51,305 bases of DNA. Origin: Paludibacteraceae bacterium. Its GTDB lineage: Bacteria; Bacteroidota; Bacteroidia; Bacteroidales; Paludibacteraceae. The notes under the pieces were generated by a model, which did not search any database, had not been told where the DNA came from, and saw only the letters and a list, made by a program, of their open reading frames with translations. The stretch spans positions 1 to 51,305 of the forward strand of contig JAFSQL010000003.1 of NCBI GenBank assembly GCA_017446585.1, read 5' to 3'. Positions 1 through 51,305 of this stretch are shown here, piece by piece; within the stretch, counting starts at the first letter, position 1; every line of letters begins with the position of its first letter. Position numbers and translations under genes: made by a program.

Positions 1-1062
1 CTTGTGGTCAGAATCACAGACGGAACGTACCCATACGTAGTAAGTAGTGCTTGCCGTGAGACCTGTCAACGCTTTCGTTTTGCTCGTTGAAGTCGTGTTG
101 GCGGCGGTGCCTGCCACGGGAGCGGTGGATGAAGTCGAGTAGTAAATGTCGTAACTTGCCGCGTTCGCGGCGTCGGTGATGGTGAGCGTGGTGCCGGAAG
201 AAGTCGTGCTGCCTGCCGTTACTGCGGTAGGGGCGGCAGGTGTGGAGCAGGAAGCGGATACAACGGTTACGTAAGTTGGCGTTGAATAGTTGTATGCATA
301 ATCACGATGAACTATGGCATATCGGTCGCCTGCGCTGAATGTGCCAGAATAAGAAGTTGCAGCAGAGGAGACGGAGTTTGATACTACTGTCCAGTGTCCA
401 GATTGGTCTGTGGCAGAGACTGCATAAAGACCTTGGTCGTTAAGACTTAAATCATCGGCAGAACCACTTGTTCGTCTGAGAATCAACGTGTTTTCAATGC
501 CAGTAGCTGCATCAGAACCATTAGTCCAAGAGATTGATGATGTCGTTGCACTTGGGACAGTGGCGGAGGTAGGAGCCGTGAGGTCAATAGTTGAAGAATT
601 ATCATAATATAAAACTACATCATCCACGTAATGTGCAGAACTAGCACTTTTCCTGAAAGTTATATCGGTGTTCTTGTTACCTGTTGAACTTGTATAGTTA
701 TAAGTGTGTGTCAATCGAGTCCAAGTTGTTCCAACGGACGTTGCGCTGTTAGCATTTCCATTTAATTTCAACGATGTATTCCCTGCGGTTGAATTTTTTA
801 CCCAAGCAATCATGTGAATGTAAGTGTCTATTGTATATGAGATGCTTTTTCTCATATATCCATCTCCTGCGCTATTGCCTGTGGAAGCTAAAGAATGAGT
901 TCCTGTTCTGGATTCAGAGGTCGAACTTGCAAGTGTGTTCATGCTTGATTTTGTCCAAGATTCAACTCCGCTTTCAAAACCTCCAGCATACATTGCGGTG
1001 GCTCCAATTGCTCCTACAGTGCAGAAGAGTGCAGCAATTAAGGTTAATAAGATTTTTCTCAT
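1..1062 (-). CDS. Secreted fibronectin type III protein, C-terminus beyond window
   Basis: I translated this frame by hand; it is open from an ATG at 1062 to the window edge (354 codons) with no stop. The N-terminus MRKILLTLIAALF plus a small-residue stretch reads as a signal peptide. Residues about 25-170 look like a jelly-roll carbohydrate- or adhesion-type domain, with GGFESGVESW near its start and YVDDVVLYYD near its end. From about residue 175 two fibronectin-III-like modules follow, recognisable by TAPTSATVPSATTSSISW, then PAAPTAVTAGSTTSSGTT, and YDIYYSTSS with TTYYVWVRSVCD. The protein is therefore exported and modular, probably a cell-surface adhesin or glycan-binding protein. It could be a T9SS cargo, but the C-terminal sorting domain that would show this lies outside the window. 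Substrate unknown. The leader upstream is unusual and is described separately. Confidence 0.85.
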   Translation of the reverse strand, partial: MRKILLTLIAALFCTVGAIGATAMYAGGFESGVESWTKSSMNTLASSTSESRTGTHSLASTGNSAGDGYMRKSISYTIDTYIHMIAWVKNSTAGNTSLKLNGNANSATSVGTTWTRLTHTYNYTSSTGNKNTDITFRKSASSAHYVDDVVLYYDNSSTIDLTAPTSATVPSATTSSISWTNGSDAATGIENTLILRRTSGSADDLSLNDQGLYAVSATDQSGHWTVVSNSVSSAATSYSGTFSAGDRYAIVHRDYAYNYSTPTYVTVVSASCSTPAAPTAVTAGSTTSSGTTLTITDAANAASYDIYYSTSSTAPVAGTAANTTSTSKTKALTGLTASTTYYVWVRSVCDSDHK

Positions 1063-1103
1063 AATGATAGGTGTTTGATTGTTGTTTGCTTGTTATGGTG
1101 TAG

Positions 1104-1309
1104 GTCGCGCGAGGCGCGACAAGTGAAAAAAGGGAATGCGAGCGCAAGATGCCACACGGAGGGGCATGAAGCGTCGGGACGCTGCCAGGGGCAGCATCAG
1201 CACGGAATCAGACTAAACGGTCTGAAACGGTATGTGACAGGAAGTGGCGGTCAGGCAACAAGCCGCCGCAAACGCCGAGAAAGTCGGCGGACGCGCGACG
1301 AAGGCGCGT
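1104..1309. repeat. Cluster of short GC-rich inverted repeats (hairpin-dense leader)
   Basis: About 200 bases hold a chain of short perfect dyads: 1104-1110 with 1114-1120 (GTCGCGC/GCGCGAC), 1149-1153 with 1163-1167, 1171-1175 with 1178-1182, 1181-1186 with 1190-1195 (GCTGCC/GGCAGC), 1209-1213 with 1220-1224, 1273-1278 with 1284-1289 (CGCCGA/TCGGCG), and 1291-1296 with 1304-1309. The plus-strand frames here have no recognisable protein. On the minus strand the block lies directly in the leader of the secreted protein. A dispersed intergenic repeat is my best guess; a structured RNA leader is the alternative. Confidence 0.6.
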
Positions 1310-1327
1310 GCAAGTGAATGTTTTCAT
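1208..1327 (-). other. 39-codon leader ORF, probably not a protein gene
   Basis: An ATG at 1327 opens a 39-codon minus-strand frame that ends at 1208, inside the inverted-repeat block. The 25 or so bases before it closely match those before the ATG of the secreted protein at 1062: both have CACCT(T)ATCATT followed by (A/T)(A/T)GAGAAAAA. This suggests the leader was duplicated or interrupted by a repeat element. The peptide has no domain I recognise, and its residue run FLGVCGGLLPDRHFL is more likely translated repeat DNA than a real product. Confidence 0.25.
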
Positions 1328-1356
1328 GATTTTTTTCTCTTAATGATAAGGTGTGT

Positions 1357-1411
1357 GTATCACAAAAAAGCCACGCCTGACCATGGAGACGGTCAAGCGC
1401 GGCTTGTGATG
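1357..1411 (-). terminator. Rho-independent terminator
   Basis: Read on the minus strand, GCCGCGCTTGACC and GGTCAGGCGTGGC form a 13-bp stem with two mismatches around a GTCTCCAT loop, followed at once by TTTTTT. An outer arm (ATCAC/GTGAT) extends the pairing. It lies about 200 bases downstream of the toxin gene and upstream of the secreted protein, so it separates the two minus-strand units. Confidence 0.75.
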
Positions 1412-1472
1412 AAGATTCTAAATGGACGCTATAAGCGGTTGAGAGGGAGGAAATTACCCCCCCGTGCTGCGC

Positions 1473-1495
1473 ACAACTAATTGAAAATTAGTTGT
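1473..1495. repeat. Perfect 10-bp inverted repeat
   Basis: ACAACTAATT, a GAA loop, then AATTAGTTGT. It sits in the 200-base tail between the toxin stop and the terminator, next to a run of seven C. There is no T tract, so it does not look like a terminator. Otherwise I see nothing in 1412-1613. Confidence 0.5.
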
Positions 1496-1613
1496 TTGCG
1501 TTATGTATTTTAGCGTTGCATTCAAAGAATGAGACTGAATGTCAGTGGCAAAGATAGAGAATGTTTTGGAAAGCTTATGCTTCGCGAGTGTTAAAAAACA
1601 AGTTCGAGAGAAC

Positions 1614-1889
1614 TTATTTGTCGTCATAATGACCGTAGGCGGTAAGGACAAGCACAACGACCTCGGTCTCGAAGATGCGGTAAACCATGCGATGCTTCTT
1701 GGAGATTTGTCGGCTCCATCGCCCTTCGGGCATTCCCTTGAGCGGTTCGGGGTGTCCTGTTCCCGTCTTGGGATGAACGCGCAGTTCCTCGATGAAACGA
1801 AGTGCCTTGGCAAATGCCTTAGGTTCGCTTTTCTCTAATTTGCTTAATCCGATATTGGCTTCGGGAGCGTACTTTATGTCAAACTCCAT
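1614..1889 (-). CDS. YoeB-family mRNA interferase toxin
   Basis: This 91-residue protein has the RelE/YoeB (Txe) toxin fold. The typical stretch GTGHPEPLKGMPEGRWSR (about residues 42-59) is followed by QISKKHRMVYRI, strand VVVLVLTAYGHY, and a C-terminal His in YGHYDDK. YoeB toxins cut mRNA in the ribosomal A site; the Arg residues in the SRQISKKHR segment and the late His match the positions used for catalysis in the family. The gene overlaps the antitoxin upstream by 11 bases, with the antitoxin first, so the pair is translationally coupled. Length is normal for the family (about 85-90 residues). I see no truncation. Confidence 0.9.
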   Translation of the reverse strand: MEFDIKYAPEANIGLSKLEKSEPKAFAKALRFIEELRVHPKTGTGHPEPLKGMPEGRWSRQISKKHRMVYRIFETEVVVLVLTAYGHYDDK

Positions 1890-2136
1890 AGCCGCATCGT
1901 TTTAGCATGTCAGAAACGGATTCGCCCGGAAGTTGTGTCGTGTATTCGCCGCGTGCGTATTGCTCTTCGGCTTTTTCAACGCGAGCGAAAAACTCTTCCT
2001 TGGTCATCAAGGTAGGGTCTTCTTTCTTGGCAGTGAGGCGTTTGACGTATTTCAGCACTTTCTGCATCAGTGTTTCGTCGTCAGCAATCTTGTCGAGGGC
2101 TCGGTACAACTCCGCATTAAGTTCTATCGCTGTCAT
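1879..2136 (-). CDS. Antitoxin partner of YoeB-type toxin
   Basis: An 85-residue, strongly charged protein directly before and overlapping the toxin gene. The N-terminal half (about 1-35) looks helical and could serve as the dimer/DNA-binding part. The middle, MTKEEFFARVEKAEEQYARGE, followed by an unstructured tail ending DMLKRCGYGV, resembles the toxin-wrapping region of small Bacteroidetes antitoxins. I identify it by position and shape rather than by a named DNA-binding family. It probably neutralises the toxin and represses the shared promoter; a TATCTTTG box lies 30 bases upstream on the same strand. Confidence 0.8.
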   Translation of the reverse strand: MTAIELNAELYRALDKIADDETLMQKVLKYVKRLTAKKEDPTLMTKEEFFARVEKAEEQYARGEYTTQLPGESVSDMLKRCGYGV

Positions 2137-2165
2137 GGCTTTTTTCGTTTTTTTTTGTTCTGACG

Positions 2166-2173
2166 CAAAGATA
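2166..2173 (-). promoter_or_regulatory. -7 promoter box of the toxin-antitoxin operon
   Basis: TATCTTTG on the minus strand matches the Bacteroidetes -7 consensus TAnnTTTG. It lies 30 bases before the antitoxin ATG. No clear TTG element sits 19 bases upstream. Confidence 0.55.
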
Positions 2174-2176
2174 GGA

Positions 2177-2998
2177 TTATTTTTGTTTCGGGAGGTCGTA
2201 AACGAGCGAACGGATTTGCGCGGCTTTCGCCATGGGGTTCCGCGCCTGTTCCAATTCCTGCCAGGGGATGGGGTCGCCGAAGTAAACGTTGAAGGTTTTG
2301 CCTTGGTTGCGGTACATCTCGTGTATGAGCAGTGTCATTTCGAGGTTGAGTTTGATGCCGAGGTGGGTGCGCAGCCATGAAAGGGCATAGAATCCGAAGT
2401 GGTTGTGTCCGTCATAGTAGCAAGGGACGACATCACGGTGGTACTTGGTCGCGAAGGAGATGAAACTTTTCTTCCACTCTCGGTCACGGATGCCGCTTCC
2501 GAAGTGGAAGCGCGAGCATTGTCCGCTGGGGAAGATGATGAACTGGTCGTCGCCCCGCAACGCCTGGTCCACGGCGATGGCTTGCTCTCGCTTTTGGTTG
2601 CCGCCACCCATCTTGACGGGGACGATGAGCGGTCGGAGTGGGATGAGGTAATAGAGGAACTCGTTGACGAGGAATTTGACGCCGTGCCATTTCCTGTCAA
2701 GGACGGTGGCCATGGTGATGCCGTCAGGACCGCCGAGGGGGTGGTTGCTGACAAAGATGTATTTCTTGGAGGCGTCGAGCTTGTCGAAGCCGTGCGGCAC
2801 GATGGTCTCGTTGAGGTATCGAACCGTGGCGTGGGCGAACTCCATGCCTGCCCCGCCGTTGTAGTCACGCAGCATGCGGTTCATCCAGTCCTGATGGATG
2901 AGTTTTTTCATCAGCCAGATGACGGGTCGCGGAACCGTGACGTTGGGGAGTTGCTGTTTGAGAACTTGCTCGATGTCAAGGTAGGGGAAAGTGCCCAT
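2177..2998 (-). CDS. PlsC-like glycerolipid acyltransferase
   Basis: A 273-residue protein of the 1-acyl-glycerol-3-phosphate acyltransferase superfamily. The catalytic block is SNHPLGGPDGIT (His86 and Asp92), a His-x5-Asp form of the usual His-x4-Asp. A second block, IFPSGQCSRFHFG near residue 155, matches the substrate-binding region with a conserved Pro-Ser/Glu-Gly. It would move a fatty acyl group onto a lipid headgroup at the inner face of the cytoplasmic membrane. Proteins of this type are common in Bacteroidales and may serve lipids other than phosphatidic acid, such as amino-acid lipids; the acceptor cannot be told from the sequence. It stands 38 bases downstream of the cytidylate-kinase-like gene and probably shares its transcript. 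Confidence 0.8.
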   Translation of the reverse strand: MGTFPYLDIEQVLKQQLPNVTVPRPVIWLMKKLIHQDWMNRMLRDYNGGAGMEFAHATVRYLNETIVPHGFDKLDASKKYIFVSNHPLGGPDGITMATVLDRKWHGVKFLVNEFLYYLIPLRPLIVPVKMGGGNQKREQAIAVDQALRGDDQFIIFPSGQCSRFHFGSGIRDREWKKSFISFATKYHRDVVPCYYDGHNHFGFYALSWLRTHLGIKLNLEMTLLIHEMYRNQGKTFNVYFGDPIPWQELEQARNPMAKAAQIRSLVYDLPKQK

Positions 2999-3036
2999 GT
3001 GTCGGATGCGGGTGGTGAATGAGTTCGGTTGTTTTT

Positions 3037-3657
3037 TTAGAAACCGTTTTTGACGATGGTCTCAAGCATGTTGATGACGGCGGTTTCGCCCGCTTTTGCC
3101 ACGTCGATGGAGAGGTCGTAGTTGCGGGCGTCGTAGCGGCTCTTGCCGGAATACTCGAGCGTGAAGGCTTCGCGGATTTCGTCGTTCTTCTTGAGTAACG
3201 CGCGCGCCTCGTCCTGTTGCAGGCCTCGCTTGTCCATCAGGCGACGGACGCGGAAGTCCTCGGGCGCGTGGAGGAAGACGCGGAGCGTGTCAGGGTGGGA
3301 ACGGAACACCTCAAAAGCACCACGGCCGACGATGACGCAAGGACCATTGGCGGCGAGTTCCTTCATGATATTGCACTGCGTCTGATAGACGTGGCGGGCA
3401 GTGATGTCGCGTTCGTCGGGCACGTCGCCTATGGGAGCGTTGCGGTAGAAGTGAAGGAAGTCGTCCCACCAACGTGGTTTTCGCTCCATGAGGTTGTCCA
3501 CGTCGTCACGCGTCACGCCGAGTTCACGCGCCGCGTCGTCGAGGATTTGCTTGTCCAGAAAGTTGAAGCCGAGGCGATTTGCCAATTGCTTGCCGATGGA
3601 GCGTCCTCCGCTGCCGTTCAGACGGTTGATGGTGATGATGAGGCTGGTCTTATTCAT
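3037..3657 (-). CDS. Cytidylate kinase-like protein
   Basis: A 206-residue P-loop kinase of the cytidylate-kinase-like family common in Firmicutes and Bacteroidetes. I start it at the ATG at 3657 (MNKTSLIITINRLNGSGG) rather than 19 codons earlier, because the beta-strand and phosphate loop ITINRLNGSGGRSIGKQLA should be close to the N-terminus and the promoter box at 3683-3690 would leave no room for the longer form. Further signs are the DKQILDDAARELGV helix, VIVGRGAFEVF, and an RRLMDKRGL lid segment. The family is not the essential Cmk; its substrate is uncertain and it may act in nucleotide salvage or regulation. Cotranscription with the acyltransferase downstream is likely. Confidence 0.8.
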   Translation of the reverse strand: MNKTSLIITINRLNGSGGRSIGKQLANRLGFNFLDKQILDDAARELGVTRDDVDNLMERKPRWWDDFLHFYRNAPIGDVPDERDITARHVYQTQCNIMKELAANGPCVIVGRGAFEVFRSHPDTLRVFLHAPEDFRVRRLMDKRGLQQDEARALLKKNDEIREAFTLEYSGKSRYDARNYDLSIDVAKAGETAVINMLETIVKNGF

Positions 3658-3682
3658 GATGTGTTCGTTAGAAAACTCAAGA

Positions 3683-3690
3683 CAAAGGTA
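3683..3690 (-). promoter_or_regulatory. -7 promoter box of the cytidylate-kinase-like gene
   Basis: TACCTTTG on the minus strand, 25 bases before the chosen ATG at 3657. A GTTGG lies upstream with 21 rather than 19 bases of spacing. Confidence 0.55.
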
Positions 3691-3758
3691 CTGTAAATTG
3701 TAGATTTTTGCCAACTTTGAGTTGACTTTGATTCCATTTTTTTTGTTGAAAGAAGATT

Positions 3759-4505
3759 ATGCGTAGTCGCATCATACGTTCGTTGCTTTCGCTCTTATGC
3801 CCGGAGACGTGCGCCGCTTGTGGCGAGGTCGTTGACGGGGATGTCGGGTTCGTGTGCGAGAAGTGCCGGGAACGGATAGCGTGGGTGGAGCGACCGTTTG
3901 ACGCTGACAACGCGGCGAACAAACGACTCTATATGACCATTCACAGGACCACGAGAGAGGAAGAGGGGACGACGGCACAGGAAGGGCGTGAGACCCTCGC
4001 CGTGGCGTTCGCCCACTATATAGACAAGGGATTGACGTACAACATCGTTCACGCGTTCAAGTATGGTCATCGCCCAAATGTCGCGGTGGAAGCGGGACGC
4101 ATGATGGGGCGGCGGATGAAGGAGGAGGGAAGGTTCGTAAGGGACATAGACTGCATCGTTCCCGTGCCGCTGCATGAGCGGCGCAAGTCGAGGAGGGGGT
4201 ATAACCAAGCGGAACTGTTGGCAAGGGGCATCGGGGAGGTCACGGGATTGCCCGTTGAGAGCGGCGTGCTGGAGCGGCGTGTGAACAATGTGTCGCAGAC
4301 GCGGCAGAGCGCGTACGGTCGGCAGTCGAACGCGGAGGGCATCTTCAACGTGAGGTTTCCGAACACGCTGGAGGGGAAGACGGTGTTGCTGGTGGATGAC
4401 GTGTTGACGACGGGTTCCACCTTGGGCGACGCATGCAGAACGTTGGGGCTCATTGAGGACGTGAGGGTGAAGGTTGCCACCTTTGCCGTGGCGGGAGGAT
4501 ATTAG
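3759..4505 (+). CDS. comF: ComF-family phosphoribosyltransferase-like protein
   Basis: A 248-residue ComF protein. An N-terminal zinc-ribbon-like part has CPETCAACG (about residues 15-23) and CEKCRE, then a variable linker. The C-terminal phosphoribosyltransferase fold has the PRPP-binding motif VLLVDDVLTTGSTL (about residues 210-223) and the family signature RGYNQAELLARGI, which follows VPVPLHERRKSRR. ComF works with single-stranded DNA handling during natural transformation in several phyla; in Bacteroidetes the gene is widespread and its role less certain. It is the only plus-strand gene in the first 6 kb, divergent from the cytidylate-kinase-like gene and convergent with the ATPase that follows. 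No terminator is evident in the 36 bases between comF and that ATPase. Confidence 0.9.
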   Translation: MRSRIIRSLLSLLCPETCAACGEVVDGDVGFVCEKCRERIAWVERPFDADNAANKRLYMTIHRTTREEEGTTAQEGRETLAVAFAHYIDKGLTYNIVHAFKYGHRPNVAVEAGRMMGRRMKEEGRFVRDIDCIVPVPLHERRKSRRGYNQAELLARGIGEVTGLPVESGVLERRVNNVSQTRQSAYGRQSNAEGIFNVRFPNTLEGKTVLLVDDVLTTGSTLGDACRTLGLIEDVRVKVATFAVAGGY

Positions 4506-4541
4506 AGGGGAAGGGGAGGGATTATTTTAGGTAATTGAAAA

Positions 4542-5693
4542 CTACTCGGCGGGGAATAACTCGTCGTTCCAAAGCATTCGTAAAAAGTCTTTCACGTAGA
4601 GAATCTCGATATGGTCATGACGACGAGACATCTTGTCGTTAGAAACGATGATGCAGCGGCTATTGGGAAATTCGTCGTGATAGTCTTTGAAGTTGCCGAG
4701 GTGCTTGCCGTAGATTTCATCGGAGGATTTGATTTCGATGCCACACTCCGCATCACCGATGACAAGGTCAATCTCCTTGCCACCATAGGTATGCCAATAA
4801 CTGAGTTGTTTGTCGTTGTGACGATATCCGAAGTAGGCTCTTAGTTCTTGGATGACAAAGTGTTCGAATGCGTGACCATATTCTGGCGTTCCTGGGGTGA
4901 GGGAGGTGCGTCGCATCAGATAGTTGTAAATCCCGACATCAAAAAAGTAGAATTTTGGGCTTTGCGTGACCTTGCGTTTGATCGTTTTCGTATAGGCGGG
5001 CAACGTGTAGCCGATGAGGGTGTCTTCCAGAATGCCAAAGTATTCTTTGACGGTGTTGGCGCTAATGCCACAGTCGGACGCGACATTGGCGTAGTTGAGG
5101 ATTTCTCCGCTGGAGAGTGCCGCCACATTCAGGAACCGTTGGAATATATCTATATTGCGTGACAACGCCTCTTCCTTTATTTCTTCTTTGAGGTAGATGT
5201 CAATATAAGCGGAGAGTAGGCGTTGCGGTCTGGACGCCAAGTAATGTGGAGGAAGCATGCCCCAGAGCAAGGCTTTCTCCAAATCAAAGTCGGGAAGTTC
5301 GGCACTGACGAAGGGGAAGAAATAGCAGGGGACGGCGCGTCCTCCTAAGGTGTTGTAGCCTTTGCGTTTCAGTTTGCGCGCACTGCTTCCGCAGAGAACG
5401 AATCGCAGTCCTTTTTTCTGAATGAGGCGGTGAACCTCGTTCAGCAATTCTGGTACTTCGGCAATCTCGTCTATGACGACGATGGTGTCAGCGGTTTTGT
5501 CTTGAAGAAGTTCAAATAGGAGGGCTGGTCGCTCGCGAAAGCGGCGTTTCAAGTCTCCGTCCAGTAGGTCAAAAAAAATGGCGTTTTTGAACTGTTGTTC
5601 GAGTGCCGTTGTCTTTCCTGTTTGTCTTGCGCCGAAAAGGAATATGCTTCCGTCTTTTATTTCATTGAGTAATTGATGTTTACGTAGAATCAT
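4542..5693 (-). CDS. AAA ATPase with DUF4143 domain
   Basis: A 383-residue protein. The N-terminal P-loop ATPase shows FLFGARQTGKTTALEQQF (Walker A, about residues 20-37) and TIVVIDEIAEVPEL (Walker B). The C-terminal DUF4143 region ends with a nuclease-like fold carrying EIDLVIGDAECGIEIKSS, a pattern of the PD-(D/E)xK type, though catalysis is not established for the family. I take the ATG at 5693 (MILRKHQLL); a GTG eight codons upstream also fits but falls within the tandem repeats. Such genes are multicopy in Bacteroidetes and their function is poorly known; a defence or mobile-element role is often suspected. The promoter upstream is near-ideal and the leader consists almost wholly of 32-base repeats, so expression may depend on RNA folding. 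Confidence 0.85.
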   Translation of the reverse strand: MILRKHQLLNEIKDGSIFLFGARQTGKTTALEQQFKNAIFFDLLDGDLKRRFRERPALLFELLQDKTADTIVVIDEIAEVPELLNEVHRLIQKKGLRFVLCGSSARKLKRKGYNTLGGRAVPCYFFPFVSAELPDFDLEKALLWGMLPPHYLASRPQRLLSAYIDIYLKEEIKEEALSRNIDIFQRFLNVAALSSGEILNYANVASDCGISANTVKEYFGILEDTLIGYTLPAYTKTIKRKVTQSPKFYFFDVGIYNYLMRRTSLTPGTPEYGHAFEHFVIQELRAYFGYRHNDKQLSYWHTYGGKEIDLVIGDAECGIEIKSSDEIYGKHLGNFKDYHDEFPNSRCIIVSNDKMSRRHDHIEILYVKDFLRMLWNDELFPAE

Positions 5694-5696
5694 GGC

Positions 5697-5775
5697 TAAG
5701 AAAATCTGAAGTGACACTTCGGATATTTTAAGAAAATCTGAAGTAGCACTTCGGATTTTCTAAGAAAATCTGAAG
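5697..5775 (-). repeat. 32-bp tandem repeats forming the 5' leader of the DUF4143 gene
   Basis: TAAGAAAATCTGAAG begins at 5697, 5729 and 5761, an exact 32-base period over about 2.5 units. The spacers carry near-complements (ACTTCGGATATTT at 5716-5728 and ACTTCGGATTTTC at 5748-5760), so each repeat can pair with either neighbour. The array ends four bases before the ATG at 5693 and starts right after the -7 box, so it makes up nearly all of the untranslated leader. Confidence 0.85.
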
Positions 5776-5807
5776 CAAAGGTAGCGATATTTTATTGTGA
5801 AACAAGG
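5776..5807 (-). promoter_or_regulatory. Promoter of the DUF4143 ATPase gene
   Basis: On the minus strand a TTG (5803-5805), 19 bases, then TACCTTTG (5776-5783). This is the Bacteroidetes consensus TTG-N19-TAnnTTTG with exact spacing. Transcription should start about 7 bases downstream, at the edge of the tandem repeats. Confidence 0.75.
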
Positions 5808-5933
5808 ATTGTGAGAAAAAACTTCGAATGTGAAGAAACGGAGATTTACAACTCGGATTGTTTTACAATGCAAAAACAGATGCTTATTATAATAAGGTGT
5901 CGATAGTCTTTGTGAAACTTTTTGGGGTAAAAG

Positions 5934-5964
5934 TTTGTGTGTGTTGGAAATTGTCGTACCTTTG
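5934..5964 (+). promoter_or_regulatory. Promoter of the rpsL ribosomal protein operon
   Basis: TTTG (5934-5937), 19 bases, TACCTTTG (5957-5964), matching the Bacteroidetes consensus. It gives a leader of roughly 60 bases before rpsL. The 240 bases between the preceding divergent ATPase promoter and rpsL hold nothing else that I recognise. Confidence 0.8.
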
Positions 5965-6029
5965 CACTCCAATTCGTGAAAAAGCACCGAATTTTTATAA
6001 CAACCAAATAATTAAGTTTTTAAGTAGAA

Positions 6030-6416
6030 ATGCCTACGATTCAACAACTCGTAAGAAACGGACGTACGGAAGAGACCTTCAAGAGCAAGTCTCCCGCGCT
6101 CGATTCTTGCCCACAGCGACGCGGTGTCTGCGTTCGCGTTTACACGACGACCCCAAAGAAGCCTAACTCGGCTATGCGTAAGGTGGCTCGTGTGCGTCTC
6201 ACCAACCAAAAGGAAGTCAACGCCTACATTCCAGGCGAAGGACACAACCTGCAAGAGCACAGCATCGTGATGGTGCGTGGCGGTCGTGTTAAGGACCTGC
6301 CAGGTGTTCGTTATCACATCGTGCGCGGTACGCTTGATACCGCCGGCGTGGCAAACCGTTTGCAACGTCGTTCGAAGTATGGTGCCAAGAGGCCTAAGGA
6401 AGGGGCAAAGAAGTAA
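6030..6416 (+). CDS. rpsL: 30S ribosomal protein S12
   Basis: 128 residues, full length. The decoding-centre segments [19 protein letters not shown] and [20 protein letters not shown] are the universally conserved ones. The lysines of PKKPNSA and VKDLPGV, the usual sites of streptomycin-resistance changes, are wild type. S12 lines the ribosomal A site and monitors codon-anticodon pairing. It is first in a run that continues with rpsG, fusA and the S10 genes, directly behind a strong promoter. Confidence 0.98.
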
Positions 6417-6509
6417 GGATTCTTAAAACTTCCAAACGTTGAGTAAATGCCCCAAGCGCGGGGTGTTGAAGAACAGACACAACAGCAAACACAGTTACAT
6501 TAAAAAACG

Positions 6510-6986
6510 ATGAGAAAAATCAAGAAACAAAATCGGGTTATCCTTCCGGATCCCGTATATCAAGACAAGACCGTTACGCGTTTCGTCAATCACATGATGT
6601 ATGACGGCAAGAAGAACACGGCGTATGGCATTTTCTACGACGCGATGAATGTCGTTAACGGCAAACTTCCAGAGGGAGAGACTTCGCCACTTGACGTGTG
6701 GAAGAAGGCCCTCGAGAACATCACTCCGATGGTAGAGGTAAAGTCGAAGCGTATCGGTGGCGCGACGTTCCAGGTGCCTACCGAAATCGCTCCAGGACGT
6801 AAGGAGAGCATTTCGATGAAGAACTTGATCAACTTCGCGCGCAAGCGTAGCGGTCGTTCGATGGCGGAGAAGCTCGCCGCTGAGATGCTTGACGCATACG
6901 CGAGCCAAGGTGGCGCCTTCAAGCGTAAAGAGGAGATGCACCGCATGGCAGAGGCTAACCGCGCGTTCGCACACTTTAAGTTCTAA
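6510..6986 (+). CDS. rpsG: 30S ribosomal protein S7
   Basis: 158 residues, full length, with the S7 signature [22 protein letters not shown] near the N-terminus split over about residues 12-33 and [18 protein letters not shown] mid-protein. S7 starts assembly of the 30S head by binding the 3' domain of 16S rRNA, and in enterobacteria it represses its own operon. It follows rpsL by 93 bases; that gap holds a small CCCC/GGGG hairpin (6450-6463) of unclear meaning. Confidence 0.98.
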
Positions 6987-7015
6987 CCCCCCAAGAAAAA
7001 TAATCTATCATCAAT

Positions 7016-9136
7016 ATGGCTAAGCAAGACTTACACTTGACGCGAAACATCGGTATCATGGCGCACATTGATGCCGGCAAGACAACCACGTCAGAGCGTA
7101 TCCTTTTCTATACAGGTAAGACCCACAAGATCGGTGAGGTGCATGACGGCGCCGCAACGATGGACTGGATGGCACAGGAGCAAGAGCGCGGTATCACTAT
7201 CACGTCCGCCGCTACGACCTGCGCATGGACTTACAACGGACAACAGTATAAGATCAACCTGATTGACACCCCGGGGCACGTGGACTTCACCGCAGAGGTG
7301 GAACGTTCGTTGCGCGTCCTTGACGGTGCTATCGCCACCTATTCCGCCGCTGACGGCGTTCAGCCTCAGTCGGAGACGGTGTGGCGTCAGGCTGACAAGT
7401 ATCGCGTGCCACGTATCGGCTACGTGAACAAGATGGACCGTTCGGGTGCAGACTTCTTCGAGACGGTGAACCAAATGAAGACCATTCTCGGCGCACACCC
7501 TGTAGTGATTCAAATTCCTATCGGCGCGGAGGAGAACTTCAAAGGTCTCGTTGACCTGATCAAGATGAAGGCTATTCTTTGGCACGACGAGACGATGGGC
7601 GCGGAGTATGACGTCGAGGAGATTCCGGCAGAACTCAAGGCTGAGGCAGAGGAATGGCGCGCTAAGCTCGTCGAGACGGCTGCTGAGTTTGATGAGGCTC
7701 TGATGGAGAAGTTCTTCGACGATCCTGATTCCGTTACGGAGGAGGAGATTATCGCCGGTATCCGCAAGGGAACCATCAGCATGGAGATTTGCCCTATGTT
7801 GCTCGGTTCGTCGTACAAGAACAAGGGTGTTCAACCGTTGCTTGACTACACTTGCGCATTCCTGCCATCGCCATTGGACACCGAGAACATCATCGGTACG
7901 AACCCAACGACGGGTGAGGAGGAAGACCGCAAGCCATCGGAAGACGCTCCGACATCGGCTCTCGCGTTTAAGATCGCCACGGACCCATTCGTAGGTCGTT
8001 TGTGCTTCTTCCGCGTGTATAGCGGTAAGGTTGAGGCAGGTTCGTATGTTTACAACAGCCGCAGCGACAAGAAGGAGCGTATTTCTCGTTTGTTCCAAAT
8101 GCACTCGAACCATCAGAATCCGGTAGATGTTATCTCCGCCGGTGACATTGGTGCGGGTGTAGGTTTCAAGGATATTCGCACGGGTGACACCTTGTGTGAC
8201 GAGGCACATCCAATCGTGCTCGAGTCCATGGAGTTCCCAGAACCAGTGATTGGTATCTCGGTTGAGCCTAAGACTCAGAAAGACCTTGACAAGTTGGGTA
8301 TCGGTCTCGCCAAGTTGGCGGAGGAAGACCCTACGTTCCGTGTTCAGTCAGACCCAGAGACGGGTGAGACCGTGATTTCAGGTATGGGTGAGCTTCACCT
8401 CGACATCATCATTGACCGTTTGCGTCGTGAGTTCAAGGTGGAATGTAACCAAGGTCGTCCACAAGTTAAGTACAAGGAGGCGATTAAAGACACCGTTCAA
8501 CACCGTGAGGTTTACAAGAAGCAGACGGGTGGTCGCGGTAAGTTCGCCGACATCGTGGTGACCGTAGGTCCTGTTGACGAGGACTTCAAGGAGGAAGGTT
8601 TGCAGTTCGTTGACCAAGTGAAGGGTGGTAACGTGCCTAAGGAGTATATCCCAAGCGTACAAAAGGGTTTCGCTGCTGCCATGAAGAGTGGTGTGCTTTG
8701 CGGTTATCCTGTTGACCACTTGAAGGTGACGTTGGTTGACGGTAGCTTCCACCCAGTCGATTCTGACCAGCTCTCGTTCGAAGTCGCTGCGCAACTCGCG
8801 TTCAAGGCCGCTTGCGCCAAGGCTCGTCCAGTGTTGTTGGAGCCAATCATGAAGCTCGAGGTTATCACTCCAGAAGAGAACATGGGTGACGTGATCGGTG
8901 ACTTGAACAAGCGTCGCGGTCAGGTAGAAGGCATGGACAGCACGAAGTCCGGCGCTCGCATCGTGAAGGCGAAAGTTCCGTTGGCAACGTTGTTCGGTTA
9001 TGTGACCGACTTGCGTACCATCACTTCGGGTCGCGCCACGAGTTCGATGGAGTTTGACCACTACGCTGAGGTTAGCACCTCGATTGCCCGCACCATCGTG
9101 GAGGAGGCAAAGGGTCACGTTGAACTTTTGAAGTAA
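7016..9136 (+). CDS. fusA: Translation elongation factor G
   Basis: 706 residues, the usual length. GTPase motifs are AHIDAGKTT (16-24), RGITITSA (58-65), DTPGH (84-88) and NKMD (138-141). The domain IV loop follows [18 protein letters not shown], and the C-terminal domain V includes [23 protein letters not shown] drives translocation of tRNA and mRNA after peptide transfer and splits ribosomes with RRF. This is the housekeeping copy by position, between rpsG (29 bases) and rpsJ (92 bases). No tuf gene follows, as is usual in Bacteroidetes. Confidence 0.98.
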
Positions 9137-9153
9137 GAATAAATTCTAAATCT

Positions 9154-9207
9154 GTTTGAACGGGCTACGGGCTTAGCAAATGACTCTTAGGTCCGACCCG
9201 CTCAAAC
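9154..9207 (+). promoter_or_regulatory. Stem-loop between fusA and rpsJ
   Basis: GTTTGAaCGGG (9154-9164) pairs with CCCGcTCAAAC (9197-9207), with one mismatch and a 32-base loop. No T tract follows, so it does not look like a terminator. It could be an RNA processing or translational control site at the head of the S10 genes; this is inference from position only. Confidence 0.45.
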
Positions 9208-9228
9208 CTAACTTAAAAACCAAAAACA

Positions 9229-9537
9229 ATGAGTCAGCAAAAAATTCGCATTAAACTTACCAGCTACGATCACAATCTCGTGGACAAGAGCGCAGAGAAG
9301 ATTGTCGCTACCGTAAAAGCCAGCGGCGCAGCCGTAAGCGGTCCTATTCCGTTGCCAACGCATCGTCGCGTGTTCACGGTATTGCGTTCGACCTTCGTTA
9401 ACAAGAAGAGCCGCGAGCAGTTCCAATTGTGTGACAACAAACGTCTCATCGACATCTACAACGCGTCATCGAAGACGGTGGATGCTTTGATGAAGCTTGA
9501 GTTGCCTTCAGGCGTTGACGTGGCTATCAAACTCTAA
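9229..9537 (+). CDS. rpsJ: 30S ribosomal protein S10
   Basis: 102 residues, full length. The conserved [21 protein letters not shown] start and the [17 protein letters not shown] loop are diagnostic, split here at about residues 5-25 and 40-56. S10 sits in the 30S head; in other bacteria it also serves as NusE in antitermination. It is first gene of the S10 block and follows the fusA stem-loop. Confidence 0.98.
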
Positions 9538-9570
9538 TGTTTTTTTCAGAATACAAATTTTAATATTGAA

Positions 9571-10191
9571 ATGCCAGGATTATTAGGAAAGAAAATCGGA
9601 ATGACATCCGTTTTCAGTGCCGAGGGAAAGAATATTCCATGCACTGTTATCGAAGCAGGTCCTTGCGTCGTTACTCAAATCAAGACTACGGAGAAAGACG
9701 GTTATGCCGCTTTGCAAGTAGGCTTTCAGGAGACCACCGAGAAGCACGTCACGAAGGGTGAGCTCGGTCACTTCAAGAAAGCGGGAGTAGCGCCACAACG
9801 CCACTTGGCCGAGTTCAAAGATTTCGAGGGTGACTACAAATTGGGTCAGGTCATCACCGCAGACAACGTGTTCCAGGAGGAAGACTGGGTTGACGTTGTA
9901 GGTACCAGCAAGGGAAAAGGATTTCAAGGCGTTGTGAAGCGTCATGGATTCGGCGGTGTAGGTCAGTCGACTCACGGTCAGGACGACCGTTTGCGCGCTC
10001 CGGGTTCTATCGGTGCGTCTTCGTATCCAAGCCGTGTCTTCAAAGGCATGCGCATGGCCGGACGTATGGGCGGTGAACGCGTGACTGTTCAAAACCTTCA
10101 GGTGCTTAAAGTGATTCCTGAGCACAACCTCTTGTTAATCAAGGGTAGCGTGCCAGGTGCCAAAGGTTCAATTGTAATCATCAACAAGTAG
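9571..10191 (+). CDS. rplC: 50S ribosomal protein L3
   Basis: 206 residues, full length. [15 protein letters not shown] at the N-terminus and [16 protein letters not shown] at about 115-130, followed by the [16 protein letters not shown] loop that reaches toward the peptidyl transferase centre. L3 is an early-assembling 23S rRNA binding protein. It lies 33 bases after rpsJ and 10 before rplD. Confidence 0.98.
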
Positions 10192-10201
10192 TTTATCAGA
10201 C

Positions 10202-10834
10202 ATGGAACTCAGTATCTATAACATAAAGGGAGAGGATACCGGACGCAAGGTCACGCTTGATGACCAAATATTCGGCATTGAGAACCCTAACGATCACGCC
10301 ATCTATTTGGACGTGAAGCAGCATTTGGCAAACCGTCGCCAAGGCACGGCGAAGTCGAAGGAGCGCAGTGAAATCAGCGGTTCAACCCGCAAGCTCGGTC
10401 GTCAGAAGGGTGGCGGTGGCGCCCGTCGCGGTGACATCAACTCACCAGTGTTGGTGGGTGGTGCTCGCGTGTTCGGTCCAAAGCCACGTGACTATTCGTT
10501 CAAGTTGAACAAGAAAGTGAAGCGTTTGGCTCGCAAGTCCGCTTTGACCTATAAGGCGAAGGACAGCGCGATTATCGTTGTTGACGCATTCAACATTGAG
10601 GAGCCAAAGACGAAGAAGTTCTTGGAAATAGCCAACAACTTGAAGATTAACGACAAAAAGTCGCTTATCGTGTTGAACGAGCCAAATAATAACGTATCTT
10701 TGTCGGCTCGAAACTTGCAAAATGCGAACGTGATAACCGTTTCTCAGTTAAATACTTACCGTATTCTCAACAATGAAAAGTTGGTGCTTACGGAGGAAGC
10801 GGTTGCCACGATTAACAATACTTTTAACGCTTAA
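10202..10834 (+). CDS. rplD: 50S ribosomal protein L4
   Basis: 210 residues, full length. The exit-tunnel loop is present as [16 protein letters not shown] near residues 62-77, followed by [17 protein letters not shown]4 lines the peptide exit tunnel near the macrolide site; in E. coli it also represses the S10 operon. Whether that control exists here is unknown. Start at the ATG at 10202, 10 bases after rplC. Confidence 0.98.
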
Positions 10835-10856
10835 TCAATAAGGGAGACTCTAAATC

Positions 10857-11147
10857 ATGGCAATTATCATTAAACCAATCGTCACTGAGAAGCAGACCGC
10901 CCTTACGGAGAAATTGAACAAGTACGGTTTCCGCGTGGATATCAAGGCCAACAAGATTCAAATCAAGAAGGCGGTTGAGGATCGTTACAACGTGACCGTT
11001 ACGGGCGTGAATACCCTGATTATTCCGGGTAAGAAGAAAAGTCGCTATACGAAAGCGGGAATCATCAATGGTTCCACGTCGGCATATAAGAAAGCCATCG
11101 TGACGCTGAAGGAAGGTGACAAAATAGATTTTTATAGCAACATTTAG
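10857..11147 (+). CDS. rplW: 50S ribosomal protein L23
   Basis: 96 residues, full length. KPIVTEKQTALTEKLNKYGF and the KKAVEDRYNVTVTGVNTL helix-strand are typical of L23. L23 borders the exit of the peptide tunnel and is the docking site for trigger factor and SRP. It lies between rplD and rplB in the usual order, with 22-base spacers. Confidence 0.97.
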   Translation: MAIIIKPIVTEKQTALTEKLNKYGFRVDIKANKIQIKKAVEDRYNVTVTGVNTLIIPGKKKSRYTKAGIINGSTSAYKKAIVTLKEGDKIDFYSNI

Positions 11148-11168
11148 TTTTTTTAGTTTCAATACAGA

Positions 11169-11993
11169 ATGGCTGTACGTAAATTTAGTCCCTCTTCGCC
11201 AGGGCAGAGACACAAAGTTATTGGCACATTCGACACAATTACTTCGACGGTGCCAGAAAAGTCTCTTGTAATCGGTAAGCACAGTACCGGCGGCCGCAAC
11301 AACGATGGTAAGATGACCATGCGTTACAGGGGCGGTGGACACAAGAGAAAGTATAGAGTAATTGACTTCAAACGCGACAAGGATGGAGTACCGGCAACCG
11401 TAGCCACAATCGAGTATGACCCAAACCGTTCAGCTCGAATTGCGTTGCTCGTATATGCCGACGGCGAAAAGCGCTACATCCTGGCACCTAATGGATTGAC
11501 GGTAGGTCAAAAGGTGGTGTCAGGCGCTGACGCACTTCCTGAGGTTGGTAACGCGCTGCCGATGAAGAGCATGCCTCTCGGTACCGTTATTCACAACATC
11601 GAATTGTATCCTGGTCACGGTGCCGCGATGGTACGTAGTGCCGGAACGTTCGCTCAACTCACGTCACGTGAGGACAATTACGCGATTATTAAGTTGCCTT
11701 CGGGTGAGACACGTAAGGTGCTCTCTGACTGCAAGGCGACGGTAGGTAGCGTTGGAAACAGTGACCACTCACTGGAGAAGTCCGGCAAGGCCGGTCGTTC
11801 CCGTTGGTTGGGACGTCGTCCACACAACCGTGGTGTCGTTATGAACCCAGTTGATCACCCAATGGGTGGTGGTGAAGGTCGTGCGAGCGGTGGTCACCCA
11901 CGTTCACGTAAGGGCTTGCTTGCTAAGGGTCTGAAGACACGTCACCCTAAGAAGCAGTCGAATAAACTTATCATTGAAAGACGTAAGAAATAA
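11169..11993 (+). CDS. rplB: 50S ribosomal protein L2
   Basis: 274 residues, full length. [20 protein letters not shown] (about 57-76) and the C-terminal [20 protein letters not shown] block are diagnostic; the conserved His in this block lies close to the peptidyl transferase centre. L2 is needed for subunit joining and for placing tRNA in the A and P sites. Order rplW-rplB-rpsS is standard. Confidence 0.98.
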
Positions 11994-12002
11994 TCCAACA
12001 CT

Positions 12003-12272
12003 ATGAGCCGTTCACTTAAAAAAGGACCATATATAGACCGCAACGTGGAGAAAAAGATTCTCGCGATGAACGAGAGCGGAAAGAAAAGCGTGATCAAGAC
12101 ATGGGCGCGCGCTTCGATGATTTCTCCAGACTTCGTAGGTCATACATTGGCCGTTCACAACGGGAACAAGTTCATCCCCGTATTCATTACCGAGAACATG
12201 GTAGGACACCGTTTGGGCGAGTTTGCCTTGACCCGTACCTTCCGTGGTCATAGCGGTAATAACAAAAAATAA
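12003..12272 (+). CDS. rpsS: 30S ribosomal protein S19
   Basis: 89 residues, full length. [19 protein letters not shown], then [20 protein letters not shown] and [20 protein letters not shown]19 binds 16S rRNA in the 30S head and contacts L5 at the subunit bridge. It starts 10 bases after rplB. Confidence 0.98.
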
Positions 12273-12299
12273 TCGCTAATAAAAAAACAATAGATAACA

Positions 12300-12707
12300 A
12301 TGGGTAAAAGAAAAAGACTCGCAGCCGAGAAGCGCAAGGAGGACATGAAGTCCATATATATCGCTCGGCTGAATAACGTCCCAACGTCGCCCCGCAAAAT
12401 GCGACTTCTTGCCGATATGATTCGCGGTGTTGAAGTGAGCCGCGCGCTCGGTATGCTCAAGTTCTCGACGAAGCGTGACAGTGCGTTGCGTCTGGAGAAA
12501 CTTTTGCGTTCCGCCATTAACAACTGGGAGCAAAAGACGAACCAGAAGGCGGAGGACGCTACGCTCTACGTGAGCATGATAAAGGTAGATGAAGGTCGTA
12601 CGTTGAAGCGTTTGCGTCCAGCACCACAAGGTCGCGGATATCGCATTCGCAAGCGTTCAAACCACGTCACCATTCAAGTTGACACAAAAGACGAAGCAAA
12701 AAAGTAA
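12300..12707 (+). CDS. rplV: 50S ribosomal protein L22
   Basis: 135 residues. [20 protein letters not shown] near residues 29-48 is the family start, and the long beta hairpin [20 protein letters not shown] lines the exit tunnel at its narrow point. The N-terminal 20 residues ([20 protein letters not shown]) extend beyond the E. coli protein, as is common in Bacteroidetes. It lies 27 bases after rpsS and 6 before rpsC. Confidence 0.97.
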
Positions 12708-12713
12708 GAAGAC

Positions 12714-13454
12714 ATGGGACAGAAAATCAATCCAATTAGCAATCGCATAGGCATCATCCGCGGATGGGAGTCGAACTGGTTCGGCGGTAAGAACTATGGC
12801 GACACGCTCATTGAGGACTCCAAAATTCGTGAATACCTCAATACTCGACTTGCTGAAGCCATGCTCTCGCGCATTATCATTGAGCGCACGCTTAAGCTCG
12901 TCACGATTACAGTATGCACCGCTCGTCCAGGTCAGATTATCGGAAAGGCCGGACAAGAGGTGGAGAAGTTGAAAGAAGAATTGAAGACTATCACCGATAA
13001 GGATATCCAATTGAATATCCACGAGGTGAAGAAACCAGAACTTGACGCTACGATAGTGGCAAACGACTTGGCTCGCAAGATAGAGCGCAAGGTTGCCTAC
13101 AAGCGTGCGATCAAGATGGCGATCCAAGGCGCGATGCGTCAGGGAGCCGAGGGAATCAAGATACACGTTGCCGGTCGTCTCAACAACGCCGAAATGGCGC
13201 GCAGCGAGATGTTTAAGGAAGGTAGAACTCCACTGCATACCCTCCGTGCCGACATCGATTACGCCCAAGCCACCGCAGTTACCAAGGTAGGCGCGATAGG
13301 CGTAAAGGTATGGATCTGCAAAGGTGAGGTATATGGTAAACGCGACCTGATGCCTGATTTCTCCGCTAAAGAAGGTCCATCAAACAATAACCGAGGCGAA
13401 CGTCGTGGACGTGGCGAACGACGCGGACGTGGCGAACGACGTAACGCAAAATAA
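12714..13454 (+). CDS. rpsC: 30S ribosomal protein S3
   Basis: 246 residues. KH-domain region [19 protein letters not shown] (about 62-80) and C-terminal [19 protein letters not shown] are diagnostic. S3 lines the mRNA entry tunnel and takes part in unwinding structured mRNA. The C-terminus carries short basic repeats of GERRGR, encoded by an 18-base tandem repeat (13390-13444), which lengthen the tail relative to E. coli. Confidence 0.98.
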
Positions 13455-13473
13455 TCTAAACAGCTAAATTATC

Positions 13474-13905
13474 ATGTTACAACCTAAGAGAACCAAATAT
13501 CGCCGTAACCAAAAAGGTAGGCTCAAAGGTAATGCGCAACGTGGCAATCAGCTCGCCTTCGGTGCGTTCGGTATCAAGTCGCTTGGCACCAAGTGGCTGA
13601 CTGGACAACAGATAGAGGCAGCCCGTGTCGCTGTGAACCGTTATATGCAACGTGAGGGACAGGTGTGGATTCGCATATTCCCTGACAAGGTGATGACCAA
13701 GAAGCCGTTGGACGTACGTATGGGTAAAGGAAAGGGAGATCCTGTGGGATTTGTCGCAACCGTTACACCAGGTCGTATGTTGTTCGAGGTTGACGGAGTG
13801 TCACTTGAAGTTGCGAAGGAGGCGTTGCGTCTTGCGGCGCAGAAGCTTCCGATCAAGACGAAGTTTGTTGTCCGCAGGGACTATGTTGCACCTGAAAAAG
13901 CGTAA
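13474..13905 (+). CDS. rplP: 50S ribosomal protein L16
   Basis: 143 residues, full length. [19 protein letters not shown] and [36 protein letters not shown] are diagnostic. L16 helps organise the A-site tRNA binding region and is a late assembly protein. It ends 6 bases before rpmC. Confidence 0.98.
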
Positions 13906-13911
13906 TTGACC

Positions 13912-14109
13912 ATGAAAACAAAAGAAATCAAAGAGCTTTCTGTCGAGGAGCTTCAGGAGCGCGTGGCTCAACTCAAGTTGAATCTTGAGACGATGAAGAT
14001 CAACCACGCAATATCCCCGCTCGACAAGCCAACGGAGATCACGAAAACACGTCACACGATAGCTCAACTCCTCACCGAGTTGACGAAACGTAATAACCAG
14101 CAGAAGTAA
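13912..14109 (+). CDS. rpmC: 50S ribosomal protein L29
   Basis: 65 residues. I start at the ATG at 13912 ([18 protein letters not shown]) rather than at a TTG two codons upstream that abuts the rplP stop. The two-helix pattern and [19 protein letters not shown] are standard for L29, which lies beside L23 at the tunnel exit. Confidence 0.96.
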
Positions 14110-14116
14110 TATCACT

Positions 14117-14374
14117 ATGGAACAAAGAAATTTACGTAAGGTCAGAATAGGTGAGGTTACCTCCAACAAGATGGACAAGACCATCACGGTGTCTGTCAAG
14201 TATAAGGAGAAACACCCTATCTATGGTAAGTTCGTCTCCAAGACCAAGAAATATCATGCACACGACGAGAAGAACGAGTGCAATGAAGGCGACACAGTAA
14301 AAATAATGGAGACCCGTCCACTCAGCGCGACGAAACGTTGGAGACTGGTCGAGATAATTGAAAGGGCAAAATAA
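14117..14374 (+). CDS. rpsQ: 30S ribosomal protein S17
   Basis: 85 residues, full length. [20 protein letters not shown] (about 9-28) and [20 protein letters not shown] are diagnostic of this OB-fold primary 16S rRNA binder. It is separated from rpmC by 7 bases and from rplN by 2. Confidence 0.98.
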
Positions 14375-14376
14375 TC

Positions 14377-14742
14377 ATGATACAGACTGAAACCAGATTA
14401 AACGTCGCCGACAATTCCGGCGCCAAAGAGGTACTCTGCTTCCGTATCTTGGGTGGCACGCGCAAGCGTTACGCTACGATAGGTGACACGATAGTAGTTG
14501 CCGTAAAGAGTGCGATTCCATCATCGGACGTAAAGAAGGGTTCGGTAAGCAAGGCCATCATTGTAAGAACCAAGAAGGAGGTTCGTCGTAAGGACGGCAG
14601 TTACATTCGCTTTGACGACAATGCCTGCGTGTTGGTGAATGGAGCGGGCGAGCTTCGTGGCAGCCGTATTTTCGGCCCTGTAGCTCGTGAGATTCGCGCC
14701 AAGAACATGAAAATCGTTTCGTTGGCACCAGAGGTGCTTTAA
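14377..14742 (+). CDS. rplN: 50S ribosomal protein L14
   Basis: 121 residues, full length. [20 protein letters not shown] and [32 protein letters not shown] are diagnostic. L14 forms an intersubunit bridge with 16S rRNA and is the docking site of the silencing factor RsfS. Confidence 0.98.
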
Positions 14743-14765
14743 TTCTCAAAAACAGAAACACAACA

Positions 14766-15086
14766 ATGGTTAAACTTAAAATCAAAAAAGGTGATACCGT
14801 TTTCGTCAACTCAGGCGAGGACAAAGGCAAAACCGGCAAGGTGCTCTCTGTACAAGTAGAGAAGCAACGCGCCATTGTCGAAGGTATCAATATGGTGTCG
14901 AAACACACCAAGCCTAACGCCAAGAACACTCAAGGCGGAATCGTAAAACAAGAAGCAGCGATTCACATCTCGAAGTTGAATGTAGTTGATCCGAAGACAG
15001 GTGCTCCAACGCGTGTCGGTCGTCGTGTCAATGAAGACGGAAAGATTGTTCGTTACGCAAAAAAATCAGGGGAGGAACTCAAGTAA
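14766..15086 (+). CDS. rplX: 50S ribosomal protein L24
   Basis: 106 residues with the KOW motif [20 protein letters not shown] at the N-terminus and [14 protein letters not shown] after it. L24 is one of the two proteins that start 50S assembly. Its TAA stop overlaps the rplE ATG by one base (TAATG). Confidence 0.98.
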
Positions 15087-15628
15087 TGGAAACAACAGAA
15101 CTCAAAAAACAGTATCAGGAGGAGATCGTTCCTGCCCTCATGAAGCAATTTGGTTATACCAGCGTGATGCAGGTTCCAAAACTTCAGAAGATTGTGTTGA
15201 ACCAAGGTCTTGGTGACGCGACCGCAGACAAGAAGATTGTTGATTCGGCTATCGTAGAGATGACCGCCATAGCAGGTCAGAAAGCCGTTCCAACGCTTTC
15301 GAAGAAGGACATCGCCGGTTTCCGCGTTCGTAAGAAGATGCCTATCGGTGTCTGCGTGACGCTTCGCGGCGCGCGTATGTATGAGTTCCTCGAGCGTTTG
15401 ATACGTGTGGCATTGCCTCGTATTCGTGACTTCCGCGGTATTGCGAACAAGTTGGACGGTCGTGGTAACTATACGCTTGGTATCACGGAGCAGATTATCT
15501 TCCCAGAGATCAACATCGAACAAGTTTCGAAGATCAGTGGTATGAATATCACGTTTGTAACCTCAGCGCAGACCGATGAGGAGGGTTTCGCTCTTCTGAA
15601 AGCATTCGGACTGCCATTTAAGAAGTAA
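15086..15628 (+). CDS. rplE: 50S ribosomal protein L5
   Basis: 180 residues, full length. [19 protein letters not shown] and [38 protein letters not shown] are diagnostic. L5 binds 5S rRNA and forms the bridge to S19 and S13. Translation is probably coupled to rplX through the one-base overlap. Confidence 0.98.
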
Positions 15629-15643
15629 TAAAAACACGTTATT

Positions 15644-15913
15644 ATGGCAAAAAAATCACTTATCGCGCGTGAGGTAAAGCGTCAAAAATTGGTCGCTAAG
15701 TATGCCGCAAAACGCGAACAACTGAAGAAGGAGGGCAACTATGAAGCACTTCAGGCTCTCCCCAAGAACGCAAGCCCAGTCCGTTTGCACAATCGTTGCA
15801 AGGTGTCGGGTCGTCCGAAAGGTTATATGCGTCAATTCGGCATTTCGCGTATTCAATTTCGCGAACTCGCTTCCAAGGGTTTGATTCCTGGAGTGAAGAA
15901 AGCAAGCTGGTAA
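15644..15913 (+). CDS. rpsN: 30S ribosomal protein S14, last gene of the cluster here
   Basis: 89 residues, the long form without the zinc-binding Cys set (a single Cys remains in [19 protein letters not shown]). [20 protein letters not shown] is the C-terminal signature. S14 is a late 30S head protein. The next genes in nearly all bacteria are rpsH and rplF; here none follows and a strong terminator begins 50 bases after the stop. The remaining spc and alpha genes must be elsewhere in the genome. Confidence 0.97.
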
Positions 15914-15965
15914 AAAACGTCGCTCACATGAAAGTGTGAAACGACTGAGATAAAGTTAGAAAATA

Positions 15966-16010
15966 GAGGAGCAGGAAAATCAAATGGATTTTCTTGCTCC
16001 TCTTTTTCTT
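15966..16010 (+). terminator. Strong rho-independent terminator after rpsN
   Basis: A 16-bp stem (15966-15981 with 15987-16002, one G-T pair) around an AAATG loop, followed by TTTTTCTT. It ends the ribosomal protein transcript. Confidence 0.92.
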
Positions 16011-16175
16011 CAGGAATTAGCATGTCTTGGGAAGACGGGGGAAAACTTCGGATTGTTTTTTTTCGAAAAGTAGTTTTTAGTGAGGTAAATGGGAAGATCG
16101 GATGACAAGTGTGTTTGAAAAAAAAATAGTATTAAAAAGTTTTTTTGGGGGGTGAACGTGTCTTGTCAATTGTGA
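16011..16175. other. Homopolymer-rich spacer at the ribosomal operon break
   Basis: These 165 bases between the terminator and the crcB stop have runs of eight T, nine A, seven T and six G. I find no ORF and no recognisable piece of rpsH or another ribosomal gene on either strand. It looks like decayed DNA at an old rearrangement junction, which is inference. Confidence 0.5.
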
Positions 16176-16541
16176 TTAAAGGCAGGAACAGAGTTTTGAA
16201 CCGAGGAAAACGGCAAAAATGCCTATGAAGAAACTTGCGGCAGAGTATAGGACCGCAGTCAGTATATCGGCAGTCTTCATCAGTTCAAGATTTTCGGCGG
16301 CGAAGGTACTAAAGGTGGTGAACCCTCCGCAGAACCCTGTTATCAAGAGCAGTCGTAGGGGGGAGGAAAGTGAATTGCGCGCCACGAGTCCCAACAGGAG
16401 ACCTATGATGAAAGCCCCGGAGAGATTGACGAAGAGTGTTGCCCAAGGAAATGATGATGAGGGCAGGCATTTGGAAACTAAGAATCGACAGGCGGAGCCG
16501 AGTGCACCGCCGAGCGCGACAAGAAGTAAGGAACGGAACAT
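16176..16541 (-). CDS. crcB: Fluoride channel CrcB/Fluc
   Basis: 121 residues with four predicted membrane helices. ALGGALGSACRFLVSK at the N-terminus, the Asn in FVNLSGAFIIGLLLG, and GFCGGFTTFSTFAAE are the Fluc signatures; the FTTFSTF segment supplies the Phe and Thr residues that line the fluoride pore. The protein works as an antiparallel dimer in the inner membrane and lets fluoride leave the cell. Only one crcB gene is visible, consistent with a homodimer. Its leader is short (about 30 bases from the TATCTTTG box), too short for a fluoride riboswitch. It is divergent from dnaX. Confidence 0.93.
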   Translation of the reverse strand: MFRSLLLVALGGALGSACRFLVSKCLPSSSFPWATLFVNLSGAFIIGLLLGLVARNSLSSPLRLLLITGFCGGFTTFSTFAAENLELMKTADILTAVLYSAASFFIGIFAVFLGSKLCSCL

Positions 16542-16565
16542 AATCTTTTTTATCTAAAAACCAGT

Positions 16566-16573
16566 CAAAGATA
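16566..16573 (-). promoter_or_regulatory. -7 promoter box of crcB
   Basis: TATCTTTG on the minus strand, 24 bases before the crcB ATG. Confidence 0.55.
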
Positions 16574-16609
16574 GGAAGAAAGCGGACAATGGAATAGGAA
16601 GAAATTCAT

Positions 16610-16617
16610 TATCTTTG
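16610..16617 (+). promoter_or_regulatory. -7 promoter box of dnaX
   Basis: TATCTTTG, 18 bases before the dnaX ATG at 16636, so the leader would be only about ten bases. It is back to back with the crcB box 36 bases away. Confidence 0.6.
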
Positions 16618-16635
16618 CGAACAAGAGAAAGAGAC

Positions 16636-17736
16636 ATGGAAGACTTCATCGTATCGGCACGGAAATATCGTCCAACGACGTTTGACAGCGTTGTGGGTCA
16701 GGAGGCGTTGGTAGCCACGTTGAAGAATGCCATTGTCTCGAACCGATTGTCGCACGCCTACTTGTTCTGCGGTCCGAGAGGTGTCGGAAAGACGACGTGC
16801 GCTCGTATTTTCGCCAAGGCGATAAACTGCGAGAATCGGACTGTTGATGGAGAGGCCTGTGATGAGTGCGTATCCTGCAAGAGTTTTTCGGACGGGCGTT
16901 CGATGAATATTCATGAGTTGGACGCGGCGTCGAACAACGGAACGGAGGATATACACCAATTGATGGACGCAGTGCGCGTTCCACCGCAAATGGGGAAATA
17001 TAGCGTCTTCATCATAGACGAGGTGCACATGTTGTCAACGGCGGCGTTTAACGCTTTTCTCAAGACTTTGGAAGAGCCGCCAGCATACGCCATCTTCATC
17101 TTGGCAACGACGGAAAAACAGAAGATACCTGCAACGATATTGTCAAGGTGTCAGATTTATGATTTTTCCCGCATTTCGATAACGGACATTACCAAGCAAT
17201 TGTCAAAGGTGGCGGAACGTGAGGGTGTCACCATAGACGAGGAGTCGCTCAATGTCATTGCCCGTAAGGCTGACGGAGGAATGCGTGACGCATTGTCAAC
17301 GTTTGACCAGGTAGTGAGTTATTGCGGCAAGACGGTGAAGTATCAAGACGTGATAGCGAACTTGGGCGTTTTGGACTATGAGTATTATTTTCGTCTTGTC
17401 GGTAACATGCTGAATGGCGAGACGGCGGATGCCTTGTCGCTGTTTAATGAAGTTCTTGAAAAGGGATTTGACGGAGGACGATTTGTCGAAGGACTGTGTG
17501 AACATTTCCGCGACTTGATGGTCAGCGTTGACCCAAAGACAACGGCATTGCTTGAAGTGGGCGGGGAGACAGCGGCAAGATACGCTCAACAGGCACAGGA
17601 GTGCGGAGCGGAGTTGTTGTATGACTCGTTGGACCTTGCCAACCAATGCAGTTTGGCATATCGCGGAGCGGCGAACAAGCGGTTGCTTGTGGAGTTGCTG
17701 CTTGTGCGACTGACACGCTTAAAAAAAAAAGATTAG
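16636..17736 (+). CDS. dnaX: DNA polymerase III subunit gamma (short dnaX product)
   Basis: The zero-frame product is 366 residues starting MEDFIVSARKYRP at 16636. It holds all of the AAA+ clamp-loader ATPase: Walker A GPRGVGKT (46-53), four zinc Cys (65, 75, 78, 81), Walker B VFIIDEV (124-130), sensor SRC (170-172), and the collar helices ending VELLLVRLTRL. It stops right after domain III, at a TAG that follows ten A (17721-17730). This is the gamma-like form. The clamp loader opens the sliding clamp at primed sites on the replication fork. The frame after the A run, shifted by -1, encodes the missing tau domains, so both products are expected from one gene. Confidence 0.93.
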   Translation: MEDFIVSARKYRPTTFDSVVGQEALVATLKNAIVSNRLSHAYLFCGPRGVGKTTCARIFAKAINCENRTVDGEACDECVSCKSFSDGRSMNIHELDAASNNGTEDIHQLMDAVRVPPQMGKYSVFIIDEVHMLSTAAFNAFLKTLEEPPAYAIFILATTEKQKIPATILSRCQIYDFSRISITDITKQLSKVAEREGVTIDEESLNVIARKADGGMRDALSTFDQVVSYCGKTVKYQDVIANLGVLDYEYYFRLVGNMLNGETADALSLFNEVLEKGFDGGRFVEGLCEHFRDLMVSVDPKTTALLEVGGETAARYAQQAQECGAELLYDSLDLANQCSLAYRGAANKRLLVELLLVRLTRLKKKD

Positions 17737-18524
17737 CTGAAAGCGGTAAGCGTTGGCAGGAGTTGTTTCCGAGACTGTTGGAGGACGCACTGCCAGCGGC
17801 ACTATTTCAACCGACCAAACGTCAGGAATCGTCGAGAGAAACGGCGATGGCTCAGGAACAACCTGTGACGCAAACAAAAGTGAGCGGCACGGGAAAGTGT
17901 CTTGCGCCGGAAACGACAGCGCAGGATGAGACGGGGGCGGTAGTAGCACAAGAACCGTCGGCGCAAAGCGTGGCGGGTACAAGTATTACAACGGAGGAGA
18001 GACTGGCAAACGAAGTGGCGACGGACGGTAGCGCAGGAGAAAAACGTGTTGCCATGCGCAGGCGGAATGGCAGACTGATGTTGAAAGACGAGGTGTCAAT
18101 CAGGAAAGAAGTGTCGGGTCAAAACCAAGAAGCCAAGTCGGAGGAGAAAACCAAGCGTGACAAATCGTTGAATCAAGAGGACTTGCAGCGCGCATGGATA
18201 GGCTATGCCAACGATCATAGCGAGCATGTCATATTGGTGCAATCGATGCGCTCATCGTTGCCTGTGTTGCAAGAGGACGGGGTTAGTTTTGACGTGACAT
18301 TGCTCAGCGACGGGCAGCGGAAAGAGATGGAAGGTGTCCGTCCGGACATCATGAAATACCTGTCAGACAAGTTGGAAAACGACAACTTGAAGATGAACAT
18401 CGTGATGTCGAAGATGGAAGGTCCGCTGAAGATAAAAACCCAATCGGAGTTGTGGCGTGAATTGGTAGAAACGAACAGTGACGTGGCGGACTTGGTGGAA
18501 CGTCTTCAACTGACGTTGAAATAG
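16636..18524 (+). CDS. dnaX: DNA polymerase III subunit tau (frameshift product of dnaX)
   Basis: Reading through the A10 run with a -1 shift (or with one extra A in the mRNA) gives about 629 residues. After KKKR the new frame continues LAESGKRWQELFPRLLED, a Pro/Gln/Thr-rich linker (about 17800-18060), a charged stretch, and a C-terminal domain from about 18175 with QRAWIGYANDHSEHVILVQS and YLSDKLENDNLKMNIVM. This last part resembles the polymerase-binding end of tau in Bacteroidetes, which joins the two polymerase cores to the helicase. The downstream frame has no in-frame start that would give a sensible separate protein, and its codon use matches its neighbours. A sequencing error in the A run is the main alternative. 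Confidence 0.85.
17721..17730 (+). promoter_or_regulatory. A10 slippery sequence in dnaX
   Basis: Zero-frame codons are TTA AAA AAA AAA GAT TAG. The run offers A AAA AAA heptamers for -1 ribosomal slippage, or an A tract long enough for RNA polymerase slippage as in Thermus dnaX (nine A). ACGCTT just before (17715-17720) can pair with AAGCGT (17748-17753), putting the run in a loop. Confidence 0.8.
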
Positions 18525-18537
18525 AAGCAGGAAAGAG

Positions 18538-20640
18538 ATGCGTAAAATATTTATACTTTGTTTGATACTTATGAGCATGAATGTAAATGGCGAGGAGACT
18601 CGTCGAGTCAACCCCTTTTTAACCCCATACGTCACACCTTACGGAACGGTGCCGTTTGACAAGATAGAAGAAAGTGACTTTTTGCCAGCCTTGAAAGAAG
18701 GATTCGCCCGTGAAGACGCGGAGATAGAGGCTATACTGTCCAATCAGGAGGATGCCAGTTTCGGCAATACGATAGAGCCGTTGGAGCATAGCGGAGAGTT
18801 GCTTGAACGCGTGCAGATGGTGCTCTACAACTTGTTGAGCGCGGAGAGTACGGATTCGTTGCAAGCCATAGCGCAGGAAGTCGCCCCGATGGAGACGGAA
18901 CATCACAGCAAAATCATGATGAACGAGAAGTTGTTCGGTCGCGTCAAGGCGGTATATGAAGACCACAAGAACGGCAAGGTGAAATTGGACCAGGAGCAAC
19001 AAATGCTGTTGCAAAACACGTATGATGCGTTTGTGGCATCAGGTGCCAACCTGAACGAAAAGGACAAGGAGGCGTTGAAGGAAATCAATCGAGAGTTATC
19101 GTTGTTGAGTTTGCAGTTCGGTCAGAACGTGTTGCACGCCACGACCGGCTATCAGAAAGTGGTCACGGACAAATCGAAGTTGGATGGATTGCCCGAGGAT
19201 TTGGTGGAGGCGGCGGCAGAGCGCGCGAAGGAAAAGGGGCAGGACGGTTATTTGTTTGATCTCACGTACCCAAGTTACGCTCCTTTCATGCGGTATGTCA
19301 AGAATCGTGAATTGCGCAAAGAGTTGTATATGGCGTACAACACAAAAGCGTATGGCGGTGAGAATGACAACACGGAGATAGTCAAGAAGATTGTGAACTT
19401 GCGTTTGCGAAAAGCCCGGTTGATGGGGTATGCGGACTATGCGTCGTATGCCTTGCGGCACAGGATGGCGGAGAACGAAACGAATGTGTATAAACTGCTT
19501 GACGAGTTGTTGGCGGCGTATCGAGAGACGGCGGACAAAGAAAGAGATGAAGTGGCAAACTTCGCAAGAAAGACAGACGGCACGAACGATTTGCAAGCAT
19601 GGGACTGGAGTTATTACAGTAACCTGCTGAAAGAAGAAAAATACAGCGTGAGTGACAGTCTCGTGAAACCGTATTTCGAGTTGGAACGGGTCAAGAAGGG
19701 CGTCTTCTCGTTGGCGACGACATTGTATGGTTTGACCTTCAAGGAAAACAAGACGATACCGGTGTATCATGAGGAAGTGACCGCCTATGAAGTGTATAGC
19801 GGAGATGAGTATATGGGTATTCTGTACACGGACTTTCACCCAAGGGCAGGGAAGCAGGGTGGCGCATGGATGACGGAATATAAGCAACAGTATCGGAACG
19901 CGGACGGAAGTGACAGTCGCCCTCACATCTCGTTGGTGATGAACTTCACGCGTCCGGTGGGAAACAAACCGTCGCTGTTGACTATGGATGAGGTTCAGAC
20001 CTTCCTGCACGAGTTTGGTCACTCGCTGCACGGACTGTTGACCCGAGGCACGTACGCCTCGCTGTCAGGAACGAACGTGGAACGTGATTTCGTGGAAATG
20101 CCGTCGCAATTCATGGAAAACTTCGCCATGGAGAAGCAGTGGCTTGACACCTTCGCGGAGCATTATGAAACGGGAGAGAAAGTTCCTGTGGAACTTGTGG
20201 AGAAGATAAGACGTTCGGCGAATTTCAATTGCGCATACGCTTGTCTGCGACAATTGTCGTTCGGATATTTGGACATGGGGTGGCACACGAGAACCGAAGA
20301 GTTTGACGGAGACGTAGCGAAGACGGAGAAGGAGTCGTGGAAGAAGACCCTGCTGTTGCCAGAGGTGGAAGGCACATGCATGAGCGTGCAATTTTCGCAC
20401 ATCTTCAACGGCGGATATGCTGCAGGTTACTATGGTTACAAGTGGGCGGAAGTGTTGGACGCAGACGCATTCTCGGTTTTCAAGGAGAAAGGAATCTTCA
20501 ACAAAGCGGTAGCGGACAGTTTCCGTAAGAACATTTTGGAAAAGGGCGGCAGCGAGAAGCCGATGGTATTGTATAAAAGATTCAGGGGGCAGGAACCGAC
20601 GATAGACGCCTTGCTGCGTAGAAACGGCATCAAGAAGTAA
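18538..20640 (+). CDS. dcp: M3-family peptidyl-dipeptidase, exported
   Basis: 700 residues. The N-terminus MRKIFILCLILMSMNVNGEE reads as a signal peptide, so the enzyme is probably periplasmic. The zinc site HEFGH is at residues 491-495 (in FLHEFGHSLHGLL), with the third ligand Glu expected in FVEMPSQFMENF about 25 residues later. The early NPFLTPYVTPYGTVPFDKIE segment and the C-terminal FSHIFNGGYAAGYYGYKWAE are typical of Dcp and oligopeptidase A. The family removes dipeptides from peptide C-termini. It follows tau by 13 bases and precedes ruvA by 20, so the three probably form one transcript. Confidence 0.92.
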   Translation: MRKIFILCLILMSMNVNGEETRRVNPFLTPYVTPYGTVPFDKIEESDFLPALKEGFAREDAEIEAILSNQEDASFGNTIEPLEHSGELLERVQMVLYNLLSAESTDSLQAIAQEVAPMETEHHSKIMMNEKLFGRVKAVYEDHKNGKVKLDQEQQMLLQNTYDAFVASGANLNEKDKEALKEINRELSLLSLQFGQNVLHATTGYQKVVTDKSKLDGLPEDLVEAAAERAKEKGQDGYLFDLTYPSYAPFMRYVKNRELRKELYMAYNTKAYGGENDNTEIVKKIVNLRLRKARLMGYADYASYALRHRMAENETNVYKLLDELLAAYRETADKERDEVANFARKTDGTNDLQAWDWSYYSNLLKEEKYSVSDSLVKPYFELERVKKGVFSLATTLYGLTFKENKTIPVYHEEVTAYEVYSGDEYMGILYTDFHPRAGKQGGAWMTEYKQQYRNADGSDSRPHISLVMNFTRPVGNKPSLLTMDEVQTFLHEFGHSLHGLLTRGTYASLSGTNVERDFVEMPSQFMENFAMEKQWLDTFAEHYETGEKVPVELVEKIRRSANFNCAYACLRQLSFGYLDMGWHTRTEEFDGDVAKTEKESWKKTLLLPEVEGTCMSVQFSHIFNGGYAAGYYGYKWAEVLDADAFSVFKEKGIFNKAVADSFRKNILEKGGSEKPMVLYKRFRGQEPTIDALLRRNGIKK

Positions 20641-20660
20641 TAAGGAAAAAAGAGAAAGAC

Positions 20661-21245
20661 ATGATAGATTTCATCAAGGGAGCGTTGGCGGAACTGACAC
20701 CGACCACGGCGGTCATAGAATGCGGAGGCGTGGGGTATGAAGTGAATATAGCCCTGACAACGTATGCGGAACTTTCGGACAAGCAGGAGACGAAACTGTA
20801 TATTTACGAAGTGATACGTGAAGACACGCACCAGTTATATGGTTTCCCGACGAAAGACGAACGCGCCTTGTTCTTGCAGTTGGTCAGCGTGAGTGGCGTG
20901 GGTGCCAACACGGCTCGCGTCATCTTGTCGTCGTATAGTGCAGCGGAGTTGCAAAACATCATCGTGAGCGGCGACAGCGGCTTGTTGAAATCCATAAAAG
21001 GCATTGGCGCGAAGACGGCGGAACGCATCATCGTAGATTTGAAGGACAAGGTGGGGAAATTGGAGATAGCGGAGGCGGAGAAAGTGGCGATAGTGGATAA
21101 CGGCGCACGGCAAGAGGCGACGGCCGCACTTGTGATGTTAGGCTATCCACAGTCAGCCTCGCAGAAGGCTGTGGACCGCGCCATGAAAGAAAATCCGGAG
21201 GCGAAGGTTGCCCAAATAGTCAAGATAGCCTTGAAAATGGTATAG
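20661..21245 (+). CDS. ruvA: Holliday junction helicase subunit RuvA
   Basis: 194 residues, full length. N-terminal OB domain (MIDFIKGALAELTPTTAVIE), two helix-hairpin-helix motifs (LVSVSGVGANTARVIL and KSIKGIGAKTAERIIVDLKD) and the C-terminal RuvB-contact domain (ALVMLGYPQSASQKAVDRA). RuvA tetramers hold the four-way junction while RuvB pumps DNA. Placement just upstream of sprA matches what I recall from other Bacteroidetes. Confidence 0.96.
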   Translation: MIDFIKGALAELTPTTAVIECGGVGYEVNIALTTYAELSDKQETKLYIYEVIREDTHQLYGFPTKDERALFLQLVSVSGVGANTARVILSSYSAAELQNIIVSGDSGLLKSIKGIGAKTAERIIVDLKDKVGKLEIAEAEKVAIVDNGARQEATAALVMLGYPQSASQKAVDRAMKENPEAKVAQIVKIALKMV

Positions 21246-21307
21246 CGAATTTGCAAAAAGCCGAAAGACAAAGCGACAATAACGCCCATATAGCACAATT
21301 TTTGCAT

Positions 21308-21315
21308 TATCTTTG
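21308..21315 (+). promoter_or_regulatory. -7 promoter box of sprA
   Basis: TATCTTTG 14 bases before the small leader ORF at 21329. It allows sprA to be expressed apart from ruvA. Confidence 0.55.
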
Positions 21316-21328
21316 CTTGTTTTAGGGA

Positions 21329-21358
21329 ATGTCGTTAAAAGTCATTCGGAATAATTGA
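21329..21358 (+). other. 9-codon leader ORF overlapping the sprA start
   Basis: ATG at 21329 reads nine codons to a TGA at 21356-21358. That stop shares bases with the TTG proposed as the sprA start (TTGA). The arrangement would allow a terminating ribosome to restart on the weak TTG. The peptide itself has no recognised function. Confidence 0.35.
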
Positions 21359-24300
21359 GATCGCCATTCAAAATATTTTTGGTAGTCCTCTTCCCGTTGT
21401 TTGTCATAGCGGGTTGTATCGTGGTAGGCAGGACGCTGCCTTACGAGCGTAGCGGCATGTTGCACCAACGGTGGTTGGGTCATGGCGAGGAGAGCGGTGC
21501 CGTGGGGTTGTCACGGTATGAAGACCGCGGCGGTTATGAAGGGGAGGCGGATGACAAGTTGCGCTACCCGATCTCGAACGGTCAAAGAGAAACGTATGAG
21601 GACATAGGAGACAGCGGTGCGGTGGAATTGGCAACACCATCAGCCGTGAACAGCGGTGTGGAATATGACCCGCAGACAGGTCTGTATTTCTTCAGGACAC
21701 GAGTGGGGGACGAGGACATCGTGACACCGTTCTCAATGTCGGAGTCAGAGTATATGAACCACGCACAACGGGAGAGCATGCGCGCCTATTATCAAGACCG
21801 GATAGCATCAGAGACGGCGGAAGAGAGAAATAGGAAGTTCTCGTTGTCGGACATTCAATTCGGCATAGGAAAGGCGGACAAGGTGTTCGGTCCCGGTGGA
21901 GTTCAAGTGAAAATGCAAGGAAGCGCGGAGTTGCTGTTCGGAGCGAAGATCAACAAAGTGCAGAATCCGGCACTCAGCGAGCGACTGCGTAATCCGTCAC
22001 CGATCTTCGACTTCGATGAAAAGATACAGTTGAACGTGAACGGAAAGGTGGGAGACCGTGTCAATTTCAACATGAACTACAACACGGAAGCGACGTTTGA
22101 CTTTGACCAAAGCGCCATTAAGCTTGCGTATGAAGGGAAGGAAGACGACATCGTGCAACGGGTGGAAGCGGGCAACGTGTCGATGCCGTTGAACTCGTCG
22201 TTGATAAGGGGAAGCAGCGCATTGTTCGGCATCAGGGCTGATTTGAAATTCGGAAACCTGTCGGTTCAGAGTGTCGTGTCGCAACAGGAAAGCGAGAGCA
22301 AGACCGTGTCGTTGAAGAACGGAGCCCAGACAATGGACTTCGAAGTGGAGGCGTTGGATTATGATGAGAACAGGCACTTCTTCCTGTCACACTACTTCCG
22401 CGACAATTATGAGAAAAACATGTCGAGGTTGCCTAACATCACGTCGGGCGTTCAGATAAATCGGGTGGAGGTATGGATCACGAACAAAAGGGCGGACTTC
22501 ACGTCAGCACGGAACGTGATTGCCTTCTTGGACTTGGGAGAGTCGGACAGCATTCACGCCAAGGGAACGTGGTCGGGGACATCGGGGTATCCGAGCAACA
22601 AAGTCAATAATCTGTATGCGTCAGTGAGCGGCATGGCGGACATTCGTGACGTGGACAAGGCGAACACGGCAATGTCGTCGGCATATCCTGCGTTGATAGG
22701 CGGTGAGGACTATGAGAAATTGGAGTCGGCGAGGATGCTTAATTCGACGGAGTACACGGTGAACGCGCAGTTGGGATTCATCTCGTTGAAAACACGCATC
22801 AACGATGATGAAGTGTTGGCGGTGGCATACGAATACACGGCAGGCGGTCAGACGTATCAAGTGGGCGAGTTTTCGACCGACGGTATAGACGCGCCAAGAA
22901 CCCTTGTTGTCAAATTGCTGAAAGGAACATCGTTGTCACCGTCGTTGCCGAACTGGCACTTGATGATGAAAAACGTGTACGCATTGGGAGCGACACAAGT
23001 GCAGTCGGACAACTTCAAGTTGAACATCACGTATCAAAGTGACAGTAGCGGAGTCTATATCAACAACCTTCCTGAAGCGTCGTTGTCGAACGTGCCGTTG
23101 CTGCGGCTGTTGGGCATGGACCGATTGGACCGCAGGGCTCGGTTGCGTCCGGACGGAAACTTTGACTATGTGGAAGGGTACACGATATTGCCAGACCAGG
23201 GAAGGGTCATCTTCCCCGTGTTGGAGCCTTTCGGCGCCTCGTTGCGCAAAGCGATAGGGAACGGGGCTGTAGCGGATAAATACGCATACGACGAGTTGTA
23301 CACGATGACCAAGAGTGACGCGGAGAATTATAGCGCGAAGGCGAAGTTCAGGATAGAAGGAGAATATAAGGCATCGAACGCCAACGAAATAAGACTGGGC
23401 GCGATGAACATACCGAAAGGGTCGGTGTCGGTGACAGCCGGAGGCGTCAGGTTGAGCGAGAACGTGGACTACACGGTTGACTACGCAATGGGAACGGTGA
23501 CCATCTTGAACGAGGGGTTGTTGGAGAGCGGCACAAACATAGACGTTAGCCTCGAGAACCAATCGCTGTTCTCCATGCAGCGCAAGACACTGATAGGAAC
23601 GCATTTGGAGTATATGTTCAATCCAAACTTGTCGGTAGGAGGAACGGTGATGCACCTGAGTGAAAAACCCCTGACCACGAAGGTCGCGATGGGAGATGAG
23701 CCGATATCCAACACCATTTGGGGATTGAACTTCGCCTACAAAAACGAAAGTCAACGGTTGACCACATGGTTGGACAAGTTGCCGTTGTTGAACCTGAAGG
23801 CACCGTCGAGTTACATGCTGAGCGGAGAGTTCGCGCAGTTGATACCGGGTCATCAGAGCGCAATAGGTAGCGCGGGGTACAGTTATATAGACGACTTTGA
23901 GAGTGCGGCAACAAACATCAATATTCTGTATCCATACGCATGGTCGTTGGCAAGCACGCCACAGGGAAGATTTCCGGAAGGAAGGTTGTCGAACAACGTC
24001 AATTACGGCAAGAACCGCGCCTTGTTGGCTTGGTATTCGATAGACCCAATTTTCACACGTTCAACGAGTACCACGCCGTCGTACCTAAGAAAAGACTCGG
24101 AACAACAGAGCAACCATTACGTGCGTGAGGTGTCGGAACAAGAAATCTATCCGAACAGAGAACCCATATCGGGTCAGACCAACACGCTGACGGTGCTGAA
24201 CATGGCATACTATCCAGACGAGAGGGGACCATATAACTTGGACGCGGACAATATAGAGGCAAACGGTAGGCTCTCGAATCCGGAGGGAAGATGGGGCGGA

Positions 24301-27300
24301 ATCATGCGTCGGTTGGATGTGACAGACTTCGAGAGCGCGAATATTGACTACGTGCAATTCTGGTTGATGGATCCGTTTATTTACAATCCGAACGCAGAGG
24401 GCGGAGACTTGTATATAGACCTTGGAGAAATCAGCGAGGACGTGTTAAAAGACGGCAAGAAATCGTATGAGAACGGATATAATACGACCGGAACGCTGTC
24501 ATTGTTGGACACGACGGTGTGGGGATATGCGCCACGCTCGCAAGCGACGATCTATGCCTTTGACAACACGACCTCGGCAAGGCGTAATCAGGACGTGGGT
24601 CTTGACGGAATGAGAAGTGAGGACGAGTTCTCGTTTTCAACCTACCAAGACTACGTGACACGATACAGGACGAAAGTGGGGGCGCAATATTTGGACTCGT
24701 TGCAGAATGACCTGTTCTCGCCACTGAATGACCCAGCGGGAGATGACTATCACTACTATCAAGGCGATGACTATGATGACGCCCGATTGTCAATATTAGA
24801 CCGATATAAACGGTATAACGGCATGGAAGGGAACTCGCCGGTGGCGACGTCAACGAACGGTCAGACCACGTCAGCCACGAATATGCCAGACGTGGAGGAC
24901 GTGAACCTTGACTTCAACATGAATGAGTATGAGAAGTATTTCGAGTACAGGGTGTCGTTGCGTCCAGAGGATTTGCAGGTAGGAAAGAACAACATCACGG
25001 ACAAAATCACCTCGACGGTGGAGTTGAAGAACGGCAACCACGCGGAGGTGAGTTGGTATCAGTTCAAGGTGCCTATCAAGGAATATGAAGATTCGTTGGT
25101 GTTTGGTTCAATAAGAAACTTCAAGAGCATAAGGTTTGTCAGAATGTATATGACACACTTCAAAGAGGAGACGCACTTGAGGTTCGGAGACTTATCGCTT
25201 ATCAGGGGCGAGTGGCGACGGTATCAAAAAGACTTGTATCAGCCGACCTTGCCACCCGTGACGAGCCAGACGGGAATGGACGTGTCGGTCGTGTCGATAG
25301 AAGAGAACGCCAGCAAGACACCTGTCAACTACATATTGCCTCCGGGCGTGGAACGCGAGAAAGACCCAAGTCAAACACAAATAAGGCAACAGAACGAGCA
25401 GTCGATGCAGTTGCGACTGACGCAGTTGTCACCGGGCGACGCCCGCGCTGTCTATAAGACCGTGTCGTACGATATGCGACCATACAAACGTATGCAGATG
25501 TATATTCACGCGGAGAAGATGATAGACGACGCGACGAACTTGAAATCGTCGGACATCACCTGCTTCCTGCGTATAGGTAGCGACATGGAGAACAACTATT
25601 ACGAGTATGAAGTGCCATTGAAGTTGACTCCGGCAAGAATGTATTCGTTGTCAGAGTCGTCGTCGGACCGTGGTATCGTGTGGCCAGCGGAGAACATGAT
25701 AGACATACCGTTCTCGTTGTTTACGGACGTGAAGAAGTCACGCAACAGAGCCAAGCGCGAAGGTGCGAACGGCGTGTCGTTTATGGAAGAATACTCCATC
25801 TATGATCCAGACCATGTTCATAATCGTGTGACCGTCAAGGGAAATCCGACGTTGGGAGAGGTGAAGAGAATCATGATAGGTCTTCGAAACCGAAGCGGAG
25901 AAATCAAGAGCGCGGAAGTATGGGTGAACGAGTTGAGGATGAAGGGATTTGACGAGGACGGAGGTTGGGGAGCGCAAGCCAACGCGAGCGTGGCGTTGTC
26001 GGACTTTGCGACGGTGAACCTTGCCGGACACATGGAGACGGCAGGCTTCGGAAGCATTGAAGACAACGTGCAAGACCGCCGAATGGATGACTTCACGGAG
26101 TTTAACGTGTCCACCTCGGCAGAGTTGGGAAAATTGTTCCCAGAAAAGGCAAACGTGTCGATACCTGTTTATTACGCTTATGGACGTGAGGTTTCAACGC
26201 CTAAATATGACCCGACCAATACGGATCTGCTTCTAAAGGAAAGCCTCGATGAGTTGGGCAACTCAAGGGAGCGCGACTCATTGGAGAACCTTGCAAAGAC
26301 GGTGTACACGACCCGTTCTTTCAATATCACCAACGCGCGTGTCAACATCAAGAGCGAGGGATTCCCAATGCCGTATGACCCAGCCAACTTCTCCGTGTCA
26401 TACGCCTACACGGAGAGCCAGGAACACAGTCCGGACGTGTTGCGCGGCGTGACGAAAGATTACAAGGGAACGTTCACTTACCAGTACGCATTGCAACCGA
26501 AACCATGGGAACCATTCAAAAAAGTGAAGGCACTGAAGAAACCCGCATTCAGATTGATTTCGGATTTCAATCTCTACTACTTGCCAACGCTGATTTCGTT
26601 CAACACGACGCTGATGCGGCAATATGAGGAGTTACAAGACAGGGACCTGTCGGGAGCGGGCATAGACTATAACGATCCGAACAACGCCTTGCTGTCGGTG
26701 TCGAAGGACTTCATTTGGAATCGTCAGTTTGACTTGAAGTATGACCTGTCGAGGGAGTTGAAGTTCTCGTTCTCCGCCGCCACGAACTCGCAAATAGACG
26801 AGACGAAGTACGCCCCGGTAAATCAAGAACTGTTTCCGACGGAGTATGACAACTGGCGCGACACGGTATGGAGATCGTTGATGAGCGGTGGAACACCACT
26901 GTCGTATCAACAGAGTTTCAACGCGAACTTCACCATGCCATTCAACAAAATCCCGATACTTAACTTCCTGACCGGAACGGCATCGTACACGGGTAATTAC
27001 ACATGGGATCACGGAGCGTTGACAGCGGAGGATGAGGCTGCGGGACGTACCAATTCATCGTTGGGTAACGATGTGACATCGATAGGAACGTGGCAGGTGA
27101 ACGGACGAGCCAATTTGGAGAGATTGTATAACAAGTCGCCATATTTGAAACGAGCCAACCAGCGATTCGCGTTAAAAAACAATAGCAACAAGAAAAAGGA
27201 AAAAGCGAAGGAACAATCGAACGAGCCGTTGGAGAAGACACAGAAGATTTCGTTGCAAAAAGGGAAAAAGAAAAAGTTCTCGCACCGACTGAACACCGAG

Positions 27301-28878
27301 AAGGTGAAACTGGCTGCAACGGACAAAGACGGCAACGCCGTGAAACTGAAGTATAAGGTGGTGGACCGGAATACCGTGGAAATAAATCCAGACGTGGACG
27401 GTCCAGTGACGGTGACCGTGACGGGGAAACGTCCGAACGAGACTCCAACCGGTGCCGGAGCTGTGTTGCAAGGAATGGCACGTGCCGCCATGTTCATAAG
27501 GAACGTGTCGTTCACGTATTCGCAAACCGACGGTATGTCAATGACGGGATTTGTTCCTGAGAGCGGATTTTTAGGTCAGGACGGTGGCGCACCTGGCATG
27601 TTGTTCGCCCTTGGATACCAGAAGGCAGGATTTCTGCAAGACGCATTTGACAAAGGTTGGATGGTGACGGGCGATTCGACCATCTCGCCGGTGTCGAAAA
27701 CACACACCACGGACTTGACGCTAAGGGTGTCAACGGAGTTGATACCGTCGGTGAGGGTTGACTTCGCCGCATCACGTTCGTACGCAAGGTCACTGACCGT
27801 TCAGTATCAGTATGACGGAATGCCGACGACCTTCACGGGTTCGTTCTCGCAGACGACCATAGGTTTGAAATCGTTCTTCGCGTCGCAGGGAAAATCATCG
27901 AACAACTATTACAACTCGACCTTCGAGAAGTTCAAGAGCAACCGTTACAAAGTGCGTGAACGGCTGATGGGGAAATACGCTTCATTCAAGTATCCGTCAG
28001 GAGGATTCATGAACAACGCGGAGTCGGCAGTGCTTGTCGGAGAGCAGTTTGACCCAGCGAACGGAGAGGTATCGTTGAACTCGGCGGAAGTGTTGATACC
28101 GTCGTTCATGAACGCATATACAGGTTCGTCAATCACGGATGACGAATTGATTCCTGGCCTAAGAAAGTTGTTGCCGAACTGGCGCGTGTCGTTCGACGGA
28201 CTGTCACGACTGCCATTTATCAAAGACCACTTCAAGTCGGTGAACTTGACGCATGTGTATTCGTGCAAGTATAATATCGGTTCGTTCTCGTCCTACTCGT
28301 CGTTCGTAGGCGTGGAAGGCGACTACGGATTCATATCGGACGTGACGACCGGGCTGCCGATGCCATCGTCGTGCTACGACATATCGTCGGTGTCAATCAC
28401 GGAAAACTTCAATCCGCTGATACGCGTGGACGCGACATTGAACAACTCGCTGTCGCTCTCGACGGAATACAGAACCGGAAGGACGGAAACGATGAACGTG
28501 TCGTCGGCACAGGTCATCTCGTCGCACAACGGGACGATAGCCTTCGGGGTGGGGTATAAGATTTCGGACTTTGACGTGATACTGCGGCTGAACAACGATA
28601 AGGAACAGAAAGTGAGCAATGACTTGACCTTGCGTTTTGACGTTTCAAAATCGAATACGTCCGCTATCATACGGAAGTTGGCAGAGGACGAGATGGCGCA
28701 GGCGACCTCGGGTGAGGAATCGTATTCTGCCCAGTTCACTGCCGAATATGTCTTCTCGTCCCGGTTGAACGTGAAGTTCTACTATGACTACCAGTCATCG
28801 ACACCACTGATATCGTCGTCGTACCCGACATCAAACCATAATTTCGGATTCTCGCTCAAATTACTCTTGACACGATGA
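21355..28878 (+). CDS. sprA: SprA/Sov, type IX secretion outer-membrane translocon
   Basis: 2507 residues, in the size range of SprA proteins, which form a giant beta barrel that carries T9SS cargo across the outer membrane. An in-frame TAA sits directly upstream at 21352, and the first ATG is only at residue 36, so TTG at 21355 is the likely start; it gives RSPFKIFLVVLFPLFVIAGC, a good signal peptide. SprA hallmarks include FDEKIQLNVNGKVGDRVNFN near residue 215, GSAGYSYIDDFESAATNINI near residue 840, and the C-terminal strand SNHNFGFSLKLLLT. A lysine-rich stretch (about 1940-1985) is a likely periplasmic loop. The gene overlaps the DsbD-like gene by four bases. Confidence 0.95.
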   Translation: MRSPFKIFLVVLFPLFVIAGCIVVGRTLPYERSGMLHQRWLGHGEESGAVGLSRYEDRGGYEGEADDKLRYPISNGQRETYEDIGDSGAVELATPSAVNSGVEYDPQTGLYFFRTRVGDEDIVTPFSMSESEYMNHAQRESMRAYYQDRIASETAEERNRKFSLSDIQFGIGKADKVFGPGGVQVKMQGSAELLFGAKINKVQNPALSERLRNPSPIFDFDEKIQLNVNGKVGDRVNFNMNYNTEATFDFDQSAIKLAYEGKEDDIVQRVEAGNVSMPLNSSLIRGSSALFGIRADLKFGNLSVQSVVSQQESESKTVSLKNGAQTMDFEVEALDYDENRHFFLSHYFRDNYEKNMSRLPNITSGVQINRVEVWITNKRADFTSARNVIAFLDLGESDSIHAKGTWSGTSGYPSNKVNNLYASVSGMADIRDVDKANTAMSSAYPALIGGEDYEKLESARMLNSTEYTVNAQLGFISLKTRINDDEVLAVAYEYTAGGQTYQVGEFSTDGIDAPRTLVVKLLKGTSLSPSLPNWHLMMKNVYALGATQVQSDNFKLNITYQSDSSGVYINNLPEASLSNVPLLRLLGMDRLDRRARLRPDGNFDYVEGYTILPDQGRVIFPVLEPFGASLRKAIGNGAVADKYAYDELYTMTKSDAENYSAKAKFRIEGEYKASNANEIRLGAMNIPKGSVSVTAGGVRLSENVDYTVDYAMGTVTILNEGLLESGTNIDVSLENQSLFSMQRKTLIGTHLEYMFNPNLSVGGTVMHLSEKPLTTKVAMGDEPISNTIWGLNFAYKNESQRLTTWLDKLPLLNLKAPSSYMLSGEFAQLIPGHQSAIGSAGYSYIDDFESAATNINILYPYAWSLASTPQGRFPEGRLSNNVNYGKNRALLAWYSIDPIFTRSTSTTPSYLRKDSEQQSNHYVREVSEQEIYPNREPISGQTNTLTVLNMAYYPDERGPYNLDADNIEANGRLSNPEGRWGGIMRRLDVTDFESANIDYVQFWLMDPFIYNPNAEGGDLYIDLGEISEDVLKDGKKSYENGYNTTGTLSLLDTTVWGYAPRSQATIYAFDNTTSARRNQDVGLDGMRSEDEFSFSTYQDYVTRYRTKVGAQYLDSLQNDLFSPLNDPAGDDYHYYQGDDYDDARLSILDRYKRYNGMEGNSPVATSTNGQTTSATNMPDVEDVNLDFNMNEYEKYFEYRVSLRPEDLQVGKNNITDKITSTVELKNGNHAEVSWYQFKVPIKEYEDSLVFGSIRNFKSIRFVRMYMTHFKEETHLRFGDLSLIRGEWRRYQKDLYQPTLPPVTSQTGMDVSVVSIEENASKTPVNYILPPGVEREKDPSQTQIRQQNEQSMQLRLTQLSPGDARAVYKTVSYDMRPYKRMQMYIHAEKMIDDATNLKSSDITCFLRIGSDMENNYYEYEVPLKLTPARMYSLSESSSDRGIVWPAENMIDIPFSLFTDVKKSRNRAKREGANGVSFMEEYSIYDPDHVHNRVTVKGNPTLGEVKRIMIGLRNRSGEIKSAEVWVNELRMKGFDEDGGWGAQANASVALSDFATVNLAGHMETAGFGSIEDNVQDRRMDDFTEFNVSTSAELGKLFPEKANVSIPVYYAYGREVSTPKYDPTNTDLLLKESLDELGNSRERDSLENLAKTVYTTRSFNITNARVNIKSEGFPMPYDPANFSVSYAYTESQEHSPDVLRGVTKDYKGTFTYQYALQPKPWEPFKKVKALKKPAFRLISDFNLYYLPTLISFNTTLMRQYEELQDRDLSGAGIDYNDPNNALLSVSKDFIWNRQFDLKYDLSRELKFSFSAATNSQIDETKYAPVNQELFPTEYDNWRDTVWRSLMSGGTPLSYQQSFNANFTMPFNKIPILNFLTGTASYTGNYTWDHGALTAEDEAAGRTNSSLGNDVTSIGTWQVNGRANLERLYNKSPYLKRANQRFALKNNSNKKKEKAKEQSNEPLEKTQKISLQKGKKKKFSHRLNTEKVKLAATDKDGNAVKLKYKVVDRNTVEINPDVDGPVTVTVTGKRPNETPTGAGAVLQGMARAAMFIRNVSFTYSQTDGMSMTGFVPESGFLGQDGGAPGMLFALGYQKAGFLQDAFDKGWMVTGDSTISPVSKTHTTDLTLRVSTELIPSVRVDFAASRSYARSLTVQYQYDGMPTTFTGSFSQTTIGLKSFFASQGKSSNNYYNSTFEKFKSNRYKVRERLMGKYASFKYPSGGFMNNAESAVLVGEQFDPANGEVSLNSAEVLIPSFMNAYTGSSITDDELIPGLRKLLPNWRVSFDGLSRLPFIKDHFKSVNLTHVYSCKYNIGSFSSYSSFVGVEGDYGFISDVTTGLPMPSSCYDISSVSITENFNPLIRVDATLNNSLSLSTEYRTGRTETMNVSSAQVISSHNGTIAFGVGYKISDFDVILRLNNDKEQKVSNDLTLRFDVSKSNTSAIIRKLAEDEMAQATSGEESYSAQFTAEYVFSSRLNVKFYYDYQSSTPLISSSYPTSNHNFGFSLKLLLTR

Positions 28879-30806
28879 ACAACAGAATAGTACATACGCT
28901 TCTCGTCCTGACAATGTGGATGGTGGGCATGACCGCCACATCGCAGATAGTGACCCCCGTGAAGTGGAAAAGTCATGTGGAAGAAAAAGGAAATGAACTG
29001 ATTTTGTCACTGACAGCGACGGTGGAAGAGGGGTGGCACGTCTATGACATGAACGTGGGTGAGGACGGCCCGCAAGCAACGACGGTGACGTATGTCAAGA
29101 CGGAAGGGCTTGAACCCGCGGGAGGACTAAAGGACAAGGGAAAAGCCATTGAACAATATGACTCAACGTTCATGATGGAACTGTCGTGGTGGGAAGGAGC
29201 GGTGCGTCTTGAGCAACGATTCAAGATAAAAGAGGAGAAGTGGAAAGTGGAAGGGCAAGTGCGGTATATGTGTTGCGATGACGAATCGTGTTTGCCGCCA
29301 GAGAAATGGAAGTTCACGCATGAAGCAACGGCAAAGGCGGAAGCACAGATAGTGACGGAGACGGAGGAGCAAGTGGTGGAAGAAGACATAAAGGAGGCGC
29401 AGGAAGAAGAAACGGTGGATTCCGTAAGTCCTGAATTTGGCGTCGTCTCGAAAGAAGAGGAGAAGGAGTCGTTGTTGTCCGTATTCCTGTTCGGACTTGT
29501 TGCGGGGTTGTTGGCACTGCTCACGCCATGCGTGTGGCCCGTGATGCCAATGACCGTATCGTTCTTCCTGCACAGGAAGAACGGGCACGGGAAACGAGAT
29601 GCCGTGTTGTATGGGTTGTCGATATTTGTCATCTATGTGGCGTTGGGGGTGTTTGTGACCGTCTTTTTCGGAGCGAGCGCGCTGAACGCCCTTTCGACCA
29701 ATGCCGCTTTGAATATCGTCTTCTTCATCTTGATGGTGTTGTTCGCATTGTCGTTTTTCGGGTATTTCGACTTGTCGCTGCCAGCGTCGTGGGGAAACGC
29801 CGTGAACGGTAAGGCGAGGTCGCTGTCGGGAGTTGTGTCGATATTGCTGATGGCATTCGTGTTGGTCATCGTGTCATTCTCCTGCACGGGACCGATCATA
29901 GGAACGCTGTTGGTGCAAGTGGCCATGAGTGAAGACTATGCCGCTCCCGTGGTAGGCATGGTGGGGTTCGCGATAGCCTTGGCGTTGCCGTTCACGATGT
30001 GCGCAATGTTCCCGTCGATAATGAATAAGTTGCCAAAATCAGGGGGATGGATGGCGCACATCAAGGTGTTGCTGGCATGTGTGGAGATGCTGTTCGCCTT
30101 GAAATTTTTGTCGGTGGCTGACATGACCATGCAGTGGGGCATATTGCCGCGATGGTTGTTCATCGTCATGTGGGGTGCGATAGGACTGTTGCTGGCGTTG
30201 TATCTGGTGGGAGCGGTTAGGTTCCCATGCAACTATGGCGATAGGAAACGCTCGGTGGGGTTGCGACTGCTGTCGGTGGTGCCATTGGCGTTTGCCTTGT
30301 ATATGGGTAGCGGACTGCTGGGTAATCCGTTGCATGGCGTAAGTGCCTTTCTTCCGCCCAATGAGAAGATAGCGAAAGGGCAAGTGGTGTTTGACGACTA
30401 CGAAAAGGGAATGGCATACGCTCGAGAGAAAAGGATGCCTGTGTTCGTGGACTTCACCGGTTACGGTTGCGTCAATTGCAGAAAGATGGAGGCGGCAGTC
30501 TTCTCGCAAGACACGGTGAAGAGACTGCTGGAAAAATTTGTGGTGATACGATTATACACGGATTCGCGAGAGGAATTGGAACAACCACGGAAAGTGGTGG
30601 AGAGAGGAGAGGAACTGGAATTAGAAACGAAAGGTGAACAATGGAGTCACCTGCAAAGAACATTGTATGGGGTGAACGCTCAACCCTTCTACGTGACTAT
30701 GAACGCAAGTCTGCCGTCAAAGTATGGAACATACGCCTATGACGAAGACGTGGAAGACTTTGTGGATTTTCTTGAGCGTTCGTTGGCTGCTTATGCTGAC
30801 AAATAG
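28875..30806 (+). CDS. dsbD: DsbD-like thiol:disulfide interchange protein
   Basis: 643 residues in three parts. A signal peptide and N-terminal immunoglobulin-like domain (about 1-150) are followed by an acidic linker. Next is a polytopic membrane domain (about 195-490) with the paired Cys in LTPCVWPVMP (Cys219) and SFSCTGPIIG (Cys337). Last is a periplasmic thioredoxin-like domain with GYGCVNCRKMEA (Cys532 and Cys535). The protein would carry electrons from cytoplasmic thioredoxin to the periplasm to reduce disulfides. The ATGA overlap with sprA suggests coupled expression; whether it helps fold SprA or its cargo is inference. Confidence 0.92.
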   Translation: MNNRIVHTLLVLTMWMVGMTATSQIVTPVKWKSHVEEKGNELILSLTATVEEGWHVYDMNVGEDGPQATTVTYVKTEGLEPAGGLKDKGKAIEQYDSTFMMELSWWEGAVRLEQRFKIKEEKWKVEGQVRYMCCDDESCLPPEKWKFTHEATAKAEAQIVTETEEQVVEEDIKEAQEEETVDSVSPEFGVVSKEEEKESLLSVFLFGLVAGLLALLTPCVWPVMPMTVSFFLHRKNGHGKRDAVLYGLSIFVIYVALGVFVTVFFGASALNALSTNAALNIVFFILMVLFALSFFGYFDLSLPASWGNAVNGKARSLSGVVSILLMAFVLVIVSFSCTGPIIGTLLVQVAMSEDYAAPVVGMVGFAIALALPFTMCAMFPSIMNKLPKSGGWMAHIKVLLACVEMLFALKFLSVADMTMQWGILPRWLFIVMWGAIGLLLALYLVGAVRFPCNYGDRKRSVGLRLLSVVPLAFALYMGSGLLGNPLHGVSAFLPPNEKIAKGQVVFDDYEKGMAYAREKRMPVFVDFTGYGCVNCRKMEAAVFSQDTVKRLLEKFVVIRLYTDSREELEQPRKVVERGEELELETKGEQWSHLQRTLYGVNAQPFYVTMNASLPSKYGTYAYDEDVEDFVDFLERSLAAYADK

Positions 30807-30898
30807 TCCACAAGACTGCCAACAATGGCGTTCAAAAACGCAATGGCAAAGACTTTGAAGAGCAAAAAAGAAACGAAAACAAAAATACACAATACGAC

Positions 30899-31477
30899 AT
30901 GAACGAAGAAGAAATGAAAGATGAGGAAATGAAGGACCAGACGCTGAATGCGGATGAGGAAACGGCTCAGGAAGAAATGGAAAAAAACGGAGAGGAAGTG
31001 AAAGACGAAAAGGAAGCCGCTTCGGAGACTGACAAAATGGCGGAAGAATTGGAAAAGGCGAAGAACGACTATTTGTATCTGCGCGCGGAGTATGACAACT
31101 ACAGGAAACGTACGATAAAGGAAAAGGCAGAACTGATAGAGTCCGCATCGTCACGCGTCCTTGTGGACATATTGCCGTTGATAGACGACTTTGAAAGAGG
31201 AATAGAGGCGAATGAGAAAGCGGAGGATTTGGAAGTCGTGAAGGAGGGCATGAAACTCATTTATGAAAAGTTCGTAGGATTCCTGAAAAACCAACGCGTG
31301 GAGGCGATAGAAGCGAAGGGCAAGAAGTTTGACACGGACTATCACGAAGCCATAGCCATGATACCAACCGCGACGGAAGAAGAGGACGGGGTGGTGATGG
31401 ACTGCGTGCAAAAGGGATATATGTTGGGCGACAAGGTGATCAGGCACGCCAAGGTTGCCGTGGGCAAGAAACAATAA
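30899..31477 (+). CDS. grpE: GrpE nucleotide exchange factor
   Basis: 192 residues. An acidic, Glu/Lys-rich N-terminal arm leads into the long coiled-coil helix around KNDYLYLRAEYDNYRKRTIK and the C-terminal beta domain with GYMLGDKVIRHAKVAVGK. GrpE releases ADP from DnaK. Paired with dnaJ 18 bases downstream; dnaK is not in the window. Confidence 0.96.
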   Translation: MNEEEMKDEEMKDQTLNADEETAQEEMEKNGEEVKDEKEAASETDKMAEELEKAKNDYLYLRAEYDNYRKRTIKEKAELIESASSRVLVDILPLIDDFERGIEANEKAEDLEVVKEGMKLIYEKFVGFLKNQRVEAIEAKGKKFDTDYHEAIAMIPTATEEEDGVVMDCVQKGYMLGDKVIRHAKVAVGKKQ

Positions 31478-31495
31478 CCTCAAAAAAGAAAAGTC

Positions 31496-32644
31496 ATGGC
31501 AGAAAAGCGCGATTACTATGAGGTGCTCGGTGTTGACAAGAAGGCAACCGCCGAGGAGATAAAGAAGGCGTACAGGAAGAAGGCGATACAGTATCACCCG
31601 GACAAGAATCCTGGCGACAAGCATGCGGAGGAGATGTTCAAGGAGGCCGCGGAGGCGTATGAAGTGCTGTCGAATCCAGACAAAAGGGCTCGATATGACC
31701 AGTTTGGCATGGCGGGCATGAACGGCGGCGCCGGAGGTGGCGGCGGGTTCTCGATGAACATGGACGACATATTCTCGATGTTCGGTGACGTGTTTGGCGG
31801 TCACTTCGGGGCTGGATTTGGCGGTTTCGGCGGCGGCGGTTCAAGAGGTCGTCGGGTGAACAAGGGAAGTGACTTGCGCGTGAAGGTGAAGATGACGCTG
31901 AAGGACATTTCGACGGGAGTAGATAAGAAGATAAAGATTCATAAGTTGGTGCCATGCACGCATTGTCACGGAACGGGTTCGGCAGACGGAAAGACGGAGA
32001 CGTGCTCGACGTGTCACGGTTCGGGAACGGTGGTGACGACGCGTCAAACGATATTGGGAACGATGCAGACGCAAACCGTGTGTCCGACGTGCGGCGGAGA
32101 GGGACACGTGGTGAAGAATCGTTGTCCGCACTGCAATGGTGACGGAATAGTAAGAGGCGAGGAGGAGGTGTCGTTCCACATTCCTGCCGGTGTCGCCGGA
32201 GGCATGCAACTGACCGTGTCAGGGAAAGGAAACGCGGCACGTCATGGAGGCGTGAACGGAGACCTCTATGTGCTGATTGAAGAGGAAGAGCATCCGGACT
32301 TGATACGCGATGACAATGACCTTGTATATAACTTGCTTTTGGACTTGCCGACGGCGATACTCGGCGACAGCATAGAGGTGCCAACCGTAGATGGAAAGGT
32401 GAGAGTGAAGATAGCCCCGGGCACACAACCGAACAAGGTGTTGAGGGTGCGCGGCAAGGGACTGCCATCGGTGAACGGTTACGGAACGGGTGACTTGCTC
32501 GTCAACATAGGCGTTTACGTGCCAGAGAAATTGTCGTCGGACGAGAAGAAAATAATCGAAAAGCTGAAGGGCAGTAGCAACATGCGTCCGTCGCAGGGTG
32601 CTGTGTCATCGTTTTTCGAGCGAGTGAAGTCGATGTTCCGATAG
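31496..32644 (+). CDS. dnaJ: Chaperone DnaJ, type I
   Basis: 382 residues. J domain with YHPDKNPGD (HPD loop near residue 33), a Gly/Phe-rich stretch (about 75-118), four zinc-binding CxxCxGxG repeats ([32 protein letters not shown] at about 156-225) and the C-terminal substrate-binding domains. It stimulates DnaK ATPase and hands over unfolded clients. Second gene of the grpE-dnaJ pair. Confidence 0.98.
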
Positions 32645-32655
32645 AGGAGAAGATA

Positions 32656-33117
32656 CTAAAGTGGGATAGCATAGGAATTTTTTTCCTCCTTGAGGACAAA
32701 AAGGGAGTGGAGCGAACCGATGGAGTCAATGACCCCGAGTCGTTCGCGCACGAATTCCTGATAGTGGTCCATGTCTCGAGCCACGATTTTGAGCATATAG
32801 TCGAAATCGCCCGATATGTTGTAGCATTCGGTTACCTCCTCGATATTCCGAATGGATTCGACAAAGTCGAGCATGCAATCCTTGGAGTGCTTCTTGAGCC
32901 GGATGTTGCAGAAGACGGAGATGTAGTTGAGCGTGTCCTTGTTGAGGATGGCGACGTACTTCTTGATGAATCCGTTCTTATGCAAGTGCTTGACGCGTTC
33001 GTAGATGGGGGTGGGAGAGAGGTGAACGCGCGCGGCAAGTTCCTTGGTGGAGAGGGAGGAGTCGTCCTGCAAAATGCGAAGTAATTTTTTGTCAATTTCG
33101 TCCAAAGACTTTTCCAT
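32656..33117 (-). CDS. Lrp/AsnC-family transcriptional regulator
   Basis: 153 residues. N-terminal winged helix-turn-helix: LDEIDKKLLRILQDDSSLST and ELAARVHLSPTPIYERVKHL. C-terminal RAM effector domain: VTECYNISGDFDYMLKIVAR. Such proteins form octamers or dimers that bind an amino acid and control amino acid metabolism. It is divergent from metY-metA with 125 bases between, so those genes, and itself, are the most likely targets. Convergent with dnaJ, 11 bases apart. Confidence 0.93.
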   Translation of the reverse strand: MEKSLDEIDKKLLRILQDDSSLSTKELAARVHLSPTPIYERVKHLHKNGFIKKYVAILNKDTLNYISVFCNIRLKKHSKDCMLDFVESIRNIEEVTECYNISGDFDYMLKIVARDMDHYQEFVRERLGVIDSIGSLHSLFVLKEEKNSYAIPL

Positions 33118-33206
33118 ATTTCATTCTAATTTTTTTGCAATTTTAGTGATTTTTTCTGAAATATAGGGTAAACGTAAAATGATTTTATCGCTTCCCCTAA
33201 AATGCG

Positions 33207-33214
33207 TATCTTTG
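33207..33214 (+). promoter_or_regulatory. -7 promoter box of metY
   Basis: TATCTTTG, 28 bases before the metY ATG, in the 125-base region shared with the divergent Lrp-type gene. I see no SAM riboswitch in this short region. Confidence 0.6.
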
Positions 33215-33242
33215 CCGTCCGTTAAAAAAACAGACAGAAAGA

Positions 33243-34532
33243 ATGCAGAAGAACAACAAACACCTCGGTACCATTTGCGTGCAAGAGGGATGGAAACCCA
33301 AGAAGGGCGAGAGCCGCGTGTTGCCAATATTTCAAAGCACGACGTTCAAGTATGACAATACGCAGCAAATGGCAGACTTGTTTGACTTGAAAGCATCGGG
33401 TTATTTCTATACCCGCTTGCAAAATCCCACCAATGACGCTGTAGCCGCAAAGATAACGGCGTTGGAAGGCGGTGCTGCCGGCATGTTGACATCGTCGGGT
33501 CAAGCGGCGAATTTCTATGCCGTTTTTAATATATGTGAGGCGGGAGACCACTTCATTTCGGCATCGACCATATATGGCGGCACGTTCAACTTGTTTGGCG
33601 TGTCGATGAAGAAGTTGGGAATAGACGTTACATTCGTGGATCCAGACGCACCAGAAGAAGAGATAGAGAAAGCGTTCAAGCCGAACACCAAGTGCGTGTT
33701 TGGCGAAACGATAGCGAATCCGGTACTGTCGGTGCTTGACATAGAGAAGTTCGCTCGTTTGGCTCATCGTCATGGTGTTCCGTTGATTGTGGACAACACC
33801 TTTCCGACGCCAATCAATTGTCGTCCGTTTGAGTGGGGGTGTGACATTGTGACGCATTCGACCACAAAGTATATGGACGGACACGCGACGCAAGTGGGCG
33901 GTGCCATCGTGGACAGTGGAAACTTTGACTGGGACGCTCACGCAGACAAGTTCCCGGGATTGACAGAACCGGATCCATCGTATCACGGATTGGCGTATAG
34001 CAAGGCGTTCGGCAAGGGAGCGTACATAACGAAGGCAACGGCACAATTGATGCGCGACTTCGGTAGCATCCCGTCACCACACAACGCTTTCCTTCTTAAC
34101 CTCGGTCTTGAGACGTTGCACGTGCGCATGCCTCGCCACTGTTCGAACGCCCTGGCCGTGGCACAATATCTGTCGGAGAATCCGGAGGTGGCATGGGTGA
34201 ATTTTCCCGGGCTGAAGAGTGACAAGTACTATGAGTTGGCGCAAAAGCAGTTTGACGGCGGACAGTCGTGCGGAGTGGTGACGTTCGGTATCAAGGGAGG
34301 TCGCGAACGCAGCATCAAGTTTATGGATTCGCTGAAGTTGACCGCCATCGTGACCCACGTGGCAGACGCTCGCACATGCGTTTTGCACCCTGCCTCGCAT
34401 ACGCACAGACAGTTGTCGGACGAAGAGTTGATAGCGGCGGGAGTACGTCCGGACTTGATTCGCTATTCGGTAGGAATAGAAGACGTTGAGGATGTGATTG
34501 AGGATTTGGAAACAGGATTCAAGTCGTTATAA
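33243..34532 (+). CDS. metY: O-acetylhomoserine sulfhydrylase (MetY-type)
   Basis: 429 residues, typical of the longer MetY branch of the Cys/Met PLP enzymes. PLP lysine is Lys209 in HSTTKYMDGHAT; other family blocks are YTRLQNPTNDAVAAKIT near residue 59, MLTSSGQAAN, and C-terminal LHPASHTHRQLSDEEL. It makes homocysteine from O-acetylhomoserine and sulfide. The next gene, metA, is predicted to use acetyl-CoA and supply this substrate, so the pair forms a two-step route. Confidence 0.94.
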   Translation: MQKNNKHLGTICVQEGWKPKKGESRVLPIFQSTTFKYDNTQQMADLFDLKASGYFYTRLQNPTNDAVAAKITALEGGAAGMLTSSGQAANFYAVFNICEAGDHFISASTIYGGTFNLFGVSMKKLGIDVTFVDPDAPEEEIEKAFKPNTKCVFGETIANPVLSVLDIEKFARLAHRHGVPLIVDNTFPTPINCRPFEWGCDIVTHSTTKYMDGHATQVGGAIVDSGNFDWDAHADKFPGLTEPDPSYHGLAYSKAFGKGAYITKATAQLMRDFGSIPSPHNAFLLNLGLETLHVRMPRHCSNALAVAQYLSENPEVAWVNFPGLKSDKYYELAQKQFDGGQSCGVVTFGIKGGRERSIKFMDSLKLTAIVTHVADARTCVLHPASHTHRQLSDEELIAAGVRPDLIRYSVGIEDVEDVIEDLETGFKSL

Positions 34533-34555
34533 ACAATAAAAAACAAAAGTAGCGA

Positions 34556-35473
34556 ATGCCAATAACCCTTCCAGACACATTGCCCGCCATAGACTTGCTT
34601 CGCAAGGAGAACATCTTTGTGCAAAGCGCGTCACGCTCGCTTGCGCAGGAGATAAGACCTTTGCGCATCGTGTGTCTGAACTTGATGCCTCTGAAGATAA
34701 CGACGGAGACCGATATCATCAGGTTGTTGAGCAACACGCCATTACAGATAGAACTTGACTTCATCCGCTTGCGCAGTCACACGCCAAAGAACACTCCGAT
34801 AGAGCATTTGTTGGAGTTCTACATTGACTTTGACGAGATAAAGCGCAGGAAGTATGACGGCTTGATAGTGACGGGCGCGCCGTTGGAGCATATGCCGTTT
34901 GAGGATGTGAATTACTGGGAGGAGTTGAAAGGCGTGCTGGACTGGGCAAAGACGAACGTGACATCGTGCATGTTCATTTGCTGGGCAGCACAAGCGGCGG
35001 CATACTACTATTACGGCATACCGAAATATCCATTGTCGGAAAAGATGTTCGGCGTGTTTGAACATCACGTTTTGGAACCGAGGAATCCTCTTTTCCGTGG
35101 TTTTGATGACGTGTTCTACATGCCGCACAGCCGACATACGGAAGTGAAGAGGGAGGACATATTGAGTTGTCCGGAACTGAAATTGATGTCGGAGAGCGAA
35201 GATGCCGGTGTGGCCATCATGATGGCACGGGGCGGACGTGAGGTCTATGTGTTCGGTCATGCGGAGTACACGGCGGACACGCTCGGTAATGAATATAAGC
35301 GAGACTTGGAGAAAGGGAAACCGATTCACGTGCCTTATAACTATTATCCGAACGATGACGCGACGAAGAACCCTATCGTTCGTTGGCGCGGACACGCTAA
35401 TTTGCTATACTTGAACTGGTTGAACTATTTCGTTTATCAGGAAACCCCATACGATTTGGACAAAATCATGTAG
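34556..35473 (+). CDS. metA: Homoserine O-acetyltransferase of the MetA family
   Basis: 305 residues, full length MetA. Catalytic Cys142 (FICWAAQAA), His235 and Glu237 (GHAEYTADT) align with the E. coli numbering. Residue 111 is Glu (TGAPLEHMPF). In this family Glu at 111 is known to favour acetyl-CoA, Gly succinyl-CoA, so I call it an acetyltransferase despite its usual name of homoserine O-succinyltransferase. Its product fits the MetY encoded 23 bases upstream. Confidence 0.93.
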   Translation: MPITLPDTLPAIDLLRKENIFVQSASRSLAQEIRPLRIVCLNLMPLKITTETDIIRLLSNTPLQIELDFIRLRSHTPKNTPIEHLLEFYIDFDEIKRRKYDGLIVTGAPLEHMPFEDVNYWEELKGVLDWAKTNVTSCMFICWAAQAAAYYYYGIPKYPLSEKMFGVFEHHVLEPRNPLFRGFDDVFYMPHSRHTEVKREDILSCPELKLMSESEDAGVAIMMARGGREVYVFGHAEYTADTLGNEYKRDLEKGKPIHVPYNYYPNDDATKNPIVRWRGHANLLYLNWLNYFVYQETPYDLDKIM

Positions 35474-35490
35474 GAATGGAAGGAAACAAG

Positions 35491-35527
35491 AAAATGCCGT
35501 TTAAGTGTTAACTTAAACGGCATTTTT
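35491..35527. terminator. Bidirectional terminator between metA and the Dabb gene
   Basis: Perfect 16-bp stem, AAAATGCCGTTTAAGT with its complement, around a GTTA loop, with T-rich sequence on both outward sides. It ends the convergent metA and Dabb transcripts. Confidence 0.9.
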
Positions 35528-35555
35528 GTTTCAAAAGATATAAATGACAGAATCG

Positions 35556-35855
35556 TTAGATTTCGGAGTCAACGCAGGCACGGCTTTCGACGACCTCGCC
35601 AATGACTTTCTTGACCGCCATGTGGTCGGGTTGTATGGCGTATGCATCCAAGTCTTCCTTGTTGTCAAAGTCGGCAACAAGACTCAGGTCCCACTTTTCA
35701 TCAGGATTCCAGTTGATGCCAACTTGTTCGTTGCGAATGTAGTCAACCTTGTTTTTCAAAGCGTCAAGTCCGTTTTTGATTTCGGTGAGCTTGGCGGCGC
35801 GCGCTTCCGTTGATTCCAACGGTTTCATCTTGAACAAAACAATGTGCCGTATCAT
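35556..35855 (-). CDS. Dabb (stress-responsive A/B barrel) domain protein
   Basis: 99 residues. MIRHIVLFKMKPLESTEAR, WDLSLVADFDNKEDLDAYAI and PDHMAVKKVIGEVVESRACVD are the three Dabb blocks. The family forms dimeric ferredoxin-like barrels. Some members are plant stress proteins or polyketide cyclases; bacterial single-domain forms like this have no firm function. It is a single gene, with its own promoter and a palindrome just upstream. Confidence 0.88.
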   Translation of the reverse strand: MIRHIVLFKMKPLESTEARAAKLTEIKNGLDALKNKVDYIRNEQVGINWNPDEKWDLSLVADFDNKEDLDAYAIQPDHMAVKKVIGEVVESRACVDSEI

Positions 35856-35857
35856 GA

Positions 35858-35892
35858 TTGCGGAAATATTTCTTTATTTTTCCGCAAAAATA
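35858..35892 (-). promoter_or_regulatory. Promoter with overlapping palindrome upstream of the Dabb gene
   Basis: TTGCGGAAA (35858-35866) and TTTCCGCAA (35879-35887) form a perfect 9-bp dyad with 12 bases between. A minus-strand TATTTTTG box (35885-35892) overlaps it. The dyad covers the expected transcription start, three bases before the ATG, so it could be an operator or a leader hairpin. Confidence 0.5.
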
Positions 35893-36267
35893 TGTATTTA
35901 TAACATAAAAAAGACGAGAAACGGCGAGAAAATTATGTTGTAAAACTATATTTTGTTAATGGCAGAAGATATGTTGTTGATATAGAGAAGAAAACGGTGT
36001 GGGAAGGTGAAGATGGTGGGCGAATGTGTTAAAAGATTCGCATGACGGGGTGTGGCGCATAATAGAACGAAATAATCCGTATATTTGTGTTTAGTAGGTA
36101 TGTTGTTTGTTATGGTAGTGCTGGTGTATAATCAAGATATGTTTTCAACAGTTCATGTTAAGCAGAAAACAAATGATTTGGAGATTATATCGCACGTATG
36201 AAGAGATATGAATGGACAAGCAAGTTAAGCACATCAATATTGTATAAACTAATAATCCGATAAAAAT
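35893..36267. other. AT-rich intergenic region before the polysaccharide locus
   Basis: No gene seen in these 375 bases. They hold a small hairpin (GCGAAT/ATTCGC, 36020-36041) and a promoter-like block at 36066-36106 that recurs at 37250-37290. No UpxY-type antiterminator gene, often found at the head of Bacteroides capsule loci, is present. Confidence 0.5.
36066..36106 (+). promoter_or_regulatory. Repeated promoter block, copy 1 (before wlbA)
   Basis: Contains ATCCGTATATTTGTGTTTA with a TATATTTG box at 36080-36087. It matches the block at 37250-37290 in nearly all positions over about 40 bases. The start codon of wlbA is some 180 bases further, leaving a long leader. Confidence 0.55.
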
Positions 36268-37251
36268 ATGAGTAAATTAAATTTTGGATTGATTGGAGCC
36301 GCAGGGTATATTGCTCCGAGACACATTAAGGCGATTTCTGATACGGGAAATAATTTGTTGGTCGCATACGATAAGTTTGACAGTGTGGGAAGGCTGGATT
36401 CATCTTTCCCAGAATGCTCATTTTTTGTGGAGAACGAGCAGTTTGATCGTTTCTGTTCGAAACAGATGAAATCGGACAATCCATTGCACTGGTTGTCGAT
36501 ATGTACGCCCAATTACACGCATGATGCATTTATCCGTTATGGATTGCGTTTGGGATGTAATGTGATATGTGAGAAACCATTGGTTTTGAATCCCTATAAT
36601 ATTGATAACCTTGTGGAGTTGGAGCGCGAGACGGGGCGTGAGGCTTATACGATTTTGCAACTTCGGCTTCACGACAAGATTCGCGCTTTGAAACGTAAAG
36701 TAGAGGAGGGGGATAAAGATAAGGTTTATGATGTTGACTTGACTTATATCACGTCGCGTGGTAAGTGGTACTATACGTCATGGAAAGGTGACGTGCACAA
36801 AAGTGGAGGTGTGGCGACCAACATCGGCGTGCATTTCTATGATATGTTGCAGTGGGTGTTCGGTCCTGTGCGTAAGAATGTGGTACATGTCATGTCGTTC
36901 GATCGCGTGGCGGGCTATCTTGAACTGCGTCAAGCGCGCGTGCGTTACTTTTTGAGTATCAATGCTGATTGTCTGCCACCGAACGCTGTTCAGGGTGAAA
37001 AACGCACCTATCGCACTCTCTCCATTGACGGTTCCGAATTTGAATTTTCTCAGGGGTTCACTGAACTCCATACTGAGTCATATCGTCAGATTCTTTCCGG
37101 AAACGGTTTCCGGATTTCCGAATCCCGCCCTTGCATAGAAATTGTTTCCGAGATTCGTCATTCGAAACCAATAGGTTTGGTAGGTGATTATCATCCATTA
37201 GCGAAGTTGCCGCTCAGTAAACATCCGTTTGGATGGGATGAAAAATATTAA
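36268..37251 (+). CDS. wlbA: WlbA/WbpB-type UDP-N-acetylglucosaminuronate 3-dehydrogenase
   Basis: 327 residues of the Gfo/Idh/MocA family. NAD-binding GLIGAAGYIAPRHIKAISD (about 7-25), the DKFDSVGRLDSSFPE stretch, CEKPLVLNPYNIDNL near residue 100, and VDLTYITSRGKWYYTSWKGD are shared with WlbA and WbpB. These enzymes oxidise C3 of UDP-GlcNAcA, giving the 3-keto sugar that becomes a 2,3-diamino uronic acid. The 6-dehydrogenase and the 3-N-acetyltransferase of that route are not in the window. The gene is flanked on both sides by the same promoter block, as if inserted ahead of the exporter genes. Confidence 0.9.
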   Translation: MSKLNFGLIGAAGYIAPRHIKAISDTGNNLLVAYDKFDSVGRLDSSFPECSFFVENEQFDRFCSKQMKSDNPLHWLSICTPNYTHDAFIRYGLRLGCNVICEKPLVLNPYNIDNLVELERETGREAYTILQLRLHDKIRALKRKVEEGDKDKVYDVDLTYITSRGKWYYTSWKGDVHKSGGVATNIGVHFYDMLQWVFGPVRKNVVHVMSFDRVAGYLELRQARVRYFLSINADCLPPNAVQGEKRTYRTLSIDGSEFEFSQGFTELHTESYRQILSGNGFRISESRPCIEIVSEIRHSKPIGLVGDYHPLAKLPLSKHPFGWDEKY

Positions 37252-37290
37252 AACGAAAGAATCCGTATATTTGTGTTTATTAGGCATATT
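37250..37290 (+). promoter_or_regulatory. Repeated promoter block, copy 2 (before the exporter genes)
   Basis: AACGAAAGAATCCGTATATT and following bases with TATATTTG at 37266-37273, 32 bases before the permease ATG. It overlaps the last codon of wlbA. Confidence 0.6.
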
Positions 37291-37304
37291 GTTTTCAACA
37301 AAAT

Positions 37305-38180
37305 ATGGAAGGAGTTACGAAACAAAAGGGAGACGAGGAAGGATGGTCAATGGTGATTAAGCCGCAGAAGTCGCTTTTAGATGTTGACCTGAAAGAGATA
37401 TGGCGGTATCGTGACCTTTGGAGTTTGTTTGTGAAGCGTGACTTGATAACGCAATACAAGCAGACAATATTGGGTCCGTTATGGTATCTCGTGCAGCCCA
37501 TCATGACGACGATTATGTATATGGTTGTGTTTGGTGGCATTGCAGGTATCAGTACGGACGGTTTGCCACAGGCGTTGTTCTACTTGTCTGGTATCTGCAT
37601 GTGGCAATATTTCTCGGAGTGCCTGAACAAGACATCCAGCACGTTCGTTAGCAACGCAGGAGTTTTTGGAAAGGTTTATTTTCCAAGATTGGTGGTGCCG
37701 TTGTCAACGGTGACATCAAATTTGGTCAGGTTCGGTATTCAGTTTGTGTTGTTTGTCATTGTGTATCTGTACTATATAATTTTTACGGACGCATCTGTTA
37801 TGCCTAATATCTATGCGCTGTTGCTTCCGCTGCTTGTTGTCATGCTGGCTGGGTTAGGATTAGGGTTCGGTATTTTGTTTTCGTCCATGACAACGAAGTA
37901 TAGGGACTTGACATTGCTGTTAGGTTTTTTTGTCCATCTATGGATGTATGCCACTCCTGTGATTTATCCGTTGAGCGTGATAACGAACGAGAAGTTGAGG
38001 TTTGTGATGTCATTGAATCCGTTGACTTCGATCATGGAAGCGTTCAAGTATGGGATGCTCGGGACCGGTTCGTTCAGTTGGATGGGGTTAGGTTATAGTT
38101 TCGTGTTCATGACGGTTTTGTTGATAGTTGGCATCATGGTATTCAACCGTGTGCAGCGTAGTTTTATGGATACGGTGTAA
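37305..38180 (+). CDS. wzm: Polysaccharide ABC exporter permease (Wzm-like)
   Basis: 291 residues with six predicted membrane helices of the ABC-2 type. The N-terminal WRYRDLWSLFVKRDLITQYK and TILGPLWYLVQPIMTTIMYM segments are typical of Wzm/TagG exporters, as is a C-terminal LNPLTSIMEAFKYG. Together with the ATPase that follows it would move a finished, lipid-linked polysaccharide across the inner membrane, pointing to the ABC-dependent pathway rather than Wzx/Wzy. Confidence 0.92.
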   Translation: MEGVTKQKGDEEGWSMVIKPQKSLLDVDLKEIWRYRDLWSLFVKRDLITQYKQTILGPLWYLVQPIMTTIMYMVVFGGIAGISTDGLPQALFYLSGICMWQYFSECLNKTSSTFVSNAGVFGKVYFPRLVVPLSTVTSNLVRFGIQFVLFVIVYLYYIIFTDASVMPNIYALLLPLLVVMLAGLGLGFGILFSSMTTKYRDLTLLLGFFVHLWMYATPVIYPLSVITNEKLRFVMSLNPLTSIMEAFKYGMLGTGSFSWMGLGYSFVFMTVLLIVGIMVFNRVQRSFMDTV

Positions 38181-38197
38181 TTCTTAAGGCGAAAAGT

Positions 38198-39478
38198 ATG
38201 AGTACAGCGATAGAATTCAATCACATATCAAAACAGTACCGATTGGGGTTTGTGAGCGCGAAAACGTTGAGTAGCGACCTGAATCGTTGGTGGCAAATGA
38301 ACGTCTTGCGGAAGGAAGATCCGTACTTGAAAGTTGGTGAGACGAATGACAGGACGAAGAAGGCGCTTTCGGACTTTGTGTGGGCGTTGCGAGACGTTGA
38401 CTTCAAGGTGGAGCAGGGTGACGTGGTCGGTATTATCGGTAAGAACGGCGCAGGAAAGAGCACGTTGTTGAAGTTGCTGTCAAGGGTAACGACACCGACG
38501 ACGGGAACGATAAGGGCAAAGGGTAGAATAGCATCTCTGCTTGAGGTGGGAACAGGATTTCATTCGGAGTTGACCGGACGGGAGAATATCTATATGAATG
38601 GCGCAATCCTTGGTATGAGCAAACAGGAAATCAATCGCAAGTTGGATGAGATAGTAGATTTCTCGGGTTGTGAACGGTATATAGACACGCCGGTAAAGAG
38701 GTATAGTTCGGGAATGATGGTGCGGTTAGGTTTTGCTGTGGCGGCACATCTCGACCCTGAAATCCTGGTCGTGGACGAGGTCCTTGCCGTGGGAGACGCG
38801 GAGTTCCAAAAGAAGGCCATCGGCAAGATGCAGGACGTGTCCAAGGGCGAAGGCAGAACAGTTTTGTTTGTGAGTCATAACATGGCAAGCGTGAAGGCGT
38901 TGTGTTCACGCGGCGTTCTTTTGGAGAACGGTAGCGTGAAATATATGGGTGGCATCAAAGAAACTGTGGATTACTATATTGGCGAGGGAGGCAGCAGCGA
39001 GAATCAGTATTTCGAGGACTTGTCAAAGGCGCCCGGTAATGATGTCATCCGTATTAAGAGTTTTGAAATCCTTCCAGGCAAATCGCAAGCGAATATTGAC
39101 ATTGAGTCTGGTATCAAGTTTCGTCTTAAATTCATGTGCTATAAAGCGGATGCTATGCTGGATGTGAACATGCATGTTAAGACTGTTGATGATATTTCTG
39201 TATTCAAGATGAGTCGTATGTTCGGTGAAGTTGGTAAAAAGGATTCAAAAGTAGGTTTATACACAATGGATTTTGAACTCAAACCATATACTATCAACGC
39301 AGGAAAATATAAAGCTGAATTTGTGTTTGGTGAGAATCAACGTTATGTGGTTTATTCTGGTTTTGAACAGTATTTTGAAGTAGAAAATACTCAGACAGAT
39401 ATGGGGTTCAATCAAGGTGTTGTGCCAGGTATGTTGCGTTTTAATAACAATGATGTTGTAATTCAATATGAAGGCTAA
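38198..39478 (+). CDS. wzt: Polysaccharide ABC exporter ATPase with C-terminal binding domain (Wzt-like)
   Basis: 426 residues. ATPase: Walker A GKNGAGKST (81-89), signature YSSGMMVRLGF, Walker B EILVVDEVLAVGD. From about residue 255 a separate beta domain continues to the end; in Wzt proteins of known function this domain recognises the modified end of the O-antigen chain. Its presence suggests that the exported glycan carries a terminal mark. Base composition becomes AT-rich within this C-terminal part (after about 39.1 kb) and stays so through the next genes, as if the domain and its glycan genes were acquired together. Confidence 0.93.
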   Translation: MSTAIEFNHISKQYRLGFVSAKTLSSDLNRWWQMNVLRKEDPYLKVGETNDRTKKALSDFVWALRDVDFKVEQGDVVGIIGKNGAGKSTLLKLLSRVTTPTTGTIRAKGRIASLLEVGTGFHSELTGRENIYMNGAILGMSKQEINRKLDEIVDFSGCERYIDTPVKRYSSGMMVRLGFAVAAHLDPEILVVDEVLAVGDAEFQKKAIGKMQDVSKGEGRTVLFVSHNMASVKALCSRGVLLENGSVKYMGGIKETVDYYIGEGGSSENQYFEDLSKAPGNDVIRIKSFEILPGKSQANIDIESGIKFRLKFMCYKADAMLDVNMHVKTVDDISVFKMSRMFGEVGKKDSKVGLYTMDFELKPYTINAGKYKAEFVFGENQRYVVYSGFEQYFEVENTQTDMGFNQGVVPGMLRFNNNDVVIQYEG

Positions 39479-39902
39479 AGCTATGGATGCAAAAAAGAGC
39501 ACAATATCAGATTGTCGTATTATTGACTTGCGGAAGATAAGCGACCCACGTGGAAATCTTACTCCTATTGAAGGCGGTAAGGATGTTCCATTTGACATCA
39601 AACGAGTGTACTATCTTTATGATGTGCCAGGAGGTGAGAGCCGAGGGGCGCATGCTCATAGGATATTGTATCAGCTGATTATTGCTGCTAGCGGTTCTTT
39701 TACTGTAACGTTGGATGACGGTACTAATAAAAAGGCTTTTACACTCAATCGTTCGTATTATGGATTGTTGGTTGTGCCAGGCATTTGGCGTGATTTGGAT
39801 GATTTTTCAAGTGGAGCAGTGTTGTTGTGCTTGGCAAGTGAACATTATGAGGCAGAAGATTATATTCGTGATTATGAGGAGTTTTTGAAGTATAAGAAAT
39901 GA
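39468..39902 (+). CDS. fdtA: dTDP-4-keto-6-deoxyglucose 3,4-ketoisomerase (FdtA-like)
   Basis: 144 residues, cupin fold. DLRKISDPRGNLTPIEGGKD, IKRVYYLYDVPGGESRGAHAH (split over about 44-64) and YYGLLVVPGIWRDLDDFS are the FdtA/QdtA blocks; the paired His of GAHAH are the catalytic residues in the family. It shifts the keto group to C3, making the substrate for a 3-aminotransferase. It overlaps the wzt end by 11 bases; a second ATG at 39483 is an equally good start. Confidence 0.92.
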   Translation: MKAKAMDAKKSTISDCRIIDLRKISDPRGNLTPIEGGKDVPFDIKRVYYLYDVPGGESRGAHAHRILYQLIIAASGSFTVTLDDGTNKKAFTLNRSYYGLLVVPGIWRDLDDFSSGAVLLCLASEHYEAEDYIRDYEEFLKYKK

Positions 39903-40834
39903 TATTAATTCAGAAATATGAATCTGCAAAAGCATACGAATGGGATACGTTCGTTGATACCTCAAAGAATGGCACATTCATGCTCAAGCGTGGATATATG
40001 GATTATCATGCAGATCGTTTTGAGGATTATTCACTGATGTTTTATAATGATGAAAAGTTGGTAGCTTTATTGCCAGCTTCTATTCATGGTTCAGAGTTAC
40101 GTTCTCATGGTGGATTGACTTATGGCGGTTTTGTGACGAATTTGCATGTGACGGTTCAAATCATGTTGCAGGTTTTTGAAACTCTAAAAGAGTATATGTC
40201 TCAAAACAAAATAAAGAGTCTTTTGTATAAGCGTGTTCCTGCTATTTATTATTCATATCCTTCGGATGAAGATTTGTATGCGTTATTTTGCAATGATGCA
40301 AGATTGGTTCGCAGAGATATATCGTCTTCAATCTATATGGCAGATAAAGTGCATTTTACGGAAAGAAGAAGACGTGGAGTTAAGAAAGCCCAAAAGGAAG
40401 GACTTGAAATCAGAGAGTCACATGATTATAAACAATATATAGCTTTATTAACTCAAATATTATCAAAATACCACAATGCAACACCAGTGCATACTGCAGC
40501 AGAATTAGAATTGTTAGCAGGTCGTTTCCCTGAGAATATTAAATTATATGCAGCTTTTAAGGAAGACATAATGTTAGCTGGTGTAGTGATATACGAGACA
40601 AACAAAGTTGCCCATACACAGTATATTGCAAATTCAGACGAGGGACGTTTATGCGGTGCGCTGGATGCTGTGATGGACTTTTTAATTAATCAATGTTATT
40701 CCGAAAAAGAGTATTTTGACTTTGGAATCTCAACAGAAAAGGAAGGGCGTTATTTAAATGAGGGGTTGATTACACAGAAACAAGAATTTGGCGGTCGTGC
40801 GGTTGTTTATGATTTTTATAAAATAGAAATTTAA
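39899..40834 (+). CDS. FemAB/GNAT-like transferase
   Basis: 311 residues. The pattern WDTFVDTSKNGTFMLKRGYM, then YSLMFYNDEKLVALLPAS and a C-terminal half with YTERRRRGVKKA-like and YFDFGISTEKEGRYLNEG segments fits the FemAB-like GNAT proteins found in sugar loci. Such proteins are thought to acylate amino sugars or transfer amino acids. Overlapping fdtA by four bases (ATGA) and next to a 3-amino-sugar pathway, it may modify the 3-amino group; this is inference. The DNA is clearly AT-rich. Confidence 0.75.
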   Translation: MILIQKYESAKAYEWDTFVDTSKNGTFMLKRGYMDYHADRFEDYSLMFYNDEKLVALLPASIHGSELRSHGGLTYGGFVTNLHVTVQIMLQVFETLKEYMSQNKIKSLLYKRVPAIYYSYPSDEDLYALFCNDARLVRRDISSSIYMADKVHFTERRRRGVKKAQKEGLEIRESHDYKQYIALLTQILSKYHNATPVHTAAELELLAGRFPENIKLYAAFKEDIMLAGVVIYETNKVAHTQYIANSDEGRLCGALDAVMDFLINQCYSEKEYFDFGISTEKEGRYLNEGLITQKQEFGGRAVVYDFYKIEI

Positions 40835-40836
40835 AG

Positions 40837-41677
40837 ATGAAGCAATATGAGAGAATAATACTGATAGGAGATGGTTGGGGTGCAAAAGCAGTATTGGAAG
40901 GTTTGCGGAATTTCCGTTTGCCTGTATTTATCGTTTCTAGTGATGAAGAAATTTTGAATCTCGCAGAAAATGAAACAACTCCAGATTTGGATATATACGA
41001 AAACGAGTTGCTCCTTTTCGCTGGTTATAAACCGATTGTACCTAAGAAAGTTCTGGAGTCAAATGTTTGTATAAATGTTCATTATTCATTACTTCCTCAG
41101 TATAGAGGTTTGCATTCAACAGTATGGGCTATTTTGAATGATGAAGAATATTTAGGTGCGACAATTCATCTGATGGATGAATTTATAGATAATGGTCCAA
41201 TACTATATCAATACAAAGTGAAGAATGATAGAGTGTCAAATTCACGTCAATATATGGAGATGTTCAACTCTCATATTAAAGATGTTATTGGATATGTGTT
41301 GACAGATTTCTTGGATGGTAAGATAATACCGCAGAAACAAGACAAAAGTAATGCGTCATGGGTAGGAAGGCGAAATGAGAAAGACTGTAAGATTGATTTT
41401 TCTAAGCCGCTAGCGTATCAAAAAGCATTTTTTCAGAGCTTTGGTAGAACCATATCCTTTGCCTTATTTTACTCATAAAAGGGAGAGATATGAAGTAACA
41501 AAAGTTGATTATCATCCGTCTTCTGTTATAACACATATAGGTCGGATTCTCAATATAGATAATGAAGGAATATGGGTGAAGTGTGCTGATGGGTATTTGG
41601 TCGTTCAAAAAATTAGAAATAAAGATGGAAAATCAGTGTCTTTTGATACATTCAAAATAGGTCAGTATGTTGAATAA
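40837..41677 (+). pseudogene. Sugar N-formyltransferase with a one-base frameshift
   Basis: The zero frame from 40837 ends at 41478 (213 residues). It contains the formyltransferase core: NVHYSLLPQYRGLHSTVWAI (Asn and His of the catalytic set) and the Asp in DEFIDNGPILYQYKVK. After KPLAYQKAFF in the T6 run (41428-41433) the natural continuation, RALVEPYPLPYFTHKRERYE, lies in the +1 frame up to 41677. Removing one T restores a protein of about 279 residues. Such enzymes use N10-formyl-tetrahydrofolate to formylate dTDP-3-amino or 4-amino sugars. The truncated form loses the C-terminal beta domain. Real mutation, phase variation or sequencing error cannot be told apart here. Confidence 0.85.
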
Positions 41678-41681
41678 AGCA

Positions 41682-42803
41682 ATGAAAGTACCTTTTTTAT
41701 CGCTTCACGATGTGACAGCAAAATACAAGGATGAAATACACGATGCGGCTCTTCGTGTGATTGACAGCGGATGGTACTTGCAAGGCAAGGAGAACGAGGC
41801 GTTTGAGCGTAATTATGCCGATTACATAGGGACAAAATATTGCATAGGGTGCGCTAATGGTCTTGATGCGTTGATTTGGATTTACCGCGCTTACATTGAA
41901 CTGGGCGTTATGCAGCCAGGTGACGAGGTGATTGTGCCGGCTAATACATATATTGCATCTATTCTGGCGATTACGGAGAATGGGTTGACACCGGTGCTGA
42001 TAGAACCGAATCCAGACACGCTTGAAATAGATGATAGCAAGATAGAGGCTGCCATTACAAGCAGAACTAAGTCTATACTGTTAGTTCATTTGTATGGTCG
42101 ATTGGCTATGACTGAGAAAATAGCCGATTTGTGCAAGAAGTATGATTTGAAGTTGGTTGAGGACAATGCACAAGCTCATGGATGCAAGTATAACGGCAAG
42201 AGGACAGGCTCGATTGGCGATGCGGCAGGGCATAGTTTCTATCCGGGAAAGAATCTCGGAGCATTAGGCGACGGTGGGGCTGTCACCACAAATGATGAAA
42301 ATTTAGCGAAAGCCATTCGCGCGTTGGCGAATTATGGTTCACAAAAGAAATATGTATTTAAATATTCTGGCAGAAATAGTCGATTGGATGAGATTCAAGC
42401 TGCGATACTTGACGTGAAATTGAAGCATTTGGACGAAGATATTCGTCTGCGTCAGCAAGTGGCGGATTTTTATTATGAGCATATCTCAAATCCGATGGTG
42501 ACTTTGCCAAAGCGTTTGCCTCATGATGAAAATGTGTATCATTTGTTTCCGATTCTGGTTAAAAACGGGAAGCGTGATGCACTGCATGATTATCTGGCAG
42601 AAAACGGTGTCGGAACTGTGATTCATTATCCAATTGCTCCGCATAAACAGGAATGTTATGCGAATGAATCATGGAATACGCCACAGCAGAATCTGCCTAT
42701 AACGGAAAGCCTGGCAGATGAGGAATTGAGTTTGCCAATGAGCCCGTGTCTGACACAGGAACAGATGGAATTTGTAGTGAAACTGATAAATGTGTTTGAA
42801 TAA
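41682..42803 (+). CDS. fdtB: dTDP-3-keto sugar aminotransferase (FdtB/QdtB-like)
   Basis: 373 residues from the ATG at 41682 ([11 protein letters not shown]); an in-frame ATG five codons earlier is possible. DegT/DnrJ family: [32 protein letters not shown], and the PLP lysine in [19 protein letters not shown]. Closest by eye to FdtB/QdtB, which aminate the 3-keto sugar made by FdtA, giving dTDP-Fuc3N or Qui3N. The wlbA product also needs a 3-aminotransferase; whether this enzyme could serve both is open. Confidence 0.88.
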
Positions 42804-43780
42804 TGCAACAGCCCTTAGTTTCCATAATATTGCTGACTTATAATCAGGAAAAATACATTGAGGAGGCTTTACGTGGCGTTTTCAATCAAAGTTATGCAAA
42901 TACGGAGATTATTATTTCTGATGACCATTCCATAGATAAAACCCCTTTGATAATAGAGCGTTTCTTAAGAGAAAATTCGGAGAAAGGAAATGTGCTCTAT
43001 AATCATAATGAAGAGAACCTTGGCTTAGTTAAAAACTTTAATAAGGCTGTGGCGTGTGCTCATGGGGATTATTTTGTTTTGGCAGCTGGGGATGATGTGT
43101 CTTTGAAAGACAGAGTAGCGATATCTTTGGAAAAGATACAAAATTTAGGTGTTGATAGTCTTGCTATGAATTTTCAGTATGTGAATTCAGATGGAAATGA
43201 ATTAGAACAAAAAGGATATAGTGGAAATGATAAAGAGTTGATTTATGTGTTGAATGACTATATTGAAAATAAGCCGAGGTTTCCAATGGGTCCTTCAAGA
43301 ATTTTTAGCAAGAGGGTATTTGATGTGTTTGGCATGTTGGATGACGATTGTCAAACGGAGGACACAACGTTGACGTTTCGTTCGATTCTTCTTGGCGGGG
43401 TGGCGATGGTGGCTGAGGTGGGTGTTTTGTACAGATGGCATGGGAATAATATCTCGTCATACGAGTCTCTGATGACGAGGATTGATCCGAGGTTGATATA
43501 TAAGCAGTATAGAAGGGATTTGAAGACGGCGTATGGGAAGGGTTTGATAAGCACGGGGCAGTATGTGAGGATATGGCGAATGATTCTGGATTACAGGTCG
43601 GTTGAGGTTTTTAGGCGTGATTTGTATGGGACAAGGGGTCGTATGGGAAGGTTTGTTTATGGTTTGCTGTTTTTGATGAATCCGTTGGTGTCGGGTCGCC
43701 ATAAGTCGAGGGGATGGCTTAAGGGTGTGTGTCCTGAATTATTTATTGTGAAGAATAAGATAAAATCATTGGTTAAATGA
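42803..43780 (+). CDS. Family 2 glycosyltransferase
   Basis: 325 residues. GT-A fold start QPLVSIILLTYNQEKYIEEA, nucleotide-sugar region IISDDHSIDKT, and FVLAAGDDVSLKDRV supplying the DxD-like acidic pair. C-terminal third is basic and may sit at the membrane. It adds one sugar of the repeat unit; donor and acceptor unknown. TAATG overlap with the aminotransferase and ATGA overlap with the next gene. Confidence 0.88.
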   Translation: MQQPLVSIILLTYNQEKYIEEALRGVFNQSYANTEIIISDDHSIDKTPLIIERFLRENSEKGNVLYNHNEENLGLVKNFNKAVACAHGDYFVLAAGDDVSLKDRVAISLEKIQNLGVDSLAMNFQYVNSDGNELEQKGYSGNDKELIYVLNDYIENKPRFPMGPSRIFSKRVFDVFGMLDDDCQTEDTTLTFRSILLGGVAMVAEVGVLYRWHGNNISSYESLMTRIDPRLIYKQYRRDLKTAYGKGLISTGQYVRIWRMILDYRSVEVFRRDLYGTRGRMGRFVYGLLFLMNPLVSGRHKSRGWLKGVCPELFIVKNKIKSLVK

Positions 43781-44742
43781 GTTATTTTGATCCACATGAA
43801 CGACGCGAACATTCAAGGTACGATCGTGTCTTCACGAGGTACTTTTGGCGATTGATGTTTTTATGGAACAAGTATGTTCTTAAAAAGCGTATTTGTTGTA
43901 TCGGGGCTTGGGTTAGCATGTCATGGGGACGAGTGGAGCATAATAATTTAGGAGATGACTTGAATATGTTCTTTTTGAGAAAGGAGTCAAGGGATTTTCT
44001 CCTGCCTCGATATGTGTACGCTTGTCCAAAGATGGTTTTTTTTAAGGGAGTGTCTACAGTTCCTGTCGTATACGCGATAGGGTCAGTCTTACACTTGATA
44101 GACAGGGAGGGTTCGATAATATGGGGGGCGGGTTTATTAAAGGAGGACATGTTGCCATCAGTAAGGTCACTTAATATTAAGGCTGTAAGGGGTCCTTTGA
44201 CAAGGAGGGCACTTTTGACAAATGGATATGACTGTCCTGCGGTATATGGGGATCCGGCTTTATTGTTGCCTCTTTATTACAGGCCAGCGGTCAAAAAGAG
44301 ATATAAGATAGGCATTGTGCCTCATTATGTTGATGAGGATAAAAAGGAGTTAGACAAATTCAAGTCTGATGATTCGGTATTAATAATCCACATGACTGGA
44401 TATGATAAATGGGAGGATGTTGTAAGACAAGTGCTTTCATGTGAATTTGTGGTGTCATCATCACTGCATGGGATTATTATATCGGAGGCTTATGGCGTGC
44501 CGAATTTGTGGGCGGAAATACGAGAGCCAATTATCGGGGATATTTCCCGTCGCTTTAAGTTCCATGATTTTTTTATGTCCATAGGGCTTGACAGACCAAC
44601 TCCATATGTAATAACTGAAAAAACGGGCGTTGAGGATTTGTTAAGGCAGAAGGATTGGTACGCGAAGGCTCCCGGTTTGGACTTGAAGCCGTTGATTGAA
44701 TCTTGTCCGTTCAGATTAAAAGATATGACTTACAATGAATAA
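43777..44742 (+). CDS. Polysaccharide pyruvyl transferase family protein
   Basis: 321 residues. NNLGDDLNMFFLRK, IGSVLHLIDREGSIIWGAGL, VRGPLTRRALLTNGYDCPAV and the late VVSSSLHGIIISEAYGVPNL are the blocks of the CsaB/WcaK-type pyruvyltransferase family. These proteins add ketal pyruvate from phosphoenolpyruvate to a sugar, giving a negatively charged glycan. Exact acceptor unknown. Confidence 0.88.
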   Translation: MSYFDPHERREHSRYDRVFTRYFWRLMFLWNKYVLKKRICCIGAWVSMSWGRVEHNNLGDDLNMFFLRKESRDFLLPRYVYACPKMVFFKGVSTVPVVYAIGSVLHLIDREGSIIWGAGLLKEDMLPSVRSLNIKAVRGPLTRRALLTNGYDCPAVYGDPALLLPLYYRPAVKKRYKIGIVPHYVDEDKKELDKFKSDDSVLIIHMTGYDKWEDVVRQVLSCEFVVSSSLHGIIISEAYGVPNLWAEIREPIIGDISRRFKFHDFFMSIGLDRPTPYVITEKTGVEDLLRQKDWYAKAPGLDLKPLIESCPFRLKDMTYNE

Positions 44743-45580
44743 GGTGTCCATAATCGTTCCATGCTATAATCAGGCTGAATATCTGGCGGAGACATTGGAT
44801 AGTGTTCTTGCCCAAACATATTCCAATTGGGAGTGTGTCATTGTGGATGATGGCTCAAAGGACAATTCTTGTGAGGTGGCTCAAGAATATGTCAATAAGG
44901 ATTGTCGTTTTAAGTATGTTTATCAAGAAAACGAGGGGCCTTCGGTCGCTCGCAATAATGGCGTTCGACATTCAGACGGTGATTACATACTGCCTTTGGA
45001 CGCGGATGATTTAATTGCGGATACTTACGTAGAGAAGGCTTTGGGCGTGTTTGAGCGTATGCCGGATGTGAAATTGGTGTATTGTCAAGCCAAGATGTTT
45101 GGCGAATGCGATGAGTTTTGGAATTTGCCAGAGTATGAATATGAGGAAATGATATGGGGAAATATGATTTTCTGCACGGCGATGTTTTCCAGACATGATT
45201 TTGATAAGGCTGGCGGATATAACCCTAATATGAAGGCAGGATTAGAGGATTGGGATTTTTGGCTTTCTTTTCTCGCTCCGGAGGATAAGGTGTTTCGAAT
45301 AAATGAGGTTTTATTTTTTTATAGGATAAAGGGCGGTTCAAGGAACGTTCAGGCTTTAAATACAGAAAGGGAGCTTCTGCAAAGGTTATATCATAATCAT
45401 GAGGATATATATGTGTCGTATTTGCAAGATATTATTTGGTATAACCAAATGATAAAGGCGCATGAGTGGGAGTGTCAAAAAAGAATCGCTCTAAAAGAAA
45501 AAGAAGTTCGTTCTTCTAAGGCCTATCGTTTGGGCAAGTTTTTGCTTAAGCCATTCAGTTTTATAAAGAAGCACTTATGA
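44735..45580 (+). CDS. Family 2 glycosyltransferase
   Basis: 281 residues. Classic GT2: VSIIVPCYNQAEYLAETLDS, CVIVDDGSKDNSCEV, and ILPLDADDLIADTYVEKA with the DxD. ED-like catalytic site expected in GLEDWDFWLSF. The C-terminus has a basic tail, SSKAYRLGKFLLKPFSFIKK, that recurs in the next protein and may be a membrane-binding helix. Confidence 0.9.
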   Translation: MNKVSIIVPCYNQAEYLAETLDSVLAQTYSNWECVIVDDGSKDNSCEVAQEYVNKDCRFKYVYQENEGPSVARNNGVRHSDGDYILPLDADDLIADTYVEKALGVFERMPDVKLVYCQAKMFGECDEFWNLPEYEYEEMIWGNMIFCTAMFSRHDFDKAGGYNPNMKAGLEDWDFWLSFLAPEDKVFRINEVLFFYRIKGGSRNVQALNTERELLQRLYHNHEDIYVSYLQDIIWYNQMIKAHEWECQKRIALKEKEVRSSKAYRLGKFLLKPFSFIKKHL

Positions 45581-46473
45581 TATCCATCATCATCTGTAGC
45601 CGAAAGGCGGACATATCGGACGAACTGAAGACGAATATCGCGACAACGATTGGTTGCGAGTATGAGTTGTGCGTAATAGACAACTCAAGCAATGAGTATA
45701 ATATCTTTACTGCCTATAATGAGGGAGTCCTTCGTGCAAAGGGGGATGTATTATGCTTTATGCATGAGGATATAGTATTCCATTCGTCAGAGTGGGGGAG
45801 TGTTGTAAGTGAGATATATAAGCGAGAGAAGAAGTTAGGTGTAATTGGCGTTATCGGAGGACAGTTCTTGCCGAAGACTCCCACATCGTATTGGGAAGGC
45901 GGATGTGGCTTAGGGCAGATTATACAAGGAATAACAAAGCAAGGACAGTACAGAACGTTCCTGAATGGGAGAAAGATTGAAACCCTGGATGCCACGTATG
46001 CGCTCGTAGATGTTGTGGCAGTGGATGGACTATGGATGTGTGCGCCGAGGTGGCTGTTTGAAGAAGGTATCATTCGGTGGGATTGTGATACTTTTGACAA
46101 TTTCCATTGCTACGACATGGATATATGCATACAGACGATTCAAGCCGGATATCGCGTGGCGGTTGTAGGTGGAGTTGTGATTGAGCATCAGTCGTATGGC
46201 AATACGGATACGAATTATTGTAAGCAAAGTCAGAAGTTGTTTGATAAATGGAAGGATGAATTGCCGCTGGTGCGTGGCAGAGAAATGTCGGAGCAAGAGA
46301 TAGAAGAACGTACCCGAATGGTGACACAAATGCGGAGCTATCTTGTAATGTATAATGCGACTCAAGATAGATGTAATAATATGCTTCGTTCCAAAGCCTA
46401 TCGGATAGGAAAATTTTTATTGAAGCCGTTTATTTGGCTTAAGCGGTGTAAGGTGTATAGTGTAAGGAAATGA
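45577..46473 (+). CDS. Glycosyltransferase-like protein (GT-A fold)
   Basis: 298 residues. MISIIICSRKADISDELKTN and CVIDNSSNEYNIFTAYNEG, with VLCFMHEDIVFHSSEWG in place of the usual DxD, place it in a GT2-like group often annotated as Streptomycin biosynthesis StrF-like or as glycosyltransferase. Its C-terminal tail, SKAYRIGKFLLKPFIWLKR, is nearly the same as that of the preceding glycosyltransferase. ATGA overlaps on both sides. Confidence 0.78.
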   Translation: MISIIICSRKADISDELKTNIATTIGCEYELCVIDNSSNEYNIFTAYNEGVLRAKGDVLCFMHEDIVFHSSEWGSVVSEIYKREKKLGVIGVIGGQFLPKTPTSYWEGGCGLGQIIQGITKQGQYRTFLNGRKIETLDATYALVDVVAVDGLWMCAPRWLFEEGIIRWDCDTFDNFHCYDMDICIQTIQAGYRVAVVGGVVIEHQSYGNTDTNYCKQSQKLFDKWKDELPLVRGREMSEQEIEERTRMVTQMRSYLVMYNATQDRCNNMLRSKAYRIGKFLLKPFIWLKRCKVYSVRK

Positions 46474-47345
46474 TTTCAATTGACATCATATTATTTTGCT
46501 ATAAGCAGGAGCGGTATATAGAGCAAGCACTGCGTAGCATTTATGCGCAGGAGTTGCCTGAAGATGTGTCAGTGCGTGTCATTGTAGCGGACGACGCATC
46601 GCCGGATAATACGCTTGAAGTTATCAAACGCCTTGCTTCGGAGTCTCCATTTCCGATTGTGTATCTGGCAGAAGAACCGAATATGGGTATCAGCAAGAAC
46701 TATAAACGCAGTTTTGCCACCACGGAGGCAGACTATGTGGCGATATTAGAAGGAGATGATTATTGGCTACCAAACCATTTGTCGCAGCATATTGAGTTCT
46801 GGACGCGGCATCCCGATTGCCCGATGGTAATGAGCCGAATCACTTGTATGCATGTCAGAGCGAACGGCGGTGAAAATATTTTGCCAAACGGCGAATGGAG
46901 TTATGCTTCAGATCCGTATTGGGTCAGTGTAAGGAAGCAAATTGGGGAAGGTAATCAATTGGGGAACCTCTCCGCTTGTTCGTTTAGGGGTGATTATTTA
47001 AGGAATCTCCCTTCCGCGTTGTTTGATTTGCCCATTGCGGATTGGATGATAGGTGTCATGATGGCGGAACATGCGCCATTCGCATTGCTCAAGTCATCAT
47101 CATCAGTCTATCGGGTAAAGGATAGCGGTGTATGGGCGGGACGCAGTAAATGGAAGCAACATAAAATAATGCTCGAATACGCGGATAAATATGATGCTTT
47201 TCAGCAAGGTAAATACCATGATGATTGGCGACAATTCAAAAAAAAATGTTGGCGAGACGTTTGTCGCAATTGGGTACATTATTTGCCATCGTGGTTGCAA
47301 CTACTTTGGGGAAAAATAAAAAATAAAGAGGAAAGAAATGGGTAA
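46470..47345 (+). CDS. Family 2 glycosyltransferase
   Basis: 291 residues. ISIDIILFCYKQERYIEQAL, VIVADDASPDNTLEVIKRL, and VAILEGDDYWLPNHLSQHIE, the GDDYW form of the DxD typical of this GT2 subgroup. It ends with a short basic tail. Overlaps the next aminotransferase by eight bases. Confidence 0.9.
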   Translation: MISIDIILFCYKQERYIEQALRSIYAQELPEDVSVRVIVADDASPDNTLEVIKRLASESPFPIVYLAEEPNMGISKNYKRSFATTEADYVAILEGDDYWLPNHLSQHIEFWTRHPDCPMVMSRITCMHVRANGGENILPNGEWSYASDPYWVSVRKQIGEGNQLGNLSACSFRGDYLRNLPSALFDLPIADWMIGVMMAEHAPFALLKSSSSVYRVKDSGVWAGRSKWKQHKIMLEYADKYDAFQQGKYHDDWRQFKKKCWRDVCRNWVHYLPSWLQLLWGKIKNKEERNG

Positions 47346-48453
47346 GGGAATAATTACGGTCACGTCTCCGCTTCTTCCTGATTTGGAGGAGTTGAAGGGG
47401 ATGATGCAAGACATTTGGGAGAGACGGTGGATTACAAACATGGGAGAGTATCACCAACGGTTTGAACAAGCCCTTGCAGAATATCTCGGTGTGGAATATA
47501 TTTCGGTGTTCACGAACGGGACGTTGCCGCTGATTACGGCATTGCAAGCGTTGGGGTTGAGGCGAGGGGAGGTGATAACGACCCCATATTCTTTTGTAGC
47601 AACGACACATTCGATATGGTGGAATGGGTTGAAGCCCGTGTTTGTTGATGTGGAGGAGACGACGGGGAATATAGACGTAAGTCAAATAGAGTCCGCGATC
47701 ACGGAGGAGACCGTGGCGATTATGCCAGTGCATGTGTATGGGCAACCATGTGATGTGGAGGGCATAGATTCGATAGCGAAGAAGCATAATCTGAAAGTTA
47801 TATATGACGCGGCACATGCATTCGGGGTGAAGTATAAGGGCGAGTCGGTCCTGAAGTGGGGTGACATGAGCACATTGAGTTTTCACGCGACGAAGGTTTT
47901 TAACACGGTTGAGGGAGGCGCGCTTGTTTGTCACAATCAAGAGATGAAACAACAGGTGGACTATCTGAAGAATTTTGGGTTTGAGGACGAAGTGACGGTG
48001 GTGGCACCTGGCATAAACAGTAAAATGGACGAGGTGCGCTCGGCATACGGGTTGCTCAATTTGCGTCAGGTAGATGCCGCTATTTCCGTCAGGAAATCCG
48101 TCGCACTCCGTTATCGTCAAGCGTTGCGAGGTGTGAAGGGTATCTCTTGCTTGCAAGATATGCCAAACGTGAAACATAACTATAGTTATTTTCCTATATT
48201 TGTAGATGCAGATCAATACGGCATGACGCGTGATGAACTGTATGAAAAGATGAAGACAGAGAATGTGTATGGTCGCCGCTATTTTTATCCGCTGATTACG
48301 GAATTTTCCCCATACAGGGAATTTTCAAGCGCGAATGAAGATCGGTTGTCGAATGCCAAGAAGATGGCAAGTCAGGTCATTTGTCTTCCAATGCATCATG
48401 CGCTAAGTGATGAAGATGTTGATCGAGTCATTAATTGTATAATTGATAAGTGA
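47338..48453 (+). CDS. DegT-family aminotransferase, 4-amino-sugar type (VioA-like)
   Basis: 371 residues. The start ITVTSPLLPDLEELKGMMQD, the run WITNMGEYHQRFEQALAEYL, GEVITTPYSFVATTHSIWWN and the PLP lysine in LSFHATKVFNTVEGGA resemble dTDP-4-amino-4,6-dideoxyglucose transaminases. It would aminate the 4-keto-6-deoxy precursor directly, so it would compete with FdtA for substrate. Assigned by eye; a different sugar nucleotide cannot be excluded. Confidence 0.82.
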   Translation: MGKGIITVTSPLLPDLEELKGMMQDIWERRWITNMGEYHQRFEQALAEYLGVEYISVFTNGTLPLITALQALGLRRGEVITTPYSFVATTHSIWWNGLKPVFVDVEETTGNIDVSQIESAITEETVAIMPVHVYGQPCDVEGIDSIAKKHNLKVIYDAAHAFGVKYKGESVLKWGDMSTLSFHATKVFNTVEGGALVCHNQEMKQQVDYLKNFGFEDEVTVVAPGINSKMDEVRSAYGLLNLRQVDAAISVRKSVALRYRQALRGVKGISCLQDMPNVKHNYSYFPIFVDADQYGMTRDELYEKMKTENVYGRRYFYPLITEFSPYREFSSANEDRLSNAKKMASQVICLPMHHALSDEDVDRVINCIIDK

Positions 48454-48455
48454 GA

Positions 48456-49145
48456 ATGACAATAGGAATCATGCAACCATACTTTATGCCGTATATAGGA
48501 TATTGGCAACTGATGGCTGCCGCGGACGTATATGTCGTCTATGACGACGTAAATTACATAAAGGGAGGATGGGTGGCTCGAAATAGAATTTTGATGGGAG
48601 GAAAGCCTTATACATTTACAATTACGCTTAATGGCGCGAGTCCATATAAACTGTTTAAAGAGATAACGATTCGAGATGATTTCAAAAAATTTATGCGAAC
48701 GTTGAATTGTTGCTACGCTCACGCGCCTTATTATAAAGAAACAATGGCTCTCCTTGAAGATATTTGCTCGTATCAAGAACGCTCGTTAGGAGTTTTTATG
48801 CGTCATAGTTTTCAAGTGATTTTGGACTATTTGGGTGTAAAGACAAAGTTATTGTTGTCGTCTGAGTTGAAGAAGAACTCTTCGTTGAAGGGAGGAGAAA
48901 AGGTCAAAGATATATGTAGAGAATTGGCGGCGGATATTTATCTTAACGCAATAGGCGGGCAAGGTCTTTATGATAAATCTGACTTTCAGCGAGAGGGAAT
49001 TATTTTGAATTTCTTGCAGACAAATGATTATTGTTACGACCAAGGTAGCGAATTGTTTGTCAAGGATTTATCGATTATTGACGTATTGATGCATAATGGG
49101 AAAGAAGGAACTCAAAAATTATTGAAAGAATATACATTGGTATGA
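48456..49145 (+). CDS. wbqC: WbqC family protein
   Basis: 229 residues from the ATG at 48456 (MTIGIMQPYFMPYIGYWQLM). YVVYDDVNYIKGGWVARNRI is the family hallmark and NAIGGQGLYDKSDFQREGI the C-terminal one. WbqC proteins occur in O-antigen loci next to 4-amino-sugar aminotransferases and are thought to help transfer an acyl or amino-acid group to the amino sugar; the reaction is not firmly known. Here it follows such an aminotransferase, in line with that pattern. Confidence 0.87.
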   Translation: MTIGIMQPYFMPYIGYWQLMAAADVYVVYDDVNYIKGGWVARNRILMGGKPYTFTITLNGASPYKLFKEITIRDDFKKFMRTLNCCYAHAPYYKETMALLEDICSYQERSLGVFMRHSFQVILDYLGVKTKLLLSSELKKNSSLKGGEKVKDICRELAADIYLNAIGGQGLYDKSDFQREGIILNFLQTNDYCYDQGSELFVKDLSIIDVLMHNGKEGTQKLLKEYTLV

Positions 49146-50113
49146 AGAATCCTTTGGTATCAATATGCTGCATTACTTATAATCATGCGCCATTCATACG
49201 TCAGGCGTTGGACGGATTTCTTATGCAAGAAGCTCCGACAGGCGTAGAACGTGATGAGGAATGGTTGGAAATTCTTGTTCATGATGACGCCTCGACGGAT
49301 GGAACGGATGCTATAATAAGAGAATACGCTTCAAAATATCCAACAAAGATTTACCCACTCTACGAACAAGAAAATCAGTATTCAAAGGGAGTTATTGTTG
49401 ATGGCTTTAATTATAAAAGGGCAAGAGGCAAGTACATTGCGTATTGTGAAGGTGACGATTATTGGACTGACGCACAGAAACTTCGGAAGCAAGTAGATTT
49501 TATGGAATCACATCCCGATTATAGTCTATGTTTTCACGCTTGTCTGAGTTATGATTTTCGAAAGAAGGCGTATGTAAAAGGTGAGGAGGATTGGAAAGAG
49601 AGGTTTACCCTGGCGGGGAATGAGGGTTTTGAGGTGACAAGGGATAAGACGCTGCGTGAGGCGTTTGATATGTTCCCTCTTTCAATGGTTTTTCGAATGT
49701 CAATGTATAATCTCGATTGGTTGGATTCATATAAGGGATATAGGGATACGCATGAAATATATTTGTTGCTTCGCGAAGGGAAGGGATATTTTATGAACTT
49801 CATAGGAGGAACTCATGTCAGGCATGACGGGGGTGTGGTTTCGTCAAGAAACGAGTTGTCAGCGTGCAAGGAGGCTCGAGAGATTATCAGGGATTTATAT
49901 GTTCGTCATTTGGATGATGTTCAACTGCGCGAATACTTGAAGGAGGTTCTTGTGTGGAATTATGACACATATAGGGAAGCGGGCAGGAAGGGTGAATTTT
50001 TGAGAATTTGGTTATCCTTTTTGCATGACGCGCCTCAGGTAGCATTGCAATCTTTGTATGTGATTCTAAAAAGAGGTATAAAACGGAAATGTCAAACATT
50101 GATTTCAAAATAA
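49142..50113 (+). CDS. Family 2 glycosyltransferase
   Basis: 323 residues. LVSICCITYNHAPFIRQALD, ILVHDDASTDGTDAIIREYA and YIAYCEGDDYWTDAQKLRKQ (GDDYW motif). Typical of GT2 enzymes of Bacteroidetes surface glycan loci. ATGA overlap with wbqC; last member of the overlapping gene series that begins near 42.8 kb. Confidence 0.9.
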   Translation: MKNPLVSICCITYNHAPFIRQALDGFLMQEAPTGVERDEEWLEILVHDDASTDGTDAIIREYASKYPTKIYPLYEQENQYSKGVIVDGFNYKRARGKYIAYCEGDDYWTDAQKLRKQVDFMESHPDYSLCFHACLSYDFRKKAYVKGEEDWKERFTLAGNEGFEVTRDKTLREAFDMFPLSMVFRMSMYNLDWLDSYKGYRDTHEIYLLLREGKGYFMNFIGGTHVRHDGGVVSSRNELSACKEAREIIRDLYVRHLDDVQLREYLKEVLVWNYDTYREAGRKGEFLRIWLSFLHDAPQVALQSLYVILKRGIKRKCQTLISK

Positions 50114-50115
50114 AG

Positions 50116-50265
50116 ATGCCGTCTCATCCCTTTTTGTGTAAGGTATTGCCTGATTATGAGATGATGAATAAAGAAAGAGAGGTCCCCACAGTAGTGACGC
50201 GGGTGAACTACGAAAGCCGCTTTTATAAAAGCCTTTGTATTGGTTGTGGGGAAAGAGCGTCGTAA
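50116..50265 (+). CDS. Possible 49-residue small protein
   Basis: ATG at 50116, two bases after the glycosyltransferase stop, opens a 49-codon frame ending TAA at 50263-50265, just before the amidotransferase. It is fairly charged and has CIGCG near its end. I recognise no family; it may be a remnant of a lost gene or chance. Confidence 0.25.
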   Translation: MPSHPFLCKVLPDYEMMNKEREVPTVVTRVNYESRFYKSLCIGCGERAS

Positions 50266-50286
50266 AAGAAAAGAAAGTAAAAGTTT

Positions 50287-51305
50287 ATGTGCGGTATATC
50301 GGCGATATATAGATTCACGAAGGTGACAGACCATGACAAGGATGCTCTTCATAAGATGAATGAAGAGATGGCGTATCGAGGTCCGGACGGCAGCGGAGTG
50401 TGGTGCGACGAAACGTGTGGTATGGCTCACACGAGGCTTTCGATAATAGGTCTGGACAATGGCAGCCAGCCATTGTTTAACGCTGACGGCAGCATTGTAC
50501 TGATATGCAACGGAGAAATCTACAATTACATCGAGCTGAGAAAGGAACTGGAAGATAAGGGTTACGTTTTTAAGACCGACAGCGACAGTGAGACTATCAT
50601 ATATGCCTACGAAGAGTATGGCGAGAAGTGTCTTGAACATTTCCGCGGTATGTTCGCTTTTGTTCTTTATGACAAACGCAGGAAACGGCTTTTCGCGGCT
50701 CGTGACAGAGTTGGTGAGAAGACGTTGTATTTCGCTCAGATACAGACAGGTGTCGTGTTCTCGACAGAACTGAAGGCGATACTGAAATATTACATAGACA
50801 AGCCGCAGATAAACGCCCACGCTTTGGCGGAGTCGATAAGGTTCAATTACCCTTTTGAACTTAGGCAGACATACGTAGATCAGATTAAGCGTCTTGAGGC
50901 TGGCGAGTATGCCATTGTTGATGAGCATGGCCTTGAACTTCATAAATACTGGGACAGATATAATCATCCATTGTTTGAAGGCACGCGCGATGAGGCTGAG
51001 AAAGAGATTGTTAGATTAATGAGGGAGTCTGTCGGCTTGTGCTTGAGAAGCGATGTGCCAGTGGCGGTGTTGCTAAGTGGTGGCATAGACTCGAGTGCAG
51101 TGGCTGCGATGGCACAGGAAACAGGAAAGGAGATACATGTGATTTCCGCTGGGTATAAAGGGCAGTTCGGTTGCGATGAAAGAGTCGTCGCCAAACGTTT
51201 CGCAAAGGAGAAGGGACTGATATACCATGAAGTGGAGCTGGATGCAAATGATTTCCAGAACATATTCGATGAGTATTTGCCAAGAATAGATGAACCTGTG
51301 TGTGA
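50287..51305 (+). CDS. AsnB-like glutamine amidotransferase, C-terminus beyond window
   Basis: The visible 339 codons start MCGISAIYRF at 50287. Cys2 is the nucleophile of a class II glutaminase domain, with RGPDGSG, CNGEIYNYIELRKEL and ARDRVGEKTLYFA following. The synthetase domain begins near residue 235 and has the ATP-binding SGGIDSS (264-270). In sugar loci such proteins amidate uronic acids (WbpS-like) rather than aspartate. With wlbA at the other end of the locus, a role in making a diaminouronic acid amide is plausible; plain asparagine synthetase is the alternative. Confidence 0.88.
   Translation, partial: MCGISAIYRFTKVTDHDKDALHKMNEEMAYRGPDGSGVWCDETCGMAHTRLSIIGLDNGSQPLFNADGSIVLICNGEIYNYIELRKELEDKGYVFKTDSDSETIIYAYEEYGEKCLEHFRGMFAFVLYDKRRKRLFAARDRVGEKTLYFAQIQTGVVFSTELKAILKYYIDKPQINAHALAESIRFNYPFELRQTYVDQIKRLEAGEYAIVDEHGLELHKYWDRYNHPLFEGTRDEAEKEIVRLMRESVGLCLRSDVPVAVLLSGGIDSSAVAAMAQETGKEIHVISAGYKGQFGCDERVVAKRFAKEKGLIYHEVELDANDFQNIFDEYLPRIDEPVC

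Follow-up and report, generated by a model that had tools for sequence, protein, structure and literature searches.

Two-frame dnaX at an A10 run in a Paludibacteraceae bacterium: probable transcriptional slippage at a site whose genomic frame varies among relatives

The window analyzed here (a stretch of 51,305 nucleotides, positions 1 to 51,305 of contig JAFSQL010000003.1, assembly GCA_017446585.1 of a Paludibacteraceae bacterium) carries a dnaX gene written in two frames that meet at ten consecutive A, which raises the question of whether such a gene yields both gamma and tau and by which mechanism. The run stretch, TTAAAAAAAAAAG, contains the ten A at 17721-17730 and stands in the context TTA AAA AAA AAA GAT TAG; the A10 with the frame split was confirmed. 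The initial annotation had placed the TAG six bases after the run, where we counted three bases between them, and had estimated about 265 codons for the -1 frame, which indeed is open from upstream of the run to the TAG at 18522-18524 and encodes 264 aa. Both off-frames close within two codons past the run (1 and 2 codons, respectively). The features of the locus are as follows.

16636..17736, + strand, gamma frame of dnaX, ATG to TAG, 366 aa, AAA+ domains I-II plus domain III (ORF, NF011531, Pfam, PDB)
17715..17720, + strand, 5' arm of a 6-bp pairing around the run (probably incidental)
17721..17730, + strand, A10, putative slippage run (sequence; relatives with A9-A13 at the same position)
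17730..18524, + strand, putative tau-specific part (264 aa, -1 frame), a linker followed by the C-terminal domain (NF011531, alignment A1)
17733..17741, + strand, off-frame double stop box TTA GCT GAA, read as L-A-E when in the tau frame, with TAG and TGA out of frame
17734..17736, + strand, TAG closing the gamma frame (sequence)
17738..17740, + strand, TGA closing the +1 frame (sequence)
17748..17753, + strand, 3' arm of the 6-bp pairing (probably incidental)

The identity of the two halves was examined by profile search against NF011531, the model of Bacteroidota DnaX. The gamma half matched positions 1-365 of 614 (660 bits, 4.4e-198) and the -1 half positions 380-613 of 614 (72.6 bits, 3e-20), the two halves spanning the whole model in order. 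Neither of them alone reaches the curated cut-off of 685, and such genes may be called truncated or frameshifted. Pfam detected DNA_pol3_delta2, lid and gamma3 in the gamma frame and placed the end of domain III at residue 362, four residues before the end of gamma, as expected by the initial annotation, according to which the zero frame ends just after this domain. Against PDB the gamma frame matched clamp-loader gamma/tau chains (2.9e-69); the tau C-terminus had no significant match there, the one obtained (E 0.83) being to a designed protein. An alignment of 34 C-termini (A1) contained two invariant and two nearly invariant positions, with 14-28% identity between the C-terminus of the window and the 33 others, and it is on the NF011531 match and this alignment that we call the C-terminus tau-like. 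The assembly (1.2 Mb, 51.6% complete) contains a single dnaX locus, the other matches being weak AAA+ relatives with 24-49% identity over parts of the AAA+ region. The next ORF begins 13 bases past the tau stop.

To place this gene among its relatives we used 241 non-redundant dnaX loci, having left out eight loci with identical gene parts. A run of at least nine A was present in a 135-nt zone around the site in 114 of the 241, a share that, like those of the frame states below, is not a population frequency since loci were partly picked for being split; only 9 such runs occurred in the 370,235 other bases examined of the same genes. Run-bearing genes with a tau frame of at least 120 codons numbered 107, and 113 run-free genes served as controls. 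Left out of both sets were nine genes with A7-8, six cut by contig ends (L127, L132, L136, L144-L146), four with short or displaced tau frames (L211, L212, L213, L215) and two run-free genes whose longest frame happened to be -1. Among the 107 genes the run (A9-A13) lies at the same place, and the tau frame is 0 in 55, -1 in 31 and +1 in 21. As for the displaced cases, in L212, L213 and L215 the tau frame lies further downstream, past several A runs, or is broken, and the slip site may have moved; L211 (G384, a 1.2 Mb genome) has an A10 with tau in frame 0 and a DnaX of only 471 aa, that is, with a much shortened tau.

Within the genus of the window, four of six genomes gave a dnaX match at E 1e-50; all four have A10 at this place and all are split, with tau in the -1 frame in the window and G002 and in the +1 frame in G001 and G003. 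At the family level a dnaX match was found in 275 of 300 genomes, and the sets were assembled from split and continuous genes fetched by region: one set and about half of a second were picked for a short frame, while two more, one repeat aside, were taken as continuous. Among the matches listed, split run genes belonged to six genera (g1, g2, g4, g5, g8 and g27), and three genera of the window's family (g1, g2 and g8) each contained both the -1 and the +1 directions. Of the family genes fetched, 69 had tau in frame 0, namely 44 with at least A9 at this place, 8 with A7-8 and 17 with neither; four further run-bearing family genes were cut by contig ends. The site commonly has the form ..RLCQLxD(E/Q)KKK.

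Beyond the family, 190 of 197 genomes of the order had a dnaX match. The order set consisted of 28 loci taken for short open frames, 24 of which were clean splits at A10-A12 (17 in -1 and 7 in +1) and the other four L211, L212, L213 and L215, and of 32 taken as high-scoring continuous genes. The class and phylum sets lie outside the 241 loci and include some from already-fetched genomes (L252, L253 and L255 in the former; L302, L303 and L312 in the latter). With dnaX matches in 195 of 197 genomes of the class, 20 loci picked as split in other orders had tau in -1 (17) or +1 (2), the remaining one, L297 (G663), being a split-looking dnaX of 372 aa with no A run of seven or more in the searched zone. 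Another 29 top-scoring new loci of the class comprised 16 with at least A9 and tau in frame 0 (L256 is cut by a contig end), one with A7 and 12 with no run; six of the 29 belong to the window's own order, and for the 23 of other orders the corresponding numbers are 15, 1 and 7. In the phylum (matches in 116 of 118 genomes), 27 new loci, 26 of them of the window's class, were distributed as 12 in state 0, 12 in -1, one in +1 and two without a run, L326, the sole locus of another class among them, being without a run. Short open dnaX frames were also listed in other classes, for example in G745, G730 and G736.

The initial annotation described dnaX of this order as usually a single frame. This holds for 79 of 80 Bacteroidales-type loci (with Prevotella, Paraprevotella or Bacteroidaceae titles), which are continuous and in whose zone no run of nine or more A was present, L029, with a Paludibacteraceae title, being the split exception; it does not hold for the many other genera with split genes.

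We then analyzed what follows the run. Counted in the tau frame, both non-tau frames are closed within three codons past it in 71 of the 107 genes, within five in 96 and within eight in 100, whereas double closure within five codons was seen at 6.2% of 11,182 control positions taken downstream in these genes and at 4.6% of 1,130 positions in the run-free controls (residues 365-375 of the 113 genes). The frame left untouched by a -1 ribosomal shift has a stop within eight codons in 54 of the 55 state 0 genes and in 27 of the 31 state -1 genes, the run-free figure being 21 of 113 (Fisher, 2e-25 and 3e-12, P values that ignore shared ancestry), and in state +1 the frame that is neither that of gamma nor that of tau is closed in 19 of 21 genes against 44 of 113 (2e-5, shared ancestry likewise ignored). 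Exceptions exist: in four of the 31 genes in state -1 the +1 frame stays open for 15-36 codons, and 11 of the 107 genes miss the five-codon closure. The box NTRRNTGAN occurs in 43 of the 107 genes, at 131 of the 11,182 control positions and at none of the 1,130 run-free positions; since fewer than half of the genes have it, we describe the feature by closure distance and regard the box as one means of attaining it.

Codon choice at the site was compared with that elsewhere. In all 97 genes having KKK there in frame 0, the first eight bases are all A, while lysine codons elsewhere are AAA in 71% and none of four KKK elsewhere in the genes is all A. A9 is not rare in the window itself (5 matches against 1.96 expected, with 12 of 100 shuffles reaching as many). 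A chance A run as an explanation of the site was dropped, given the scarcity of such runs elsewhere in the genes, the closure counts and the codons used for KKK.

To follow the frame through descent, a maximum likelihood tree (quick search) was built from 172 gamma parts over 340 columns, the site excluded. The four labels need 41 changes on this tree, run versus none 18 and frame among run genes at least 23, counts in which gain is not told from loss and which rest on a tree with 56 of 169 inner branches weak; even when only starred branches are counted, states 0, -1 and +1, each set against all others, need a minimum of 17, 13 and 9 changes. The sequences flanking the run are nearly the same in the sisters L108 (A11, state 0) and L109 (A10, state -1), whose runs are one A apart and whose end branches measure 0.033 and 0.045, and L206 (A12, +1) and L207 (A10, -1) are consistent with the same run-length rule; the pairs L194/L202 and window/L004 need indels outside the run. 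Long end branches were observed for the dnaX of the window (0.57) and its genus mate L006 (0.53), the median of the 172 genes being 0.1.

The tau frame has a dN/dS of roughly 0.06 to 0.13 in four close split pairs with dS below 1.6 (L123/L131, L131/L133, L124/L125 and L117/L119); the other nine pairs are saturated, or nearly so, in dS. Because dN is far below dS in those four pairs, the out-of-frame part of split relatives behaves, as judged by substitution rates, as a translated protein. For the window, dN of tau was 0.98 against L004, 0.80 against L005 and within 0.80-0.98 for these and L110, dS being saturated and, in the comparisons with L004 and L005, third positions only slightly in excess; thus it is the match to NF011531 and the 34-sequence alignment of C-termini, not rates, that make the case for selection on its own tau frame.

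Taken with the conserved place and length of the run, the closed unused frames and the sisters one A apart, purifying selection on the tau frame of split relatives supports the expectation of the initial annotation that the A10 site should yield both gamma and tau. We consider it quite probable that this occurs by slippage of RNA polymerase on the run, as in Thermus, giving gamma and tau whatever the DNA frame. RNA polymerase would slip on the A10, and the mRNAs produced would depart from the template in their number of A, in either direction. It follows from the sequence that translation of a faithful mRNA would end at the TAG, yielding gamma, which has just the clamp-loader ATPase and domain III, and that gain of one A would lead to tau with its C-terminal domain, as would loss of two A; the third register would halt at once at the TGA, giving a gamma-sized product. 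Contrary to what the initial annotation supposed, a true A9 would not restore a single frame, since tau lies in -1. As slippage would feed all three registers, the frame written in the DNA would be nearly free to drift, the run and the two off-frame stops being kept. Slippage itself, the gamma:tau ratio and the function of gamma are points that we infer. In other bacteria the tau C-terminal domain tethers the polymerase (PMC3290774).

The initial annotation had left open whether slippage is ribosomal or transcriptional, and the evidence favors the latter: orthologues use both directions, which is a criterion for transcriptional slippage (PMC3711429, section 10), and ribosomal stimulators are scarce or not above controls. 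Slippage of variable direction is described for runs of nine or more in PMC6260861. According to the same source, A runs cause less slippage by E. coli RNA polymerase than T runs do, and no deletion was seen with this enzyme on poly(A), for which runs of up to 8 were examined; insertions at A7-A11 are cited there as occurring at least twice as often as deletions, so that genes in state +1 may make less tau. Counting against our reading are the many relatives, 113 of which we used as controls, with no run and a single continuous frame.

Ribosomal frameshifting would also give a second product, whether the ribosome slid on poly(A) or slipped in tandem by -1 at A_AAA_AAA/G, as happens in E. coli dnaX, and we regard it as an unlikely basis for the site. 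The heptamer A_AAA_AAA/G is contained in any run of nine or more A, E. coli dnaX itself uses A_AAA_AAG (PMC5009743), and a -1 shift could contribute in states 0 and -1. However, +1 is needed in 21 of the 107 genes, two of them in the window's genus, and -1 slippage cannot supply it; the -1 direction is thus not conserved, and the frame that -1 shifting leaves unused is also closed. E. coli ribosomes slide strongly on A11 (PMC4363877), a length found in 21 of the 52 split genes (14 + 7), with A12 in two more; yet in vitro this sliding is slight at A9-A10 as reported there, and 29 of the 52 have A10.

Stimulators were searched for upstream and downstream of the run. Among genes in state -1, the window included, none of 31 had a Shine-Dalgarno-like 4-mer at 2-18 nt upstream; one of 21 did in state +1 and two of 55 in state 0, against 13 of 113 run-free genes. 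Mean downstream folding z was -0.32, -0.71 and -0.24 for states -1, +1 and 0, against -0.46 in controls; it was thus slightly lower in state +1, where three of 21 genes fell below -2 compared with seven of 113 controls, a point against our reading. In the window z was -0.62, and one of 31 genes in state -1 fell below -2, with the caveat that folding scores can miss a local stimulator. Downstream RNA structure was not retained as a general feature, hairpins being no better than in controls. A stem enclosing the run was likewise discarded in that role: the 6-bp pairing of 17715-17720 with 17748-17753 pointed out in the initial annotation is exactly complementary, but across the group mean stems of 4.19, 4.67 and 4.56 (states -1, +1 and 0; 6 in the window) hardly differ from 4.31, 4.27 and 4.40 after shuffling. 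Transcriptional slippage therefore stands well ahead as the explanation, to which ribosomal help may contribute.

A decaying pseudogene, or an error of assembly or sequencing at a run that in truth gives one frame, could be suspected in a draft genome that is only half complete, at a homopolymer (a type of sequence prone to error) and in a gene on a long branch. This is very improbable, as the same split recurs in dozens of genomes (the 52 of the 107 set), including four single-contig genomes (G475, G422, G666 and G763), the stops in unused frames sit right behind the run, the tau frame is under selection in split relatives, and this is the only dnaX copy found in the assembly. Translation of the -1 frame as a separate protein from its own start, for which the ATG at 17646 opening that frame in the window might speak, is scarcely credible, given that 31 of the 52 split genes have no ATG, GTG or TTG from the opening of the tau frame to 15 codons past the run, that 44 of the 52 tau frames open merely 2-15 codons ahead of it, and that an own start requires neither a pure A run nor closed off-frames.

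Transcriptional slippage in dnaX has its precedent in Thermus, at an A9 (PMC5009743, PMC1088944). As described for Thermus thermophilus, a sense-strand A run lies in dnaX, both non-tau frames stop close behind it and gamma and tau arise from one gene. The same elements are found in the window, with an A10 at the gamma/tau boundary just past domain III and with both non-tau frames closing behind it (TAG at 17734, TGA at 17738), and relatives in state 0 share the Thermus layout. The difference is that tau is the single genomic frame in Thermus, whereas in the window it lies in -1 (it is in frame 0 in 55 of the 107 genes), and that here three genomic states exchange, with runs of 9-13 A.

A two-ORF (-1) dnaX at A10 is already known. 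Antonov et al. 2013 (PMC3711429, section 23) reported 17 such genes in 12 genera, nine of them with A10, and named Chlorobi; their two adjacent ORFs with a -1 shift at poly-A, where tau needs recoding, correspond to the layout of the window, and slippage was proposed there too. All 17 are -1, and that section has no +1 class, frame exchange or double off-frame stop. Hence the claim in the initial annotation that the arrangement was undescribed for Bacteroidales holds only in part, the two-ORF form having been published in the 2013 survey, which included 20 Bacteroidetes species; among the matches listed from the open-licence literature, titles and abstract openings contained no report of a +1 dnaX, three-state exchange or paired off-frame stops in this group.

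Two other systems invite comparison. E. coli dnaX makes the same two products from one gene with an A-rich shift site, but has tau in frame 0, a short A run, an upstream Shine-Dalgarno and a downstream stem-loop (PMC3711429, PMC5009743), stimulators that are not enriched here. In Blochmannia frameshifts at homopolymers in the DNA are tolerated as slippage may restore the frame, dnaX being one case (PMC3017870); there the indels are chance events in AT-rich symbiont genomes and affect the tau-only part of dnaX, in contrast to the site described here, which is conserved, lies where gamma and tau part and has placed stops.

Extending the model of transcriptional slippage to the class, we lean towards a dnaX that is agnostic to frame, in which slippage would serve every register, the frame would drift nearly neutrally among three states, and selection would keep the run and the double stop that truncates the two non-tau registers; absence of the run in some lineages, such as those with Prevotella-like genes, would then mean absence of gamma. 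If so, these run-less lineages would be a natural experiment on the purpose of gamma, the need for which has long been disputed (PMC5009743, PMC3290774), and since related species differ in having the run, its role could be approached by comparison and knock-out. Although essential, dnaX may have a genomic reading frame with almost no constraint on change, and it is a strong candidate for large-scale programmed transcriptional slippage.

Other homopolymers in the window were also noted. The stretch 16025-16150, which follows the ORF ending at 15913 and precedes the next, has T8 and A9 runs; neither a tRNA nor an ORF of at least 60 aa lies in it, and it looks like ordinary intergenic sequence. 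A second sense-strand A9, at 47238-47246, lies in frame within an ORF of 291 aa (46470-47345), about 33 codons before its stop, and could slip as well.
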